Positions 1-64,000 of a DNA stretch of 64,000 bases are shown here, in pieces. This DNA comes from Arthrobacter sp. CAN_C5. Its GTDB lineage: Bacteria > Actinomycetota > Actinomycetes > Actinomycetales > Micrococcaceae. Numbering within the stretch: the first letter of the stretch is position 1; every line of letters begins with the position of its first letter. The position numbers and the translations under genes were made by a program. Below the pieces are notes generated by a model that was not told the DNA's origin, made no database searches, and saw only the letters and a program-made list of their open reading frames with translations. Location: NCBI RefSeq assembly GCF_017875735.1, contig NZ_JAGGMZ010000001.1, positions 1,302,001 to 1,366,000 of the forward strand, read 5' to 3'.

Positions 1-2
1 CT

Positions 3-557
3 CCGGAACTCATGGGAATGCACATCGGCGGTCCGGTATCCCACTCCACCCACCGCGCCCACTCGCTGGCGTTCAGGGCGGCTACTGCGGTGTTCGGGCA
101 CTACGGGGTTGAGTGGGACATTGCCGAGCTGGCCGAGGAGGACACCGCCGACCTCGCGTCCTGGATTGCCCTGCACAAGCGATGGCGGGAACTGCTCCAC
201 ACCGGCCAGGTAGTCCATGCCGACCTCCCGGACCCTGCCATGGACCTGCGCGGAATCGTCGCTCCAGACCGCACCGCTGCGCTGTATGCCTACACCCTCA
301 GCGCATCCAGCTCTTCCTACCCGCCCGGGAGGATCCGGCTGCCGGGTCTTGACCCCGCGGCGAGGTATACGCTTGCCCCGGCCGCCGGCGCGCTGCAGCA
401 TCCCGACGCCGGCCATTCACCCCTGGACTGGTCCGAGGCAGCGCGGGCCGGAACGCCCCTGGTCCTCTCCGGACGCCTCCTGGGTTCCACTGGAGTCCAG
501 GCACCGGTGCTGTTCCCCGAACAATCCGTCCTGATCGAGGTCCGGCAGGTCCCGTGA
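3..557 (+). CDS. Alpha-galactosidase (GH36), C-terminal part, 5' end outside window
   Basis: The frame is open from the window edge, and the first codons read PEL before the ATG at 12, so this is the tail of a longer gene. The segment ELMGMHIGGP followed by HSTHRAHSLAFRAATAVFGH matches the region after the catalytic barrel of GH36 alpha-galactosidases, and the rest looks like the C-terminal beta-sandwich. These enzymes remove terminal alpha-1,6-galactose from raffinose-type sugars or melibiose. A GH13 alpha-glucosidase follows 13 bases later on the same strand, suggesting a sugar-utilisation operon. The catalytic residues lie upstream of the window, so activity cannot be judged here. Confidence 0.85.
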   Translation, partial: PELMGMHIGGPVSHSTHRAHSLAFRAATAVFGHYGVEWDIAELAEEDTADLASWIALHKRWRELLHTGQVVHADLPDPAMDLRGIVAPDRTAALYAYTLSASSSSYPPGRIRLPGLDPAARYTLAPAAGALQHPDAGHSPLDWSEAARAGTPLVLSGRLLGSTGVQAPVLFPEQSVLIEVRQVP

Positions 558-570
558 GAGGATCGTCCCC

Positions 571-2280
571 ATGAACACCGCCCCGATCCAGGACCAGCCC
601 GCCTGGTGGACCCACGCCGTCGTCTATCAGGTCTATCCACGCAGCTTCGCAGATTCCGACGGCGACGGCGTCGGGGACCTCGGCGGAATCATCGGCAAGC
701 TTGATTATCTGGCGGAACTCGGGGTGGACGTGCTGTGGCTGTCTCCCGTCTACCAGTCGCCGCAGCACGACAACGGGTATGACATCAGCGATTACCGCAG
801 GATCGACCCCGCGTTCGGCACCCTCGAGCAGTTCAGCGAGCTCCTGGCGGGAGCGCATCACCGGGGCATGAAACTGGTGATGGATCTGGTGGTCAACCAC
901 ACCTCCAACGACCACGAGTGGTTCAGGGAGGCATCCTCCTCGATCGACTCGCCCAAACGGGACTGGTACTGGTGGCGGGATCCCCGGGAGGGGTTCACCG
1001 CCGGCGAGCCGGGTGCTGAACCGACCAACTGGGGATCGGCTTTCAGCGGACCTGCCTGGACGCTCGACCCGGCCTCCGGACAGTACTACCTGCACCTGTT
1101 TGCACCCCAGCAGCCGGACCTCAACTGGGAAAACGCTGAAGTCCGGTCGGCTGTCTACGAAATGATGAACTGGTGGCTTGACCTGGGCGTCGACGGTTTC
1201 CGGATGGACGTCATCAACTACATTTCCAAGGATCCTGCCCTGCCCGACGGCGTGGTGCCCGCCGGTGGGCTCTGGGGCGACGGCGCTCCGCACTTCATTT
1301 CCGGACCGCGGATTCACGACTACCTCCAGGAGATGCACCGCGAAGTGTTCAGCGGCAGGACTGCCGACCTGATGACGGTGGGCGAGATGCCCGGTGCAAC
1401 CCTTGAAGAGGCCCGGCTCTTCACCGATCCCGCCCGCCAGGAACTGGACATGATCTTCCAGTTCGAGCATGTGGGACTGGACTACGGGCCGGGCGGCAAA
1501 TGGGATTACCGGGGGCTGGACCTTCAGGACCTGAAAACGTCCTGGAACCGCTGGCAGAAGGGCCTTGCTGACACCGGTTGGAACAGTCTGTACCTGAACA
1601 ACCACGACCAGCCGCGGCTGGTGTCCAGGTTTGGCGACGACACCCGCTACCGGTACGAATCAGCCACCCTGTGGGCTACGCTGCTCCACCTCCACCGGGG
1701 GACCCCCTACATCTACCAGGGGGAGGAACTGGGGATGACGAACGTCCCATTCACCACGATCGGGGACTTCCGGGACCTCGAGTCCATCAATTACTACAAC
1801 GAAGCCACCACCGCGCTGGGCCGCGACCCCGAGCAGGTGCTGGGGATGATCCGCATCATGAGCCGGGACAACGCCCGGACACCGATGCAGTGGACCGCCG
1901 GCCCGCACGCGGGATTCACCACGGGCGAACCGTGGCTGGCCGTCAACCCGAACTATCCGACCATCAACGCCGACACCGATCGATCGGCCGACCGGTCCAT
2001 CTACGGGTACTACCAGCGGCTCATCAAGCTGCGCCACGACAGCGCGGTCGTGCGGCTCGGCACCTTCACCCTGATTGAGGAATCCCACCGCACACTGTAC
2101 GCCTTCACCCGCACCCACGACGGCGAGACGCTCACCGTGCTCGGCAACGTGTCGGGGGAGGAGCTCGCCCTGCCGCCGGAGCTTGGCGAGGGCGAAGTGG
2201 TGCTGGGAAACTACCCGGCCCAGGATCCGCTGCGCCTCCAACCGTGGGAGGCGCGCCTGTTGCGGACGGCCATTCGGTAG
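571..2280 (+). CDS. Alpha-glucosidase, glycoside hydrolase family 13
   Basis: A 569-residue cytoplasmic GH13 enzyme with the expected alpha-amylase-family motifs: DLVVNHTSNDHEW near residue 108, GFRMDVIN with the nucleophile Asp near 210, VGEMPG with the acid/base Glu near 270, and NNHDQPR near 345. The N-terminal WWTHAVVYQVYPRSF is typical of the oligo-1,6-glucosidase/alpha-glucosidase branch (MalL/AglA-like), which releases glucose from maltose, isomaltose or sucrose. There is no signal peptide. It starts 13 bases after the alpha-galactosidase stop, so the two are probably co-transcribed. Exact substrate is not decidable from sequence; oligo-1,6-glucosidase or sucrose hydrolase are alternatives. 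Confidence 0.93.
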   Translation: MNTAPIQDQPAWWTHAVVYQVYPRSFADSDGDGVGDLGGIIGKLDYLAELGVDVLWLSPVYQSPQHDNGYDISDYRRIDPAFGTLEQFSELLAGAHHRGMKLVMDLVVNHTSNDHEWFREASSSIDSPKRDWYWWRDPREGFTAGEPGAEPTNWGSAFSGPAWTLDPASGQYYLHLFAPQQPDLNWENAEVRSAVYEMMNWWLDLGVDGFRMDVINYISKDPALPDGVVPAGGLWGDGAPHFISGPRIHDYLQEMHREVFSGRTADLMTVGEMPGATLEEARLFTDPARQELDMIFQFEHVGLDYGPGGKWDYRGLDLQDLKTSWNRWQKGLADTGWNSLYLNNHDQPRLVSRFGDDTRYRYESATLWATLLHLHRGTPYIYQGEELGMTNVPFTTIGDFRDLESINYYNEATTALGRDPEQVLGMIRIMSRDNARTPMQWTAGPHAGFTTGEPWLAVNPNYPTINADTDRSADRSIYGYYQRLIKLRHDSAVVRLGTFTLIEESHRTLYAFTRTHDGETLTVLGNVSGEELALPPELGEGEVVLGNYPAQDPLRLQPWEARLLRTAIR

Positions 2281-2290
2281 ACGGGTTCGC

Positions 2291-2302
2291 TAAGCTTCTG
2301 AA
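2291..2302 (+). promoter_or_regulatory. Candidate -10 box (TAAGCT) for a leaderless transcript
   Basis: TAAGCT at 2291-2296 is followed by exactly six bases and the ATG at 2303. TANNNT-N6-ATG is the usual layout of actinobacterial leaderless genes, and there is no Shine-Dalgarno sequence. No clear -35 is visible. Confidence 0.4.
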
Positions 2303-2794
2303 ATGGCCCAATTCCGAGATCCCGGCCCCATCGAGTTCGACGCGATTATTCAGCGCTCGGCTGTCGTCGGCTCGGCAGCGTACGTTGAGTTTCCGCACAG
2401 TGTGCCCGAAACCTTTGGCGCAAGCGGGCGCGTGCCGGTGATGGCAGCGTTCGACGGTGTTGGCTACCGCGGTTCACTGGTCACCTACGGCGACGCGCAT
2501 CTGTTGCTGGTGCGCTCCGATGTGCAGGAAGAAATCGGGAAGGCCGCCGGTGACACGGTGCGGGTTTCCCTCACCCTCGACACCAGTGAACGGGTGGTGG
2601 CCCTCGCCGACGACGTGGTGGATGCCCTGGTCGCCGGGGGCGAAGTGGATGCGTTCAGGGCCCTGTCCTACTCCCGCCAGCGCGAATACGGCCTGTGGAT
2701 CGCGGCGGCCAAGCGCCCGGCGACCCGGGAGGCTCGCATCAAACGGACGGTGCAGCGTCTTGCGGAGGGTAAGGCCAACCAGAAGCCGGGTTAG
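2303..2794 (+). CDS. DUF1905 / YdeI (OmdA)-like protein
   Basis: A 163-residue soluble protein. The N-terminal ~95 residues resemble DUF1905 (a small beta-barrel: VPVMAAFDGVGYRGSL, then LLLVRSDVQEEIGKAAGDTV). The C-terminal part (DAFRALSYSRQREYGLWI, AKRPATREARIKRTVQRL) is the YdeI/OmdA-type helical domain. Proteins with this pair are common in actinobacteria and are loosely called bacteriocin-protection or OmdA proteins; no biochemical role is established. The stop overlaps the stop of the convergent YbdK-family gene by four bases (TTAG at 2791-2794). Confidence 0.8.
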   Translation: MAQFRDPGPIEFDAIIQRSAVVGSAAYVEFPHSVPETFGASGRVPVMAAFDGVGYRGSLVTYGDAHLLLVRSDVQEEIGKAAGDTVRVSLTLDTSERVVALADDVVDALVAGGEVDAFRALSYSRQREYGLWIAAAKRPATREARIKRTVQRLAEGKANQKPG

Positions 2795-3891
2795 CGTTCG
2801 GCGGTGAGGGTTTCGCTGTACAGATCCAGTAGCGCGGCCATTCCGCCGCCCTCCATCGCCCGGCGCTGCCGTTCAGCGCCCGTCCCGCGCTCCCAGACAG
2901 TCGCCAGGCCAGCGGCGATCCAGTCGGCGTCGCCCTCTTTGTCGACTGCGTCAGACGTGTAGCCCAGCAACCGGTCCATCTGCTCGCGGGCCGGAATCAG
3001 ATCGCCCGTGTGAAGGTCCACCAGGTCTCCGGCCAGTCCATGCCGGGCAGCCTGCCACATGGCCGCATCGAGCAGCTCAGGGTCCGGGTCCAGGAACGGC
3101 AGTCCTGCCTCCGCCTCGCGGATGGCGGTGGATACCAGCCCCCGGACCAGGGCCGCCTGCAGCACCGAATCCTGTGCCTCCAGCTGGGCGTCGCCGGCCC
3201 GCACCTCGAGGGTGGGATACGTGTCGGAGAGCCGCGCCATCCAGGTCAGCACCCCGCGGTCGATGATGACGCCGGTGGCTACCAGCCGTTCAATCCGGCG
3301 TTCGTAGCCGGCGGCATCGGCGAATACCGGGGGGCAGCCCTGCACCGGCCACCGGCGGTAGTGCACCACCCGCCAACTGGCGAAGCCGCTGTCCCGGTCC
3401 AGCCAGAACGGCGAGTTGGTGCTCAGGGCGGTGATGACCGGGAGCCAGGGCCGGATCCGGTTCAAGGCCTGTACCCCGGTTTCCTTGTCCGGGATGCCCA
3501 CGTGCACATGCAAGCCGTTCACGAACTGGTCCGCGACAATACCGCGGGCGCTCGCCCGGAGTTCGTGGTAGCGCTGCTTGTCGGTCAAGGTGGGATACGC
3601 GGACTCGATCCGCGGGGCTGTCGCCGACCCGGTGGCGCGCACCCCGGCCTTCCGCGCCGCCGCGGAGATCCGTCGCCTGAAGTGCAGCAACGATTCCTCG
3701 GCCTCGGTGAGGGTGGTGCAGACCGGCGTCGCAGTTTCCAGCTGGCAGCCCAGGAGCTCACGCTGGATGTCCTCCGCCTCGATCGTCGATGACTGTTCCA
3801 GTAACGCCTGCACCTCGTTGGCCTTATAGACAGGCAATCCCGACGTCGGGTCCAGCAGGAGGTACTCTTCTTCAATCCCCAGCGTTGTCAT
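2791..3891 (-). CDS. Carboxylate-amine ligase, YbdK / glutamate-cysteine ligase 2 family
   Basis: A 366-residue member of the GCS2 family. The N-terminus MTTLGIEEEYLLLDP carries the Glu-rich motif that binds the metal/ATP centre, and HVHVGIPDKETG near residue 130 is the second family motif. The family makes gamma-glutamyl or related amide bonds using ATP. Actinobacteria make mycothiol through MshC, so this paralogue need not make gamma-glutamylcysteine and its substrate is unknown. It is a single gene on the minus strand, back to back with the fluoride riboswitch operon, with 179 bases between its start and the usp start. Confidence 0.88.
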   Translation of the reverse strand: MTTLGIEEEYLLLDPTSGLPVYKANEVQALLEQSSTIEAEDIQRELLGCQLETATPVCTTLTEAEESLLHFRRRISAAARKAGVRATGSATAPRIESAYPTLTDKQRYHELRASARGIVADQFVNGLHVHVGIPDKETGVQALNRIRPWLPVITALSTNSPFWLDRDSGFASWRVVHYRRWPVQGCPPVFADAAGYERRIERLVATGVIIDRGVLTWMARLSDTYPTLEVRAGDAQLEAQDSVLQAALVRGLVSTAIREAEAGLPFLDPDPELLDAAMWQAARHGLAGDLVDLHTGDLIPAREQMDRLLGYTSDAVDKEGDADWIAAGLATVWERGTGAERQRRAMEGGGMAALLDLYSETLTAER

Positions 3892-3970
3892 GTAGTGATC
3901 ATTGCATTTGTTGGCCGGTCGATAATACTGTGACGCGCTGCGGCTCCATCGAGCCGGCGGACCAATCCGC

Positions 3971-3976
3971 TATAGT
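3971..3976 (+). promoter_or_regulatory. Candidate -10 box (TATAGT) of the fluoride-responsive transcript
   Basis: TATAGT lies ten bases upstream of the first base of the fluoride aptamer, so a start near 3982-3984 would begin the RNA almost exactly at the aptamer. No good -35 is visible around 3948-3953. Confidence 0.5.
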
Positions 3977-3985
3977 CGAGGCAAC

Positions 3986-4070
3986 GGCGATGGATCCCGC
4001 CGGGGCCCTGCCCGAACCGCCACAAGGGCTGATGGTTCCCGCCTTGGCACTCGATAGAGGCAGGTACACC
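3986..4070 (+). ncRNA. Fluoride riboswitch (crcB motif) and expression platform
   Basis: The aptamer core reads GGCGATGGATCCCGCC (3986-4001), then AACCGCC (4015-4021), ACAAG, and GGCTGATGG (4027-4035) followed by TTCCCGCC. This is the order of conserved blocks of the crcB RNA: a GGCG/CGCC hairpin whose loop GGATCC can form a pseudoknot with GGTTCC at 4034-4039, a second short GCC/GGC stem, and the invariant CTGATGG. Downstream, GCCT (4041-4044) can pair with AGGC (4058-4061), which contains the GAGG ribosome-binding site before the GTG at 4071, so fluoride probably relieves translational masking. The genes below include two fluoride channels, which supports the assignment. The platform mechanism is inference. 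Confidence 0.9.
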
Positions 4071-4553
4071 GTGAATTCCGTTCGAGGCCCCCTGCTGGTC
4101 GGGGTGATGCCGGGTCAGGACCGGGCGGTTCTCGATACCGCAATCACCCTGGCGCGCGCACTGGACACCACTGTCGCTTTCGTCTACGTCGACCCCGCCG
4201 GGTTCCGGTGGCAGGAGCCCGACGGCGGGGAGCATTTCGCCTCGATCGACCCCGACGTCGAGGACGACGACTCCAGGTCGGCGCACCTCGAATCCGTGCT
4301 CAGCGCCGGACTCGCCGAAGCCGGGATCGGATGGAGCTACCGGGTGGCCCGCGGCGAGGCAGCGCATGAGCTTGCGCAGGCAGCTGAGACGGCGGGGGCG
4401 TTCATGATCGTGGTGGGAGCGCGCCGCCAGACCGTGGCACGCCGGATGGGGAATCTTCTCACAGGTTCGGTGGCCGCCCACCTCGCCCACCACCAGCCAA
4501 CGCCGGTCCTGGTGGTTCCCGCTGCCCCCTCCCATCCGCAGGGTGGGCGCTGA
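4071..4553 (+). CDS. Universal stress protein (single UspA domain)
   Basis: A 160-residue UspA-fold protein starting at GTG 4071 with GAGGCAGG just upstream. LLVGVMPGQDRAVLDTAITLARAL is the N-terminal strand and helix, and VVGARRQTVARRMGNLLTGS followed by PTPVLVVP is the C-terminal nucleotide-binding segment of the family. A longer open frame runs back to 3789, but it crosses the divergent YbdK gene and the riboswitch, so the upstream ATG at 3990 is rejected. It is the first gene after the fluoride riboswitch, and its stop overlaps the start of crcB by one base. It is therefore expected to be fluoride-induced; its own function is unknown. Confidence 0.88.
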   Translation: MNSVRGPLLVGVMPGQDRAVLDTAITLARALDTTVAFVYVDPAGFRWQEPDGGEHFASIDPDVEDDDSRSAHLESVLSAGLAEAGIGWSYRVARGEAAHELAQAAETAGAFMIVVGARRQTVARRMGNLLTGSVAAHLAHHQPTPVLVVPAAPSHPQGGR

Positions 4554-5050
4554 TGCACTCCCGTCCAACCGTGTCCAGTGTGACGACGCCGGCGCCGCTG
4601 GAGCGCCATCCCCATTGGCGACCGGCTCTTCTTCTCCTTGTCTTCCTCGGAGGAATGGCCGGAACCCTGTGCAGATACTGGCTGGAGGGGGTTGTCCCCA
4701 GGCCGTTGGGCCTCCCGCTGCCCACCCTGGCCATCAACTTGGTCGGCGCTTTCCTGCTGGGTCTGTTGCTCGAAGCGCTCCTGCGGACCGGACCGGACCG
4801 TGGAAAACGTCGGTCCGCCCGTCTACTCCTCGGCACCGGGCTGCTCGGTGGTTTCACCACCTACAGTACGTTCGCCATCGAGGCCGTCGGTTTGGGAATC
4901 GACGGGGATCTCGGGTGGGCTGCCCTGTATGTCGGAATCAGCGTGATGGGCGGGATCCTGCTGAGCTTCGCGGGGATCGCCGCAGCGTCGGCGCTGCACC
5001 GACGCCGCGCCAGCCGGCCGCGCCCCCACCAGGGCGGAGCCAGGCCATGA
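4553..5050 (+). CDS. crcB: Fluoride ion channel subunit CrcB/Fluc (first copy)
   Basis: A 165-residue four-helix membrane protein of the CrcB/Fluc family, which exports cytoplasmic fluoride. Family signatures are GGMAGTLCRYWLE in helix 1, NLVGAFLLGLLLE in helix 2 and GFTTYSTFAIE in helix 3, where the Phe-box and the Na+-site region lie. The N-terminal ~25 residues are an extra hydrophilic tail. It shares one base with the usp stop and overlaps the next crcB by four bases (ATGA), so translation is coupled. Gram-positive bacteria often carry two crcB genes whose products form a heterodimer of opposed subunits. Confidence 0.95.
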   Translation: MHSRPTVSSVTTPAPLERHPHWRPALLLLVFLGGMAGTLCRYWLEGVVPRPLGLPLPTLAINLVGAFLLGLLLEALLRTGPDRGKRRSARLLLGTGLLGGFTTYSTFAIEAVGLGIDGDLGWAALYVGISVMGGILLSFAGIAAASALHRRRASRPRPHQGGARP

Positions 5051-5433
5051 GCGTGCTCCTGATACTTCTGGTCGGTGCGGCGGGCGGATGTGGCGCTGTG
5101 ACCCGATTCATGCTGGACGGCGTGGTGAGATCCCGGTTCCGGACAGCCATTCCGTGGGGCACCGTGGCAATTAACGTGGTCGGGTCGGGGCTGCTGGGGA
5201 TCCTGGCCGGGCTGGGCCTGCGCGGTGGCATGCCGCTCGACCCAGAAATGATTGCCGGCGTCGGATTCCTGGGCGGGTTCACTACGTTCAGCACCGCCAG
5301 CATCGAAACCGTCAGACTGCTGCAGAGCGGACGGGTGGGTCGCGGCCTGATCAATGCGATGGGCACCGCCACCCTGGCTCTTCTCGCCGCGGGGGCCGGT
5401 CTGGCCGTCGGCTCTCTACTGGCGGGCGGCTGA
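5047..5433 (+). CDS. crcB: Fluoride ion channel subunit CrcB/Fluc (second copy)
   Basis: A 128-residue CrcB/Fluc protein starting at ATG 5047, inside the end of the first crcB (ATGA overlap). Motifs are GAAGGCGAVTRFMLDG, INVVGSGLLGILAG and GFTTFSTASIETVRLLQ, with four predicted membrane helices. The longer frame that reaches back to 4543 is out of register with the first crcB and is not real. With its neighbour it probably forms the antiparallel Fluc dimer. It ends 14 bases before the stop of the convergent mntR-like gene; no terminator is obvious in that gap. Confidence 0.95.
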   Translation: MSVLLILLVGAAGGCGAVTRFMLDGVVRSRFRTAIPWGTVAINVVGSGLLGILAGLGLRGGMPLDPEMIAGVGFLGGFTTFSTASIETVRLLQSGRVGRGLINAMGTATLALLAAGAGLAVGSLLAGG

Positions 5434-5447
5434 CGCAGCACCCGGGG

Positions 5448-6188
5448 CTACACCCGTGCGGGTTCGGCGAGCCGGCAGCCGGTGTGGACTCCATCCGTCT
5501 CGATCCAGAGCGCCTGGGTCAGCTCCTCGCCGAAGTCGTACGTCCTGGCATCTGCTATCCCACCCACGGCAACCACCAGCGGACCACCGAAGGGTTTACG
5601 CTCCACCACGCGTACCGGTATATCCAGGTCGATGGATTCCGAGGCAAGAAACCGCAGCAGGTCGGGGTTCGCGTCGCTGATCCGCGTAATCCGTCCAGGG
5701 TGGCCGTCGTCAAGATCCTTCAGCAGGTGAGCGGTGGGCAGGGTGATCCTTCCATCAGCGGTGGGGATGGGATCCCCGTGCGGGTCCCGGGTGGGGTGGG
5801 AAAGTTTCCGGTCCAGCCGTTCGATGAAGGTGTCGGAGACCGTATGTTCCAGCAGCTCTGCTTCGTCGTGCACCTCGTCCCAGCTGTATCCCAGCTCGCT
5901 GACCAGAAAGGTCTCCAGGAGCCGGTGCCGGCGTACCATCGCCAGGGCCAGCTGCCGCCCGTCACCCGTCAGCTCCACCGCACCATACGGTTCATGGCGG
6001 GCAAGGCCCAGATCCCTCAGCTTGCGCACCATCTCGGAGACGGAGGAATTCGCCACCGACAACCGGGCGGCCAGCTGCGAGGCTGTGACAGGACGATCCT
6101 GCCATTCGGTGAACGAGTAAATGACCTTCACATAGTCCTGGACGCTCGATGATCCTGCGCTCAGTGTTGCGGCAGTGCGCTTGGCCAT
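5448..6188 (-). CDS. mntR: Metal-dependent DtxR/MntR-family repressor
   Basis: A 246-residue DtxR-family regulator. Residues ~14-75 form the winged helix (VQDYVKVIYSF, TASQLAARLSVANSSVSEMVRKLRDLGL), residues ~80-150 the metal-binding and dimerisation domain (RRHRLLETFLVSELGYSWDEVHDEAELLEH), and the C-terminus an SH3-like FeoA domain. It lies three bases after the permease gene and is the last gene of the importer operon, so it probably represses its own operon when Mn2+ is plentiful. A candidate operator lies at 8854-8867. An Fe2+-sensing IdeR role is possible, but the Mn-type binding protein in the operon favours MntR. Confidence 0.85.
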   Translation of the reverse strand: MAKRTAATLSAGSSSVQDYVKVIYSFTEWQDRPVTASQLAARLSVANSSVSEMVRKLRDLGLARHEPYGAVELTGDGRQLALAMVRRHRLLETFLVSELGYSWDEVHDEAELLEHTVSDTFIERLDRKLSHPTRDPHGDPIPTADGRITLPTAHLLKDLDDGHPGRITRISDANPDLLRFLASESIDLDIPVRVVERKPFGGPLVVAVGGIADARTYDFGEELTQALWIETDGVHTGCRLAEPARV

Positions 6189-6191
6189 GGG

Positions 6192-7109
6192 TCAGGCCCT
6201 TCCTGTCGGTTGCAGCCGGGCCGGTTCTCCGACGTCGTCCGGCGTGGTGGGACGCCGCAACCGACGACGGTTGCCTGCCTGCCAGATGATTCCCGTCCGG
6301 CGGGCGAAGAGGTAGACGAGCACAAAGACGAGCGATTGGGACAGGACCACTGCAGCGCCCGTCGAGATGTCCAGGTAGTAGCTGGCGTAGATACCGGCCA
6401 CCGACGCCACGGTGGTGATGCTCGCGGCGAGGATCAGCATTCGGTCGAAGCTGCGGGTCAGGAGGAACGCCGTTGCACCGGGGGTGATGAGCATAGCCAC
6501 CACCAGGATGATGCCGACGGCCTGCAGCCCGACGACGACGCTCAACGCCATCAGGCCCAGCAGGAGGGTGGACAGAGCCTTGGTGTTCAGCCCGATCACA
6601 TGGGCGTGGGTGCGGTCAAAAGCGAACAACGTCAGATCCCGGCGTTTGTACAACACGATGGCGAGGGTCAGGGCGCCGAGGATGACCACCTGCCAGAGCT
6701 CACCGTCGGTCACGCCCAGGACGTTGCCGAAGAGGATGTGCATCAGGTCCACCTGGGACGGCGTGCGGGACACGATCGCCAGCCCGACGGCGAACAGCCC
6801 GGTGAAGACGACGCCGATCACCGTGTCCGACTTCAGCTTGGTCGTCGATTTCACCACACCGATCAGGGCGACGGCTCCGGCGCCGAAGACGAACGCGCCG
6901 ATCGAGAAGGGGATCCCGATGATGTAGGCCAGCGCAACCCCCGGCAGGACGGCGTGCGAGACGGCGTCGCCCATCAGCGACCAGCCCATCAGGATCAGCC
7001 AGCAGGAGAGCACCGACGCCACCACCGCTGCGCATACCGTGACCACCAGGGCCCGGGTCAGGAAACCATACTGCAACGGTTCGGTCAGGAAGGACAGGAA
7101 TTCCATCAC
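6192..7109 (-). CDS. Manganese-type ABC transporter permease (ABC-3 family)
   Basis: A 305-residue polytopic membrane protein of the ABC-3 family (ZnuB/MntB/SitC). MGDAVSHAVLPGVALAYIIG is the conserved cytoplasmic coupling segment. Many hydrophobic helices follow, and the C-terminal ~30 residues form a basic tail. The start overlaps the ATPase stop by four bases. It forms the membrane channel of the importer encoded at 5448-8838. Confidence 0.92.
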   Translation of the reverse strand: MMEFLSFLTEPLQYGFLTRALVVTVCAAVVASVLSCWLILMGWSLMGDAVSHAVLPGVALAYIIGIPFSIGAFVFGAGAVALIGVVKSTTKLKSDTVIGVVFTGLFAVGLAIVSRTPSQVDLMHILFGNVLGVTDGELWQVVILGALTLAIVLYKRRDLTLFAFDRTHAHVIGLNTKALSTLLLGLMALSVVVGLQAVGIILVVAMLITPGATAFLLTRSFDRMLILAASITTVASVAGIYASYYLDISTGAAVVLSQSLVFVLVYLFARRTGIIWQAGNRRRLRRPTTPDDVGEPARLQPTGRA

Positions 7110-7933
7110 GAATCCTCGTTCTTTTCGGTGGTCGGTGAGGGAGGGCGGGGGCCGGACGCGGCCCCGGGAAGCGGCCCGAACGCGAGCGCCAGCTTTTCAT
7201 GCGTCAGCACCTCTGCGGGCAGGCCATGGGCAAGGACCCGGTTATGCAGGAGCACCGCCTCGTCGCAGAGTTCGGGGATCCCCGCGAGGTCGTGGGTGGA
7301 GATCAGCGCCGTCCGGCCCTCGTCCCTGAGCTCCTTCAGGAGGCTGATCAAGGTGGCTTCGCTGGACTTGTCCACCCCGGCAAAGGGCTCATCCAGGAGG
7401 AGGAGCTGGGCATCCTGGGCGATGCTCCGGGCAACGAAAGCGCGCTTCTTCTGCCCGCCGGAGAGTTCCCCGATCTGCCGGCTACGCTGCGCGGTCAGGC
7501 CCACCCGGTCAAGCGCTTCGTCTACAGCCTCCCGGTCGGCACGGCCGGCCCGGCGGGACGGCCCCATCCGCCCGTACCTGCCCATCAGGACCACATCTCC
7601 CACCGAGAGCGGGAAGGTCCAGTCGACATCCTCCGATTGGGGGACATAGGCCACCATATTGGTGCGCCGTGCGGTGCGGTGGTCCTTGCCGAAGAGTGTC
7701 ACCGTACCCACCGAGGGCTGCACCAGGCCCATCAGGCATTTGAAGAGTGTCGACTTGCCCGATCCGTTGACGCCGATCAGGCCGCAGATCCGTGCCCGCT
7801 CGACGGTCAGGTCAACGTCAATCAGCGCCTGCACCTCGTTGTAGCTGACGTTGAGTCCCGAGACGGACAGCGCGGCCACCGGGTGGAGGTCGGCAGGGGA
7901 GGGCGCAGGGTGTGCGGGGGCGTACCAGCTCAT
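7106..7933 (-). CDS. Manganese-type ABC transporter ATP-binding protein
   Basis: A 275-residue ABC ATPase. Walker A is GVNGSGKST near residue 55, the Q-loop YVPQSEDVDW near 95, the signature LSGGQKKRAFVARSIAQ near 158, and Walker B LLLLDEPFAGVD near 177. The Q-loop sequence with the following VGDVVLMGRYG is typical of metal (Mn/Zn/Fe) importers. Both ends overlap neighbouring genes by four bases, indicating tight translational coupling with the binding protein upstream and the permease downstream. Confidence 0.94.
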   Translation of the reverse strand: MSWYAPAHPAPSPADLHPVAALSVSGLNVSYNEVQALIDVDLTVERARICGLIGVNGSGKSTLFKCLMGLVQPSVGTVTLFGKDHRTARRTNMVAYVPQSEDVDWTFPLSVGDVVLMGRYGRMGPSRRAGRADREAVDEALDRVGLTAQRSRQIGELSGGQKKRAFVARSIAQDAQLLLLDEPFAGVDKSSEATLISLLKELRDEGRTALISTHDLAGIPELCDEAVLLHNRVLAHGLPAEVLTHEKLALAFGPLPGAASGPRPPSPTTEKNEDS

Positions 7934-8838
7934 GGGGCGAGTCCTTCGGTGATCAGTGCAATGTCGTAGCGCAGGAGGTCGAGGAAGGTGGGTACCGGGC
8001 CGTCCGGCCCCGAGAGCGAATCGACATACAGGGGTCCCGAGAGATTCGCACCAGTGGCCAAGGCCACCTGCTCCTGCGCCGAGGGGTTGACTGTCGATTC
8101 GCAGAACACCGTGGGCACCTCGTTGGCCTCGACGAACCCGATCACTTCCTTGATCTGCCGGGGTGTGCCCTCAGCGTCCGAATTGACCGGCCAGATGAAC
8201 GACTCGTAAAGACCGGCATCCCGAGCCAGGTAGGAGAAGGCGCCCTCGCAGGTGACCAGGGCCGGGGTGCCGCCGTCGGCGAAGGCAGCTTGCAGGTCGT
8301 CGAGCATTCCCTGCAGTTCGGCCTTGATCAGCGCACCGTTCGCCTCGAAGTCCCTGGCGTGGGCGGGATCGAGGTCGGTGAGCGCCGCCACGATATTGTC
8401 CACGTAGGTCTGTGCGGCACGGGGGGACATCCAGGCGTGCGGGTTGGCCAGTCCACTGTAGTTGCCGGAGCGGATGTCGACCGGTTCCACACCCTCGGAG
8501 AGAACTGCGCGCGGAGCGTCGACGGCGATCAGGAATCGCTCGAACCACCGTTCAAGACCCAGGCCGTTGTCCAGGATCAGGTCGGCGTCCTGGGCGTTCA
8601 CCAGGTCTGAGGGAGTGGGATCGTAACCGTGGATCTCCGCACCGACCTTCGTGATGGACTCGACCCGGACATGCCCTCCACCGACCTGGTCGGCGAGATC
8701 GGCGAGAACGGTGAAGGTCGTCAACACCATGGGACGATCATCGTCGTCGGCCGGCCTCACCTGGGCTGCCGGACTGGCGCCACAACCGGCGACCGCAAGC
8801 AGCATCGCCAGGACCAGCGGAAGACAATATTTCGGCAT
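7930..8838 (-). CDS. Metal ABC transporter substrate-binding lipoprotein, Mn/Fe type
   Basis: A 302-residue cluster A-I binding protein with a lipoprotein signal (hydrophobic stretch then VAGC, Cys19). Likely metal ligands are His in AEIHGYDPTPSD, His in NPHAWMS, Glu in FCESTVNP and Asp in YVDSLSG. The His-His-Glu-Asp set is typical of Mn2+/Fe2+ binders such as MntC/PsaA, and there is no His-rich loop of the zinc type. The start has TAGGATTTAGG upstream on the coding strand. First gene of the four-gene operon. Confidence 0.92.
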   Translation of the reverse strand: MPKYCLPLVLAMLLAVAGCGASPAAQVRPADDDDRPMVLTTFTVLADLADQVGGGHVRVESITKVGAEIHGYDPTPSDLVNAQDADLILDNGLGLERWFERFLIAVDAPRAVLSEGVEPVDIRSGNYSGLANPHAWMSPRAAQTYVDNIVAALTDLDPAHARDFEANGALIKAELQGMLDDLQAAFADGGTPALVTCEGAFSYLARDAGLYESFIWPVNSDAEGTPRQIKEVIGFVEANEVPTVFCESTVNPSAQEQVALATGANLSGPLYVDSLSGPDGPVPTFLDLLRYDIALITEGLAP

Positions 8839-8853
8839 ACCTAAATCCTACTC

Positions 8854-8867
8854 ATAGGCGTGCCTTA
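8854..8867 (-). promoter_or_regulatory. Candidate MntR/DtxR-type operator upstream of the Mn importer
   Basis: The sequence on the plus strand is ATAGGCGTGCCTTA, an imperfect inverted repeat with AGGC/GCCT arms, 16 bases before the first gene of the operon and within the 48-base gap to the methyltransferase. Position and AGG/CCT arms fit the DtxR family, but the match to the classical consensus is partial. Confidence 0.4.
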
Positions 8868-8886
8868 ACAGTAGTGACAGGCCTGA

Positions 8887-9645
8887 TCAGTTGCGGTCAG
8901 CCCGCCAGGAATGGGTGAAGTAGGGCAGGTCTACCGCGGCCTCACCGTTGAATCCCAGATGCTCGTGCAGGTACCAGTCCAGGTTGGCTTCCACCTTCAC
9001 GCGGATGGCTGGGCTGGCGCGGCGGTAGTAGCTGCGGGATTTGGCCAGTTCGATGATGTCCGTGGTGCTCAGCTGCTGGTTCCACCGGGCGGTCAAATGC
9101 TGCGCTACCCCGAACCCGGGGCCGATTGCGGGCTGGTACTCGGGGGTGTAGACGTCCCCGGCATGCATGATGCGGCTGAGCCGGTGAACCCAGGGGACCG
9201 ACACATCAAGCTGGTTCCAGAGGAGGGCGAGCCGTCCGCCGGGAACCAGGATGCGTGCCACTTCCGCTGAAGCCGCGACCGGATCAAGCCAGTGCCAGGC
9301 TTGTGCAATGGTCACCAGGTCGGTGGAGGCGACGGCCAGTCCGGTCGATTCGGCGGTGCCGACCACGGTGGTGACCTGGGGGAGCTTCGCCCTGAGCACC
9401 CCCAGCATGTCGCTGGAGGGGTCGACGGCGGTCACCTGCAGCCCGCGCTTCACCAGCTCGGCGGTAAAGAGGCCGGTACCCGCGCCCAGATCGGCGGCTG
9501 CTTGCGCACCGTGCGGCACTGACCAGTCGACACTCTCCGACGGGTAGCCAGGTCTGACCCGGTCATACTGCTCGCCGCCGTCGAGATAGCCACCCGCGAG
9601 GTGGACTCGCCGGCTCTGGTGCAGGCGCGGGCCGCCGCGGGGCAT
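8887..9645 (-). CDS. Class I SAM-dependent methyltransferase
   Basis: A 252-residue Rossmann-fold methyltransferase. Motif I is AADLGAGTGLFTAELVKRG near residue 50, motif II VTAVDPSSDMLGVL near 75, and the post-motif segment VTIAQAWHWLDP near 110 is typical of the UbiE/Methyltransf_11 group with small-molecule substrates. The N-terminal SRRVHLAGGYLDGGEQYDRVRPGYP matches many uncharacterised actinobacterial members. Substrate unknown. It lies upstream of the Mn importer on the same strand, but the operator-like repeat in between suggests separate transcription. Confidence 0.85.
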   Translation of the reverse strand: MPRGGPRLHQSRRVHLAGGYLDGGEQYDRVRPGYPSESVDWSVPHGAQAAADLGAGTGLFTAELVKRGLQVTAVDPSSDMLGVLRAKLPQVTTVVGTAESTGLAVASTDLVTIAQAWHWLDPVAASAEVARILVPGGRLALLWNQLDVSVPWVHRLSRIMHAGDVYTPEYQPAIGPGFGVAQHLTARWNQQLSTTDIIELAKSRSYYRRASPAIRVKVEANLDWYLHEHLGFNGEAAVDLPYFTHSWRADRN

Positions 9646-9724
9646 GGTGGACTCGCTTTCGCAGGCTCGGACAGCTGTCGGGATATACCCCTAGCGTAGC
9701 CCCGACCAGTCGGACAACGGATTC

Positions 9725-10534
9725 CTACAGCAGGTCATCCACATCGGGGTTCAGGATCTGGAGCACATCGTTGTGGAGGGTGCTGTTGGTGGCGAGGGCG
9801 TTGCCGCCGAAGGGCCCATCGGTGCCTTCCAGGGAGGTGAAGCGCCCGCCGGCCTCGGTGATGATCGGCACCAGGGCGGCCATGTCGTAGAGGTTCAGCT
9901 CGGGTTCGCAGGCGATGTCGACAGCACCCTCGGCGACCATGCAGTAGGACCAGAAGTCGCCGTAGGCCCGGCTGCGCCAGACCTTCTCGGTCAGCGACAT
10001 GAACTCAGGCAGGTTCCCCCGCTCCTTCCAGCCCGAGAGACTCGAGTACGACAGAGAGGCGTCTTCCAGCCGGGAGACATTCGAGACCTTCAGCCGGCTC
10101 GCCGCGGCGAGCGATTTGCCCATGTAGGCACCGGTTCCGGTGGCCGCCCACCAGCGTTTCCCCAGGGCCGGTGCGCTGACCAGGCCCACCACGGGCTGTC
10201 CCTCGTCGACGAGGGCGATCAGGGTGGCCCAGACAGGGACGCCGCGCACAAAGCTCTTGGTGCCGTCGATAGGGTCGATGATCCAGCGTCGTGATCCGGC
10301 GCCGGTGCTGCCGAATTCCTCACCCAGCACCGCGTCGCGGGGGCGTGCCCGGGAGAGCTGGCCCCGGATCGACTCCTCAGCGGCCTTGTCGGCATCGGTC
10401 ACGGGGGTAAGGTCCGGCTTGGTTTCCACCACCAGATCCAAAGCCTTGAATCGCGACATGGTCTGGTCGTCAACAGAATCGGCCATCACGTGGGCAAGGC
10501 GCAGATCATCGTTATAACTTTGGCGGTGGTTCAT
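9725..10534 (-). CDS. hisN: Histidinol-phosphatase, inositol monophosphatase-like (HisN)
   Basis: A 269-residue IMPase-superfamily phosphatase. Metal-binding motifs are ETKPDLTPVTDADKAAE near residue 35, LGEEFG near 70, WIIDPIDGTKSFVRG near 83, and the C-terminal DMAALVPIITEAGG near 220. WIIDPIDGTKSFVRGVPVWATLIAL is typical of actinobacterial HisN, which dephosphorylates histidinol phosphate in histidine synthesis. The gene stands alone; an inositol-phosphatase or CysQ-like activity is the main alternative. A leaderless promoter lies just upstream. Confidence 0.88.
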   Translation of the reverse strand: MNHRQSYNDDLRLAHVMADSVDDQTMSRFKALDLVVETKPDLTPVTDADKAAEESIRGQLSRARPRDAVLGEEFGSTGAGSRRWIIDPIDGTKSFVRGVPVWATLIALVDEGQPVVGLVSAPALGKRWWAATGTGAYMGKSLAAASRLKVSNVSRLEDASLSYSSLSGWKERGNLPEFMSLTEKVWRSRAYGDFWSYCMVAEGAVDIACEPELNLYDMAALVPIITEAGGRFTSLEGTDGPFGGNALATNSTLHNDVLQILNPDVDDLL

Positions 10535-10540
10535 ACCTTC

Positions 10541-10546
10541 AACCTA
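10541..10546 (-). promoter_or_regulatory. Candidate -10 box (TAGGTT) for a leaderless hisN transcript
   Basis: On the minus strand TAGGTT is followed by six bases (GAAGGT) and the hisN ATG at 10534, the TANNNT-N6-ATG layout. Confidence 0.4.
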
Positions 10547-10588
10547 TCGCCTTACCCCGCAGAGTGCGGGAGGCCCTGCCGTTAAACA

Positions 10589-10631
10589 CCACAGGACACC
10601 GCCGGCTCAAAGCCGTGTCAGTGTCCTGTGG
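10589..10631 (-). terminator. Hairpin terminator downstream of the cold shock gene
   Basis: An 11-base perfect stem CCACAGGACAC (10589-10599) / GTGTCCTGTGG (10621-10631) encloses a smaller GGCT/AGCC hairpin. Read on the minus strand it comes 38 bases after the csp stop and is followed by TGTTTAA, a weak U-tract. Confidence 0.7.
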
Positions 10632-10669
10632 AAGAACCGCCCAGTGGGGCGGCCTACGTATCTGGGTTA

Positions 10670-10873
10670 CTAGATAACGGTGATGTTCTCGGCCTGCGGT
10701 CCCTTGGGGCCCTGCGTGGTCTCGAAGTTGACCTTCTGGTTCTCTTCGAGCGCGCGGAATCCGCTGGAGTTGATTGCCGAGAAGTGGGCGAATACATCCG
10801 CGCCGCCGTCGTCAGGAGCAATGAATCCAAAGCCCTTTTCAGCGTTGAACCATTTGACTGTACCTGTTGCCAT
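10670..10873 (-). CDS. cspA: Cold shock protein (CspA family)
   Basis: A 67-residue cold shock domain starting [18 protein letters not shown]. The RNP1 motif KGFGFI and RNP2 VFAHFS are intact. An ATG three codons upstream gives MKK-MATG, but the AAGGA ribosome-binding site sits ten bases from the ATG at 10873 and only two from the upstream one, so 10873 is chosen. The product is an RNA chaperone that melts mRNA structure. The ~100-base region before it contains a CCCCG/CGGGG hairpin (10904-10918) in the probable 5' leader. The gene stands alone between hisN and rsgA. Confidence 0.95.
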
Positions 10874-10975
10874 TTTTTTCATATTCCTTGTGTGTGAGAA
10901 TCCCCCCGTGCTTCGGGGTTCTCGTTGCAGTGCTACTACGTGCGCAACGCCACAACTGGTTTAAGCCTATCAGGT

Positions 10976-12109
10976 CTACTGTTCGCCGAGCTCTTTGGCT
11001 TCCTGGGTATTTCCTTTTGCCTCGGGAATGCTGGAGCCGAGCAACCGTCGCAGGGAGGCGAGGCGCACCGGCCCCGAGCCGCCGGCCAGCCCGTCCCGGA
11101 CCCAGGGGTCCAATCCGCACTTCACTGCCGTCCGGTCGTGGCGGCAGCCTCTGGCGCAGTCGGCCGTGCCGGGTTCGAGGTCCGGGAAGGCCTGCAGGAT
11201 CCGGTCGGGGTCCACATGGGCCAGGCCGAACGAACGGATCCCGGGGGTGTCGATGATCCAGGTACCCGGCAGTGCGTCCCCGGCTTTCAGTGCGATTGCC
11301 GACGACGACGTGTGACGGCCCCGGCCGGTCACGGCGTTCACTCCTCCGGTGGCCCGGTTGGAGCCGGTCAACGCATTGACCATTGTTGATTTACCGACCC
11401 CCGAGTGGCCCAGCAGCACGCTGACCCTGCCATCCAGATGAGCGCGCAGTTGGCCGACCGCGTCACCGAGGAGACGCGCCGAGAGGCCGTCGTCGGACGT
11501 GCTTGCCACTGCGTCGTCGTCGGTGGCGGTCCGGCTGATGATCACCGGGAGGTCCAGGTGCCGGTAGTTATCCAGCAACTCGCTGGGGTCCTTGAGGTCG
11601 GCCTTGGTGACACAGAGGATCGGCTGGATTCCAGCGTCGTACGCCGCGACCAGCGCCCGGTCAATGAAGCCCGTGCGCGGTTCCGGATTGGCCGCGGCCA
11701 CCACAATGACCAGCTGGTCGGCGTTGGCGACGACGGCGCGCTCCACCGGGTCGGTGTCGTCGGCGCTGCGCCGGAGCAGCGTGCGCCGCTCCTGTACCCG
11801 GACCAGCCTGGCGAGGGCGTCGGGTCCGCCGGTGAGGTCACCTACCAGTGCCACCAGGTCACCGGCAACGACGGGGGTGCGCCGCAGCTCGCGGGCCCGG
11901 GCGGCAATGACGATCCGCTCGTCGGCGCCATCCTCGTCGACGACGGCGGTGTAGCGTCCGCGGTCGACGGTGACGATCCGTCCGGTGACCGCGTCCTCGT
12001 AGGCTGGCCGGTCCTTGGTGCGGGGACGGGTGCCCTTCTTGTTGGGGCGGACCCTGATGTCGGATTCGTCCCAGGACCGCGCGCCGCCACGGTTGCCGCC
12101 GGTAGCCAC
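10976..12109 (-). CDS. rsgA: Ribosome small-subunit-dependent GTPase A
   Basis: A 377-residue circularly permuted GTPase involved in 30S maturation. The N-terminal OB-fold is followed by G4 (CVTKADL), then G1 (GHSGVGKST), G3 (DTPGIRSFG), and a zinc knuckle with CARGCRHDRTAVKCG. I choose GTG 12109 (VATGGNRGG): it is separated by one base from the aroA stop at 12111-12113, and longer versions of the frame run inside aroA. The arrangement implies translational coupling with aroA. Residues ~1-35 are basic and probably disordered. Confidence 0.93.
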   Translation of the reverse strand: MATGGNRGGARSWDESDIRVRPNKKGTRPRTKDRPAYEDAVTGRIVTVDRGRYTAVVDEDGADERIVIAARARELRRTPVVAGDLVALVGDLTGGPDALARLVRVQERRTLLRRSADDTDPVERAVVANADQLVIVVAAANPEPRTGFIDRALVAAYDAGIQPILCVTKADLKDPSELLDNYRHLDLPVIISRTATDDDAVASTSDDGLSARLLGDAVGQLRAHLDGRVSVLLGHSGVGKSTMVNALTGSNRATGGVNAVTGRGRHTSSSAIALKAGDALPGTWIIDTPGIRSFGLAHVDPDRILQAFPDLEPGTADCARGCRHDRTAVKCGLDPWVRDGLAGGSGPVRLASLRRLLGSSIPEAKGNTQEAKELGEQ

Positions 12110-12110
12110 G

Positions 12111-13451
12111 TCAGCGCCCGCTGGTGGGGAGGGGCTCGCCGGCGGAGGGACGCCCGGTCGCCGCGAGGTCTGCCCAGAGCTCGGGGAACTGGGGCATGGT
12201 CTTGGCTGTGGTGCCGATGTTCTCAACCTCGACGCCTTCGGTGGCCAACCCGATAATCGCTCCGGCGGTTGCCATCCGGTGATCCTCATAGGTTCTGAAC
12301 ACGCCGCCATGGAGGGGGGCCGGACTGATCGACAGCCCGTCGGCGGTCTCGGTTACTTCTCCACCCAGACGGTTGATCTCGGTCGCCAGTGCCTTGAGGC
12401 GGTCGGTCTCGTGGCCGCGCAGGTGGGCGATCCCGCTCAGGGTCGACGGCGAATCAGCCAGCGCGCAGAGTGCCGCGACGGTGGGGGCGAGTTCGCTGGT
12501 GTCGGCGAGGTGTGCTCCACGGATGCGGGCACCCCCGGTCACCGAAAGGGTCCCGTCGGAGAGGACCACCTCAGCACCGAGTTGCACCAGGATCTCACGC
12601 CACTGATCGCCTACCTGGGTGGTACCCAGGGGCCAGTTGGGAATCCGCACCGTGCCGGCGGTGACCAGCGCCGCGGCAAGGAATGGGCCGGCGTTGGAGA
12701 GGTCCTGTTCGATCCGGACGTCGAAGGCTCGGATCGTGCCGGGGGAGACACGCCACTGGTTCGGAAGTGAATCGTCGACGTCGACACCCACCTCGCGCAG
12801 CACCCGCACCGTCATGGCAATGTGGTCAAGGCTGGGCACGGGCGGACCCACGTGTTCAAGGTGCAGGCCGTCGGTGAACCGGGCGCCGACCAGAAGTAAC
12901 GCGGAAATGAACTGGGAGGAGGCGCTGGCGTCCACCACCAGTTTTCCCCCGGGGACGGAGCCGGTACCGGTGACCGTGAACGGGAGCTGCCCGTCGCCGT
13001 CGTCGTCGACCGTGATCCCGAGACCCCGCAGGGCTTGGATGACTGCACCCATCGGACGCTGGCGGGCGTGTGGATCACCATCGAACGAGGCGGTTCCGTG
13101 GCGCAATGCCGCGAGGGGTGGAACGAACCGCATCACGGTGCCGGCCAGCCCGCAGTCGATGGCAGGGTCGCCGGTCGCGGCAGGATCCAGCGGGGTGACG
13201 AGGAGGTCCGGACCAAAGGCGCCGTCTCCGGCCACCTCGGTAAACCCGGCACCCAGGGCGGTGAGCGCCTTCACCATCAGCGCGGAGTCGCGGGAGATCA
13301 GTGGTGCACGCAGCCGGGACGGGCCGTCAGCCAGGGCGGCGAGGACGAGGAACCGGTTGGTGAGTGATTTGGAGCCGGGAACCTGAACTGTCGCATTGAC
13401 CGGCGAGGTGGCGAAGGGTGCCGGCCAATGCGACAGTTCCATGTGGGTCAC
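12111..13451 (-). CDS. aroA: 3-phosphoshikimate 1-carboxyvinyltransferase (EPSP synthase)
   Basis: A 446-residue EPSP synthase of the shikimate pathway, joining shikimate 3-phosphate with [21 protein letters not shown] near residue 24 carries the catalytic Lys-Ser pair, and [14 protein letters not shown] near 100 corresponds to the LFLGNAGTAMR region of the family. [25 protein letters not shown] and the C-terminal RTYEDHRMA also match. The N-terminal GTG codon gives MTHMELS; an ATG three codons on is a possible alternative. It is followed one base later by rsgA. Confidence 0.95.
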
Positions 13452-13458
13452 GTCTTTG

Positions 13459-14037
13459 CTAGCTCACCAGATCGGTGGCGGTCTTGCGGACGGACTTGTT
13501 GGCCTTCTTCAGCTGCTTCTCGGTGTCCTTGGTAATGGACTTGGCGCTCTTGCGCGTGTCGTGGCTGAGGGCCTTCGCGTTGCGCTTGGCATCGGACGCG
13601 AAGTGCTCGGCGCGCCAGGCCAGACCCGGGCGACCGTTCGTGTCCACGGAAGCAAGCAGGACTGCGCCAAGCAGCGAGACGTTCTTCAGGAGCTGGTTGC
13701 GGCGGGCCTTCCGCGCCTCGGCGGTGGACGAGTCGGCCGACTTGTAGTCAACGAGGGTGTTCAGACCTGCGGTGCCGACGAGGACCAGCGCGGCAACCCG
13801 GGAGAACCGTCCGATGCCCAGCAGCGCGGCAGCGCCGACCTGCGCGGCGCCGAGGGCCTGTGCCACTACTTTTTCGTTGGCGGTGACCGACGAGGCGGAG
13901 GGGACGGCCTTGGTGATCCGGTCAAGGGTGGGACGGAGCTGTGTGCCGGCTGCTTCGGCGTTCCGCAGCCGGTCAATACCGGCCACCACGAACGAACTCG
14001 CAAGCATCGGACGGGCTACTACGCGAACAAGGGTCAT
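13459..14037 (-). CDS. DoxX-family membrane protein
   Basis: A 192-residue protein. [22 protein letters not shown] at the N-terminus, [29 protein letters not shown] and [17 protein letters not shown] form the DoxX membrane core. The last ~50 residues are rich in Lys/Arg/Ser/Thr with an amphipathic pattern, a cytosolic tail. DoxX proteins are linked to quinone or thiosulfate oxidation and, in mycobacteria, to a membrane oxidoreductase complex. An AGGAGG site precedes the ATG. It is divergent from sigH, and proximity to a thiol-stress sigma factor is compatible with redox work, but that is inference. Confidence 0.85.
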
Positions 14038-14181
14038 GATTGCCTCCTGGCTGTGGACTGATTGGGCACTTGCGTTCTAGTTTTGCATTTTTAAAGTGGT
14101 AAGGCGATATGGGTATCCGTAAGTGGTGCTCAGAGGGACGACGGCGGCACTCATCGCCGATCGGGGGCGGCCGATCGGTGA

Positions 14182-14207
14182 GGAATAACCACCCGGGGGT
14201 AGCGGTT
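14182..14207 (+). promoter_or_regulatory. SigR/SigH-type ECF promoter (GGAAT-N18-GTT)
   Basis: GGAAT at 14182-14186 and GTT at 14205-14207 are separated by exactly 18 bases, the consensus of promoters read by SigR/SigH-type thiol-stress sigma factors. A start near 14213 would place the ATG at 14269 on the transcript. This fits autoregulation of sigH. Confidence 0.7.
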
Positions 14208-14353
14208 ATGTCCAGCAGAGATCAGATAGGTACGGCAGAACCAACTGCAAGCTCACGAGAGGCGGATCATGACGGCACAAGCCGCAATAGTCGGACAGAC
14301 GCCCGACTTCCAGTTGACGGTTAACCCCGTGCGGCCAGCGAGGCCCGGGCGCG

Positions 14354-14367
14354 TAGACTTTTCCTCA
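14354..14367 (+). promoter_or_regulatory. Candidate leaderless promoter (-10 TAGACT) for the short sigH form
   Basis: TAGACT at 14354-14359 lies eight bases before the ATG at 14368, the spacing for leaderless transcription. TTAACC at 14331-14336 with a 17-base spacer is a weak -35; TTGACG at 14324 is spaced too far. There is no ribosome-binding site before this ATG. Confidence 0.45.
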
Positions 14368-15045
14368 ATGAATACAACACCCGCGGCGGGCAGCGTCCCA
14401 GCCGAAGACGCTCAATTGGATGTGTCGACCGAATCGGATGCGGATCGGAAGATTCGCTTCGAGCGAGATGCCATGCAGTATGTGGATCAGCTGTACTCAG
14501 CTGCCATGCGAATGGCACGCAATCCCGCTGATGCCGAGGATTTGGTGCAGGAGGCCTACACGAAGGCTTTTTCAGCGTTCCACCAGTACAAACCCGGCAC
14601 CAATCTAAAGGCCTGGTTGTACCGCATTCTGACGAACACGTACATCAACCTGTACCGGAAGCGCCAGCGGGAACCGTTGCAGTCCCACTCGGACACGATC
14701 GAGGACTGGCAGCTCGCGAAGGCCGCCGAGCATACTCCCACGGGTCTGCGGTCTGCCGAGGTGGAGGCGCTTGACCACCTGCCGGATTCAGACGTCAAGC
14801 AGGCGCTGCAGGCCATTCCGGAGGAGTTCCGGTTAGCCGTCTACTTCTCCGATGTGGAGGGGTACGCCTACAAGGAGATATCAGAAATCATGAATACGCC
14901 CATCGGCACCGTAATGTCGCGGCTGCACCGTGGGCGCAAGCTGTTGCGTGAATTGCTTGCCGAGTACGCGCACGATCGCGGCCTGGGGGCTGCGAAGGTA
15001 GCGGCGGGCAGCGGCACGGCAAAGACACAGGAGGGTGGAAAATGA
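14368..15045 (+). CDS. sigH: ECF RNA polymerase sigma factor, SigH/SigR type
   Basis: A 225-residue group IV sigma factor from ATG 14368. Region 2 contains [29 protein letters not shown] and [19 protein letters not shown]. Region 4 contains [20 protein letters not shown] and [18 protein letters not shown]. The family controls the thiol-oxidative stress regulon and is held by a zinc anti-sigma factor, here the next gene (ATGA overlap). An in-frame ATG at 14269 with GAGG six bases upstream would add 33 residues; the SigH-type promoter lies above it, whereas a leaderless -10 box sits just before 14368. Both forms may be made. Confidence 0.93.
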
Positions 15046-15302
15046 GCGATTGTCAGAGCCTTGGCGACTGCGCCGATTCCCGGATTGAGCGCTTGTACGA
15101 CTACCTCGATGGGGCGCTGTCCCACGATGATCTGGTGGAGATCAAGAACCACCTGGAGGACTGCCCTGAGTGTGCGGAAGAGCACGACCTCGAGTGCGTC
15201 ATCCGCTCAGTGGTCAAGAGATCCTGCACCGAGGTGGCGCCCACCACCCTCAAGACCAGCATCCTGGACCGGATCAGTCAGATCAAGACCGCAGAGCACT
15301 AG
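15042..15302 (+). CDS. rsrA: Zinc anti-sigma factor RsrA (mycothiol-system type)
   Basis: An 86-residue ZAS-family protein that binds the preceding sigma factor and releases it on thiol oxidation. HLEDCPEC supplies His37, Cys41 and Cys44 of the HX3CX2C zinc motif, and Cys10 corresponds to the upstream zinc/disulfide Cys of RsrA. Cys4, Cys52 and Cys62 are extra cysteines. It overlaps sigH by four bases, so the sigma and anti-sigma are made in a coupled ratio. Two terminator hairpins follow. Confidence 0.93.
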
Positions 15303-15306
15303 CTCA

Positions 15307-15329
15307 CTGGGGCAGACAGCCTGCCCCAG
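15307..15329 (+). terminator. Hairpin after rsrA
   Basis: CTGGGGCAG (15307-15315) pairs perfectly with CTGCCCCAG (15321-15329) around a five-base loop, four bases after the rsrA stop. No U-tract follows, as is common in actinobacteria. Confidence 0.6.
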
Positions 15330-15337
15330 ACAAAAAA

Positions 15338-15377
15338 GGAGAGCCCCCGCAACCGATGATCGGTGCGGGGGCTCTCC
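15338..15377 (-). terminator. Strong intrinsic terminator of the bL37 gene, probably bidirectional
   Basis: A 19-base stem with one bulged A: GGAGAGCCCCCGC and ACCGAT pair with ATCGGT and GCGGGGGCTCTCC. On the minus strand it is followed by six T, a canonical terminator 21 bases after the bL37 stop. On the plus strand it follows the rsrA hairpin and ends in TTAT. Confidence 0.85.
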
Positions 15378-15398
15378 TTATGGTGCTAGCCCGACTGC

Positions 15399-15473
15399 TC
15401 AGGCGTTGGGGCGCTTACCGTGGTTAGCGCCGCCCTTCTTGCGGTCGCGCTTCTTGCGTGCTCGCTTGCTCAT
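15399..15473 (-). CDS. Ribosomal protein bL37 (24 residues)
   Basis: A 24-residue, very basic protein, MSKRARKKRDRKKGGANHGK then RPNA. It matches in length and pattern the actinobacterial large-subunit protein bL37 seen in mycobacterial ribosomes (KRDRK...ANHGKRPN). The start at ATG 15473 is fixed by AAGGAGG seven bases upstream. A longer 80-residue frame exists but has no such site. It has its own strong terminator. Being so short it is often missed. The family assignment rests on remembered similarity. Confidence 0.8.
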   Translation of the reverse strand: MSKRARKKRDRKKGGANHGKRPNA

Positions 15474-15613
15474 GGCTGCCTCCTTGCTTCTCAAGTATTT
15501 TGAACTACCATCCAGTCTCCCACACTTCGCAGAGGCCGACCGTCCAATCAGGTGGCCTTCCCGGAGGTCGGGAGTCCTAGGATGGAATAACAGTCGATCC
15601 GAAGGAGCATCAC

Positions 15614-16582
15614 GTGACCCGTGCCGTATACGTTGACTCATTTTCCGCTGACGACCCGCTGGCTGGCCTGGTGATCGGCGACTTGCCGGTCAGTGAGGCC
15701 CCAGAGGGGTATCGGAAGGTGACCGTCCGTGCCTCCGCGCTAAACCACCATGACCTGTGGTCCCTCCGTGGGGTGGGTCTGGGCGAGGACAAATTGCCGA
15801 TGATTCTCGGGTGCGACGCTGCCGGCGTCGACGATGATGGCAACGAGGTGCTGGTGCACGGGGTCATTTCCTCGCCGGGCTGGGAAGGCGACGAAACCCT
15901 CGATCCACGCCGTACCCTGCTGTCCGAGAAGTTGCCTGGTGCCATGGCCGATGTGGTGTGGGTGCCGGAACGCAATCTGGTCCCCAAGCCAGCCGAGCTG
16001 AGTTTCGAGGAGGCGGCCTGCCTGCCCACGTCATGGCTCACCGCCTACCGGATGCTGTTCACCGTGTCCCCCGCCGCGCCCGGATCCACCATTCTGGTGC
16101 AGGGGGCCGGCGGCGGCGTCGCAACAGCACTCATCGCGATGGCAAGCGCTGCCGGGTTCAGGGTCTGGGCGACCAGCCGGAGCAAGGCAAAACAGGAGCG
16201 GGCACTTGAGCTCGGGGCAGCGGCAGTGTTTGACGACGGCGCGCGCCTCCCCGAACGCGTGGACGTCGTCTTCGATTCGGTGGGCGAGGCCACCTGGGGT
16301 CACTCGCTAAAGGCCCTGAAGCCCGGCGGCGCGGTTGTGACCTGCGGTGCCACCAGCGGGCCGGCGCCCAGCGCCGACCTGAACCGGGTGTTTTTTCTGC
16401 AGTTGCAGGTTCTAGGGTCCACCATGGGCACCCGCGAGGAACTGCTCCGGCTTACCCGGTTCCTGGTCGCGACAGGCGTCCGGCCGGAGATTGACGAGGT
16501 GTTACCGCTGGACGAGGCGGAGAAGGGCTTCCGCAAAATGGCCGACGGCGACGTCTTCGGGAAAATCGTCTTCGCGCATTAA
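15614..16582 (+). CDS. Zinc-type alcohol dehydrogenase-like / quinone oxidoreductase (MDR superfamily)
   Basis: A 322-residue medium-chain dehydrogenase/reductase. The N-terminal GroES-like fold contains SALNHHDLWSLRGVG and ILGCDAAGVDDDGNEV. The Rossmann domain has the nucleotide motif GAGGGVATALIAMASAAGF near residue 160, with SRSKAKQERALELGA. The structural-zinc cysteine cluster is absent, which fits the quinone oxidoreductase or crotonyl-CoA-reductase-like branch that uses NADPH. Substrate unknown. It is preceded by CGAAGGAG, seven bases before a GTG start. Stands alone. Confidence 0.88.
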   Translation: MTRAVYVDSFSADDPLAGLVIGDLPVSEAPEGYRKVTVRASALNHHDLWSLRGVGLGEDKLPMILGCDAAGVDDDGNEVLVHGVISSPGWEGDETLDPRRTLLSEKLPGAMADVVWVPERNLVPKPAELSFEEAACLPTSWLTAYRMLFTVSPAAPGSTILVQGAGGGVATALIAMASAAGFRVWATSRSKAKQERALELGAAAVFDDGARLPERVDVVFDSVGEATWGHSLKALKPGGAVVTCGATSGPAPSADLNRVFFLQLQVLGSTMGTREELLRLTRFLVATGVRPEIDEVLPLDEAEKGFRKMADGDVFGKIVFAH

Positions 16583-16613
16583 TCGCCCAGCAACGGGCGC
16601 CCGGCATGATGCC

Positions 16614-16850
16614 CTAGTCGTCGTCGCCGCCGTCTGATTCGTCGTCGCTCTCGTCGCTCTCGTCGTCCGAATCGTCACCGGAGTCGCCGTCGCCTGAAGT
16701 GTCGTCATTATTGTTGAAGCCCGATCCGCTGTCTTCCTGCTGCTGTTCCTGGTCCTGGTTGTCACCGGTGGTGTCATCGCAACCGACGAGGAAGAGCGCA
16801 GCGAGGATGAAGGCTGCTGCAGAGGCTTTTTTCGAAAGGGAGGTCTTCAT
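16614..16850 (-). CDS. Small acidic Asp/Ser/Glu-rich lipoprotein
   Basis: A 78-residue protein with a clear lipoprotein signal: basic start MKTSLSKK, hydrophobic stretch AAAFILAALFLVG and Cys24. The mature ~54 residues contain almost only Asp, Ser, Glu, Gly, Asn and Gln (GDSGDDSDDESDESDDESDG), giving a very high negative charge and no predicted fold. I do not recognise a family. The coding signal is supported by the signal peptide and lipobox rather than homology. It may bind cations at the cell surface; this is a guess. The neighbours give no clue. Confidence 0.7.
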   Translation of the reverse strand: MKTSLSKKASAAAFILAALFLVGCDDTTGDNQDQEQQQEDSGSGFNNNDDTSGDGDSGDDSDDESDESDDESDGGDDD

Positions 16851-16962
16851 GGGGATTCGTCCGTTCCTGGTGGATCAATCGTGGGTGATCGGTCAATCAA
16901 TCAGTGCCCCACCGTACACAGGGAAAATGAGAGGACCATGAGTTGAGCAGGGAAGAGGTCCG

Positions 16963-17394
16963 ATGACCATGGGTGAGCTCCAGCGTTTTGTCACGGCGCA
17001 GGACAGCGATGGGACCTACGAGCGAGCCATGGCGGAACTGGCCGCGGGGCGGAAGGAGTCCCACTGGATGTGGTTTGTCTTTCCGCAGCTTGCAGGGCTG
17101 GGCCGTAGCCCCACGGCGCAGCGGTATGCGGTGATGTCGACTGCGGAAGCCGGCGCCTACCTGCGCCACCCTGTCCTGGGCCCCAGATTAGTGGCCGCCG
17201 CCCAGATCCTGCTGTCCCTCAGCGGGACCAATGCGGATCGGGTCTTCGGCTCGGTGGATGCGCAGAAATTACGATCATCAATGACCCTGTTTTCACGGGC
17301 GGATCCCGAGCAGCACGTCTTTGCCCAGGTGCTGGAGCAGTACTTTGACGGACTGCCCGACCCACTGACTGATCGGCTCCTCAGGGCTCAATGA
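16963..17394 (+). CDS. DUF1810 family protein
   Basis: A 143-residue soluble helical protein. The N-terminal LQRFVTAQDSDGTYERAMAEL and the strong signature SHWMWFVFPQLAGLGRS define DUF1810, followed by SAEAxxYLxHPVLGxRL-type sequence (STAEAGAYLRHPVLGPRL). Members occur widely in bacteria and have no known function; some are annotated calpastatin-like without evidence. GAAGAGG lies upstream of the ATG, and a second ATG two codons on is an alternative start. No operon partner. Confidence 0.85.
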   Translation: MTMGELQRFVTAQDSDGTYERAMAELAAGRKESHWMWFVFPQLAGLGRSPTAQRYAVMSTAEAGAYLRHPVLGPRLVAAAQILLSLSGTNADRVFGSVDAQKLRSSMTLFSRADPEQHVFAQVLEQYFDGLPDPLTDRLLRAQ

Positions 17395-17406
17395 TGGCCG
17401 CGGGAG

Positions 17407-18027
17407 CTACTGCGGCGCAGGTACATCCAGCCACTGGAACCAGCCACGGTGGAGGACGAGCCAGGCCATCAGTCCGTAGCCGGCCTGGCCAGGTCCACCG
17501 CCGTTCGCTACCAGATCGCTCCGCCACTGCTCATGGGCCTGCAACGGGGTAAAGGTATCAACGTAGACGTGTTTCCGGCGTGTGGTCACATCCGCGTACG
17601 CCGCGGACAGATCTGCCAGCCGGCGGTTCCGTTCGGGGTCGAGCCCCGGGGGAGGACCTACCACGAGCACCTTGACGCTCATCTGGGCTGCGCCATCCAG
17701 GATGTTGGCAAGATTGAGGCGGCTGCGCGCGGTGGACAGGTCCAGGTCCAGGTCCCGGTCGGACAGGCCGATCACCAGCCGGTTCTCGAATCCGTTGTCG
17801 AACCGCCGACCGGTCTCCTGCTGCCAACGGTTGGCGAGGGCTTCGGTGCCCTCCTCGGGCGCCGCAAGGGTAAACGCCTGAAGGGAGACGCCGTTGGGAG
17901 CTGTCCGGGCCAGCACTCGGCCGAACCAGCCGAGCGCACGAGGGTCGCCCAGGCCTGCGAGCAGTTCGTCACCTACGGCTGCGAGCCGGATTCTGCGTTG
18001 TTCCACTGGTTGGTTACCTTTGTCCAC
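17407..18027 (-). CDS. SGNH/GDSL-like protein lacking the canonical catalytic residues
   Basis: A 206-residue protein that follows the GDSL/SGNH hydrolase plan. Block I reads AAVGDELLAGLGDPRALGW, where the nucleophile Ser of GDS is Glu. Block V reads NGGGPGQAGYGLMA, where the DxxH motif before GxxGY has lost its His. The overall layout, including VKVLVVGPPPG and YVDTFTPL, matches family members with a Ser nucleophile. It is therefore probably not an esterase unless it uses other residues, and may be a binding or regulatory protein. It is one gene with a GTG start. Confidence 0.7.
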   Translation of the reverse strand: MDKGNQPVEQRRIRLAAVGDELLAGLGDPRALGWFGRVLARTAPNGVSLQAFTLAAPEEGTEALANRWQQETGRRFDNGFENRLVIGLSDRDLDLDLSTARSRLNLANILDGAAQMSVKVLVVGPPPGLDPERNRRLADLSAAYADVTTRRKHVYVDTFTPLQAHEQWRSDLVANGGGPGQAGYGLMAWLVLHRGWFQWLDVPAPQ

Positions 18028-18091
18028 TCATCGATTGCGCTACTGCGGTCCGCGTTTCGAACCCAGTGTAAAGATCCAGTCTGAAACTGGA

Positions 18092-18122
18092 GTTGGGTGG
18101 GGTGCCCGGCACCCCACCCAAC
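18092..18122 (-). terminator. Hairpin terminator downstream of kgd
   Basis: GTTGGGTGGGGTGCC pairs with GGCACCCCACCCAAC around one or two unpaired bases, 30 bases after the kgd stop on the minus strand. No U-tract follows. It could serve both strands. Confidence 0.75.
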
Positions 18123-18151
18123 ATCATACGTACCCGGCAGCTGGTCAGCTG

Positions 18152-21100
18152 CTAGTTGCGTTCGAACGCCTTCTTGACCAGAATCTCCTGCTCCACGGCG
18201 TGGCGCTTGGCCGAACCTGTCGCAGTCGATGCCGAGGCCGGACGGGATGCCAGCCGCAGGGGCCGGTCCAGGTGCTCAGGCAGGTTCAGGCCGATGAACG
18301 GCCATGGCCCCTGGTTCGCTGGTTCGTCCTGGGCCCACACCACGTCGGCATTCGGGTACTTGCCGACAGCCGCCAGGATGTCATCAACCGGGAGCGGCGC
18401 CAGCTGCTCCACCCGGATGATTGCCGTCTTCTGGTCTTCGGTCTTCTGGCGGGCGGCCAGCAGATCGTAGTACAGGCGTCCGGAGACGAGGATGACGTGG
18501 TCGACGTCGTTGGCGTTGAGTTCCTGCTTGTCCGGGATGACCGGCAGGAAACCGCCGGTGGTGAAGTCCTCCACCGAGCTCGCGGCCGCCTTCAGCCGAA
18601 GCAGTTGCTTTGGGGTGAAGATGATCAACGGTTTGCGGGGCCGGGTGTAGGCCTGACGGCGCAGGAGGTGGAAGTGCGACGCGGCGGTGGTGGGGTTGGC
18701 CACCACCATGTTGTCCTCAGCGCACATCTGCAGGAACCGTTCAATGCGGGCCGACGAGTGGTCGGGGCCCTGGCCCTCGTAACCGTGAGGCAGCATCAGT
18801 ACCAGGGACGAGCGCTGGCCCCACTTCTGTTCTGCGGAGCTGATGAACTCGTCGATGATCGTCTGGGCACCGTTGACGAAGTCACCGAACTGGGCCTCCC
18901 ACAGGACGAGCGCGTCGGGGCGTTCGACCGAATAGCCGTATTCGAAGCCCATCGCCGCGTATTCCGACAGCAGCGAATCGTAGATCCAGAACTTCGCCTG
19001 GGCCTCACTCAGGTCGTCGAGGGGCAACCATTCCTCGCCGGTCGCCCGGTCGTGGAAAACGGCATGCCGTTGGACGAACGTCCCGCGACGGGAATCCTGC
19101 CCGGCCAGACGGACGGGGACGCCTTCCATCAGCAACGACCCGAAGGCGGCGAGCTCGCCGAAGCCCCAGTCGATGCCACCCTCACGCGACATCTGCTCGC
19201 GCTTGTCCAGCAGCGCCTTCAGCTTCGGGTGCACAGTGAAGTTCTCGGGAATTGCCGTATGAACCTTGCCGATGTGGGCGAGGGTCTCGGCGGTGATCGC
19301 GGTGCTGGCTGGCGCCCCGACCCCGGTATCGGACTGCTGGGCGATGGGCCGCTCGATATCCGACACGGCCGCAGCATCCTTGGTCACGATGGGGATCGGT
19401 GACGTCTGGGCCGCGTGTGTCTCAGCGAACACCCGTTCCAGACGCTCCTGGTAATCCTTCAGAGCCTGCTCGGCCTCATCCTGGCTGATGTCGCCCCGAC
19501 CGATCAGAGCCTCGGTGTAGAGCTTGCGGACCGATCGCTTGGCTTCGATGAGGTTGTACATCATGGGCTGGGTCATCGACGGGTCGTCGCCCTCGTTGTG
19601 TCCACGGCGGCGGTAGCACACCATGTCGATGACCACGTCCTTGTTGAACTTCTGGCGGAACTGGTAGGCCAGCTGGCCCACGCGGACCACCGCTTCCGGA
19701 TCATCTCCGTTGACGTGGAAGATCGGCGCCTGCACCATCTTCGCCACATCGGTCGAGTAGACCGAGGAACGCGACGAGGTGGGGGAGGTGGTGAAGCCAA
19801 CCTGGTTGTTCACGATGATGTGGATGGTGCCACCGGTACGGTAACCGCGGAGCTGGGACAGGTTCAGGGTTTCAGCGACGACGCCCTGGCCAGCGAAGGC
19901 CGCGTCGCCGTGGATCTGGATGGGTAGCACGGGGAACGCGTTCCCCTGGTCGAGCCGGTCCTGCTTGGCCCGAACGATCCCCTCGAGGACCGAGTCAACT
20001 GCCTCAAGGTGGGACGGGTTCGCCGCCAGGTAGATCTTGGTCTCGTTGCCGCTCTCCGAGGTGAAGGTGCCCTCCGTGCCCAGGTGGTACTTCACGTCAC
20101 CGGAGCCCTGTACCGACCGTGGATCCTGCGTGCCCTCGAATTCACGGAAGACCTGGCCATAGGTCTTGCCAGCGATGTTGGTCAGGACGTTCAGCCGGCC
20201 CCGGTGTGCCATGCCGATTGCCACCTCGTCGAGGCCGTCGTCGGCGGCGTTCGAAATCACGGAGTCCAGCAGCGGAATCAGTGACTCGCCACCCTCAAGG
20301 GAGAACCGCTTCTGGCCAACGAACTTCGTCTGCAGGAAGGTCTCAAAAGCCTCGGCGGCGTTGAGCTGGTGCAGCACGCGCATCTGCTCTTCACGGCTGG
20401 GCTTGGAGTAGGAGTGTTCCAGCTCATCCTGGAACCACTGACGCTCCTCCGGGTCCTGGATGTGCATGTACTCGATGCCGGTGGTGCGGCAGTACGCATC
20501 CCGGAGGACACCGAGGATGGTCCGGAACTTGAGCATCGGCTTGCCGCCGAAGCCGCCCGTGGGCCACTCCCGGTCCAGATCCCACAGGGTCAGGCCGTGG
20601 GTGCGCACGTCGAGGTCGGCGTGCTTGCGCTGGACGTACTCCAGCGGGTTGGTGTCGGCCATCAGATGACCGCGCACCCGGTAGGCGTGAATCAGCTGCT
20701 GGATGCGGGCAACCTTGTTGATTTCATCCATCGGATCAACCTGGATGTCGGCGCTCCACCGGACCGGCTCGTACGGGATCCGCAGGGCCTCGAAGATCTC
20801 GTCGTAGAAGTTCTGCTCACCGAGCAGGAGTTGGTGGATGATCCGCAGGAACTCACCGCTGCCCGCACCCTGGATCACGCGGTGATCGTAGGTGGACGTC
20901 AGGGTGATGGTTTTGCTGATTGCGTGCCGGGCGAGGGTTTTTTCACTGGAACCCTGGAACTCGGCCGGGTACTCCAGGGCGCCGGCACCGATGATGCAGG
21001 CCTGGCCCTTGGAGAGTCGGGGCACCGAATGGACGGTGCCGATCCCGCCAGGGTTGGTCAGGGATACGGTCGTCCCCGCGTAGTCGTCTGCACCCAGCTT

Positions 21101-22069
21101 GCCGCCACGGGCTTTCTTGACCAGGTCCTCGTAGGCGTGCCAAAAGTCCGAGAAGTTCATCGTCTCGGCCTTCTTGATGTTGGGAACCACCAACGAGCGC
21201 GTGCCATCCGGCTTGGGCATGTCGATGGCCAGGCCGAAGTTCACGTGCGCGGGCTGCACCGCCGAGGGCTTGCCGTCAACGACGTCGTAGTACACGTTCT
21301 GGGAGGGGAACTGGGCCAGCGCACGAATGATGGCGTAGCCGATGAGGTGGGTGAAGGAAACCTTGCCGCCGCGGGCGCGGGCGAGGTGGTTGTTGATGAC
21401 CACCCGATTGTCGATGAGCAGCTTCGCCGGGATGGCGCGGACGCTCGTCGCGGTCGGAACGGTCAGGCTGGCGTCCATGTTGGTCGCGATCGCCTTGGCC
21501 GGTCCGCGGAGGACCTTGACCGTGTCCTCATCCATGTCGGTGCTGCGATCGGTCTTCGGTAACTGGGCGGGGATCGGCGTCGTCGCTGGCTTCTCGGCCT
21601 TTGCGCTCTCGGACTGCTTGGCCACGGGCTTCTCGGCTCGTTCCTTGGCTGCCGCCTCCATAGCCTGGTCAGCCTTGTCTTCGGCCTTGATCTCGGCCTT
21701 GCTGTGCGTCTCCTTGGGAACCGGCGGCTTTGCCGACTCCTCGAAGCTCGCGGGAGACTCGCCCGATGCCTTGGGGGTGCTGCCCTCTGCGTTCACCACG
21801 GGCAGTTCGCGGGTGGCTGGGTTGTGGCCGAGTTCACCGCTGCTGTTGTTGACGCCGCTCTTGACAGCACTGTCATTCGAGCCGCTGTTGGTCGAGGCGG
21901 GGCGCCCGTTTCCGGACTTGGAGTCATCGGCGGCAAAGGAGTCGAACAGTGTCCACCACTTCTTGTCCACCGAGTTCCGGTCCTTTTGGAACTGCTCGTA
22001 TAACTCGTCGACAAGCCACTCGTTTCCGCCGAATTCTTCAGGTAGACGGTGGTTGGGTTGTTCTGGCAC
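18152..22069 (-). CDS. kgd: Multifunctional 2-oxoglutarate dehydrogenase E1 with fused E2 domain (Kgd/OdhA)
   Basis: A 1305-residue actinobacterial fusion. Residues 1-50 (EEFGGNEWLVDELYEQF) form the N-terminal helical segment. A low-complexity Ala/Glu/Lys linker runs to ~180. Residues ~185-420 are a succinyltransferase E2 catalytic domain without lipoyl domain (STYDHRVIQGAGSGEF near 393). The rest is the thiamine-diphosphate E1 (VAIGMAHRGRLNVL, GDAAFAGQGVVAETLNL, IIVNNQVGFTT). It converts 2-oxoglutarate toward succinyl-CoA in the TCA cycle, working with a separate lipoylated E2 and Lpd. The N-terminus does not show the ETTR motif targeted by PknG/OdhI systems near its start. Single gene, own promoter region. 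Confidence 0.95.
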   Translation of the reverse strand: MPEQPNHRLPEEFGGNEWLVDELYEQFQKDRNSVDKKWWTLFDSFAADDSKSGNGRPASTNSGSNDSAVKSGVNNSSGELGHNPATRELPVVNAEGSTPKASGESPASFEESAKPPVPKETHSKAEIKAEDKADQAMEAAAKERAEKPVAKQSESAKAEKPATTPIPAQLPKTDRSTDMDEDTVKVLRGPAKAIATNMDASLTVPTATSVRAIPAKLLIDNRVVINNHLARARGGKVSFTHLIGYAIIRALAQFPSQNVYYDVVDGKPSAVQPAHVNFGLAIDMPKPDGTRSLVVPNIKKAETMNFSDFWHAYEDLVKKARGGKLGADDYAGTTVSLTNPGGIGTVHSVPRLSKGQACIIGAGALEYPAEFQGSSEKTLARHAISKTITLTSTYDHRVIQGAGSGEFLRIIHQLLLGEQNFYDEIFEALRIPYEPVRWSADIQVDPMDEINKVARIQQLIHAYRVRGHLMADTNPLEYVQRKHADLDVRTHGLTLWDLDREWPTGGFGGKPMLKFRTILGVLRDAYCRTTGIEYMHIQDPEERQWFQDELEHSYSKPSREEQMRVLHQLNAAEAFETFLQTKFVGQKRFSLEGGESLIPLLDSVISNAADDGLDEVAIGMAHRGRLNVLTNIAGKTYGQVFREFEGTQDPRSVQGSGDVKYHLGTEGTFTSESGNETKIYLAANPSHLEAVDSVLEGIVRAKQDRLDQGNAFPVLPIQIHGDAAFAGQGVVAETLNLSQLRGYRTGGTIHIIVNNQVGFTTSPTSSRSSVYSTDVAKMVQAPIFHVNGDDPEAVVRVGQLAYQFRQKFNKDVVIDMVCYRRRGHNEGDDPSMTQPMMYNLIEAKRSVRKLYTEALIGRGDISQDEAEQALKDYQERLERVFAETHAAQTSPIPIVTKDAAAVSDIERPIAQQSDTGVGAPASTAITAETLAHIGKVHTAIPENFTVHPKLKALLDKREQMSREGGIDWGFGELAAFGSLLMEGVPVRLAGQDSRRGTFVQRHAVFHDRATGEEWLPLDDLSEAQAKFWIYDSLLSEYAAMGFEYGYSVERPDALVLWEAQFGDFVNGAQTIIDEFISSAEQKWGQRSSLVLMLPHGYEGQGPDHSSARIERFLQMCAEDNMVVANPTTAASHFHLLRRQAYTRPRKPLIIFTPKQLLRLKAAASSVEDFTTGGFLPVIPDKQELNANDVDHVILVSGRLYYDLLAARQKTEDQKTAIIRVEQLAPLPVDDILAAVGKYPNADVVWAQDEPANQGPWPFIGLNLPEHLDRPLRLASRPASASTATGSAKRHAVEQEILVKKAFERN

Positions 22070-22238
22070 TAGTAATACGCCTCTTCCGTAAGTTTGCCCT
22101 GAGCCCGGTGGGAACAGCCTGCAGCCTTTTCTTGCTAGATAAAACTGTATACAGACCCTGTGTCAGTCTAATGACAGTCTGAGGCAACAAGCCAATCACC
22201 TGGGCAATCCTGCGGGGATCCTTCCGTGATGCTTCCGA

Positions 22239-23798
<1,560 letters not shown>

Positions 23799-23799
23799 G

Positions 23800-23823
23800 A
23801 GGGACTGGTGTGGCCCGGTCCCT
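23800..23823 (+). terminator. Hairpin after guaB1
   Basis: AGGGACTGG pairs with CCGGTCCCT (one G-U) around a six-base loop, directly after the guaB1 stop. No U-tract. Terminator role inferred from position. Confidence 0.5.
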
Positions 23824-23827
23824 GATG

Positions 23828-23833
23828 TAAACT
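23828..23833 (+). promoter_or_regulatory. Candidate -10 box (TAAACT) of the CNNM leader transcript
   Basis: TAAACT is followed nine bases later by an ATG (23843) that opens a 96-codon frame, so transcripts would be nearly leaderless for that frame. No good -35 is visible. Confidence 0.4.
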
Positions 23834-23842
23834 GAAACTCTT

Positions 23843-24133
23843 ATGGACAGTTCCTCTAGGGGCCGGCCCGCGATGCGTGCGCAGCGAATCTCCGCAGCAC
23901 GATCGAGAAGCGCCGGCAGCCCCCGCACTTACCCCCATCACCACCTACCGGCACTTCTGAGCCCCACTGAGAGCGAGCCCAACAGGGCCGGTTTCTCGGC
24001 GGCAAGCTCCACCGAGCCGCTATCGGAGCCCTCTAGACCGGGGCTACCCGATCATCCACAGTGTTCCCTTAGCGATCAGGGCCATACCGCCCGGGCGGCG
24101 GTGACGGCACCATGGAGATCTATTTCCTCGTAG
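23843..24133 (+). other. Possible upstream reading frame (96 codons) overlapping the first CNNM start
   Basis: ATG 23843 to TAG 24133 runs through the leader and ends 22 bases inside the first CNNM gene. The predicted peptide is rich in Pro, Ser, Arg and acidic residues, with TESEP, STEP and LSEPSRPG. Rare codons (CTA, AGA, AGG, TCT) are frequent, so it is not a normal gene. It could be a regulatory leader peptide or chance. Salmonella MgtL and MgtP are known Pro-rich leaders of Mg2+ genes; any parallel is inference. Confidence 0.3.
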
Positions 24134-25458
24134 CAGGCCTGCTGCTCATCCTCGGCACCGGGTTCTTTGTCGCCGTGGAATTCTCCCTCGTCGCACTTGA
24201 TCAGACCTACGTGCAGCGAGCCGTGGATAACGGGGACAAGGGCGCCGTGCCCCTCCTCAAGTGCCTGAAGTCACTCTCGACCCAGCTGTCCAGCTGTCAG
24301 CTGGGCATCACCCTCACCACCTTGCTGACCGGGTACGTGATGGAGCCCTCGGTTGGACGACTGATTCAGGGGCCCCTGACATCGATCGGGGTCCCCGACG
24401 CGATTCTGGCCACCGTTTCCCTGGTGATCGCAATGACCCTCGCCACCCTGTTATCGATGCTGATCGGCGAGCTGGTCCCGAAGAACCTCGCGATCGCGCT
24501 TCCCTTCAAGATCGGCAAACTCCTGGCACGGCCACAGCTGATCTTCACCGGTGTCTTCAAACCTGCGATCGTTGTCCTCAACGGCTTCTCGAACCGTGTC
24601 CTCAACCTCTTTGGACTGGAGGCGAAGGAGGAGATCTCCGGTGCCCGCACCCCCTCGGAGTTGTCCTCGTTGGTCCGCCGATCCGCCGAGATGGGCACCC
24701 TTGACGCCGGTACCGCAAATTTTCTGGCGCGCACGTTCAGTTTCTCGGAACGCACCGCCGCAGACGTGATGACGCCACGGATCCGGATGGAAACCATTGA
24801 CTCTGATCAAACCGTGGCCGACGTCGTCGACCTCGCCCGCCGGACCGGGTTCTCCCGGTTCCCGCTGATTGCCGACTCTCCCGATGACATCCGGGGCGTG
24901 GTACACGTCAAGAAGGCAGTGGCCGTCCCCCGCAGCAAGCGGGCAGGTCTCCCCGCCGGAACCATCATGACCGAGATGCTGCGGGTGCCTGAGACGGTCC
25001 ACCTGGATTCGCTTCTCGCCGAGCTGCGGGAGGCGAACCTCCAACTCGCCGTAGTCCTGGACGAATACGGCGGCACCGCTGGCGTGGTCACCCTGGAGGA
25101 CCTGGTTGAGGAAATCGTCGGCGAGGTCGCCGATGAACACGACAAGCTCAAGCCGGGAGTCCTGCAGAGCGCCTCAGGCAACTGGTTCTTTCCCGGGCTG
25201 ATGCGTCCCGACGAGGTTACTGACCAAATCCCGCACCTTGCGGTGCCGGATGAGGCAGGGTACGAGACTGTCGCTGGGTACATCATGGCCGAGCTGGGGC
25301 GGATTGCAGTCCCCGGTGACCGGGTCGACGTCCGGGGTGGGCTCCTCGAAGTGGAACGCATGGATGGGCGCCGGATCGACCGGGTCAGCTTCATCCCCCG
25401 ACAACCAGCAGATGACACCAGCGGAGCGACCGCCGCAGTAACGGAAGGCCGACGATGA
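24112..25458 (+). CDS. CNNM/CorC-type transporter (hemolysin family protein) with CBS and CorC_HlyC domains
   Basis: A 448-residue membrane protein. Residues ~1-190 form the DUF21/CNNM transmembrane domain (GFFVAVEFSLVALDQTYVQRA, SSCQLGITLTTLLTGYVMEP, IGELVPKNLAIALP). Residues ~200-335 form a CBS pair ([34 protein letters not shown]). The C-terminus is the CorC_HlyC domain (WFFPGLMRPDEVTDQIP). Family members export or exchange Mg2+/Co2+ and relatives were misnamed hemolysins. It overlaps the next CNNM gene by four bases; the two probably form a hetero-oligomer. Confidence 0.92.
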   Translation: MEIYFLVAGLLLILGTGFFVAVEFSLVALDQTYVQRAVDNGDKGAVPLLKCLKSLSTQLSSCQLGITLTTLLTGYVMEPSVGRLIQGPLTSIGVPDAILATVSLVIAMTLATLLSMLIGELVPKNLAIALPFKIGKLLARPQLIFTGVFKPAIVVLNGFSNRVLNLFGLEAKEEISGARTPSELSSLVRRSAEMGTLDAGTANFLARTFSFSERTAADVMTPRIRMETIDSDQTVADVVDLARRTGFSRFPLIADSPDDIRGVVHVKKAVAVPRSKRAGLPAGTIMTEMLRVPETVHLDSLLAELREANLQLAVVLDEYGGTAGVVTLEDLVEEIVGEVADEHDKLKPGVLQSASGNWFFPGLMRPDEVTDQIPHLAVPDEAGYETVAGYIMAELGRIAVPGDRVDVRGGLLEVERMDGRRIDRVSFIPRQPADDTSGATAAVTEGRR

Positions 25459-26549
25459 GCGACTGGGCCGGAATCGTATGGCTAGTTGTCCTGCTGATTG
25501 GCAATGCCTTTTTCGTCGGCGCCGAGTTCGCCGTGATGTCTGCCCGTCGCAGCCAGATCGAACCGCTCGCAGACGCGGGCTCCAAGCGGGCGAAAACCAC
25601 CCTGTGGGCAATGGAACACGTCTCGCTGATGCTGGCCTGTGCGCAGCTCGGTATCACCGTGTGCTCACTGCTCATCCTGCAGGTGGCTGAACCCGCAATC
25701 CACCACCTCTTGGTGGTTCCACTGGAGACGGTGGGAATCCCTGCGGGACCGGCCGACATTATCGCGTTTGCGATCGCCCTGCTCGTGGTGACCTTCCTGC
25801 ATGTGACGTTCGGTGAGATGGTTCCGAAGAACATTTCGGTGTCGGTCGCCGACAAGGCGGCCCTGCTGCTGGCCCCGCCGCTGGTGATGATCGCACGCAT
25901 CGTGAACCCGATCATCGGCTCGCTGAACTGGCTGGCCAACCACATCCTGCGGGCCATGAGAGTGGAGCCGAAGGACGAGGTGACCTCGTCCTTCACCCTG
26001 GAGGAGGTGCAATCAATCGTTCAGGAGTCCACCCGGCACGGACTGGTCGACGACGGCTCAGGGCTGATCTCCGGTGCGCTCGAGTTCTCTGGTCAGACAG
26101 CCGGCACCGTCATGGTCCCCCTGGAGGAACTGGTCAGCGTGCGGACCGATTCCACCCCTGCCGAGTTTGAGAAGACGGTCGGCAGGACAGGGTTCTCCCG
26201 GTTCGTATTGATGGACGAGAACGATGTCCTCACCGGCTACATGCACCTCAAGGACATCATGTCCATCTCGGAGGAGATGTACTCGAAGCCGATTACTGAG
26301 AACAAGGTGCGCACGCTGGCGAACCTGTCCCTGGATGACGAAATCGAGACCGCGCTGAGCACCATGCAGCGCACCGGGTCACACCTGGCACGGGTCCTCG
26401 GTCCCGACGGCGCAACCCACGGGGTGTTGTTCCTTGAGGACGTGATCGAGCAGTTGATCGGTGAGATCCGCGACGCCACCCAGAACCAGGGTCATCGGCG
26501 GACGGGGGAGAGCGTCGTCGAGCTGGGGGCGGATCGACGCCCTGTGTAG
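25455..26549 (+). CDS. Second CNNM/CorC-type transporter (hemolysin family protein), no CorC_HlyC domain
   Basis: A 364-residue CNNM protein. The DUF21 membrane domain (NAFFVGAEFAVMSARRSQIE, LACAQLGITVCSLLILQVAEP, FGEMVPKNISVSVADKAA) is followed by a CBS pair (GTVMVPLEELVSVR, ARVLGPDGATHGVLFLEDVIEQLIGE). It ends shortly after, so unlike the previous gene it lacks the CorC_HlyC domain. Tandem long and short CNNM genes are common in actinobacteria. It starts in the ATGA overlap with gene one. Confidence 0.92.
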   Translation: MSDWAGIVWLVVLLIGNAFFVGAEFAVMSARRSQIEPLADAGSKRAKTTLWAMEHVSLMLACAQLGITVCSLLILQVAEPAIHHLLVVPLETVGIPAGPADIIAFAIALLVVTFLHVTFGEMVPKNISVSVADKAALLLAPPLVMIARIVNPIIGSLNWLANHILRAMRVEPKDEVTSSFTLEEVQSIVQESTRHGLVDDGSGLISGALEFSGQTAGTVMVPLEELVSVRTDSTPAEFEKTVGRTGFSRFVLMDENDVLTGYMHLKDIMSISEEMYSKPITENKVRTLANLSLDDEIETALSTMQRTGSHLARVLGPDGATHGVLFLEDVIEQLIGEIRDATQNQGHRRTGESVVELGADRRPV

Positions 26550-26561
26550 TCGCTTCGATAT

Positions 26562-26588
26562 GCGAATGATTCGCGTTTGCGTTAGACT
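26562..26588 (+). promoter_or_regulatory. Candidate Zur operator and promoter of the zinc importer
   Basis: GCGAATGATTCGC (26562-26574) is a perfect 13-base palindrome around a central G, matching the AATGATT core of Zur boxes. A -10 box TAGACT lies at 26583-26588, so the palindrome covers the -35 region, the expected position for repression when zinc is sufficient. The zur gene lies at the other end of this cluster. Confidence 0.65.
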
Positions 26589-26640
26589 CGAATTCACCGG
26601 GTAATCATCCGAGGACCCGCCATACGAAGATCGAGGAACA

Positions 26641-27630
26641 ATGCGACGTCTTTCCACATCGACAACTTTCGTCGGGGTAGCAGCGGCGGCTCTTGCCCTG
26701 ACCGGGTGCGGCCAGTCGGGTAACCCGGCAGCCGCGGACCCATCCACCGAGGGCATCCAGGTGGTGTCCTCCACCAACGTGTATGGCGACATCGCCGAGA
26801 CCATTGGCGGGGAGTTCGTTTCGGTGACCTCGATCGTGGACTCGCTGTCACAGGACCCGCACTCCTACGAAGCCACGGTGCAGGACAAACTGGCTGTGTC
26901 CGAGGCGGAGCTGCTGATCGAGAATGGTGGAGGGTATGACCCGTTCCTCCACCAGTTGGCAGACGAAGTGGAAATGGATCACGACTACATTGTCTCGGCG
27001 GTTTCCGTGTCCGGCTACGAAGAGTCTGAGGAGGAGCACGCCGAGCATGAGGGTGAGTCCGAGGAGGAGCATGCCGAGGACGACCATTCGGATCACGCTC
27101 ATGGATCCGTGAACGAGCATGTCTGGTACGACCTGGACGCCATGGCAGCAGTGGCCGAAGATATCGGGACGAAGCTGTCCAGCCTCGACCCGGACAACGC
27201 CGCGACCTACGAGGGCAACGTTGAGGAGTTCACCACCGGGATCAACGCATTGACCGACCGGTTGGCGGAACTGAGCAGCACTGCCGACGGCCTGACGGTC
27301 GCGATCACCGAACCCGTCCCGGTCTACCTGCTGGAGGCGGCAGGACTGCAGAACGTCACCCCCGAAGGCTACAGCGAGGCAATCGAGGAAGGCTCTGATG
27401 TGTCAGTCGCCATCCTCAACGACATGATGAACCTGATGGAGGACGAGTCGCTGGCCTTCCTTGCCTATAATGAGCAGACGGAAAGCCCCCAGACCCAGAC
27501 CGTCCGCGACGCGGCGGACGAAGCCGGGGTGCCCATCGTGAACTTCACCGAAACTGTGCCTGAGGGGGACGACTTCCTGAGTTGGATGACCGCCAACGTG
27601 GACGGCATCGAAAGCATCCTCGCCCCCTGA
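26641..27630 (+). CDS. znuA: Zinc ABC transporter substrate-binding lipoprotein (ZnuA)
   Basis: A 329-residue cluster A-I protein with lipoprotein signal ending LTGC (Cys23). Predicted zinc ligands are His in SQDPHSYEAT and His in NEHVWYD. Between them lies a flexible His/Glu/Asp loop (EEHAEHEG, EEEHAEDDHSDHAHG, residues ~130-158), typical of zinc binders and thought to capture metal. The C-terminal half contains AITEPVPVYLLEAAGLQ and LAYNEQTESPQTQTVRDAA. GAGGAAC is just upstream of the ATG. First gene of the operon, with a Zur-like box upstream. Confidence 0.92.
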   Translation: MRRLSTSTTFVGVAAAALALTGCGQSGNPAAADPSTEGIQVVSSTNVYGDIAETIGGEFVSVTSIVDSLSQDPHSYEATVQDKLAVSEAELLIENGGGYDPFLHQLADEVEMDHDYIVSAVSVSGYEESEEEHAEHEGESEEEHAEDDHSDHAHGSVNEHVWYDLDAMAAVAEDIGTKLSSLDPDNAATYEGNVEEFTTGINALTDRLAELSSTADGLTVAITEPVPVYLLEAAGLQNVTPEGYSEAIEEGSDVSVAILNDMMNLMEDESLAFLAYNEQTESPQTQTVRDAADEAGVPIVNFTETVPEGDDFLSWMTANVDGIESILAP

Positions 27631-27672
27631 TCTGGCGCCACCTACCTTCTACTGGAGCTGAACCCACTGGCC

Positions 27673-28503
27673 TTGACCCATGACCACCCCTCGACTGATC
27701 ACCGCACCGCGGAACCCGTCATCCAACTGCGGTCGGCGTCCCTTTCGTTCGGTGATCGCGTGCTCTGGCGGGACCTTGACCTTGACATCCATCCCGGCGA
27801 GTTTTTCGCCGTCCTGGGCCCGAACGGGTCGGGTAAAACCAGCCTGCTGAAGGTCCTGCTGGGGTTGCAGCAGCTGGACTCCGGGTCGGCCACGGTGAAC
27901 GGGTCCAGGGTACGGCGGGGAAGCCGGGACATCGGGTATATCCCGCAGCAGAAATCGTTCCCTCCCGAAACTCCGTTGCGGGCACGGGATCTGGTGGGCC
28001 TTGGCGTCGATGGCCATCGCTGGGGCCTCCGCTGGCGGGGCAAGGATTACAACGCTGCAGTGGACGCCCTGCTGGACAAGGTGGGTGCATCGGACTACGC
28101 CGAAGCACCGGTCGGCAGGCTGTCCGGCGGCGAGCAGCAGCGGCTCCGCGCAGCGCAGGCACTCGCGACCAATCCTGAGGTGTTGCTCTGCGACGAGCCG
28201 CTCCTGTCACTGGACCTGCACCACCAGCAGGCGGTCAGTGGTTTGATCAACTCCCAGTGCCGGGACAACGACTCCGCGGTGGTCTTTGTCACCCATGAAA
28301 TCAACCCCATCATCGACTATGTGGACCGGGTGCTCTACCTGGCGGGCGGGCAGTTCAGGGTGGGGCCGCCGCACGAGGTGATGACCAGCGAGGTGCTCTC
28401 GGAGCTCTACAACAGCAACGTCGAGGTCCTGCACAGCAAAGGGCGGATCATCGTCGTCGGGCTCCCCGATGACACCACCCACCACCATGCGGAAGGACAC
28501 TGA
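27673..28503 (+). CDS. znuC: Zinc ABC transporter ATP-binding protein (ZnuC)
   Basis: A 276-residue ABC ATPase. Walker A is GPNGSGKTS near residue 53, the Q-loop IGYIPQQKSF near 93, the signature LSGGEQQRLRAAQALA near 152, and Walker B LLCDEPLLSLD near 173. The start is TTG at 27673; the ATG seven bases later is in another frame. GGAG lies about 17 bases upstream, so the start is less certain. The His-rich C-terminus (THHHAEGH) may bind zinc. Two bases separate its stop from the permease GTG. Confidence 0.92.
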   Translation: MTHDHPSTDHRTAEPVIQLRSASLSFGDRVLWRDLDLDIHPGEFFAVLGPNGSGKTSLLKVLLGLQQLDSGSATVNGSRVRRGSRDIGYIPQQKSFPPETPLRARDLVGLGVDGHRWGLRWRGKDYNAAVDALLDKVGASDYAEAPVGRLSGGEQQRLRAAQALATNPEVLLCDEPLLSLDLHHQQAVSGLINSQCRDNDSAVVFVTHEINPIIDYVDRVLYLAGGQFRVGPPHEVMTSEVLSELYNSNVEVLHSKGRIIVVGLPDDTTHHHAEGH

Positions 28504-28505
28504 CA

Positions 28506-29393
28506 GTGGATCTGCAGGAGATCTTCACCGCTATCTTCAACTTCGAGAACTACGCCGACCTGTTGCCGCTGGTGCAGAATTCGCTCTGGGCGGGGGCAGT
28601 ACTGGGGCTCCTGGGCGGACTGATCGGTACCTTCGTCATGATGAGGGATCTGGCGTTCGCGGTGCACGGGATCGCGGAGCTGTCCTTTGCCGGCGCCGCG
28701 TTCGCCCTGCTCATCGGCGCCAACGTCATCTATGGCTCCCTCGTCGGATCGGTGATGGCCGCCGTGTTGCTCGGGGTCATGGGGATCAGGGCGCGGGACC
28801 GCAACTCAATTATCGGCGTCATCATGCCGTTCGGGCTTGGCCTCGGGATCCTCTTCCTGGCACTCTACGAGGGCCGGGCGGCGAATAAGTTCGGTCTGCT
28901 GACCGGCCAGATTGTCTCGGTCGACGACGTGCAGCTATCCCTCCTCGTCGGCTGCGCCCTCGCAGTGATGGTGGCGCTGCTGGCGATCTGGCGTCCGCTG
29001 ACCTTCGCCAGCGCCGACGCCGATCTCGCGGAGGCTCGCGGGGTACCCGTCCGCGGGCTGTCGATCATGTTCATGTTCCTGCTCGGCGTCTCGGTGGCTC
29101 TGTCCATCCAGGTGGTCGGAGCCCTGCTGGTCCTGGCCCTCCTGATCACACCGGCGGCGGCCGCGCTGAAGGTGACTTCATCGCCACGTCTGGTGGTGCT
29201 GCTCAGCGTCGTGTTCGCCTGCCTCTCGGTGGTCGGCGGCATCCTGCTGGCGCTCGGTGGCCGGATTCCGATCAGCCCCTATGTGACGACCATTTCCTTT
29301 GTCATCTACCTCATTTGCCGCGGCATCAGCTGGCAGCGGGGCCGGCGGACCAGCGCCAGTACCCGTCAACCCGCGCAGGTGCGCTCCGCCTAG
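28506..29393 (+). CDS. znuB: Zinc ABC transporter permease (ZnuB)
   Basis: A 295-residue ABC-3 permease starting at GTG 28506. VQNSLWAGAVLGLLGGLIG is the first membrane helix, and MMRDLAFAVHGIAELSFAGAAFALLIG corresponds to the conserved coupling segment. About eight to nine helices follow. The stop overlaps the stop of the convergent zur gene by four bases (CTAG). Completes the znuA-znuC-znuB operon, importing Zn2+. Confidence 0.92.
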   Translation: MDLQEIFTAIFNFENYADLLPLVQNSLWAGAVLGLLGGLIGTFVMMRDLAFAVHGIAELSFAGAAFALLIGANVIYGSLVGSVMAAVLLGVMGIRARDRNSIIGVIMPFGLGLGILFLALYEGRAANKFGLLTGQIVSVDDVQLSLLVGCALAVMVALLAIWRPLTFASADADLAEARGVPVRGLSIMFMFLLGVSVALSIQVVGALLVLALLITPAAAALKVTSSPRLVVLLSVVFACLSVVGGILLALGGRIPISPYVTTISFVIYLICRGISWQRGRRTSASTRQPAQVRSA

Positions 29394-29827
29394 ACCGGCA
29401 CCTGACCGGTTGAGCACAGCGGGCACAGACCATAGATTTCCACGGTGTGGGCCACCTCGATGTAACCATGCTCCTCGGCAATGCGGGCGGCCCACTTCTC
29501 TACCGCTGGCGCTTCGATTTCCACCGCGCGGCCGCAGTTGCGGCACAGCAGATGGTGATGATGGTGGGGGGCTGCACACCTGCGGTAAACGGCCTCGTTT
29601 TCGCCGTTACGCAGCACATCGACCAGACCGTCCTCGGACATTGACTGCAGGATGCGGTAGGTGGTGGCCAGGGAGACCGGCTGGCCCGTCTCGTGCAACA
29701 GCCGATGCAACTCCTGGGTGCTGACAAAATCGTCCAGGTCATCGAGCGCTGCGCTCACTGCCAGACGCTGTTTAGTGACCCGTTGTTCGGTCCCCTTACG
29801 GGCTGCCGGTTCTGCTGTTGGTGGCAC
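29390..29827 (-). CDS. zur: Zinc uptake regulator Zur (Fur family)
   Basis: A 145-residue Fur-family repressor from GTG 29827, which has AGGAGG ten bases upstream; a TTG 16 codons further up is less likely. The winged helix is TKQRLAVSAALDDLDDFVSTQELHRLLHETGQ and LATTYRILQSMSEDGLV. Metal sites are HHHHHLLCRNCGRAVEI and LCPLCSTG; the two CxxC pairs hold structural zinc. It faces the zinc importer tail to tail, which supports Zur over Fur. Confidence 0.9.
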   Translation of the reverse strand: MPPTAEPAARKGTEQRVTKQRLAVSAALDDLDDFVSTQELHRLLHETGQPVSLATTYRILQSMSEDGLVDVLRNGENEAVYRRCAAPHHHHHLLCRNCGRAVEIEAPAVEKWAARIAEEHGYIEVAHTVEIYGLCPLCSTGQVPV

Positions 29828-29903
29828 TCGGAAATCGCCTCCTGGCGGCTCGTACGTTACTGACCCCGCGAACAAGGTTACCAGCGCTCCGCGGACAACC
29901 CTG

Positions 29904-29937
29904 TTGGCGGGCAGGGCCCTGACGGTAGGCTGACGCG
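29904..29937 (+). promoter_or_regulatory. Promoter for a leaderless MBL-fold gene
   Basis: TTGGCG (29904-29909), a 16-base spacer and TAGGCT (29926-29931), then six bases to the ATG at 29938. The layout predicts transcription starting at or next to the start codon; there is no ribosome-binding site. Confidence 0.55.
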
Positions 29938-30597
29938 ATGAAGCTCACCAAATTCACCCACTCCTGTGTCCGGCTGGAAAAAGAGGGTGCGGTGCTGGTC
30001 CTCGACCCGGGATCGTTCTCCGAGGTGGAGACCGCCCTCGCCGGTGCGCACGCACTCCTGATTACCCACCAGCATCCCGACCACATCGATGAGGACCGGG
30101 TGGTGGCTGCACTCCACGACGACCCGTCGCTGGTGGTGTATGCGCCGGAGGTGGTCGCGAGCGCGCTGGCCGAACGCCTCGACGGGGACGCCGCCGGTAG
30201 AGTGCACACGGCCGCGCCGGAGCAACGCTACAGCGTTGCCGGGTTCGAGGTGCAGACCTTCGGCGGCCAGCACGCGATGATTCACCCGCAGATCCCGGTA
30301 GTCGCGAACATCGGCTACGTGATTGACGGCAACCTCTACCACCCGGGAGATTCCTTCATCGTCCCCCACGGCATCGACATCACCACGCTGCTGGTCCCGG
30401 TGCATGCCCCCTGGTCAAAGATCGCGGAGGTGATCGATTTTGTCACCTCGGTGCGCGCGCCGCGGGCCTATCAGATCCACGACGCACTGCTCAATGACAC
30501 GGGACTGCAGATGGTCGAGGGCCACGTCGCCCGCCTCGGCGGGCTGTACGGCACCGAGTTCCGCCATCTTGCCCCGGGCGAGAATGTGATGATCTAG
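29938..30597 (+). CDS. MBL-fold metallo-hydrolase (UlaG-like)
   Basis: A 219-residue metallo-beta-lactamase-fold protein. MKLTKFTHSCVRLE is the typical UlaG-type start, and THQHPDHID near residue 43 is the HxHxDH motif. FGGQHAMIHPQIP and NIGYVIDGNLYHPGDSF follow, supplying further metal ligands. The family includes L-ascorbate-6-phosphate lactonase, but many members are uncharacterised hydrolases, so the substrate is unknown. Its stop overlaps that of the convergent PhoD-like gene (CTAG, 30594-30597). Confidence 0.88.
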   Translation: MKLTKFTHSCVRLEKEGAVLVLDPGSFSEVETALAGAHALLITHQHPDHIDEDRVVAALHDDPSLVVYAPEVVASALAERLDGDAAGRVHTAAPEQRYSVAGFEVQTFGGQHAMIHPQIPVVANIGYVIDGNLYHPGDSFIVPHGIDITTLLVPVHAPWSKIAEVIDFVTSVRAPRAYQIHDALLNDTGLQMVEGHVARLGGLYGTEFRHLAPGENVMI

Positions 30598-32282
30598 TGC
30601 TGGGAGGACCCGGCCCCCGCGGCTGAGGTCCGGGGGGAGACGGTCACCGTCGAGACCTGCTCGAGCTTCGGCGAGAGGTGGTCGCCGTCGACCACGATGC
30701 CGCGCTCCCACCAGAACCGGAGCCCGTCGGGGCCGTCCTGGAGGCCCGCGAGGTTGTTGTCGAACCAGGGCCCCTTCAGGCCTGACCACCGGAACGGCGG
30801 GTTCGGGACTTTGGCTGATCTGGCCACCAGCGCCCCCACCGGGCTCGCGACGCCGTAGGACAAGATCGCCGTCGCAAACCGCATTGCCCGGGGGAGCGGG
30901 TTGCGGATGGGTGAGCACACCGCCTGGATGATCCGGCTGCCCGAGGTGCGCTCCACCTCGGAAACGTACGAGAAGTGCACGTCCCCGGAGAGGAAGGTCA
31001 CTGTCTCCGGCGCCGGCCCGCGCAACCCGTCGGCCACCTCGACCGCCATTCGTGCGACAGTCCTGAAGCTCCGCTGGAAAGCGCCCCAGTGTTCCAGGTC
31101 AACGGTGCGCCGCATCTTCTCACCGATTTTCGCGCCAAACCTGCCCCAGGCGCCGTCGGCCAGCGCCTCGTTCCAGGCTTCGATGTGGTGCAGGCCTGCG
31201 GGGAGCAGGAAGGGCAGCGAGGTGGCGACCAGCAGGTGACGGAAGCCGCCCTGCATCTGCCCATCCAGCCAGTCCATCTCCTGATCGTCGAGGATGGAGC
31301 GCTTGTCGGGGTCGAGCACCCGACCCGCGCGGGAGTCGACGACCACCAGGCGCACGTCGCCGATTTCCCGGGCAAAGCTCCAGCGGTAAGTGGCGGGTTG
31401 TCGGTTCGCCCGGTCGGCGAACCGGTCCAGCACATCACTGATGTCCAGTTCGTTTTCCCCGTGATGCGCAGCGATGACCTGCCAGATTTCGTCGTCGGCA
31501 CGGTTCTGCGGGGAGAGGTTGCCCAGATGCTGGTGCACCCAGTAGGACCCGAGTCCCGAGACGATGCGCCCCTGCCACCAGGACGTCTCCTCCATTGACT
31601 GCTTCCATTTCAGGGAGGTGTTCCAGTCGTCCCGGATGTCGTGGTCGTCGAAAATCATGGCGCTGGGCAGGGTCGACAGCAGCCACCGGTTGGCATCGTC
31701 CGACCACGCCAGGTTGTACAGGTGCGCGTACTCCTCGTAATCCTTCAGTTCCTCGCCGGGTTCCTCGGTGATGTCCCGCCGGGTCATGATGAACTCCTGC
31801 ATCGCGTCGCTGGTCACATCCGCGTACACCTGGTCACCGAGGAAGACCACCAGATCGGGCCACGCGACGTCGTCGACGCCGTTCGCCATGTTGAGGGCGT
31901 AGGCCCGCATCGAGTCGACGCCGTGCTTGCCGTTTCCTGCCTCGTTGTGGGGGACGCTGGTCCGGCACGAGCCGAAGGCCATCTTGATCGGCTTGCCGGG
32001 TGCCAGAGTGGCGATCTTCGAGGGCGGGTACGTGGATCCTTCCTCCGGCCACACCAGCTCACCGTCAATCGACACCGTGTACTCGGAGACGGAGCCGGGT
32101 TCCAGCCCATCGACTTCGACGAGGGCGTAGTGGTGGCCGTGGACGCCGAAAGTCCGGGCGGTCCAGGTGCGCTGCCCTGCAGCGACCGTCACCTGGGCTG
32201 CGCGGCGGGTTTCCACCCAGATGCTGGCCGACGTCAGGTCGACATACCGCATCATGGGACCAAGCACCAGGGAATCAGTCAT
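30594..32282 (-). CDS. PhoD-like alkaline phosphatase family protein, no signal peptide
   Basis: A 562-residue metallophosphoesterase of the PhoD family. An N-terminal fibronectin-like beta domain (residues ~1-90: ASIWVETRRAAQVTV, ALVEVDGLEPGSVSEYTV) precedes the catalytic domain: FGSCRTSVP, VVFLGDQVYADVTS, MIFDDHDIRDDWN and FLSGDVHFSYVSEV. These supply the Fe/Ca ligands of the family. There is no Tat or Sec signal, unlike secreted PhoD, so it is probably cytoplasmic. Substrate unknown; phosphodiesterase activity is likely. Confidence 0.88.
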   Translation of the reverse strand: MTDSLVLGPMMRYVDLTSASIWVETRRAAQVTVAAGQRTWTARTFGVHGHHYALVEVDGLEPGSVSEYTVSIDGELVWPEEGSTYPPSKIATLAPGKPIKMAFGSCRTSVPHNEAGNGKHGVDSMRAYALNMANGVDDVAWPDLVVFLGDQVYADVTSDAMQEFIMTRRDITEEPGEELKDYEEYAHLYNLAWSDDANRWLLSTLPSAMIFDDHDIRDDWNTSLKWKQSMEETSWWQGRIVSGLGSYWVHQHLGNLSPQNRADDEIWQVIAAHHGENELDISDVLDRFADRANRQPATYRWSFAREIGDVRLVVVDSRAGRVLDPDKRSILDDQEMDWLDGQMQGGFRHLLVATSLPFLLPAGLHHIEAWNEALADGAWGRFGAKIGEKMRRTVDLEHWGAFQRSFRTVARMAVEVADGLRGPAPETVTFLSGDVHFSYVSEVERTSGSRIIQAVCSPIRNPLPRAMRFATAILSYGVASPVGALVARSAKVPNPPFRWSGLKGPWFDNNLAGLQDGPDGLRFWWERGIVVDGDHLSPKLEQVSTVTVSPRTSAAGAGSSQH

Positions 32283-32328
32283 TACTCAGTTCTACCCGGT
32301 TCGCGCGGCCGCCGCTATCTGGCTTCTC

Positions 32329-33411
32329 TCAGTCGTGCCACGTCCCGGTGCTGAAGAACCGCTCCAACTGAGCCGTTGCGGGTGCCGGATCCAGGCCGCG
32401 GGCGGCCAGCCAGGCGTCGTCGTCGTACGACCCGGCATACCGGGTGCCGGCGTCACACATCAGCGACACCACGCTGCCCCGCCGTCCCTCGGCGACCATT
32501 TCGGCAATCAGGCACCAGACACCCCACAGGTTGGTCCCGGTGGACGGCCCGGCGTGGAGCCCGGTGAGGTCCCTCAGGTGCCGCATCGCGGCGACGGAGG
32601 CCGCATCAGGCACCTGAATCATGTGGTCAATCACTCCCGGCACAAAGCTGGGTTCCAGCCGGGGCCGTCCGATGCCCTCGATGCGGGAGGGGCTGCCCGC
32701 CGCGGAGGTGCCCCGGTTGAGCCATGCCGGGTAAAACGCCGAGTTCTCCGGGTCGACGACGGCCAGCCGGGTCCGGTGGCGCTGGTACCTGATGTACCGG
32801 CCGATGGTGGCACTGGTGCCACCGGTTCCGGCCCCCACCACGATCCAGTCGGGGATTGGGTGTTGTTCCAGCGCGAGCTGGCCGAAGATCGATTCGGCAA
32901 TGTTGTTGTTGCCACGCCAGTCGGTGGCCCGCTCCGCATAGGTGAACTGGTCCATGTAGTGGCCACCCGTGGTGGCAGCGAGTTCAGCGGCCGCGTCATA
33001 CACCTCTGAGGCGTGGTCCACGAAGTGGCAGGCCCCGCCGTACTGCTCGATCAAGTCGATCTTTTCCTTGCTGGTGGTCCGGGTCATCACGGCAATGAAC
33101 GGCAGGTCGAGGAGCTGTGCGAAATAGGCCTCCGAGACGGCTGTCGAACCACTCGACGCTTCGACGATGGTGGTGTTCTCAGTAATCCAGCCGTTGACCA
33201 GGCCGAACAGAAACAGGGACCGTGCCAGGCGGTGCTTGAGGCTGCCGGTGCGGTGCGTGGACTCGTCCTTGAAGAACAGATCCACTCCCCAGTGCTCCGG
33301 CAGGGGGACCGCGTACAGGTGTGTATCGGCAGACCGGTTGTTCTCGGCCTCGATGCGGCGGATCGCTTCCGCAGCCCAGGACCTTTCGGAGAGGGGCGTC
33401 AGGATAGTCAC
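32329..33411 (-). CDS. PLP-dependent cysteine synthase-family enzyme (Cds1-like L-cysteine desulfhydrase)
   Basis: A 360-residue fold-type II PLP enzyme. The Schiff-base Lys lies in [17 protein letters not shown] near residue 59, [17 protein letters not shown] near 84 is the substrate loop, and [16 protein letters not shown] near 195 binds the PLP phosphate. [17 protein letters not shown] is characteristic of the group containing mycobacterial Cds1, which degrades cysteine to H2S, pyruvate and ammonia, rather than CysK/CysM. It is divergent from a sulfurtransferase gene, consistent with sulfur metabolism. A cysteine synthase role cannot be excluded. Confidence 0.82.
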
Positions 33412-33417
33412 GGGTTC

Positions 33418-33423
33418 AGCCTA
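33418..33423 (-). promoter_or_regulatory. Candidate -10 box (TAGGCT) for a leaderless cds1-like transcript
   Basis: On the minus strand TAGGCT is followed by six bases (GAACCC) and the GTG start at 33411, the leaderless TANNNT-N6-start layout. Confidence 0.4.
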
Positions 33424-33547
33424 CCGGCCACAGCCCCGTCCGGTCCCTGAGCCGCCAGGCAATGGATTACAAAACCAGCACGGGCTGTGGTGGACTTGTG
33501 CACATAGGCCCGGCAGTGCTGCCGGTCACATTCAAAAGGAGATCTTG

Positions 33548-34378
33548 ATGAAGACTCTGATGGACGTGCAGGCCCTGCGGGACCGGATGACCTCCGGTCT
33601 GCAGACGGTCCTGCTGGATGTCCGCTGGACGCTGGGCGATCCCCACGGTCACGGTCATTACCAATCAGCCCACATCCCCGGCGCCGTCTTCGTTGACCTG
33701 GAGTCCACGCTCAGCGCCGAACCGTCAGCCCGCGAGGGCAGGCATCCGCTGCCGACTATCGATCGCTTGCAGGAAGCTGCCCGGCAGTGGGGCATCAACG
33801 ACGGCGACGTCGTCGTCGCCTATGACAATTCCGGCAACACCTCGGCCGCACGTCTCTGGTGGCTGCTGCGCTGGGCAGGGCTCGAGACTGTGCACCTGCT
33901 CGACGGCGGACTCACCGCCTGGACTGCCGCCGGCTTCGAGACCGAGGGCGGCGAGGAACAGCACTGTCTCGGCGAAGTCGACCTGACGCAGGGGGCCATG
34001 CCGGTGACCCCGATCGATGCCGTCTCGGACGTCGCACGGGACGGCGTCCTGCTGGACGCGCGCGCCGGTGAACGGTTCCGCGGCGAGGTGGAACCGCTGG
34101 ATCCGAAGGCGGGCCATATTCCCGGGGCGATCAGCGCACCCACCACCGAAAACCTCGCCCCCGACCTGCGGTTCAAGACGCCGCAGGACCTCCGGGAAAG
34201 GTTCGAGGCCCTCGGTGTCAGCGACACGGTCGACGTCGCCGTGTACTGCGGGTCAGGGATCACCGCCGCCCACCAGATCGCTGCCCTGGAGATTGCCGGC
34301 TACCGTGCCGCACTGTACCCGGGATCATGGTCCCAGTGGTCGTCGCGGTCCGAGTTGCCGGTGGCAACCGGAGCCTAG
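33548..34378 (+). CDS. sseA: Sulfurtransferase, two-domain rhodanese (SseA/MST type)
   Basis: A 276-residue tandem rhodanese-domain protein from ATG 33548, preceded by AAAAGGAG. Domain 1 (residues ~15-130) has the inactive form, and domain 2 (~150-276) carries the catalytic Cys in VYCGSGITAAH. The CGSGIT loop fits 3-mercaptopyruvate or thiosulfate sulfurtransferases. Typical motifs are LLDVRW and HIPGAVFVDLE, and DARAGERFRGEVEPLDPKAG. Divergent from the cds1-like gene with 136 bases between starts. Confidence 0.92.
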   Translation: MKTLMDVQALRDRMTSGLQTVLLDVRWTLGDPHGHGHYQSAHIPGAVFVDLESTLSAEPSAREGRHPLPTIDRLQEAARQWGINDGDVVVAYDNSGNTSAARLWWLLRWAGLETVHLLDGGLTAWTAAGFETEGGEEQHCLGEVDLTQGAMPVTPIDAVSDVARDGVLLDARAGERFRGEVEPLDPKAGHIPGAISAPTTENLAPDLRFKTPQDLRERFEALGVSDTVDVAVYCGSGITAAHQIAALEIAGYRAALYPGSWSQWSSRSELPVATGA

Positions 34379-34445
34379 CCGGCCCACCCGGCCCGGCACC
34401 GGCCACCTACCCACCCACCCCGACCAAGCATCCGAGGAGTTTCGC

Positions 34446-34877
34446 ATGAGTACCCTGTTCACCAAGATTATCGACGGTGACATTCCGGGGCGCTTCGTCT
34501 GGAAGGACGACGACGTCGTCGCTTTTCTCACGATCGCACCCCTGACCGACGGGCACACCCTGGTGCTGCCCCGGCGGGAGGTGGCGCACTGGGTGGACGC
34601 GGAACCTGAGCTTCTGGGCAAGGTGATGGCCGTGGCGCAAACCATCGGCAAGGCGCAGGTGACCGCGTTCGCACCGAAGCGGGTGGGCGTGCTGGTGGAG
34701 GGGTTCGAGGTGCCGCACCTGCATGTCCACGTCTGGCCGACGCAGAGCGCGAAGGACTTCGACGTTCACGCGGTGGACCACAATCCGGACCCGGCGCGGC
34801 TCGACGCCAACGCCGCAGCGCTGCGGGATGCGCTCCGGGAGGCGGGCCACGGAGCGAACGTGGCCGGGGACAGCTAG
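34446..34877 (+). CDS. HIT family protein (histidine triad nucleotide hydrolase)
   Basis: A 143-residue HIT protein from ATG 34446, preceded by CCGAGGAG. FTKIIDGDIPGRFVWKDD at the start, LVLPRREVAHW in the middle and the triad PHLHVHVWP near residue 96 are intact. HIT enzymes hydrolyse nucleotide phosphoramidates or AMP conjugates. The stop lies inside an inverted repeat shared with the convergent hrpA stop. Confidence 0.92.
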   Translation: MSTLFTKIIDGDIPGRFVWKDDDVVAFLTIAPLTDGHTLVLPRREVAHWVDAEPELLGKVMAVAQTIGKAQVTAFAPKRVGVLVEGFEVPHLHVHVWPTQSAKDFDVHAVDHNPDPARLDANAAALRDALREAGHGANVAGDS

Positions 34878-34904
34878 CAGCGGGCTGGCCAGTGGGCTGC
34901 TAGC
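34873..34904. terminator. Inverted repeat overlapping both stops of HIT and hrpA genes
   Basis: GCTAGCAGC (34873-34881) pairs with GCTGCTAGC (34896-34904). The HIT stop TAG (34875-34877) and the hrpA stop (complement of 34900-34902) fall in opposite arms. Probably a short bidirectional terminator; no U-tract. Confidence 0.5.
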
Positions 34905-37900
34905 CGGCGGTGCCCACCCCGGCCCGCTGCGCCGCCATCGCCTCGCCGATCGCGGCGCGGATCCGCTTCTCCGAGACGGTGTAGGCGGTCCCGAGTTCTT
35001 GCGCGAACAGGCTGATCCGCAGTTCCTCGAGCATCCAGCGCACCCGCAACAGTGCGGGCGGGGTTTTCCGTCCGCCCGGCACGAGGGCAGCGACGGCGTC
35101 GTCGTACTCATCTTCCAGCCGCTGCACCACCGCCGTCCCGAGGGAATCGCGCTGGACATTGCCAGCCAGCTTGGCGATCCGGGTCTCGATGCCGGTCAGG
35201 TACCGGGGCAGATGGCTGAGCTGGGTGTAGCCCGTTTTCGCGACGAAGCCGGGGTACACCAGCTGTTCCAGCTGGCTCCGCACATCATTTAGTGCAGTGA
35301 TCAGGGCGAGGCTGGTGGTCCCCTTGAGCTGTTTCTCGATCCGCCGGGTGCTGGAGAGGATCTTTTCCACGGTGGCCGTGACGGTGAAGACAGTGTCGAT
35401 GAGTTCGGCCCTGACAGTCTCGTAGAGGGAACTGAATTCGGCCTCGGTCCAGGGCAGGGACTCCGGGGTGAGCTTGTCGACGGCCGCCAGGGTGCAGTCC
35501 CCGATCAGTCCCGCGACGCTGCCGTGGGGGTTCTGCGTGAACGTGAGCTTCTCCGCATTGCTGAGATGCTCCAGGACGTACTTGGCCGGGCTCGGGACGC
35601 GGACCGCGAGGAGGCGGATGACCCCGTCGCGCATCGATGCTTCCTGCTCCGCGGGGTTGGGGAAGACCGACACCCCGACGGCGGTGCCCTCGTCGGACAG
35701 TGCCGGGTACCCGGTCACGGTGTGGCCATTCACCAACCGGGTGACCTGCCGGGGCATGTCACCGATGGTCCAGGCGGTAAGGCCGGACCGCTCGGTGATC
35801 CCAATGTCTGTGGGTGAGCTGTCTGTCGGTGAGCCGTTTGTGGGTGAGCTGTCTGTCGGTGAGCCGTTCACGGCGGCCCGCGCCTGAACCCGCGCTGGAG
35901 CCTTCGCTGGCCGGGTGGTGGACGGCGTGGCACCCAGGGACTCGGCGATCGCGCGGCGTGTCTGTGGTGCCAACCGTTCCTGCAGCGCGGTCAGGTCGGT
36001 GCCCTCGTCGAGGATTTTGCCCTGGCCGTCCACCACCTGGAAGGTCATCAGGAGGTGCTCAGGCAGGACGGCGCGGTTCCAGGAACCGGGTGCGATGATG
36101 TGTCCCTTCAACCGCCGCAACGCAAGTTCCAGCGACTGCTCCAGATCGTCCCGGTCGGGGTCAAAGTCGGTGTTGAGTGCTGCAACGGCACTCCGTGCCA
36201 CATCGGGTGCGGGAATGAAGTTCTTGCGCACCTGTTTCGGCAGTGACTTGATCAGCGCGGTAACCAGTTCCACCCGCAGCCCCGGGATCTGCCAGTGGAA
36301 TGGCCTCGCCTCGAGCTGGTTCAGGAACACCACGGGGATCTGGACCGTGACGCCGTCTGAGGCGCCCTGGACACCGGGGGAGAACTCGTAGCTCAGCGGC
36401 AGGTCGAACCCTCCCTGATGCCAGGTCTTGGGGAAGGCAGACTCGTCAAGGTCATCCTCGGCGAGCACATCGCCGGGAAGGAAGTCCAGGAGTTCCGGCT
36501 GACGGTGGCGGGTGTCCTTCCACCAGGAGTCGAAGTGCCGTTCGGAGACCACCTCGGGTCCCACCCGGGAGTCGTAGAACTCGAACAGGGTCTCGTCGTC
36601 GACCATCAGGTCACGACGGCGCAGCCTGTTCTCCAGCTCCTCGATTTCCGCGAGGCGTGCCTTGTTGCGGTGGAAGAACTTATGGTGGGTTTTCCAGTCA
36701 CCTTCAACCAGGGCATGCCTGATAAACATCTCGCGGGCAACCTCGCGGTCGATCCGCCCATAGTTGACCCGGCGCTGAGGGACGATCGGAACGCCGTAGA
36801 GGGTCACCTTTTCATGGGCCATCACCGCGCCCATCTTGCGGGACCAGTGTGGCTCGCTGTAACTGCGCTTGACCAGGTGAGGCGCCACCTCTTCCGCCCA
36901 CAGCGGGTCGAACTTCGCGGCGACCCGGGCCCAGAGACGGGAGGTTTCAACCAGTTCGGCAGCCATCACCCAGTCCGGCGACTTCTTGAAGAGGGCGCTG
37001 CCGGGGAAGACCGCGAACCGGGTACCCCGCGCACCGGCGTACTCGCGCTTGCGCTGGTCATAGAGTCCAATGTGGCTGAGCAGCCCGGCGAGCAGGCTGA
37101 TGTGAATCGGGGTGTCGTTGCCCACCGGATCCACTGGGTCAGGAGACAGCGTGATCCCCAGCGGTTTCGCCAGCTGCCGGAGCTGGGCAAACAGGTCCTG
37201 CCACTCGCGCACCCGCAGGTAATTGATGAACTCGTTGCGGCACAGCTTGCGGAACTGGGTCGAGGAGAGTTCCTTCTGCTGCTCCTGCAGGTACCGCCAG
37301 AGGTTCAGGTAGCCGGTGAAGTCGGAGTTCTCATCCAGGAACCGCTTGTGCATCGCCGTGGCGGTTTGCAGCTTGGCGCCCTGGTCGGCCTGCGGGCGTT
37401 CCCGGGGGTCCTGGATGGTCAGGGCCGCGGCGAGCACCATCACTTCCTTGGCGCACCCCCGCTCGCCGGCCTCGACGATCATCCGGCCCAGGCGCGGATC
37501 CACCGGGAGCTGCGCGAGCTTCCGGCCGACCTTCGAAATGCTGCCGGACGGTTCGAGGGCACCGAGCTCCTTGAGCAGGGTCACGCCGTCGTTGATGGCC
37601 TTGGAGTCCGGTGGTTCGACGAAGGGGAAGTCGGCGACATCTTTGGGGCCGCGGGTGACGCCCATCGCGCTCATCTGCAGGATGACGGCCGCCAGGTTGG
37701 TGCGCAGGATCTCGGGATCGGTGAACGGGCGGCGGGCGTCGAAGTCTTCCTGGGAATACAACCGGATGGCGATGCCATCCGACACCCGGCCGCAGCGCCC
37801 GGAGCGCTGGTTCGCCGAGGCCTGCGACACTCGCTCGATCGGTAGCCGCTGCACCTTGGTGCGGTGCGAGTACCGGGAGATCCGGGCGGTACCGGTATCG

Positions 37901-38871
37901 ATGACGTACTTGATGCCCGGGACGGTCAGCGAGGTCTCCGCGACGTTCGTGGCCAGGATGATGCGGCGGCCTGGACCGGAGGGACGGAAGACCCGGTGCT
38001 GTTCCTGCAGCGACAACCTGGCGAACAATGGCAGGATATCAGTGCCCTTGAGCCTGGGGTTGACCTGCACCCGGGCGCGAAGGGCGTCGGCGGCGTCCCG
38101 GATCTCGCGTTCGCCGGAGAAGAACACCAGGATGTCCCCGGGTGCTTCCGTGGCGAGTTCGTCGACGGCGTCACACACCGCATCGAGCGGGTCGCGGTCC
38201 TCCTCCTGGTCCCCGGGGTCGGCGCTGTCGTCTGCCTCGCCGGCCGGTTGGCTAAGCGGACGGTACCTGATCTCCACCGGGTAGGTGCGGCCCGAGACCT
38301 CGATAATGGGCGCCGGCTGCTTGACGCTCACGGCTTCATCGGCAGCGAAGTGCGCGGCGAAGCGCTCCGGATCGATGGTGGCGGAGGTGATGATGAGTTT
38401 CAGGTCGGGGCGCTGGGGGAGGATCCGCTTCAGATACCCGAGGATGAAGTCGATGTTGAGGCTCCGCTCGTGGGCCTCATCGATGATGATGGTGCTGTAT
38501 TTCTTCAGCAGCCGGTCGTGCTGGATCTCCGCGAGCAGGATGCCGTCAGTCATCAGCTTGATCTTCGTGCGGCGGCTGACCTCCCCGGTGAACCGGACCT
38601 GGAAACCGACCTCCGCTCCCACCGTGACATCGAGTTCCTCGGCAATCCGTTCGGCGACGGTGCGGGCCGCCAGCCGGCGGGGCTGGGTGTGGCCGATCAG
38701 CCCATGCTCCGCGAGCCCCAGTTCCACGCACATCTTGGGGATCTGGGTGGTCTTGCCGGAGCCGGTCTCGCCAGCGATGATCGTCACCTGGTTGGCGGCG
38801 ATCGCGGCCATGATGTCGGCGCGGCGCTCGGAAACCGGGAGTTCGGGGGGATAGGAGATTTTCAGTGCCAT
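34900..38871 (-). CDS. hrpA: ATP-dependent RNA helicase HrpA (DEAH box)
   Basis: About 1323 residues from ATG 38871; a TTG four codons upstream is less likely. RecA domain 1 has IIAGETGSGKTTQIPKM (motif I) and IIIDEAHERSLNIDF (DEAH). Domain 2 has TNVAETSLTVPGIKYVIDTG and QRSGRCGRVSDGIAIRLY. Winged-helix, OB-fold and the DUF3418 C-terminal domain follow, the usual HrpA architecture. An in-frame 30-base tandem repeat at 35811-35870 encodes a Ser/Pro/Thr linker. In E. coli HrpA acts on stalled mRNA-ribosome complexes. Single gene, near-leaderless with TAGAAT upstream. Confidence 0.95.
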   Translation of the reverse strand: MALKISYPPELPVSERRADIMAAIAANQVTIIAGETGSGKTTQIPKMCVELGLAEHGLIGHTQPRRLAARTVAERIAEELDVTVGAEVGFQVRFTGEVSRRTKIKLMTDGILLAEIQHDRLLKKYSTIIIDEAHERSLNIDFILGYLKRILPQRPDLKLIITSATIDPERFAAHFAADEAVSVKQPAPIIEVSGRTYPVEIRYRPLSQPAGEADDSADPGDQEEDRDPLDAVCDAVDELATEAPGDILVFFSGEREIRDAADALRARVQVNPRLKGTDILPLFARLSLQEQHRVFRPSGPGRRIILATNVAETSLTVPGIKYVIDTGTARISRYSHRTKVQRLPIERVSQASANQRSGRCGRVSDGIAIRLYSQEDFDARRPFTDPEILRTNLAAVILQMSAMGVTRGPKDVADFPFVEPPDSKAINDGVTLLKELGALEPSGSISKVGRKLAQLPVDPRLGRMIVEAGERGCAKEVMVLAAALTIQDPRERPQADQGAKLQTATAMHKRFLDENSDFTGYLNLWRYLQEQQKELSSTQFRKLCRNEFINYLRVREWQDLFAQLRQLAKPLGITLSPDPVDPVGNDTPIHISLLAGLLSHIGLYDQRKREYAGARGTRFAVFPGSALFKKSPDWVMAAELVETSRLWARVAAKFDPLWAEEVAPHLVKRSYSEPHWSRKMGAVMAHEKVTLYGVPIVPQRRVNYGRIDREVAREMFIRHALVEGDWKTHHKFFHRNKARLAEIEELENRLRRRDLMVDDETLFEFYDSRVGPEVVSERHFDSWWKDTRHRQPELLDFLPGDVLAEDDLDESAFPKTWHQGGFDLPLSYEFSPGVQGASDGVTVQIPVVFLNQLEARPFHWQIPGLRVELVTALIKSLPKQVRKNFIPAPDVARSAVAALNTDFDPDRDDLEQSLELALRRLKGHIIAPGSWNRAVLPEHLLMTFQVVDGQGKILDEGTDLTALQERLAPQTRRAIAESLGATPSTTRPAKAPARVQARAAVNGSPTDSSPTNGSPTDSSPTDIGITERSGLTAWTIGDMPRQVTRLVNGHTVTGYPALSDEGTAVGVSVFPNPAEQEASMRDGVIRLLAVRVPSPAKYVLEHLSNAEKLTFTQNPHGSVAGLIGDCTLAAVDKLTPESLPWTEAEFSSLYETVRAELIDTVFTVTATVEKILSSTRRIEKQLKGTTSLALITALNDVRSQLEQLVYPGFVAKTGYTQLSHLPRYLTGIETRIAKLAGNVQRDSLGTAVVQRLEDEYDDAVAALVPGGRKTPPALLRVRWMLEELRISLFAQELGTAYTVSEKRIRAAIGEAMAAQRAGVGTAG
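35811..35870 (-). repeat. 30-base in-frame tandem repeat (two copies) in hrpA
   Basis: Two copies of a 30-base unit (35811-35840, 35841-35870), differing only at the last two bases. Each copy contains two related 15-base halves, and on the coding strand the array encodes a ten-residue Gly-Ser-Pro-Thr-Asp/Asn repeat in a linker. Length may vary between strains. Confidence 0.85.
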
Positions 38872-38906
38872 GGTTGGTATCAATTCTAGGCCTTGGGAGA
38901 ACCGGA

Positions 38907-39863
38907 TCAGTCCCCGGCTGCCCTACTCAGCCGGGCCGCTGCCAGCCGGGCGCGCTCACGCATCTGCGGCGGATCCAGGATCTCGAAGTCCAGTTCCAGC
39001 GCTACCAGGTGCATCAGGGGCCAATCGAGCGAATCGAATCCAGCCCGCATGATCGTGTGGCCGTCTCCGTCGCTCTGGAGTTCAGCCGTGTCCGGTGAGA
39101 TCTTCTGCGAGACGTCGGCGATGTTCCCGGCGAGCCGGACCACGACGTCGTACTTGTAGGGTGACCGGGTAATTGATTGCTGGACGTACAGTGCGAGGTC
39201 CCGGGCAGGCAGCGGCCGGGGGGCAAAGCGGTCCCGCTGGGCGGGGACGCTCTGACAGCGGTCCACCCGGAACGTCCGCCAGTCCTCACGGGTGGCATCC
39301 CAGGCCACCAGATACCAGCGCCGACCGGTGTCCACCAGCCGGTAGGGTTCAACGATCCGGCGCGACGATTCACCGTCCTGGCGGGCATACCTGAACACGA
39401 CTGTGCGACGCTCGGTGATCGCCGCGGAGAGTGCCGTGAGAATCTCGGGCCGCACCGGGGTACTGACCGCGGCCATCCGGGTGACGGCGTTGCGCAGACC
39501 GGCGAACCGGGGGCGCAGCCGGCCCGGCAGGACCTGTTCCAGTTTGGTGAGCGCACGCACGGAGGCTTCGCCGATGCCCGCCACGGGGCTTGCGGTGACG
39601 GCGCTGAGGCCGAGGGCGACGGCCAGTGCTTCGTCGTCGTCGAGCAGCAGCGGGGGCAACTGGGCACCTGCCCCGAGCTGGTAGCCGCCGGCGACACCCG
39701 GGGAGGCGTGAATGGGGTAGCCCAGGGTGCGGAGCTTGCCAATATCGCGTCGAACGGTCCGCTCGGTGACATCCATCCTGTCGGCCAGGGCGGAGCCGGT
39801 CCATTCACGGCGCAGCTGAAGCAGCGACAGTAATTGCAGCAGCCGGGCCGAGGTTTCCAACAC
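38907..39863 (-). CDS. WYL-domain transcriptional regulator (YafY-like)
   Basis: A 318-residue regulator from GTG 39863 (VLETSARLLQLLSLL); the frame extends 14 codons further to a TTG. The N-terminal HTH_11 domain reads WTGSALADRMDVTERTVRRDIGKLRTLGYPI. The WYL domain carries RRIVEPYRLVDTGRRWYLVAW near residue 175, and a WCX-type C-terminal domain follows. WYL proteins bind nucleotides or nucleic acids and often control a neighbouring gene. Here the divergent neighbour is a broken DinB gene. Confidence 0.88.
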   Translation of the reverse strand: MLETSARLLQLLSLLQLRREWTGSALADRMDVTERTVRRDIGKLRTLGYPIHASPGVAGGYQLGAGAQLPPLLLDDDEALAVALGLSAVTASPVAGIGEASVRALTKLEQVLPGRLRPRFAGLRNAVTRMAAVSTPVRPEILTALSAAITERRTVVFRYARQDGESSRRIVEPYRLVDTGRRWYLVAWDATREDWRTFRVDRCQSVPAQRDRFAPRPLPARDLALYVQQSITRSPYKYDVVVRLAGNIADVSQKISPDTAELQSDGDGHTIMRAGFDSLDWPLMHLVALELDFEILDPPQMRERARLAAARLSRAAGD

Positions 39864-39924
39864 GAACCCAAAATACTCTTCAACCAGGTCAGAAACTGTC
39901 CTCAATCGCTTTTACCCTGAATCC

Positions 39925-40123
39925 ATGGACATCACGATGGAACTGACAGACCAGTTGCGGTGGTATTGGGAGCATCAGGCTCGCCCCCGGCTGGATGGGT
40001 TGAGCGATGAGGAGTATTCCTGAACCGGTGCCAGCGCCGGTCACCACAATTGCCTGGCGGATGGGGCACCTGATGGTGGGGGTGCTCAGGTCGCCCTCAA
40101 CCCAGGCAGCCGACCGGCGTTAA
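39925..40123 (+). pseudogene. DinB-family protein remnant, internally deleted
   Basis: ATG 39925 gives MDITMELTDQLRWYWEHQAR and continues PRLDGLSDEEYS before TGA at 40021. This looks like the first 31 residues of actinobacterial DinB-type (DUF664) proteins. In the +1 frame, starting at 40022, EPVPAPVTTIAWRMGHLMVG resembles a segment normally found some 35 residues later, then similarity ends and TAA follows at 40121. The simplest reading is deletion of the middle with a frameshift, plus loss of the C-terminal half. It is divergent from a WYL regulator. Confidence 0.65.
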
Positions 40124-40130
40124 AGCAGGC

Positions 40131-40162
40131 AACCCCCGGATTTCACTGAAATCCGGGGGTTG
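40131..40162 (-). terminator. Terminator downstream of tRNA-Arg
   Basis: AACCCCCGGATTTCA pairs with TGAAATCCGGGGGTT with almost no loop, six bases from the 3' end of the tRNA on the minus strand. It may also end the remnant DinB transcript on the plus strand. Confidence 0.8.
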
Positions 40163-40167
40163 TTCTG

Positions 40168-40240
40168 TGCCCTCGATAGGATTCGAACCTACGACCTTCT
40201 GCGCCGGAGGCAGACGCTCTATCCCCTGAGCTACGAAGGC
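40168..40240 (-). tRNA. tRNA-Arg (anticodon CCG)
   Basis: A 73-base cloverleaf on the minus strand. The acceptor is GCCTTCG paired with CGAGGGC (one G-U), the D arm GCTC...GAGC, and the anticodon arm TCTGC-CTCCGGC-GCAGA with anticodon CCG reading CGG. The T arm has GTAGG-TTCGAAT-CCTAT. The discriminator base is A and CCA is not encoded. It lies 160 bases from argS, which charges it, and on the opposite strand. Confidence 0.95.
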
Positions 40241-40388
40241 GTGGAGCCGGTCGTACCGGCCCCGTAATTGGGACTCATTGAGCTTAGCAGGGAAGCAGCC
40301 CCTGACGAAAACCCCTCTTGCGGGCCTCCCGTTCGAGGGGAGGGGGCAGCGGAGGCGTCACAGAAATGGCCGCAGCGTTGCGCCCCGT

Positions 40389-40400
40389 TATGCTGGACGG
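40389..40400 (+). promoter_or_regulatory. Candidate -10 box (TATGCT) for a leaderless argS transcript
   Basis: TATGCT (40389-40394) is followed by six bases and the GTG start at 40401. No ribosome-binding site is present, so leaderless expression is likely. Confidence 0.45.
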
Positions 40401-42050
40401 GTGACTCCTGAAGAACTCTCTGCTGCCATCTCCTCATGCCTCAAAGACGCCGTCGTTGCTGGCGAATTCGACATCGAGCTTCCCTCTGAGGTCCGGGTGG
40501 AGCGACCCAGGAGCCGCGAGCACGGGGACTGGGCCACCAACATCGCCCTCCAGCTGTCCAAGCAGGCGGGAATGAACCCCCGGGAGTTCGCCCAGATCCT
40601 GAGCGGGCGCCTGGAGCAGATTGACGGCGTCAAGACCGTCGCGATCGCAGGTCCGGGCTTTCTCAACATCACCCTCGATGCCGCCGCCGCCGGTGAACTT
40701 GCCCGGTCAATCGTCGAAGCCGGCGACACCTACGGCAACAGCGGGCTGATGGCTGACACCAGGATCAACCTGGAGTTCGTCTCGGCGAACCCCACGGGTC
40801 CCATCCACCTGGGCGGCACCCGGTGGGCGGCCGTCGGCGATGCGCTGGCCCGGCTGTTCCAGTCCCAGGGTGCAGCGGTAACCCGTGAGTACTACTTCAA
40901 CGATCATGGCGCCCAGGTAGAGCGCTTCGCCCGGTCCCTGTGGGCCAGCGCCAAGGGCGAGCCATCGCCGGAGGACGGCTACGGCGGCGCCTATATCGAC
41001 GACATTGCAGCCCGCGTACTGGTTCTCGACCCTGCCATCCTTGACCTGCCGCAGGACGAGTCGGTCGAGCGGTTCCGTGAGCTGGGTGTCGATCTGATGT
41101 TCGGCGACATCAAGACATCGCTCCATGACTTCGGCGTCGACTTCGACGTGTACTTCCACGAACACTCGCTCTTCGAGGAGGGGTTCGTCGAGGGTTTGCT
41201 GGAGAAGTTGAAGACCTCGGGGAACCTGTACCTCGAGGACGGCGCCTGGTGGCTGCGGTCCACCGAGTTCGGCGACGACAAGGACCGGGTGGTCATCAAG
41301 TCCGACGGCGCTCCCGCCTACATCGCCGGCGACATCGGCTACTTCGTCAACAAGCGCCGCCGGGGCTTCGACCTGAACATCATCATGCTCGGTGCAGACC
41401 ACCATGGCTACGTCGCCCGCCTCAAGGCTGCAGCGGCGGCCCTCGGCGATGACCCCGACACGGTCGAGGTGCTGATCGGCCAGATGGTCAACCTGATGAA
41501 GGACGGTGTCCCGGTCCGGATGTCCAAGCGGGCGGGCACCGTTGTCACCCTCGAAGACCTGGTCGACGCCGTCGGCGTGGATGCCGCCCGGTACACCCTG
41601 GCGCGCTTCTCGGCCGACTCGAACATCGACATCGACCTTGACCTGCTCACCCGGCGGACCAACGACAACCCGGTGTTCTACGTGCAGTACGCGCACGCCC
41701 GGACCCATGCCGTGGAGCGCAACGCCGTAGCCGCCGGAGTGGACACCAGTGCTTTCGACGCCTCCGAACTCAGCCACCCCACCGAGGGCGAGCTGCTGGC
41801 GGCGCTCGGCCAGTTCCCCGGCATGGTGGCGCAGGCCGCCGCGTTCAGGGAACCGCACCGGGTGGCCCGCCACATCGAGGTCATCGCCGGCACCTATCAC
41901 CGCTGGTACGACGCGTGCCGGATCGCGCCGCTGGGCGAGGAACCGGTCACCGATCTGCACCGCACCCGGCTCTGGCTGAACAACGCCACGCAGCAGGTTC
42001 TCGCCAACGGTCTGGGCCTGCTCGGCGTCTCGGCACCGGAGCGGATGTGA
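40401..42050 (+). CDS. argS: Arginyl-tRNA synthetase
   Basis: A 549-residue class I synthetase starting at GTG 40401 ([11 protein letters not shown]). The N-terminal Add-1 domain is followed by [14 protein letters not shown] (HIGH-type motif) near residue 133, [14 protein letters not shown] near 335, RMSKRAGT (KMSKS-type motif) near 375, and the anticodon-binding DALR domain (HYARTH-type segment [15 protein letters not shown]). Charges tRNA-Arg; the CCG tRNA gene is adjacent. The longer frame back to 40278 has no support. First gene of the conserved argS-lysA-hom-thrC-thrB cluster. Confidence 0.96.
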
Positions 42051-42052
42051 GC

Positions 42053-43537
42053 ATGGGACCCGAAGAGATGCGCCTGACCGCTGCCGTCCCATCCGCGGCC
42101 TCGCCGCTGGCCCCTCCATGGCTGAGCTATCCCGACGACGTCAACCGGCTCGACCCTGCCCTCTGGGCGCAGGACGTCGCCCGCCCGGGCGAGGAACTCT
42201 CCATCGGTGGGCTCACGGTCAGCGCCCTCGCCGAAGAGTTCGGCACCCCGCTGTTCGTCGTGTCCGAGGACGACTTCCGGGCACGGGCCCGCAGCTTCAA
42301 GGACGCGTTCGACGCCGCCTTCGCAGACCTGTGCGGGGGAGTGGATGTCTACTACGCTGGCAAATCGTTCCTCTGCACCGAGATTGCGCATTGGGGAGCC
42401 GAGGAGGGGTTGCGCCTGGACACCTGCTCGGCCGGCGAGCTGGCGATCGCTATGCGGGCCGGCATTCCCGGCGAGCACCTGAGCCTGCACGGGAACAACA
42501 AGTCCGACGCAGCCCTCCGCCGGGCGCTGGACCTGAACGTGGGCCGCATCGTGGTGGACAGCCTGCCCGAGCTGGAGCAGGTTGCCGCCCTCGCTACCTC
42601 CCTCGGCACCACCGCGAACGTGATGCTCCGGCTCACCCCGGGCGTGCACGCGTCCACGCACGAATTCATTGCCACCGCTCACGAGGACCAGAAGTTTGGC
42701 TTGTCCCTCGCCGGTGGGCCCGCGGGCCCGGGCACTGGCGACGTAGCCTCCTCCCCGGCAGCGCAGGCAGTCGCGGCGGCGCTGGGTCACGAGTCGGTCA
42801 ACCTGCTGGGCGTCCACTGCCATATTGGTTCGCAGATCTTCGAGCCCGAGGGCTTTGAGCTCGCCGCCCGCAGGCTGCTTGCCTTCCTCGGAAAGGTCCG
42901 CGACCTGCATGGGCGGGAACTGCCCGAGCTGGATCTGGGCGGCGGCTACGGGATCGCGTACACCGAGGTTGACGCTCCCCGCCCGCCAGCCGAGATTGCC
43001 TCGGCGATGGCCGACGTCGTGCGCTCCACCTGCGCGGAACTCGGCCTGGCCGTGCCCAGGATCTCGATTGAGCCGGGCCGGGCGATCGTCGGGTCAACCA
43101 CTTTTACCCTGTACACGGCCGGTATCACCAAAACGGTCAGGGTCGACGTCGACGGCGACACCCAGCCGCGGCGTTACGTTTCGGTGGATGGAGGGATGAG
43201 CGATAACCCCCGCCCGGTCCTCTACGACGCCAATTACTCAGCGGCCCTTGCGTCGCGGACATCCGGGGCGGCCCCCGTGCTGTCACGGGTGGTCGGGATG
43301 CACTGCGAAAGCGGCGACATCGTGGTCCGTGACGTCTATCTGCCGGAGGACACCGGTGCGGGCGACCTGCTGGCCGTCCCCGGGACGGGCGCCTACTGCT
43401 GGGCGCTGTCGAGTAACTACAACTGGGTCGGGAGACCTCCCGTCGTGGCCGTCCGGGATGGGCAGGCACGGCTGATCGTGCGCGGCGAGACCGAGAACGA
43501 CATCCTGGCCCGTGACATCACTCGCACCACCAACTGA
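42053..43537 (+). CDS. lysA: Diaminopimelate decarboxylase
   Basis: A 494-residue fold-type III PLP enzyme, last step of lysine synthesis. DVYYAGKSFL carries the PLP Lys near residue 105, HCHIGSQIFEPEGF near 257 binds PLP phosphate, EPGRAIVG near 342 and CESGDI near 418 supply active-site residues contributed across the dimer, and GAYCWALSSNYN closes the barrel. ATG 42053 lies two bases after the argS stop; ATG 42068 is an alternative. Confidence 0.95.
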   Translation: MGPEEMRLTAAVPSAASPLAPPWLSYPDDVNRLDPALWAQDVARPGEELSIGGLTVSALAEEFGTPLFVVSEDDFRARARSFKDAFDAAFADLCGGVDVYYAGKSFLCTEIAHWGAEEGLRLDTCSAGELAIAMRAGIPGEHLSLHGNNKSDAALRRALDLNVGRIVVDSLPELEQVAALATSLGTTANVMLRLTPGVHASTHEFIATAHEDQKFGLSLAGGPAGPGTGDVASSPAAQAVAAALGHESVNLLGVHCHIGSQIFEPEGFELAARRLLAFLGKVRDLHGRELPELDLGGGYGIAYTEVDAPRPPAEIASAMADVVRSTCAELGLAVPRISIEPGRAIVGSTTFTLYTAGITKTVRVDVDGDTQPRRYVSVDGGMSDNPRPVLYDANYSAALASRTSGAAPVLSRVVGMHCESGDIVVRDVYLPEDTGAGDLLAVPGTGAYCWALSSNYNWVGRPPVVAVRDGQARLIVRGETENDILARDITRTTN

Positions 43538-44906
43538 TTGCAGGAGCGACACAATTTCACCCGTTACAGACTCGAATTCACCCGCCCTTTCGACACTGAA
43601 GGTTGCGCTGCTGGGCTGCGGCAACGTCGGCTCGCAGGTGGCGCGGATCCTTCTTGAAGATGCCGACGCGCTGGCCGCACGGACCGGTGCACGGCTGGAG
43701 CTGACCGGCATTGCGGTCCGGAATATCGACGCCCCGCGGGACGTCGACCTGCCGCGCGAACTCTTCACCACCGATGCCGAGGCGCTGGTGGAAGGCGCCG
43801 ACATCGTGATTGAACTGATGGGGGGCATCGAGCCTGCGCGGTCCCTGATCTTGCGCTCCATTGAGCACGGCGCCACGGTGGTCAGCGGCAACAAGGCGCT
43901 GCTGGCGCTCGACGGGCCCACCCTCTATGAGAAGGCCGATGCGGCCAGGGTCCAACTGTCCTACGAGGCCGCGGTGGCTGGCGCCATCCCGATCCTGCGC
44001 CCCATCCGGGACAGCCTCTCCGGCGACCGCATCACCCGGGTGCTCGGAATCGTCAACGGCACCACCAACTTCATCCTCGACCAGATGGACACTACCGGCG
44101 CGCAGTTCGACGACGCCCTGGCCGAAGCCCAACGGCTCGGTTATGCCGAAGCGGACCCCACGGCGGACGTCGAGGGGCACGACGCCGCGGCGAAGGGTGC
44201 CATCCTGGCCTCGCTGTCCTTCCACACCCGGTTCGCCCTGGAAGATGTCTACTGCGAGGGCATCACAAAGGTGACCGCCGACGATATTGCGGCCGCCAAG
44301 GATGCCGGTTTTGTGATCAAGCTGCTGGCCATCGCCGAACTCCTGCCCCGGGACGACGCCGACGGCGCCGGCTCCCAGGGCGTCAGCGTCCGGGTGCACC
44401 CCACCCTGCTGCCCCGGGATCATCCGCTGGCTGCTGTCCATGGCGCGTTCAACGCCGTCTTCATCGAAGCTGAAAACGCTGGCGAACTGATGTTTTACGG
44501 CCAGGGGGCCGGTGGCACCCCTACCGCCTCGGCGGTGCTGGGCGACGTCGTCAGCGCGGCACGACGGATGGTGCTCGGCGGCCCCGGACGCACCGAAACC
44601 ACCACCGGGCATGTGCCCTCGATGACTATCGACTCCGTGAAGACCAGCTACTCGATCGGCCTCGATGTCGCGGATCAGCCAGGTGTGCTGGCCCGGATCG
44701 CCCAACTGTTCGCCGAGCAGGGCGTCTCGATCGAGACCATGCGGCAGAATATCCATCCAACAGGCACGCCGGGGGAGGCCACCGCTGAACTGCGCATTGT
44801 CACCCACCGTGCCACCGAGGCGGCCCTCGCCACGACCGTTCAACATATCCAGGACCTCGCCGTGATCAACTCGGTGACGAGCGTCCTTCGAGTGGAAGGA
44901 GCCTAA
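43512..44906 (+). CDS. hom: Homoserine dehydrogenase (start uncertain)
   Basis: A homoserine dehydrogenase of about 450-464 residues in the threonine/methionine branch. VALLGCGNVGSQVARILLE is the NAD(P) motif, GIVNGTTNFILDQM near residue 180 is the catalytic-domain signature, and the C-terminal ~80 residues form an ACT domain (VADQPGVLARIAQLFAEQGVSIETM) for feedback by threonine. The longest frame begins with GTG 43512 inside lysA, with no ribosome-binding site. AGGAG at 43542 sits seven bases before an in-frame ATT at 43554, which may be the real start. Followed directly by thrC. Confidence 0.93.
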   Translation: MTSLAPPTDCRSDTISPVTDSNSPALSTLKVALLGCGNVGSQVARILLEDADALAARTGARLELTGIAVRNIDAPRDVDLPRELFTTDAEALVEGADIVIELMGGIEPARSLILRSIEHGATVVSGNKALLALDGPTLYEKADAARVQLSYEAAVAGAIPILRPIRDSLSGDRITRVLGIVNGTTNFILDQMDTTGAQFDDALAEAQRLGYAEADPTADVEGHDAAAKGAILASLSFHTRFALEDVYCEGITKVTADDIAAAKDAGFVIKLLAIAELLPRDDADGAGSQGVSVRVHPTLLPRDHPLAAVHGAFNAVFIEAENAGELMFYGQGAGGTPTASAVLGDVVSAARRMVLGGPGRTETTTGHVPSMTIDSVKTSYSIGLDVADQPGVLARIAQLFAEQGVSIETMRQNIHPTGTPGEATAELRIVTHRATEAALATTVQHIQDLAVINSVTSVLRVEGA

Positions 44907-46034
44907 GTGGCTCACCAATGGCGCGGCGTTATCCGCGAGTACGCCGACCGTCTGCCCGTCACCGAGTCCACTGAGGTCATCACCCTCGGTGAGGGCGGGA
45001 CCCCTCTGGTTCCGGCCAAGGCGCTCTCCGAACTGACGGGCTCCCAGGTCTTCCTCAAGGTCGAGGGGATGAACCCGACCGGATCCTTCAAGGACCGGGG
45101 AATGACCATGGCGATCACCGCTGCGATCGAGGCCGGTGCCAAGGCAGTGGTGTGCGCCTCGACCGGAAACACCTCAGCCTCCGCCGCGGCGTACGCCACC
45201 CAGGCGGGCATCACCTGCGCCGTTCTGGTACCGGACGGCAAGATCTCAATGGGCAAACTGAGTCAGGCCATCGCTCACGGGGCAGAACTGCTACAGGTCA
45301 ACGGCAACTTCGACAACTGCCTCGACGTCGCCCGCAAGCTCGCCGAGGCGTACCCGGTTTTCCTGGTGAACTCAGTCAATCCGGCGCGGATCGAAGGCCA
45401 GAAGACCGGGGCCTTCGAAGTTGTTGATGTCCTCGGCGACGCCCCCGACTATCACCTGCTCCCGGTCGGCAATGCCGGCAATATCACTGCGTACTGGAAG
45501 GGCTATAAGGAGTACTCGGAGCCCTACTCCAACCCCCACCTCATCGGCGACAGCACGGTGCTCGCGCCCGTCTCCACCAAACGGCCCATCATGTGGGGCT
45601 TCCAGGCGGAGGGCGCCTCGCCGCTGGTCAAGGGACACCCGGTGACCGAGCCCGATACCCTTGCCACGGCCATCCGGATTGGCAACCCTGCCTCCTGGGA
45701 CCAGGCGATTGCCGCCCGGGACGAGTCCGGGGGCATCATCGAAGCAGTCACCGACGAGGAAATCCTCGACGCGCACCGCTGGTTGTCCGCACGCGAAGGT
45801 GTCTTCGTGGAGCCGGCCTCCGCAGCCGGAGTTGCCGGGTTGTTGAAAAAGCATGCGGCCGGAGAGGCACCGGTCGGCAAGACCATCGTCATCACTGTGA
45901 CCGGCCACGGCCTCAAGGATCCGCAGTGGGCGCTGAAAGCCGCCGACGGATCGGACGTCGAGCCCACGAAGGTTGATTTCGACGTCGTCAGCGTCGCCAC
46001 CGCGCTGGGACTCGAGGACGCTGCGGGTGAGTGA
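44907..46034 (+). CDS. thrC: Threonine synthase
   Basis: A 375-residue PLP enzyme converting O-phosphohomoserine to threonine. The PLP Lys lies in [13 protein letters not shown] near residue 60, [14 protein letters not shown] near 84 binds the substrate carboxylate, and [17 protein letters not shown] near 190 binds the PLP phosphate. GTG 44907 follows the hom stop directly with AAGGAG upstream. It overlaps thrB by eight bases. Confidence 0.96.
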
Positions 46035-47043
46035 GCGGGTTCCCGTGTACTCTTCCGTGATCGACCCTTCGCTGGGGTCCCCGCGGATGGTCGCTGCTGG
46101 CCAGGACGCGACCATCCGGGTACCTGCGACCAGCGCAAACCTGGGACCGGGCTTCGACACGCTGGGACTCGCGGTGTCACTCTTTGACACGGTCAGGGTG
46201 CGGACCAACACCAGCGGCACCGTGTCGGTCCGGGTTACCGGCGAGGGGGCGGACAGCCTCCCCACCGATGGCAGCCACCTGGTGGCACGGACCCTGCTGG
46301 AAACGCTTGACCGGGCGGGATACGGCTGCCCCGGCCTCGAATTGGACACCGAAAATCTGATTCCTCATGGCCGGGGGCTCGGCTCCTCGGCGGCGGCCAT
46401 CGTCACAGCCGTGCTGGGAGCGAACTTCCTGCTGCCGGACAACGCCCGGATGGAACCACCCGCGCTGCTGCAGTTGTGTTCAACCCTGGAGGGCCACCCC
46501 GACAATGTTGCGCCGGCACTGGCGGGTGCGCTTGCAATCTCCTGGGAAACAGGCAGGGTCTTTCGCAGCACCCGCGTCCCGGTGCATCCGTCGATCATTC
46601 CGATAGCCGCGGTCCCGTCAAGCAGCCTTTCGACCGAGAGCGCGAGGGCACTGCTGCCGACCTCTGTGTCCCACGCAAGTGCTGCGGCCAATGCTGGCCG
46701 CGCCGCGCTGCTGATTGACTCGCTGTCACGCGAGCCGCAGTTCATTCTGGATGCCACGCAGGACGAGCTGCATCAGGACTACCGGGCACAGGCGATGATT
46801 CCCAGCGCCACCCTGATGCGTCAACTCAGGGCCCAGGGATTCCCCGCAGTGATTTCCGGTGCGGGGCCAACGGTGATGACTCTCGCCGTCGGGGAAGCGC
46901 AGGCGACGGCAGCCGAGAAGGCGATCGTGGCATTGACTGGAGAGCCAAACAACGCAGATTCAGGCGTCCAATGGCGCGTCCTCAGGCTGACCGTTGCCCC
47001 CGAGGGTGCTAAACTAGTGGTGCACCAACGGAATGAATCGTGA
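46027..47043 (+). CDS. thrB: Homoserine kinase
   Basis: A 338-residue GHMP kinase phosphorylating homoserine. [19 protein letters not shown] near residue 33 and [17 protein letters not shown] near 115 (the ATP loop) are intact, as is the C-terminal [13 protein letters not shown] 46027 has GAGGA upstream and overlaps the thrC stop; ATG 46087 is an alternative start close to the conserved core. Last gene of the hom-thrC-thrB run; a 308-base gap precedes rho. Confidence 0.94.
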
Positions 47044-47351
47044 CCTGTCGGTTCGTTGTTCATCTGAGTGCTTCTGCTGATCTGGCCGTCATTTTCTTTT
47101 GACCGCCGCAAACTGCATGGTTTTCAGCAGTCGCATCACCTCCGGTGTAACCTCCCAGGAACGTACGAGCATCACCGGTTTGAACTTGAATCGAAAGCCT
47201 ACTTACTTCCGAAGGTTTTTAGCACGCACGGCCAGGCCGGACTCTTCCGGCAGGACCGAACCCTATCCGCCAGTTCGTCTAACGGTGGCAGGGCTAACCA
47301 AACGCGGTCCACATCAGAGTTGGACCGCCCGACGAGGGGGAAGGATCCTTC
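47044..47351 (+). other. 308-base leader region of rho
   Basis: No gene is supported here. A weak promoter-like pair, TTGAAC (47180-47185) and TTACTT 17 bases later, would give a leader of roughly 135 bases. An eight-base stem GCGGTCCA / TGGACCGC (47304-47328) lies 24 bases before the rho GTG and close to its GAGGGGGAAGG ribosome-binding region. Long leaders with Rho-dependent self-control occur upstream of rho in other bacteria. Confidence 0.45.
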
Positions 47352-49628
47352 GTGACTGAAACCACTGACCTGTTGTCAGGTGTGGACACATCAAACGCCG
47401 GCGCAGCCGACGCTCCCGCTTCCAAAAGCTCCGGCCTTGCCGGGCTGAAGCTCGCCCAGCTCCAGGCTCTTGCGGGCCAGTTGGGCATTACTGGCGGTTC
47501 CAGGATGCGCAAGGGCGACCTGGTCTCGGCCATCTCCGATCATCAGCGCGGCTCTGCGGTTGCAGACCGCCCCAAGGACTCCGCTCCCAGTGACGCCAGC
47601 GCACCAGAGTCTGAGGCCGGCCAGTCAAATGGCTCGACCCGTTCCTCGCGCCGTGCATCCAGCCGGACCGCGAGCACAGACAGCGACAGCCAGGACAGCG
47701 ATGGTGCTGCACAGGAGCCGACCGAGCGTCCGTCGCGCACCCGCAACCGCAACCGACGTGCCGGATCAGACGGCGTCGTCAGCCTGCCTGCCTCTGAGGC
47801 TCCCCAGCCGGAAGCTACTGAGGCATCCGGTGACGACGCCCAGAACAGCGGCGGCGACACGAACGGCCGTGAGAACAATGGCCGGGACAATGGCGGCGAA
47901 CGTGGCCGTGGCCGCGCTCCCCGCGAGAACCGGCGTGGACGCCGCGGCGAAGAGCGTGCCGACAACTCCGCGAACGAATCCCCGGAGACGACGTCGTCGG
48001 ACGATTCCTCGCGCTCCGACCGGAACAGCGCCGACCGGAACAGCGCCGACCGGAACAGTCAGGGCTCCGGCGAGTCGAACGACTCCTCCGAGCAGAGTGA
48101 TTCAAACGCGCGCAATGACCGTGGCGGACGGAACCGGAATGAGAACCGGACCGATTCCGGCGACAACCGGAACAACGAAAACCGGAACAACAGCAACGAC
48201 AACCGGGGTAACGACAACCGGAACAACAGCAACGACAACCGGGACGACGACAGCCGAGGCCGTAGCCGGAACCGCCGCAATCGTAACTCCCGCGATGACA
48301 ACGGCGGCGGCAACGACCGTGGAAATGACCGTGGGAACGATCGCGGGAACGATCGCGGGAATGACCGGGGCAACGACCGCAGCAGCCGGTTCCGCGACCG
48401 CAACGACCGGAATGACCGCCGTCGCAACCGCAACCAGAACCCCGAGGTCGACGACGTCGAGGTAACTGACGACGACGTCCTGCTGCCCGTAGCGGGCATC
48501 CTCGACGTCCTCGAGAACTACGCGTTTGTGCGGACCTCGGGCTACCTGCCCGGCCCCAACGACGTCTACGTCTCCCTGGCACAGGTCAAGAAGCACAACC
48601 TGCGCAAGGGTGACGCAGTGGTGGGCGCCATCCGCGCCCCCCGCGACGGCGAGAACCAGAACAACACCCGCCAGAAGTTCAATGCGCTGATCCGCGTCAC
48701 CTCGGTGAACGGCAAGCCAGCCGAGGACCTCAAGGACCGGGTCGAGTTCGCCAAGCTGGTTCCGCTGTACCCGACCGAACGCCTGCGCCTCGAGACCGAA
48801 GCGAAGAAGATCGGTCCCCGCGTCATCGACCTGGTAGCGCCGATCGGCAAGGGCCAGCGTGGCCTGATCGTTTCACCCCCCAAGGCGGGCAAGACGCTCA
48901 TCCTGCAGGCAATCGCCAACGCGATCACCATCAATAATCCTGAGGTCCACCTCATGATGGTGCTGGTTGACGAACGCCCCGAGGAAGTCACCGACATGCA
49001 GCGCACGGTCAAGGGTGAGGTCATTGCCTCCACCTTCGACCGTCCGGCGGATGACCACACCACTGTCGCCGAACTTTCCATCGAGCGCGCCAAGCGTCTC
49101 GTGGAAATGGGGATGGACGTGGTGGTCCTGCTCGACTCCATGACCCGTCTGGGCCGTGCCTACAACCTCGCAGCCCCGGCATCCGGACGCATTCTGTCCG
49201 GTGGCGTCGACTCGGCAGCGCTCTACCCGCCGAAGCGTTTCTTCGGTGCGGCACGCAACATCGAGAACGGTGGCTCGCTCACCATTCTGGCCACTGCGCT
49301 TGTGGAGACCGGGTCCAAGATGGATGAGGTCATCTTCGAGGAGTTCAAGGGCACTGGCAACATGGAGCTGCGACTGTCCCGGAACCTCGCGGACAAGCGC
49401 ATCTTCCCGGCAGTCGACGTCAACGCGTCGGGTACCCGTCGTGAAGAGAAGCTGCTGTCCCCGGACGAGGTCAAGATCATGTGGAAGCTGCGGCGTGTCC
49501 TTTCCGGACTTGGCGAACAGCAGTCACTTGAGCTGCTGACCAACAAGATCCGGGAAACCCAGTCGAACGTCGAGTTCCTGATGCAGGTCCAGAAGACCAC
49601 CTTGGGTTCCAAGAACGACGACGACTAG
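47352..49628 (+). CDS. rho: Transcription termination factor Rho with long low-complexity insertion
   Basis: A 758-residue Rho starting at GTG 47352 (VTETTDLLSG), against ~420 in E. coli. Residues ~28-62 are the Rho_N helical domain (LAQLQALAGQLGI, MRKGDLVSAI). Residues ~65-365 are disordered and rich in Asn, Arg, Asp, Ser and Gly, with DNA repeats of 12, 15 and 36 bases. Residues ~375-440 form the RNA-binding cold-shock-like domain (GILDVLENYAFVRTSGYLPG). The ATPase has GKGQRGLIVSPPKAGKT near 500, LVDERPEEVTDMQR and DSMTRLGRAYN. Long N-terminal insertions are usual in actinobacterial Rho and bind RNA. Confidence 0.95.
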   Translation: MTETTDLLSGVDTSNAGAADAPASKSSGLAGLKLAQLQALAGQLGITGGSRMRKGDLVSAISDHQRGSAVADRPKDSAPSDASAPESEAGQSNGSTRSSRRASSRTASTDSDSQDSDGAAQEPTERPSRTRNRNRRAGSDGVVSLPASEAPQPEATEASGDDAQNSGGDTNGRENNGRDNGGERGRGRAPRENRRGRRGEERADNSANESPETTSSDDSSRSDRNSADRNSADRNSQGSGESNDSSEQSDSNARNDRGGRNRNENRTDSGDNRNNENRNNSNDNRGNDNRNNSNDNRDDDSRGRSRNRRNRNSRDDNGGGNDRGNDRGNDRGNDRGNDRGNDRSSRFRDRNDRNDRRRNRNQNPEVDDVEVTDDDVLLPVAGILDVLENYAFVRTSGYLPGPNDVYVSLAQVKKHNLRKGDAVVGAIRAPRDGENQNNTRQKFNALIRVTSVNGKPAEDLKDRVEFAKLVPLYPTERLRLETEAKKIGPRVIDLVAPIGKGQRGLIVSPPKAGKTLILQAIANAITINNPEVHLMMVLVDERPEEVTDMQRTVKGEVIASTFDRPADDHTTVAELSIERAKRLVEMGMDVVVLLDSMTRLGRAYNLAAPASGRILSGGVDSAALYPPKRFFGAARNIENGGSLTILATALVETGSKMDEVIFEEFKGTGNMELRLSRNLADKRIFPAVDVNASGTRREEKLLSPDEVKIMWKLRRVLSGLGEQQSLELLTNKIRETQSNVEFLMQVQKTTLGSKNDDD
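48018..48380 (+). repeat. Short tandem repeats in the rho insertion
   Basis: Three arrays in one reading frame: a 15-base unit (Asp-Arg-Asn-Ser-Ala) three times around 48018-48060; a 36-base unit (about 1.7 copies) from 48186; and a 12-base unit (Gly-Asn-Asp-Arg) six times at 48309-48380. All keep frame, so copy number can change without breaking rho. Confidence 0.9.
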
Positions 49629-49629
49629 C

Positions 49630-49684
49630 GAGCCATCCGTCGCCCACGCTCGTCCGGTCCGCCGGATCGGGCGTGGGCGGCTCT
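49630..49684 (+). terminator. Terminator after rho
   Basis: CGCCCACGC (49641-49649) pairs with GCGTGGGCG (49671-49679), with an inner TCCGG/CCGGA stem and an outer GAGCC/GGCTC pair. It lies directly after the rho stop and before prfA, which therefore probably has its own promoter. Confidence 0.75.
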
Positions 49685-49778
49685 GGTTAACCAAACGAGT
49701 CAACAGAAATGACGGGTTTCCGGACCGGTTGAGGTGATTGCTGTTGAATAGAAATTGTTCGAAAGAGGTATTTCCCAG

Positions 49779-50855
49779 ATGTTTGAGTCGATCCAGAACC
49801 TGCTCGACGAGCACGCCGAGCTCCAGCTCAGGCTCTCCGACCCGGCAGTGCACTCTGACCAGGTGCTGGCCCGCAAGCTCGGCCGCAGGTACGCCGAGCT
49901 GAGCAGTATCGTCGACGCGCACACCAAATGGGAGGCGCTGAAGGACGATCTCGAAGCAGCACAGGAAATGGCCGACGACCCGGAGTTCGCTGCCGAGGTG
50001 CCGGTCCTGGAGGAGCAGCTCGCTGCCGCGCAGGAGCGGCTGCGCCGGTTGCTCATCCCGCGCGACCCCAACGACAGCCGGGACGTCATCATCGAGGTCA
50101 AGGGTGGCGAGGGCGGCGACGAAGCGGCCCTGTTCGCCGGCGACCTGCTCCGCATGTACACCCGGTATGCGGAGACCCGCGGCTGGAAGACCGAGATCAT
50201 CTCGGCCAACGAGTCCGACCTGGGTGGGTACAAGGACGTCCAGATGGCAATCAAGGGCTCCTCCAACGAACCGGGGGAGGGCGTCTACGCCCGCCTGAAG
50301 TTCGAGGGTGGCGTGCACCGCGTGCAGCGCGTCCCCGTGACGGAGTCCCAGGGCCGTATCCACACCTCGGCTGCCGGTGTGCTGATCCTGCCCGAGGTGG
50401 ATGAGCCGGAGGAAGTGGAGATCAGCCAGAACGATCTGAAGATCGACGTGTACCGGTCGTCCGGTCCGGGCGGCCAGTCGGTGAACACCACCGACTCCGC
50501 GGTCCGCATCACCCACCTTCCCACCGGAATTGTCGTGGCGATGCAGAACGAGAAGTCCCAGCTACAGAACCGTGAGGCGGGTATGCGGGTGCTCAGGTCC
50601 CGGATCCTGGCACACCAGCAGGCGCAGATCGACGCGGCGAACTCCGACATCCGGAAGTCACAGATCCGCACCATGGACCGCTCCGAGCGGATCCGTACCT
50701 ACAACTATCCCGAGAACCGCATCGCCGACCACCGCACCGGGTACAAGGCCTACAACCTTGACGCGGTCATGAATGGTGACCTCGAGGCCGTGGTCCAGGC
50801 GGGCATCGAGATGGACGAACAGTCCCGGCTTGACGCGATCGGCGAGGACGACTGA
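49779..50855 (+). CDS. prfA: Peptide chain release factor 1
   Basis: A 358-residue class I release factor reading [29 protein letters not shown] contains the PVT form of the stop-codon anticodon-like motif, and [18 protein letters not shown] contains GGQ, which catalyses peptide release. AAAGAGG lies upstream of ATG 49779; an ATG eight codons earlier is less likely. prmC, the enzyme that methylates the GGQ Gln, follows 14 bases later. Confidence 0.96.
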
Positions 50856-50869
50856 GTGCCAACCGCCCG

Positions 50870-51763
50870 ATGACCGAACAGATCTCCTCCGGAGAGACGC
50901 TTGAGGAAGCGCTGGCGCGAGCCACCGGTATCCTGACCGACGCCGGTGTGCCCAGCCCGCGGGTCGATGCCCACCTGCTGGCAGCCCACCTGCTTGGCGA
51001 ACCCGTGGGACGGGTCAAAACCATGGCGCTCCTGGGTGCGGCAGCCCCGGCAGGCTTCTTCGAGCTGGTGGCGGAGCGTGCGCTCAGGATCCCGCTCCAG
51101 CACATCACCGGCACAGCCCACTTCCGGCGGCTGGAGCTTGCAGTCGGTCCGGGAGCTTTCATACCCCGCCCGGAGACGGAGTCCGTGGCGCAACTCGCGA
51201 TTGATCACGCGCTGACGCTGATCAGACCCCGGGTGGTTGACCTGGGGACCGGAAGCGGCGCCATCGCGGCCGCCATCGCCGACGAGGTGCCCGGTGCCGA
51301 CGTCTACGCGGTCGAATTCAGCCCCCTGGCCCATGCGTGGGCCGAACGGAATCTTCAGCCACGGTCAGTGACTCTGATTCTTGGCGACCTGCGGGATGCG
51401 CTGGGGGAGGAGGACGGGACGTTCGACGTCGTCGTGTCCAACCCGCCCTATATTCCCTCCGAAGCAGTGCCTCGTGAGCCTGAGGTGGCGGAACATGACC
51501 CACAGATCGCGCTGTACGGCGGCGGCAGGGATGGGCTCGAACTGCCCTGGGCAGCGGCGCTCAGCGCGGCGCGGTTGCTGGTGCCCGGCGGTTATTTCGT
51601 GATGGAACATGCGGAGGTGCAGGCCCCCGCGATCGCAGCGCTGCTGCGGTCCGACCCCCGCTGGGAAACTGTGCTCACCCACCAGGACCTCACCGGGCGG
51701 GACCGCTCCACCTCAGCCCTCCGCACCGAATGCGCCAATCCGGGCGCACCAGTGAAAGGATGA
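50870..51763 (+). CDS. prmC: Release factor glutamine methyltransferase
   Basis: A 297-residue SAM methyltransferase that modifies the Gln of the GGQ motif in release factors. The N-terminal helical domain is followed by PGAFIPRPETESVAQLA, the SAM motif VVDLGTGSGAIAAAIADE near residue 122 and the catalytic VVSNPPYIPSE near 187. It starts 14 bases after prfA and is followed four bases later by tsaC. Substrate and enzyme genes are adjacent, as in most bacteria. Confidence 0.95.
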   Translation: MTEQISSGETLEEALARATGILTDAGVPSPRVDAHLLAAHLLGEPVGRVKTMALLGAAAPAGFFELVAERALRIPLQHITGTAHFRRLELAVGPGAFIPRPETESVAQLAIDHALTLIRPRVVDLGTGSGAIAAAIADEVPGADVYAVEFSPLAHAWAERNLQPRSVTLILGDLRDALGEEDGTFDVVVSNPPYIPSEAVPREPEVAEHDPQIALYGGGRDGLELPWAAALSAARLLVPGGYFVMEHAEVQAPAIAALLRSDPRWETVLTHQDLTGRDRSTSALRTECANPGAPVKG

Positions 51764-51767
51764 ATTC

Positions 51768-52487
51768 GTGACCACCAGCTATGACTGTTCCGACCCGGCC
51801 CAGCGCAGCGACGGGTTGGCCCACGCCCAACGCGCTGTTGCAGCCAACCAGTGTGTGGTGCTCCCCACCGACACGGTGTACGGGATCGCCGCCGATGCTT
51901 TCTCGCCCCAGGCCGTCGCCACCCTGTTGGCATCCAAGGGTCGTGGGCGGAACATGCCGCCGCCCGTCCTGATACCCCGTATCCAGACCATGGACGGACT
52001 GGCCACCGATGTCCACCCTGATGCGAGGAAGCTTGCCGAGGCCTTCTGGCCAGGAGGACTGACCCTCATCTTCCGGGCCCAGCCCTCCCTGACCTGGGAC
52101 CTCGGCGAGACCCTGGGCACGGTTGCGCTGCGCATGCCCGACGACGCGTTGGCGATCGACCTGCTGACCTTGACCGGACCCATGGCTGTTTCGTCGGCCA
52201 ACCGCACGGGGTCGCCGGCTGCAACCACCGGCGCCGAGGCCTATGCCCAGCTAGCCGACTCGGTGGAGGTGTACCTTGAGGGTGGACCACGGAGTGGCAC
52301 CGCCTCGACAATCGTCGACGCAACGGGGGAGGACCTCGTGCTGGTGCGCGCCGGCAGTATCAGCCTGACCCAGCTGCAGGAGGTTGTCCCCGGGGTCAGG
52401 GAACCTGGCGCTCCTGAGGATTCTGACGGTTCCGCCCCGCTCGACCCTGACGACGCCGGGACCCCGCAGCCTCCAGCACACCACTGA
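51768..52487 (+). CDS. tsaC: L-threonylcarbamoyladenylate synthase (TsaC/Sua5 family)
   Basis: A 239-residue YrdC-domain protein making threonylcarbamoyl-AMP for the t6A37 modification of tRNA. VVLPTDTVYGIAADAFSP near residue 29, KGRGRNMPPPVLI near 58, FWPGGLTLIF, RMPDDALA and GPMAVSSANRTGSP are family motifs. GTG 51768 has AAAGGA upstream. The C-terminal ~40 residues after VRAGSI are Pro/Asp/Glu-rich and overlap the convergent epimerase gene by 92 bases. Confidence 0.94.
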   Translation: MTTSYDCSDPAQRSDGLAHAQRAVAANQCVVLPTDTVYGIAADAFSPQAVATLLASKGRGRNMPPPVLIPRIQTMDGLATDVHPDARKLAEAFWPGGLTLIFRAQPSLTWDLGETLGTVALRMPDDALAIDLLTLTGPMAVSSANRTGSPAATTGAEAYAQLADSVEVYLEGGPRSGTASTIVDATGEDLVLVRAGSISLTQLQEVVPGVREPGAPEDSDGSAPLDPDDAGTPQPPAHH

Positions 52488-53391
52488 CCCGGTGCTCCAC
52501 CCGGATGTTGTGAGCTTCAGCCCACCCCGGGTCCTGCGCCTGACCGAACCACATCAGTTCCACCCGGCGCAGGCTGCCATGCAGTCGTTCACCGAGCAGC
52601 GCTGACATCTGGTAGCCCGCGCGGAGGATGAAACGGCACATGGACCGCGGCAGCACCATGGGGGTGCCTCCGGCTGCCTCCAGTACGGAGCGGACCGTCA
52701 TTCCTTCGCCGGGCTGCAGGATGACAGCCGGAAGAGGTCCGGCAAAAGAACCCACCTGAACCACATAATCGGCCAGGGACTCCACCGACGTGACCGGGGT
52801 GCTTGCGGTTCCGGGTGCGGCTACCGAGGCCAGGGGTGATGCTGCCAGCCGCGCGAGCGCGGCGGTCGTCGGGCGATCGGCACCCTGCACCGACGTGGCG
52901 CGGACCACCACCGGGTGCGTTCCTTCAACCCCACCCCGTCCAACGGTGAGACGGAGTGCCTCCTCACCCAGTGCCTTGCTCCGGGAGTAGGCCGAAAACG
53001 GCGCCAGGTCGAAGGACTCGTCCAGGACCTCCCGTTGACCCTGGACCGCTGCACTGCTCAGGTGGATCAGCCGGTCCACCCGCGCTGCCGAGCAGGCGTA
53101 GGCCAGGACAGCGGGGAGCAGCGCGTTTGCTCCGCGGAGTTCAGCCGTGTCAGCGCTTCGTGGCGCGGCGACACCAGCGGCGTTGACCACCACTGAAGCA
53201 CCGGACAGTGCCGCGGCGAGCCCGGCGACCGACGGGTGGCGGGCTGCCTCATCGAGGATCTGTCCAGCGGACCGGGCATCGCTCGCCAGGCGGGGTGCCG
53301 CGATACCCGTCACCTCCACACCCGCATCCTGCGCGGCACGTAACACGGCCGATCCGACAAACCCGGTAGCGCCAACAATCACCCAGGGCAT
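52396..53391 (-). CDS. NAD-dependent epimerase/dehydratase family protein
   Basis: A 331-residue extended SDR. The nucleotide motif is IVGATGFVGSAVLRAA at the N-terminus, VVNAAGVAAP near residue 67, LIHLSSAAVQG near 110 and the YSRSK catalytic pair near 133. The C-terminal half resembles sugar-nucleotide or UDP-glucose epimerases but no specific substrate is evident. It ends with a basic tail that overlaps tsaC by 92 bases in antisense orientation. It is followed upstream (in its transcript) by two GT2 glycosyltransferases, so a role in glycan synthesis is likely. Confidence 0.85.
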   Translation of the reverse strand: MPWVIVGATGFVGSAVLRAAQDAGVEVTGIAAPRLASDARSAGQILDEAARHPSVAGLAAALSGASVVVNAAGVAAPRSADTAELRGANALLPAVLAYACSAARVDRLIHLSSAAVQGQREVLDESFDLAPFSAYSRSKALGEEALRLTVGRGGVEGTHPVVVRATSVQGADRPTTAALARLAASPLASVAAPGTASTPVTSVESLADYVVQVGSFAGPLPAVILQPGEGMTVRSVLEAAGGTPMVLPRSMCRFILRAGYQMSALLGERLHGSLRRVELMWFGQAQDPGWAEAHNIRVEHRVSGVLEAAGSRRRQGRAGRNRQNPQERQVP

Positions 53392-53393
53392 CG

Positions 53394-54380
53394 TCAGTTC
53401 TTCTCCCTCAGCAGCTCGGACCGCTCAGGGCGTTCGGCAGGAGGTTCCAGGGACGGCATGGGCTGCCACGAAGGATCCGTAAGGATGGCGCGCGACTGCC
53501 GCCAGCCCCGCCAGAGCGGTGCCAGCCCGGAGAGGGAGTGCTCGACGGCGACCAGCCGGAACACTTCCTTGGCGGCGGTCAGCAGGGTGCCCAGACCAAA
53601 GCCCCAGCGGTTGAACCTGCCGTTGATCCTGAGATAGCGCGCCTGATGGCCCCGGTTCCGCATGCCGCAGTAGCGGCCCAGATCATTTGAATCGTTCAGG
53701 TGCCGCACTCCGAGGTCAATCTGTTTCTGGGGCCGGGCTTTTTTCAGCACGTACTCGTTGATGTACACCACCGGCTCGGACTGGGAGATCAGCCAGCCGT
53801 AGGTGGTGTCGTCCCCGTTGAGGAAGAACCGGGGATCGGGGAGACCCACGCGGCGCACCACATCGGCGTGGACCAGCATTCCTTCGAAGCAGCCCACATT
53901 GGTATGGAATACGCGGCTATGGCGAAACACGTTGCCGCGGACCGGGAAGTGTACGCCGAGAAAAGCGTTGAACTGGTGCTGCCAGAAGAACGGTTTGCCC
54001 GAGTGGTCGTACCGGCGCCCGTGAAGGCAGCGATACGTCTGCAGCTGCGGCTGGAATGCGGCGATCGCGCCGGGAAGCACCTCGACGTCGTCGTCCATCA
54101 GCCAGAGCCACTCGGCGCCCTCGGCGAGTGCCCGCTCCGCCCCGGCCGAGAAACCGCCGGATCCGCCGACATTCTTCTTCAACCGGTGATGAATCAGCGG
54201 CACCGGGAGGTTCGCCTGCGCAATGACCTCGTCCGTGGCATCGGTACTCGCGTTGTTGACCACAATGACGTTCTGCGGTGCCGGATCCAGCTGCGCAATG
54301 GTTTCGAGCAGGACCCGGAGGTAGCCTGCCCGGTTGAAGGTGGTGACAACCACCGTCACGGCGGGGTCGGAGGCGGTCAT
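53394..54380 (-). CDS. Glycosyltransferase family 2
   Basis: A 328-residue GT-A enzyme. VTVVVTTFNRAGYLRVLLETI, VVNNASTDATDEVI and WLMDDDVEVLPGAI (the DxD metal motif) define GT2. The later part contains FFLNGDDTTYGWLISQ and RPQKQIDLGVRHL, as in rhamnosyl- or galactofuranosyl-transferases (GlfT/WbbL-like). ATG 54380 is one base after the upstream GT2 stop; ATG 54392 and 54410 are alternatives. It ends two bases before the epimerase start. Acts at the cytoplasmic membrane on a lipid-linked glycan, by inference. Confidence 0.85.
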   Translation of the reverse strand: MTASDPAVTVVVTTFNRAGYLRVLLETIAQLDPAPQNVIVVNNASTDATDEVIAQANLPVPLIHHRLKKNVGGSGGFSAGAERALAEGAEWLWLMDDDVEVLPGAIAAFQPQLQTYRCLHGRRYDHSGKPFFWQHQFNAFLGVHFPVRGNVFRHSRVFHTNVGCFEGMLVHADVVRRVGLPDPRFFLNGDDTTYGWLISQSEPVVYINEYVLKKARPQKQIDLGVRHLNDSNDLGRYCGMRNRGHQARYLRINGRFNRWGFGLGTLLTAAKEVFRLVAVEHSLSGLAPLWRGWRQSRAILTDPSWQPMPSLEPPAERPERSELLREKN

Positions 54381-54381
54381 C

Positions 54382-55317
54382 TCAGAATCCATGGTCCGAG
54401 GGGGGCCCAAAACCGCGTCCGCGCACGCCGGTGGAGTAGGCCCTGAACCAGTCGGCGAGTCCGCGCGGGTCGCGATGCGCCAGGTAATAGAGCGGGTAGC
54501 CCACGCCGTCCGCGATGAGAGATTTCACCCGGCCATACCGGCGCGTCAAATATCCGCGGTTACGGAAGTAGTAATAACGCTTGAACGCCGTCTCGGGGAC
54601 GAGCACGTGCAGCCGGTCACCGAGGACCTGGTGTGTTTCCGCCCACCCCGGAGGATGGCTCAGGGCAACGGTGGTCACCGTGCCGAACGGAATGCCGGCA
54701 CGCCGGAGCCGCAGCATGAAATCCGTTTCATCTCCGCGGATGAACAGGCGGAGATCGGGAAGTCCCACCCGGAAAAACACGTCGGTGCGGATCAACGCGC
54801 CGTTGAAGAATTGGCCAACGTCTCTGATGATCCCCAGCTTCTCGACTTCGGCACGGTCGTGCACCGAACGCCCAGCCAACCGGAAAGGAAAGGACAGCCG
54901 GGTCGGCTCTCCGGGGGCCACGATCAGGGGTACGACGACGTCGAGTCCCTCCGCTTTCGCGGCTGCCAGCAGGGTAGCGAGGGCTTCCGGATCCTCCGGG
55001 TGGGCGTCGTCGTCCATGATCCAGACCCACTCGGCGCCGCTGGCCATCGCGGACAGGATGGCAAGGGAAAACCCGCCTGCACCGCCAAGATTGCTCAGGG
55101 AGCGGATGTAGTTCACCGGTGCGTCGGATTCGACGGCGATTGCCTCGATGTCCCGGGTTCCCGAGTCAACCAGCGCGACCGAGGTGAGCGGCGTGCTCTG
55201 TTGGGACAGTGCCAGCAGGAGGGTACGCAGGTCGTCAGGGCGGTCAAATGTCACTGCCGCAACGGCCACGGTATCCTGCAAAACAGTCCTTTCCGGTCCG
55301 CTCACAACACGCCTCAA
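54382..55317 (-). CDS. Glycosyltransferase family 2
   Basis: A 311-residue GT2 protein. AAVTFDRPDDLRTLLLALSQQ, LSNLGGAGGFSLAI and WVWIMDDDAHPEDPEAL contain the GT-A nucleotide-sugar fold and DDD metal motif; LFIRGDETDFMLRLRRAG and LSHPPGWAETH follow. This pattern fits mycobacterial-type galactofuranosyltransferase or rhamnosyltransferase families. One base separates its stop from the next GT2 start, indicating an operon of GT2-GT2-epimerase on the minus strand. It is divergent from the dehydratase at 55443. Confidence 0.87.
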   Translation of the reverse strand: MRRVVSGPERTVLQDTVAVAAVTFDRPDDLRTLLLALSQQSTPLTSVALVDSGTRDIEAIAVESDAPVNYIRSLSNLGGAGGFSLAILSAMASGAEWVWIMDDDAHPEDPEALATLLAAAKAEGLDVVVPLIVAPGEPTRLSFPFRLAGRSVHDRAEVEKLGIIRDVGQFFNGALIRTDVFFRVGLPDLRLFIRGDETDFMLRLRRAGIPFGTVTTVALSHPPGWAETHQVLGDRLHVLVPETAFKRYYYFRNRGYLTRRYGRVKSLIADGVGYPLYYLAHRDPRGLADWFRAYSTGVRGRGFGPPSDHGF

Positions 55318-55442
55318 AAGCAGTCAGGGCCGGGTAGTGCGGTTAGTATTCTCGGGTAGGGAGAGTCTATTACACCAGCACGAGCTGATACTTTGCCGTG
55401 AGGACTTACCCCTCGCCGTGAGGACTCCTCTACACGATTGCC

Positions 55443-57299
55443 ATGACCGCCGAGCCGTTGTTAGGAACCATGAAACTCGCTGACAGCGCGGATCCAGCCC
55501 GGGAAGGGCCAGATAACCGCAGCACGACGCGGTCGGAGAAGCCGACGCTCTGGCTCTGGTCGCAGTACATTTTCGATTCGGTGGCCTGGGTGGTCGCGAT
55601 TGTGTTGGCCCTGGTACTCCGGTACGAGCTACTGATCAACCAGATCAACGTGACGGGGGTGGTGGTGTTCTGCGCGGCGGCCCTCGCCGCCCAGCTCGCA
55701 GTAGGTCTGAGCTTCGCCCTCTATCGCGGCCGTTATAGTTTCGGCAGCTTCCACGAGGCACGACTACTGGTGATCGTCACGGTCATCGTCTCGGTGATCC
55801 TCCTGCTGGTCAGTGTCGCCTTCTTCTCGATCATCGAAATTCCGCGCAGCATCGGCATCATCGCGTTCCCGTTTGCCTGCATGTTCATGGCCTCCACCAG
55901 GTACCTCAAACGCATGTTTGTTGAAAGCAAGGCAAAACCCGGTGAGGATGCACAGCGGACCCTCATCTACGGAGCCGGGTTCCTCGGTGGTTCGCTGGTG
56001 GGTCGGATGCTCCAGGACCGGGACTCACCGTACTTTCCGGTGGGCCTGATCGACGATGACCCCGCCAAGAAACACCTCCGCCTTGCCACCGTTCCAGTCC
56101 TGGGCCGGCTTGAGGACCTTCCGGGGATCATCGCGCGCACCCGGGCTTCGGTGCTGGTGATCGCGTTCGCCGACGTCGAAGCAGCCCAGGTGCGCCGGGT
56201 GTCCGATCTGGTGGCCGGAATGAACATCAGGGTCCTGGTCCTGCCACCCCTGCGGGATATGCTCGCGACCGAAGGGTCTGGCGCCGGTTTCTCCGACTTT
56301 CGCGAGGTTGCGGTCGAGGACCTCATTGGTCGCCGGCCCGTGGACATCCACGCCGACGAGGTCGCCGGGTACATCACCGGAAAGAAGGTGCTGGTCACCG
56401 GCGCCGGCGGATCCATCGGATCCGAGCTGTGCCGTCAGCTGGCGCAGTTCAACCCCGCCGAGCTCATCATGCTCGACCGCGACGAAACGGGACTGCAGAC
56501 CACCCAGCTCTCCATGACGGGGCGTGGACTGCTGACCGGCAAGGACACCGTCCTGGCGGACATTCGCGATGCCGACACGCTGCAGGCGATCTTTGGGGAA
56601 CGCAAACCCGAGGTGGTGTTCCACGCGGCAGCCCTCAAGCACGTGTCGTTGCTCGAGCAGTACCCGGAAGAAGCCTGGAAAACCAACGTCCTGGGCACCC
56701 AGAACGTGCTCAACGCCGCCAAGGCAGCAGGCGTGACCCATTTCGTGAACATTTCCACCGACAAGGCGGCGAACCCCACCAGCGTGCTGGGTCACTCGAA
56801 ACGGGTCGCCGAGAAGCTCACCGCCTGGCAGGCTACTCAGACTGCGAACAGTTACGTCTCGGTCCGGTTCGGCAACGTCATCGGAAGCCGGGGCTCGATG
56901 CTGCCCCTCTTTACCGAGCAGATCAGGGTGGGCGGACCCATCACCGTGACCGACCCTGAGGTCACCCGGTTCTTCATGACCATTCCCGAGGCCTGCCAGT
57001 TGGTGATCCAGGCCGGGGCTATTGGACGCCCGGGTGAGGTGCTGATCCTGGACATGGGCGAGGCGGTGAAAATCCTCGACGTCGCGCAACGGATGATCAC
57101 GATGTCGGGTAAGGACATTGAAATAGTTTTCACCGGTCTCAGGCCGGGGGAGAAGATGCATGAGGAACTGGTCGGATTCGGCGAAGACGGTTCCCGTCCG
57201 CTGCACCCGAAAATCTCGCACACCAACGTATCGATTCTGGACCCGGGACAGCTGAACCTGCTCGACTGGAAACGCAAGGGCGGGATTCTCGATGCTTGA
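55443..57299 (+). CDS. Membrane-bound nucleoside-diphosphate-sugar 4,6-dehydratase/epimerase (CapD/WbpM/FlaA1 family)
   Basis: A 618-residue protein. Four N-terminal membrane helices (residues ~35-155) precede a CoA-binding-like domain with LIYGAGFLGGSLVGRML near 178, then the SDR domain with VLVTGAGGSIGSELCRQLAQF near 315 and NISTDKAANPTSVLGHSKRVAEK near 438. Where classical SDRs have YxxxK this reads LGHSK, so the Tyr is Leu; large family members often have Met there. Likely makes a UDP-sugar precursor for envelope glycans. It overlaps wecA by eight bases. Confidence 0.9.
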   Translation: MTAEPLLGTMKLADSADPAREGPDNRSTTRSEKPTLWLWSQYIFDSVAWVVAIVLALVLRYELLINQINVTGVVVFCAAALAAQLAVGLSFALYRGRYSFGSFHEARLLVIVTVIVSVILLLVSVAFFSIIEIPRSIGIIAFPFACMFMASTRYLKRMFVESKAKPGEDAQRTLIYGAGFLGGSLVGRMLQDRDSPYFPVGLIDDDPAKKHLRLATVPVLGRLEDLPGIIARTRASVLVIAFADVEAAQVRRVSDLVAGMNIRVLVLPPLRDMLATEGSGAGFSDFREVAVEDLIGRRPVDIHADEVAGYITGKKVLVTGAGGSIGSELCRQLAQFNPAELIMLDRDETGLQTTQLSMTGRGLLTGKDTVLADIRDADTLQAIFGERKPEVVFHAAALKHVSLLEQYPEEAWKTNVLGTQNVLNAAKAAGVTHFVNISTDKAANPTSVLGHSKRVAEKLTAWQATQTANSYVSVRFGNVIGSRGSMLPLFTEQIRVGGPITVTDPEVTRFFMTIPEACQLVIQAGAIGRPGEVLILDMGEAVKILDVAQRMITMSGKDIEIVFTGLRPGEKMHEELVGFGEDGSRPLHPKISHTNVSILDPGQLNLLDWKRKGGILDA

Positions 57300-58314
57300 A
57301 CTCCAGCTCGCCCTCGTGGTCGGTACCTCCCTGGTCCTCAGCGCTCTTTTGCCTTTCGTCCTCAAGCCGGTGCTGGCGAAGCTCGGGGTGCTGGACATCC
57401 CCAATGAGCGGTCCTCTCACACAACGGTGGTGATCCGCGGAGTGGGGATCACCGTGGCGGTGGGCATCGCGGCGTCGCTGGTGCTTTCCCTTGCCATCGG
57501 GCTGGTGGCCGTGGATCGGTCGTTGATCGTGATTATTCTGTCCATGCTCTCCGTCGCGGCGTTGCTGGGCTGGATCGAGGACTATCGTGGAATCTCGATT
57601 AGGGTGCGTGCAGTTCTGCAACTGATGATCGGAGCGGTAGGTACCGCAGCGCTGGCGTGGACCATCGGGCAGAGCTTCTGGTGGGTTCCGGTGGGTGCGC
57701 TAGCCGTGGCTGCGTACATCAACGCGGCAAACTTCATGGATGGCATCAACGGTATCTCCGGTATGCATGGAGTGGCGGTAGGCGCCTTCTATGCGATCGC
57801 CGGGATGCTCAGTGACCAGCTCTGGCTCGTTGTTGCAGGCCTGGTGGTGGCGGCAGCCTTTGCGGGGTTCCTGCCCTGGAATCTGGGTAGGGGATTCGTG
57901 TTCCTCGGCGATGTGGGCAGTTACCTACTGGGCGCCTCCATCGCGGCGATAGCTGTCACCGGATTGCTCGCTGGGGTGTACCTCGAGTATCTGTTCTCAC
58001 CGGTGCTGATTTACCTCGCCGACACCTTCACCACCTTCCTGCGCCGCGTCCGGGCCGGTGACCGCTGGTACGCCTCCCACCGTGAGCATGTCTACCAGCG
58101 CCTGACCGACGTGGGACTGACCCACGTCCAATCGGCGCTCCTGGTCACCGGCTGTTCGGTGCTCACCGGCGCTGCCGGATTTGTCGCGGCGACTGCCTCG
58201 CCATTCGTTGCGGTCGCGTTCTCTCTGCTGGCCGCCGGGGTAGTGGTGTTCTACCTCTACTCACCTCGGCTGTTGACCGGCCGCGTCAAGGCCTCCCGCA
58301 CTCTGCCCGGGTGA
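57292..58314 (+). CDS. wecA: Undecaprenyl-phosphate sugar-1-phosphate transferase (MraY/WecA family)
   Basis: A 340-residue polytopic protein with about eleven membrane helices. IEDYRGISIRVRAVLQ, NAANFMDGINGISGMHG (the DGIDG-type motif), FLGDVGSYLLG and HREHVYQRL are signatures of the family that puts GlcNAc-1-phosphate on undecaprenyl (or decaprenyl) phosphate to begin glycan synthesis. In mycobacteria the WecA gene also lies just before the atp operon. ATG 57292 overlaps the preceding dehydratase. Confidence 0.9.
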   Translation: MLELQLALVVGTSLVLSALLPFVLKPVLAKLGVLDIPNERSSHTTVVIRGVGITVAVGIAASLVLSLAIGLVAVDRSLIVIILSMLSVAALLGWIEDYRGISIRVRAVLQLMIGAVGTAALAWTIGQSFWWVPVGALAVAAYINAANFMDGINGISGMHGVAVGAFYAIAGMLSDQLWLVVAGLVVAAAFAGFLPWNLGRGFVFLGDVGSYLLGASIAAIAVTGLLAGVYLEYLFSPVLIYLADTFTTFLRRVRAGDRWYASHREHVYQRLTDVGLTHVQSALLVTGCSVLTGAAGFVAATASPFVAVAFSLLAAGVVVFYLYSPRLLTGRVKASRTLPG

Positions 58315-58343
58315 GCGGGTCGAACCCCGATTTCTCTTTACTG

Positions 58344-58349
58344 TAGAAT
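58344..58349 (+). promoter_or_regulatory. Candidate -10 box (TAGAAT) of the atp operon
   Basis: TAGAAT lies 78 bases upstream of the first ATP synthase gene, after the wecA stop. It is the best -10 in the gap; no strong -35 is present. Confidence 0.45.
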
Positions 58350-58427
58350 TGATACGCAGTCCGCGGCGTTCCTCCCGTGGCCTGAGTCGGGGACTTCCCT
58401 CACATCGAATCTACGGATGGATTCCCT

Positions 58428-58931
58428 ATGAGCACACCTGACGCCCCAGGCGTCGGTGCCCGTCGAGGCACTACCCATCCCGCCGCTGATCCGTCAGGAT
58501 CCCTCTGGCTGGGAATCCTTAAAAAATGCGTTCTGGTCACTACCTCAGCCATTGCCGTGACCGCTGCGGTCGCGATTTTCGTCACCGGTCCGGGCGCTGC
58601 CTTGAGCGCGTTGTTCGGGTTAGCGGTCGTCGTCGCTTTCTTCGGGATCAGCCTTGCTGTTGGACACTTCGCTGGACGCAATAACCCATCGGGTGCCATC
58701 GGGCTCTTCGCCGTAACGTATGCGATCAAGGTTGTTGGGTTCGCGGTTGTTCTCTTCGTGCTCGGGACTCCACCATGGCTCGAGCCGAACTGGTTCTTCG
58801 CCGGCGCTGTCGGAACGGTGATTCTTTGGCAAACGGTGGAACTCTATGTCTTCTCCAAGGCGCGGCACCAGCTTTACAACGACCCGGAGCCGGTCAAGCC
58901 AGCTCCAGGAAATGAGGGAGACCGTGGCTGA
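58428..58931 (+). CDS. AtpI-like membrane protein of the ATP synthase operon
   Basis: A 167-residue protein with about four hydrophobic segments (CVLVTTSAIAVTAAVAIFV, ALSALFGLAVVVAFFGISLA, IGLFAVTYAIKVVGFAVVLFVLG, WFFAGAVGTVILWQTVELYVF). Position and layout fit AtpI, an assembly factor for the c-ring. Similarity is weak, as is usual for this protein. It overlaps the next gene by eight bases. Confidence 0.7.
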   Translation: MSTPDAPGVGARRGTTHPAADPSGSLWLGILKKCVLVTTSAIAVTAAVAIFVTGPGAALSALFGLAVVVAFFGISLAVGHFAGRNNPSGAIGLFAVTYAIKVVGFAVVLFVLGTPPWLEPNWFFAGAVGTVILWQTVELYVFSKARHQLYNDPEPVKPAPGNEGDRG

Positions 58932-59253
58932 TTCGCGCCCACAGGACCCCCGACAGTCGTCTACGGCAAACACTGATGGTGGGGCCGATCGGGGCCCCTA
59001 CGGTGAGGGCGGATACAACGCTGGTATTGCCGTCTTTAGCTACATTATTGGCGGGATACTCGTCTGGAGTTTGATAGGGTGGGGGCTGGACAACCTCCTG
59101 GGAACACAATGGATAGTGCTCGTTGGAGGTCTCTTGGGTGCAGTCGGGGGTTTCTACCTCTCCCATATGCATAACCTCACCCGCACCATACAAGCTGAGC
59201 CCGGTTCGACGCCGCGGGACAGCAGCGGGAAGGCTGGGGAGAACCCTAAGTGA
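58924..59253 (+). CDS. AtpZ/AtpI-family small membrane protein
   Basis: A 109-residue protein from GTG 58924, which has GAGGGAG upstream and overlaps the preceding gene. After a hydrophilic N-terminus, two membrane helices (AVFSYIIGGILVWSLIGWGLDN, WIVLVGGLLGAVGGFYLSHM) have the AtpZ/F0F1-associated form. In other bacteria AtpZ with AtpI supports Mg2+/Ca2+ supply or c-ring assembly; role here inferred from position. The frame continuing back to 58846 is not supported. Confidence 0.72.
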   Translation: MADSRPQDPRQSSTANTDGGADRGPYGEGGYNAGIAVFSYIIGGILVWSLIGWGLDNLLGTQWIVLVGGLLGAVGGFYLSHMHNLTRTIQAEPGSTPRDSSGKAGENPK

Positions 59254-59338
59254 ATGTCGAAAACTTAATGAGTCGGAGCAGTAAATCCATGCCCGATCAG
59301 AACCTGCCCAACGATGGACACTGCAGAGAGGAAACGCG

Positions 59339-60160
59339 TTGATCGCGCTTGCGCTCCCGGCCACTACAACGGATGAGGGTTTCGTAGCCCCCACAATTGA
59401 CGACACCCACTACCGGGATATTTTCCCGTGGGGCGGTGAATACGGCGTCTGGTTCGAGGGTGGCTTCGGCAAGCAGATGCTGATGATTATCCTGTCAGTC
59501 ATCTTTATTGCCATCTTCTTCATCATTGCCTCCCGCAAGGGAAAGCTGGTCCCCGGCAAAATGCAGTTCCTGGGGGAGTCCGCCTACGGATTCGTCAGGA
59601 ACTCCATCGGTAAGGACATTATCGGTGGCAAGGACTTCATGAAGTATGTGCCGTGGCTTTTCACCGCATTCTTCTTCGTCCTCGTAAACAACATTTTCGG
59701 CGCGATTCCGTTCCTTCAGTTGCCGAGCTTCTCCCATCCAGGTAGCGCCTACGCCATTGCGGGGATTTTCTACCTACTCTGGGTTGGCATTGGCATCAAG
59801 AAGCACGGACTGCGTTACTTCAAACTGGCAGTTGTCCCGTCGGGGGTTCCCTGGTACATCCTGCCGATCGTGGTCCCCATCGAGATCATCTCGAACTTCC
59901 TCGTTCGTCCGGTGACCCACTCACTCCGACTCTTCGCCACTATGCTGGCAGGCCACCTGATCATCACCCTGGCCGGTTCGGCCATTGAATACATGGTGCT
60001 GACGGGAAACATCCTGCTACAGGGTACGAGCGTGCTGGTCCTGGTTGGAGCTGTCTCCATGTACATGCTTGAGGTGCTGATCATGATCCTCCAGGCGTAC
60101 GTGTTCACACTGCTGGCAGCCATCTACATCGAAGGCGCACTCCACGCCGACGCTCACTAA
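59339..60160 (+). CDS. atpB: ATP synthase F0 subunit a
   Basis: A 273-residue membrane protein starting at TTG 59339 with AGAGAGGAA upstream. RPVTHSLRLFATMLAGH near residue 190 holds the essential Arg of the proton channel. VNNIFGAIPFLQLP and the C-terminal helices MYMLEVLIMILQAYVFTLL match subunit a, which forms the two proton half-channels against the c-ring. The TTG start lowers its expression relative to atpE, a feature common for this subunit. Confidence 0.95.
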   Translation: MIALALPATTTDEGFVAPTIDDTHYRDIFPWGGEYGVWFEGGFGKQMLMIILSVIFIAIFFIIASRKGKLVPGKMQFLGESAYGFVRNSIGKDIIGGKDFMKYVPWLFTAFFFVLVNNIFGAIPFLQLPSFSHPGSAYAIAGIFYLLWVGIGIKKHGLRYFKLAVVPSGVPWYILPIVVPIEIISNFLVRPVTHSLRLFATMLAGHLIITLAGSAIEYMVLTGNILLQGTSVLVLVGAVSMYMLEVLIMILQAYVFTLLAAIYIEGALHADAH

Positions 60161-60246
60161 TTTTCACGACTAATTAATACAGACTTCCCCGTCGGGGATG
60201 ATCCCAAACAACCTGTCGCAGCAAGCGGCATCTTGAAAGGAACACA

Positions 60247-60462
60247 ATGGAAGTACAGGGTAGCCTCAACCTCGTTGGATACGGTCTCTCCGCAATTGGT
60301 GGTGGCATCGGTGTAGGACTCGTCTTCGCCGCATACATCAACGGTGTAGCGCGTCAGCCAGAAGCCCAGCGGGTCCTCCAGCCCATCGCCTTCCTCGGAC
60401 TGGCTTTGACTGAAGCACTCGCCATCCTCGGCTTGGTCTTCGCGTTCGTTATCGGCGCGTAA
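60247..60462 (+). CDS. atpE: ATP synthase F0 subunit c
   Basis: A 71-residue hairpin of two membrane helices. The glycine-rich first helix [13 protein letters not shown] and the second helix with the proton-binding Glu in [19 protein letters not shown] are complete; the polar loop carries RQPEAQ. GAAAGGAAC lies before the ATG. Forms the rotor ring. Confidence 0.96.
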
Positions 60463-60509
60463 TTACGCGTCCGCCACGGTCCATAGACTAGCTAAAGAAA
60501 GACGGGTGA

Positions 60510-61060
<551 letters not shown>

Positions 61061-61061
<1 letters not shown>

Positions 61062-61876
61062 TGGCAGGTGTATCCAGCCAGTCCCTGGCAACGGCACTCA
61101 AAGATCTAGAAACCCGTCTGCCCGGCGCAACGCTGTCGTCGGCCGAGGAACTCTTCGGGGTCCTCGACATGCTCGATAGCAACGCCGGTCTCCGTCGCGC
61201 GCTGACCGATCCTTCCCGCGAAGGCAGGGACAAAGCCGCACTGGTTTCGACCCTGGTTGCGGGCAAGGTCTCAGAGCAGACAGCGACGGTGGTCGGGGAA
61301 CTGGTTTCCATGCGATGGGCCGCGGCCCGGGACCTTGGAGACGCGCTGGAAACCCTTGGTGCCACCGCAGCGATTGCGGTGGCAGAAAATCGGGGCAACG
61401 GTGCAGCAAGTCTGGAGAGTCTTGAAAACGACCTCTTCGACTTCATCAGGACCGTTGACTCGAGCCACGAATTGCAGCGTGCTCTGTCCGAGCGGCAGGC
61501 CACTGACGACGCCCGGGTTGCCCTGGCGCTGAAGCTGGTTCCCAACGCCGGACCAGAAGCGCAGCTGTTGGTGCGTCAGGCAGTACAGGCACCCCGCGGC
61601 ATCAAGCCCACTCACTTGGTGAAGCGGTTCGTTGAACTCGTGGCCAAACGGCATGACCGCTGGATTGCCAACGTCAGCGTTACCCGTCCGTTGACTGATG
61701 AGCAGTACGAGCGGTTGCAGCAGGGCCTCAACTCCCTGTTTGGACGCGAGCTCAGAACCGATGTCACCGTGGAGCCGTCGCTTATTGGCGGGGTCCGCGT
61801 CCAGGTTGGCGATGAAGTGGTTGATTCCACGGTTATCGCCAGGCTGTCTGAACTGCGGCGAAAGCTTGCGGTGTAG
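61061..61876 (+). CDS. atpH: ATP synthase F1 subunit delta
   Basis: A 271-residue delta subunit, longer than the ~177 residues of E. coli, as usual in actinobacteria. The N-terminal six-helix domain ([38 protein letters not shown]) is duplicated in part, and the C-terminal [35 protein letters not shown] is the family signature. It joins the b stalk to the top of F1. Starts in the TAATG overlap with atpF. Confidence 0.94.
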
Positions 61877-61976
61877 GACGGTACGCCGTCCTGGAGCCAG
61901 ACACACAACAGACTGAATTACACACCGGTCGCCGCGAAGCAGTGGTGATCACAACACAGGAGAGCAGGGACTGCAG

Positions 61977-63611
61977 ATGGCCGAATTGACCATCAACGCC
62001 GAAGACGTCCGTAATGCGTTGAACGAGTTTGCGGCATCCTACGAGCCCGGCAACGCAGAACGCGTTGAAGTCGGCCGCGTGAGCACTGCCAGCGATGGCA
62101 TCGCCAAGGTAGAAGGATTGCCTTCGGTGATGGCCAATGAATTGTTGCGTTTCGAAGATGGCACCCTGGGCCTCGCCCAGAACCTCGACACCCGTGAAAT
62201 CGGCGTCGTCGTGCTTGGTGACTTCACCGGTATCGAAGAAGGCCAGGAAGTTCACCGCACAGGAGAGATCCTCTCCGTGCCAGTGGGCGACGCCTTCCTC
62301 GGCCGCGTAGTTGACCCTCTGGGTCAGCCCATCGATGACCTTGGCGAGATCAAGGCGGAAGCGCGGCGCGCACTGGAGCTTCAGGCGCCGGGCGTTACCG
62401 AGCGTAAGTCGGTCCACGAGCCCATGCAGACCGGGCTTAAGGCCATCGACGCGATGATCCCGATCGGCCGTGGCCAGCGCCAGCTGATCATTGGTGATCG
62501 TCAGACCGGCAAGACGGCCATCGCCGTCGACACCATCATCAACCAGAAGGCCAACTGGGAGTCCGGCGATGTGAAGAAGCAGGTTCGCTGCATCTACGTC
62601 GCCATTGGACAGAAGGCCTCAACTATCGCTGCCGTACGCCAGACCCTTGAGGACAAGGGCGCCCTGGAGTACACCACGATCGTTGCATCACCTGCATCCG
62701 ATCCCTCAGGCTTCAAGTACCTGGCACCCTACGCAGGTTCGGCCATCGGCCAGCACTGGATGTACGCCGGCAAACACGTCCTGGTGATCTTCGATGACCT
62801 TTCCAAGCAGGCCGAAGCCTACCGAGCGGTGTCGCTGCTGCTGCGTCGTCCACCAGGACGCGAAGCCTACCCGGGCGACGTGTTCTACTTGCACTCCCGT
62901 CTGCTGGAGCGTTGTGCGAAGCTCTCCGATGAGCTCGGTGCGGGTTCGATGACCGGTCTGCCGATCGTCGAGACCAAAGCCAACGACGTCTCGGCGTTCA
63001 TTCCGACCAACGTTATCTCGATCACCGACGGGCAGATCTTCCTGCAGTCGGACCTCTTCAACGCCAACCAGCGTCCAGCAGTCGATGTCGGCGTCTCGGT
63101 GTCACGCGTGGGTGGTTCAGCACAGGTCAAGGCCATGAAGAAGGTCTCGGGCACGTTGAAGCTGGACCTCGCGCAGTACCGGGACATGCAGGCGTTCGCA
63201 ATGTTCGCCTCGGACCTGGATGCAGCATCGCGTCAGCAGCTGACCCGCGGTGCGCGCCTGATGGAACTGCTCAAGCAGGGCCAGTATGCACCGTTCCCCG
63301 TAGAGGATCAGGTCGTTTCGATCTGGGCCGGCACCAACGGCTACCTCGACGACGTACCGGTTGAGGACGTTCGCAAGTTCGAGGGCCAGTTCCTCGAGCA
63401 CCTGCGGCACAAGTCGTCAGTCCTCACCACCCTGGCCGAGACCAACCTCCTTGAGGACTCCACCGTCGACGAGCTGAAGAAGCAGATCGACGACTTCAAG
63501 CAGGGCTTCTTCGGCGAAGGCCACGATGGACTGGTAGCCGGACACGAAGAGTACAGCGCCCTCTCCGAGGACGAGGTCGACCAGGAGAAGATCGTCAAGC
63601 AGAAGCGCTAG
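61977..63611 (+). CDS. atpA: ATP synthase F1 subunit alpha
   Basis: A 544-residue alpha subunit. The Walker A loop is [15 protein letters not shown] near residue 172, [20 protein letters not shown] is the alpha/beta signature, and [15 protein letters not shown] near 375 contains the conserved Arg region. N-terminal beta-barrel and C-terminal helical domains are complete. CAGGAGAG lies upstream of the ATG. Confidence 0.97.
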
Positions 63612-63700
63612 GGAATGAGGTACCGGGGTGACTCAGTCACCCCGGTACCACCCCGGCCTTAGCCGTAATCCCCAGGTGGACTACGAAGGAAAGGACATGT

Positions 63701-64000
63701 ATGGGAGCCCAGATCCGGGTCTACCGCCAGAAGATCACGTCGACCACGTCGATGAGGAAGATCTTCAAGGCGATGGAGCTGATCGCGACTTCTCGCATCG
63801 GCAAGGCAAGGGCACGAGTATCCTCGTCCCTGCCCTACGCCAATGCGATCACCCGTGCCGTCTCAGCAGTGGCATCGCAGTCAGAGATCGATCACCCGCT
63901 CACCACCGAGCCGGAGCAGATTCGGCGATCGGCGGTTCTCGTGATGACCTCAGACCGCGGACTCGCGGGATCCTACTCAGCGAGCGTGCTGAAGCAGGCC
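63701..64000 (+). CDS. atpG: ATP synthase F1 subunit gamma, N-terminal part, cut by window end
   Basis: ATG 63701 begins [20 protein letters not shown], and [16 protein letters not shown] follows, the highly conserved N-terminal rotor helix of gamma. [20 protein letters not shown] is the following Rossmann-like segment. The first 100 codons are present with no stop. GAAGGAAAGGA precedes the start. The rest of the gene, and presumably atpD and atpC, lie beyond the window. Confidence 0.95.

Follow-up and report, generated by a model that had tools for sequence, protein, structure and literature searches.

By the covariance model, the leader of a usp-crcB-crcB operon in Arthrobacter sp. CAN_C5 contains a genuine member of the known fluoride riboswitch class, and it carries C at a base (4040) that is T in nearly all relatives. 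We favour, on balance, an explanation in which the riboswitch of relatives controls translation of the operon, while the Arthrobacter copy, with C at 4040, would respond to fluoride weakly or no longer and leave expression partly constant. What is new here is this one substitution at the lock base; the element is otherwise ordinary. The window referred to throughout is the whole stretch of DNA that was analysed (64,000 nucleotides, positions 1,302,001 to 1,366,000 of contig NZ_JAGGMZ010000001.1), and coordinates are counted from its first base.

The aptamer and its operon

A sequence-only reading had placed the leader in the fluoride riboswitch class on the strength of conserved blocks in their proper order. 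These are present: GGCGATGG at 3986-3993, AACCGCC at 4015-4021 and GGCTGATGG at 4027-4035. The covariance-model check, which had been named beforehand, returned RF01734 at 3977-4048 (+) with a score of 34.7 bits against a curated gathering cut-off of 34 (cmscan of the window, E 6.9e-6). The genome-wide E is 1.0e-7, and the match is the sole one at E <= 0.001 in the 3.86-Mb genome. The class assignment is made because the score reaches gathering, the linchpin base notwithstanding.

The cmscan alignment contains P1 and a second hairpin with the conserved AACCGCC and GGCTGATG blocks. The pseudoknot proposed between the P1 loop and a 3' strand likewise stands: GGATC (3992-3996) faces GTTCC (4035-4039) in four standard pairs and one U.U, and 29 of 40 same-family copies share these strands, U.U included (with three of the 40 rows misparsed). 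The 40 copies are those left after seven of 47 rows – the weakest RF01734 matches – had been dropped beforehand. Compared to Rfam RF01734 (the crcB motif; PMC2864571, accessible text), the window has the same helices and pseudoknot strands in the same order and scores above gathering, but differs in three features: C at the linchpin base, a pseudoknot containing U.U and an added hairpin in the linker, the latter two being common to actinobacterial relatives. The linker hairpin varies in length among these relatives; its stem has three or more pairs in 33 of the 36 same-family linkers parsed (three incomplete).

Features of the riboswitch leader and operon (positions in the window).
Feature	Position	Strand	Basis or remark
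-10-like box TATAGT	3971..3976	+	sequence; nine bases upstream of aptamer
Fluoride riboswitch aptamer, Rfam RF01734	3977..4048	+	cmscan 34.7 bits, gathering 34
P1 hairpin GGCG-ATGGATCC-CGCC	3986..4001	+	sequence and cmscan alignment
Pseudoknot 5' strand, inside P1 loop	3992-3996	+	sequence and cmscan alignment
Linker hairpin GGGC-CCT-GCCC	4003..4013	+	insertion relative to Rfam consensus (cmscan)
Second aptamer hairpin GCC-ACAAG-GGC	4019..4029	+	cmscan alignment
Pseudoknot 3' strand GTTCC	4035..4039	+	pairs with 3992-3996 (one U.U); sequence, strands in relatives
C at presumed linchpin position (U48)	4040..4040	+	T in nearly all relatives
Relatives-type Shine-Dalgarno clamp, 4038-4045 with 4057-4064	4038..4064	+	C.A at 4040/4062; predicted -7.8 kcal/mol
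Alternative predicted clamp, 4038-4040 left free	4041..4065	+	MFE -9.0 kcal/mol
Shine-Dalgarno arm GAGGCAGG	4057..4064	+	sequence; six bases before GTG 4071
usp, universal stress protein, 160 aa, GTG start	4071..4553	+	Pfam PF00582, E 3.1e-16
crcB1, fluoride channel subunit, 165 aa	4553..5050	+	Pfam PF02537, E 1.4e-26; TGATG overlap with usp
crcB2, fluoride channel subunit, 128 aa	5047..5433	+	Pfam PF02537, E 2.9e-22; ATGA overlap with crcB1

The -10 box had been taken to set the start of the RNA at the aptamer, and promoter placement in relatives supports this: of 120 distinct copies, 114 (38 of 39 in the same family) have a TANNNT hexamer with its end 5-11 bases upstream of the aptamer, compared to a mean of 5.5 and a maximum of 14 in a shuffled control. 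A consensus scan of 3850-5520 for a -35/-10 pair found none. Placement of the box in so many copies suggests that the transcript begins at or beside the aptamer, with a predicted start at about 3982-3984; the leader then runs from about 3983 to the GTG at 4071.

The usp-crcB-crcB operon is borne out by three open reading frames with Pfam Usp, CRCB and CRCB matches. Since the genes overlap as TGATG and ATGA, their translation may well be coupled. The further claim of two fluoride channels holds as far as there are two crcB genes, but their opposite charge bias points rather to a pair of subunits in a single channel. With helix limits set by hydropathy and eye, lysine and arginine are found in CrcB1 mainly at the N-terminus, at residues 78-90 and at the C-terminus (also R41 and R50), and in CrcB2 mainly at residues 20-32 and 90-99 (also R59). 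The two also differ in the Phe motif, which reads GGFTTYSTF in CrcB1 and GGFTTFSTA in CrcB2. Converse positive-charge bias is a property of paired Flucs, according to the accessible text of PMC3755343, where La1 and La2 of Lactobacillus acidophilus – the same kind of tandem crcB pair, with the same opposite bias – form a heteromeric channel and work only together. The product of the window pair is likely to be one antiparallel heteromeric channel of which CrcB1 and CrcB2 are the halves.

Convergent with the operon, on the reverse strand, lies a region (5448-8838) encoding a DtxR-type regulator (Pfam iron-dependent repressor domains), which adjoins an apparent ABC metal transporter with membrane protein, ATPase and substrate-binding protein, as judged by eye.

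The Shine-Dalgarno clamp

Relatives form a clamp between two arms. One consists of the final two bases of the 3' pseudoknot strand together with the six that follow; the other includes the Shine-Dalgarno sequence. Examples are CCTACCTT with AAGGTAGG, CCTGTCTC with GAGACAGG and CCTGTCCG with CGGATAGG. The two arms of this clamp covary. Among 37 unique same-family copies (39 of the 40 parsed, G015 left out, kinship ignored), pairing of each copy's own arms averages 7.27 of 8, compared to 6.73 (SD 0.09) when arms are swapped between copies, and none of 5,000 swaps reached the observed mean; shuffled downstream sequence gives a mean of 5.33. The window's own score of 6.5 is matched or undercut by seven of the 36 other copies. 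A clamp with covarying arms supports the proposal that pairing hides the ribosome-binding site, and the GCCT/AGGC pairing put forward for the window is possible: GCCT (4041-4044) can face AGGC (4058-4061) or AGGT (4062-4065).

Because the arms covary, and because no terminator-like site was found in 3850-5520, the platform of the relatives is most likely one of translational control. Translational fluoride riboswitches occur in other bacteria. A transcription-terminating riboswitch of the Bacillus cereus type, the platform treated in the accessible texts of PMC13273304 and PMC11077080, is highly improbable here: the same scan led us to reject a terminator, and the 3' arm of the clamp coincides with the Shine-Dalgarno sequence and lies six bases from the start codon. 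Four copies in Cellulomonas, Cellulosimicrobium and Sphaerisporangium records (L077, L084, L088 and L119) appear by eye to have another platform, in which GGGCAGG has two alternative candidate partners, the tail and a CTGCCCGC located downstream; this might be a three-way switch.

Translational control could operate as follows. RNA synthesis would begin at the aptamer. As long as fluoride is absent, the Shine-Dalgarno arm would be paired with the last part of the 3' pseudoknot strand and the six bases behind it, keeping the first gene off. Fluoride would lock the pseudoknot via the A40-U48 linchpin, whereupon bases 46-48 would leave the clamp and the site would open; the two channel genes would then be translated by way of their stop-start overlaps.

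The base at 4040

Base 4040 directly follows the pseudoknot strand, and we take it to be position 48 (U48) by T. petrophila numbering. Under a strict pattern, which fixed the core and left the base after the strand free, 112 of 114 distinct copies have T here; the two others are the window, alone in having C, and L139, with G (the set overlaps the same-family set, and kinship is ignored). The sequence-only reading had passed over this departure. For the same-family set itself the figure is 37 of 39 parsed copies; besides the window, the one other C belongs to G228 (L062), a copy of ambiguous register. Four GGTTTCC copies entered this count with their additional base taken as part of the strand. 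Seven of nine class-level copies displayed read T, while L182 and L188 read GGCTTCC-T and share the one-base ambiguity of G228. An extra base is indeed found in several copies, as GGTTTCC-T in four of the same family and as GGCTTCC-T in G228, L182 and L188. Because T follows CC in each, we read these copies as bulged; an unbulged reading would put C at 48. Given such copies, conservation of base 48 may be less strict than 112 of 114 implies.

Two side observations concern this part of the element. One is L139, a Cryobacterium zongtaii copy with its riboswitch at about 3945-4010: compared with close relatives, what follows the strand looks as if a stretch had been deleted, bringing other sequence to linchpin and clamp. 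The copies L031, L032, L058 and L062, which precede an MFS protein, have an extra-base or changed 3' pseudoknot strand (GGTTTCC or GGCTTCC) and are possibly a sub-type.

The A40-U48 pair is the linchpin, the main lock of the fluoride riboswitch, and in vitro a U48A mutant no longer reaches the stably docked, fluoride-locked state (PMC8752731, accessible text, in which U48C does not appear). With C at 4040 the window departs from this pair at one highly conserved base, which is no curated criterion of class membership. The intact switch assumed by the sequence-only reading is thus not supported: the base is T in nearly all other copies, and the same change weakens the predicted clamp. C at 4040 creates a C.A with 4062 and so breaks a clamp pair, and the best predicted clamp of the window reaches -9.0 kcal/mol, compared to -12.5 to -14.1 kcal/mol in G145, G339 and G322 (all clamp energies and folds were computed without pseudoknot, Mg or fluoride). 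Overlap of the clamp arm with the 3' pseudoknot strand is clear in relatives, whereas the best predicted clamp of the window is the non-overlapping one, although only 1.2 kcal/mol separates it from the overlapping form (-7.8). The predicted cost to the clamp of keeping bases 46-48 unpaired is 0.0 in the window, compared to 5.4 kcal/mol as the median of 38 unique copies. No more than 6% of 200 shuffles reach the cost in 29 of the 38, and it is below 1 in four (the window, G056, G216 and G228). A partition-function fold of the leader points the same way. Predicted pairing probabilities for the Shine-Dalgarno arm of the window are 0.22 for the tail, 0.30 for the linker and 0.33 for other sites, leaving 0.14 unpaired. 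Tail pairing lies between 0.51 and 1.0 in 32 of 33 further leaders that could be placed (0.18 in G113, where the wrong arm was picked; six of the 40 leaders were unplaced and several linkers mis-picked).

Because both competing states would lose a pair, and because the best predicted clamp spares the pseudoknot bases, a weak or lost response to fluoride is to be expected; working regulation by the window copy is doubtful. Loss might go further. If the weak clamp left the ribosome-binding site open, the operon would be expressed with or without fluoride, which we consider possible but less than probable: the difference in clamp energy is in line with it, and so is the genus, where 37 of 38 genomes have crcB and only six have RF01734 (32 of 38 without a match), yet the Shine-Dalgarno arm is still predicted to be mostly paired.

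A serious rival to weakened switching, if in our estimate an unlikely one, is normal function: C48 and A40 could pair adequately and the C.A clamp still form, so that both states are weakened to about the same degree and the set point is kept or moved. A comparison that bears on this is with the sister genome G145, which shares promoter placement, aptamer, clamp layout and gene order with the window (as do other actinobacterial usp-crcB-crcB operons), but its linchpin base is T and its clamp reaches -12.5 kcal/mol, where the window has C and -9.0. The two differ at 252 of 992 fourfold sites in seven genes (25%), with protein identities of 87% for usp, 83% for crcB1 and 89% for crcB2. Despite this divergence, aptamer differences before 4040 in the leader alignment are confined to linker and loop bases, and the core thus appears to have been kept under selection for most of the time that separates the two; the change at 4040 may be recent, or else tolerated or compensated. 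An otherwise intact core, intact usp, crcB1 and crcB2 genes, a relatives-type clamp that still forms at -7.8 kcal/mol and extra-base copies that may likewise be without U48 are all consistent with normal function. Against it stand the near-invariant T, the removal of the locked state by pair disruption in U48A (PMC8752731, accessible text) and a predicted coupling of docking to clamp of 0.0.

In a variant of this idea a natural riboswitch would work without A40-U48, either by an A-C pair or by a clamp re-registered on the linker bases CCTGCC (4007-4012). The basis of the re-registered clamp is the 0.30 predicted pairing of the Shine-Dalgarno arm with the linker, and we regard the variant as improbable. 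There is, finally, a small chance that the natural base at 4040 is T and that the C arose in sequencing or assembly. The base is read from a single assembly, with no conspecific copy for comparison; but that assembly is one contig with a completeness of 100, and other leader bases, such as 4047 and 4066, are also specific to the window in a four-way alignment. We continue to favour a weakened or lost response, and the caveats of register and kinship leave these odds as they were.

Distribution and meaning

RF01734 matches at E <= 0.001 are found in 36 of 395 genomes of the same family (28 above cut-off) and in 25 of 394 genomes of the class (12 above cut-off). An actinobacterial-core pattern finds 102 stretches in GTDB contigs, and the 80 titles listed among them are all of organisms that we take to be actinobacteria. 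Genes within 4.5 kb downstream were identified by tblastn with 14 queries. Exactly usp-crcB-crcB follows 14 of the 40 same-family copies, the window included, and 39 of 84 further actinobacterial copies from GTDB contigs; because the same gene order recurs in this way, the operon behind the riboswitch is a fluoride-export operon of an ordinary kind, common among soil bacteria. Other cargo comprises phosphoglycerate-mutase-like proteins, enolase, pyrophosphatase, MutS-like pairs and an MFS protein (Pfam names from one member each). A comparable arrangement is described in the accessible text of PMC5533749 for Enterobacter cloacae FRM, whose fluoride-induced operon also has RF01734 upstream and contains uspA and crcB; it differs in that the riboswitch lies before ppaC and that the operon adds enolase and phosphoglycerate mutase.

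Individual copies vary in their genes. In the congener G322 (L054, 8075-8209) the usp match behind the riboswitch spans only 45 aa and both crcB matches are full; in G339 (L034) usp gives no match, and the riboswitch is followed by crcB. Usp seems dispensable. A stretch of 5.3 kb in one contig (L046, G076) has three RF01734 matches and looks like a fluoride-resistance island; of the three, one precedes a pyrophosphatase region, one precedes PGM-enolase-usp-crcB-crcB, and one is cut off at the contig end. In four same-family genomes (L059, L060, L061 and L063) the riboswitch match precedes a pair of MutS-like ATPases by tblastn, one member of the pair matching Pfam MutS_V; the riboswitch match in L059 is below the Rfam cut-off. 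The accessible text of PMC2864571 named mutS among crcB-motif genes in 2010.

A diverged riboswitch before the crcB pairs of congeners was considered and rejected: one crcB pair was taken from each of 20 riboswitch-less congeners, with 3.4-4.0 kb of sequence, and neither a riboswitch by a loose core pattern nor a usp by tblastn turned up there. Nor was there any sign of mobile origin. A plasmid search with a 1476-base query gave 14 records, none covering 80% and all inside 751-1403, the crcB part; a phage search gave no match, and a loose aptamer pattern found none in viral contigs. Vertical descent is not thereby proven.

A literature search yielded, among the matches listed, no title on actinobacterial usp-crcB-crcB riboswitches or on a natural U48 variant. 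The same-family set provides a covariation-backed translational platform for the actinobacterial branch of a class for which the survey in PMC13273304, in its accessible text, deals with terminators. Within that branch, a changed lock base together with a conserved core and intact genes lends itself naturally to testing whether cells need the linchpin or can get round it. Should the window copy indeed switch without A40-U48, the logic of the switch would have been re-made after loss of its lock base.
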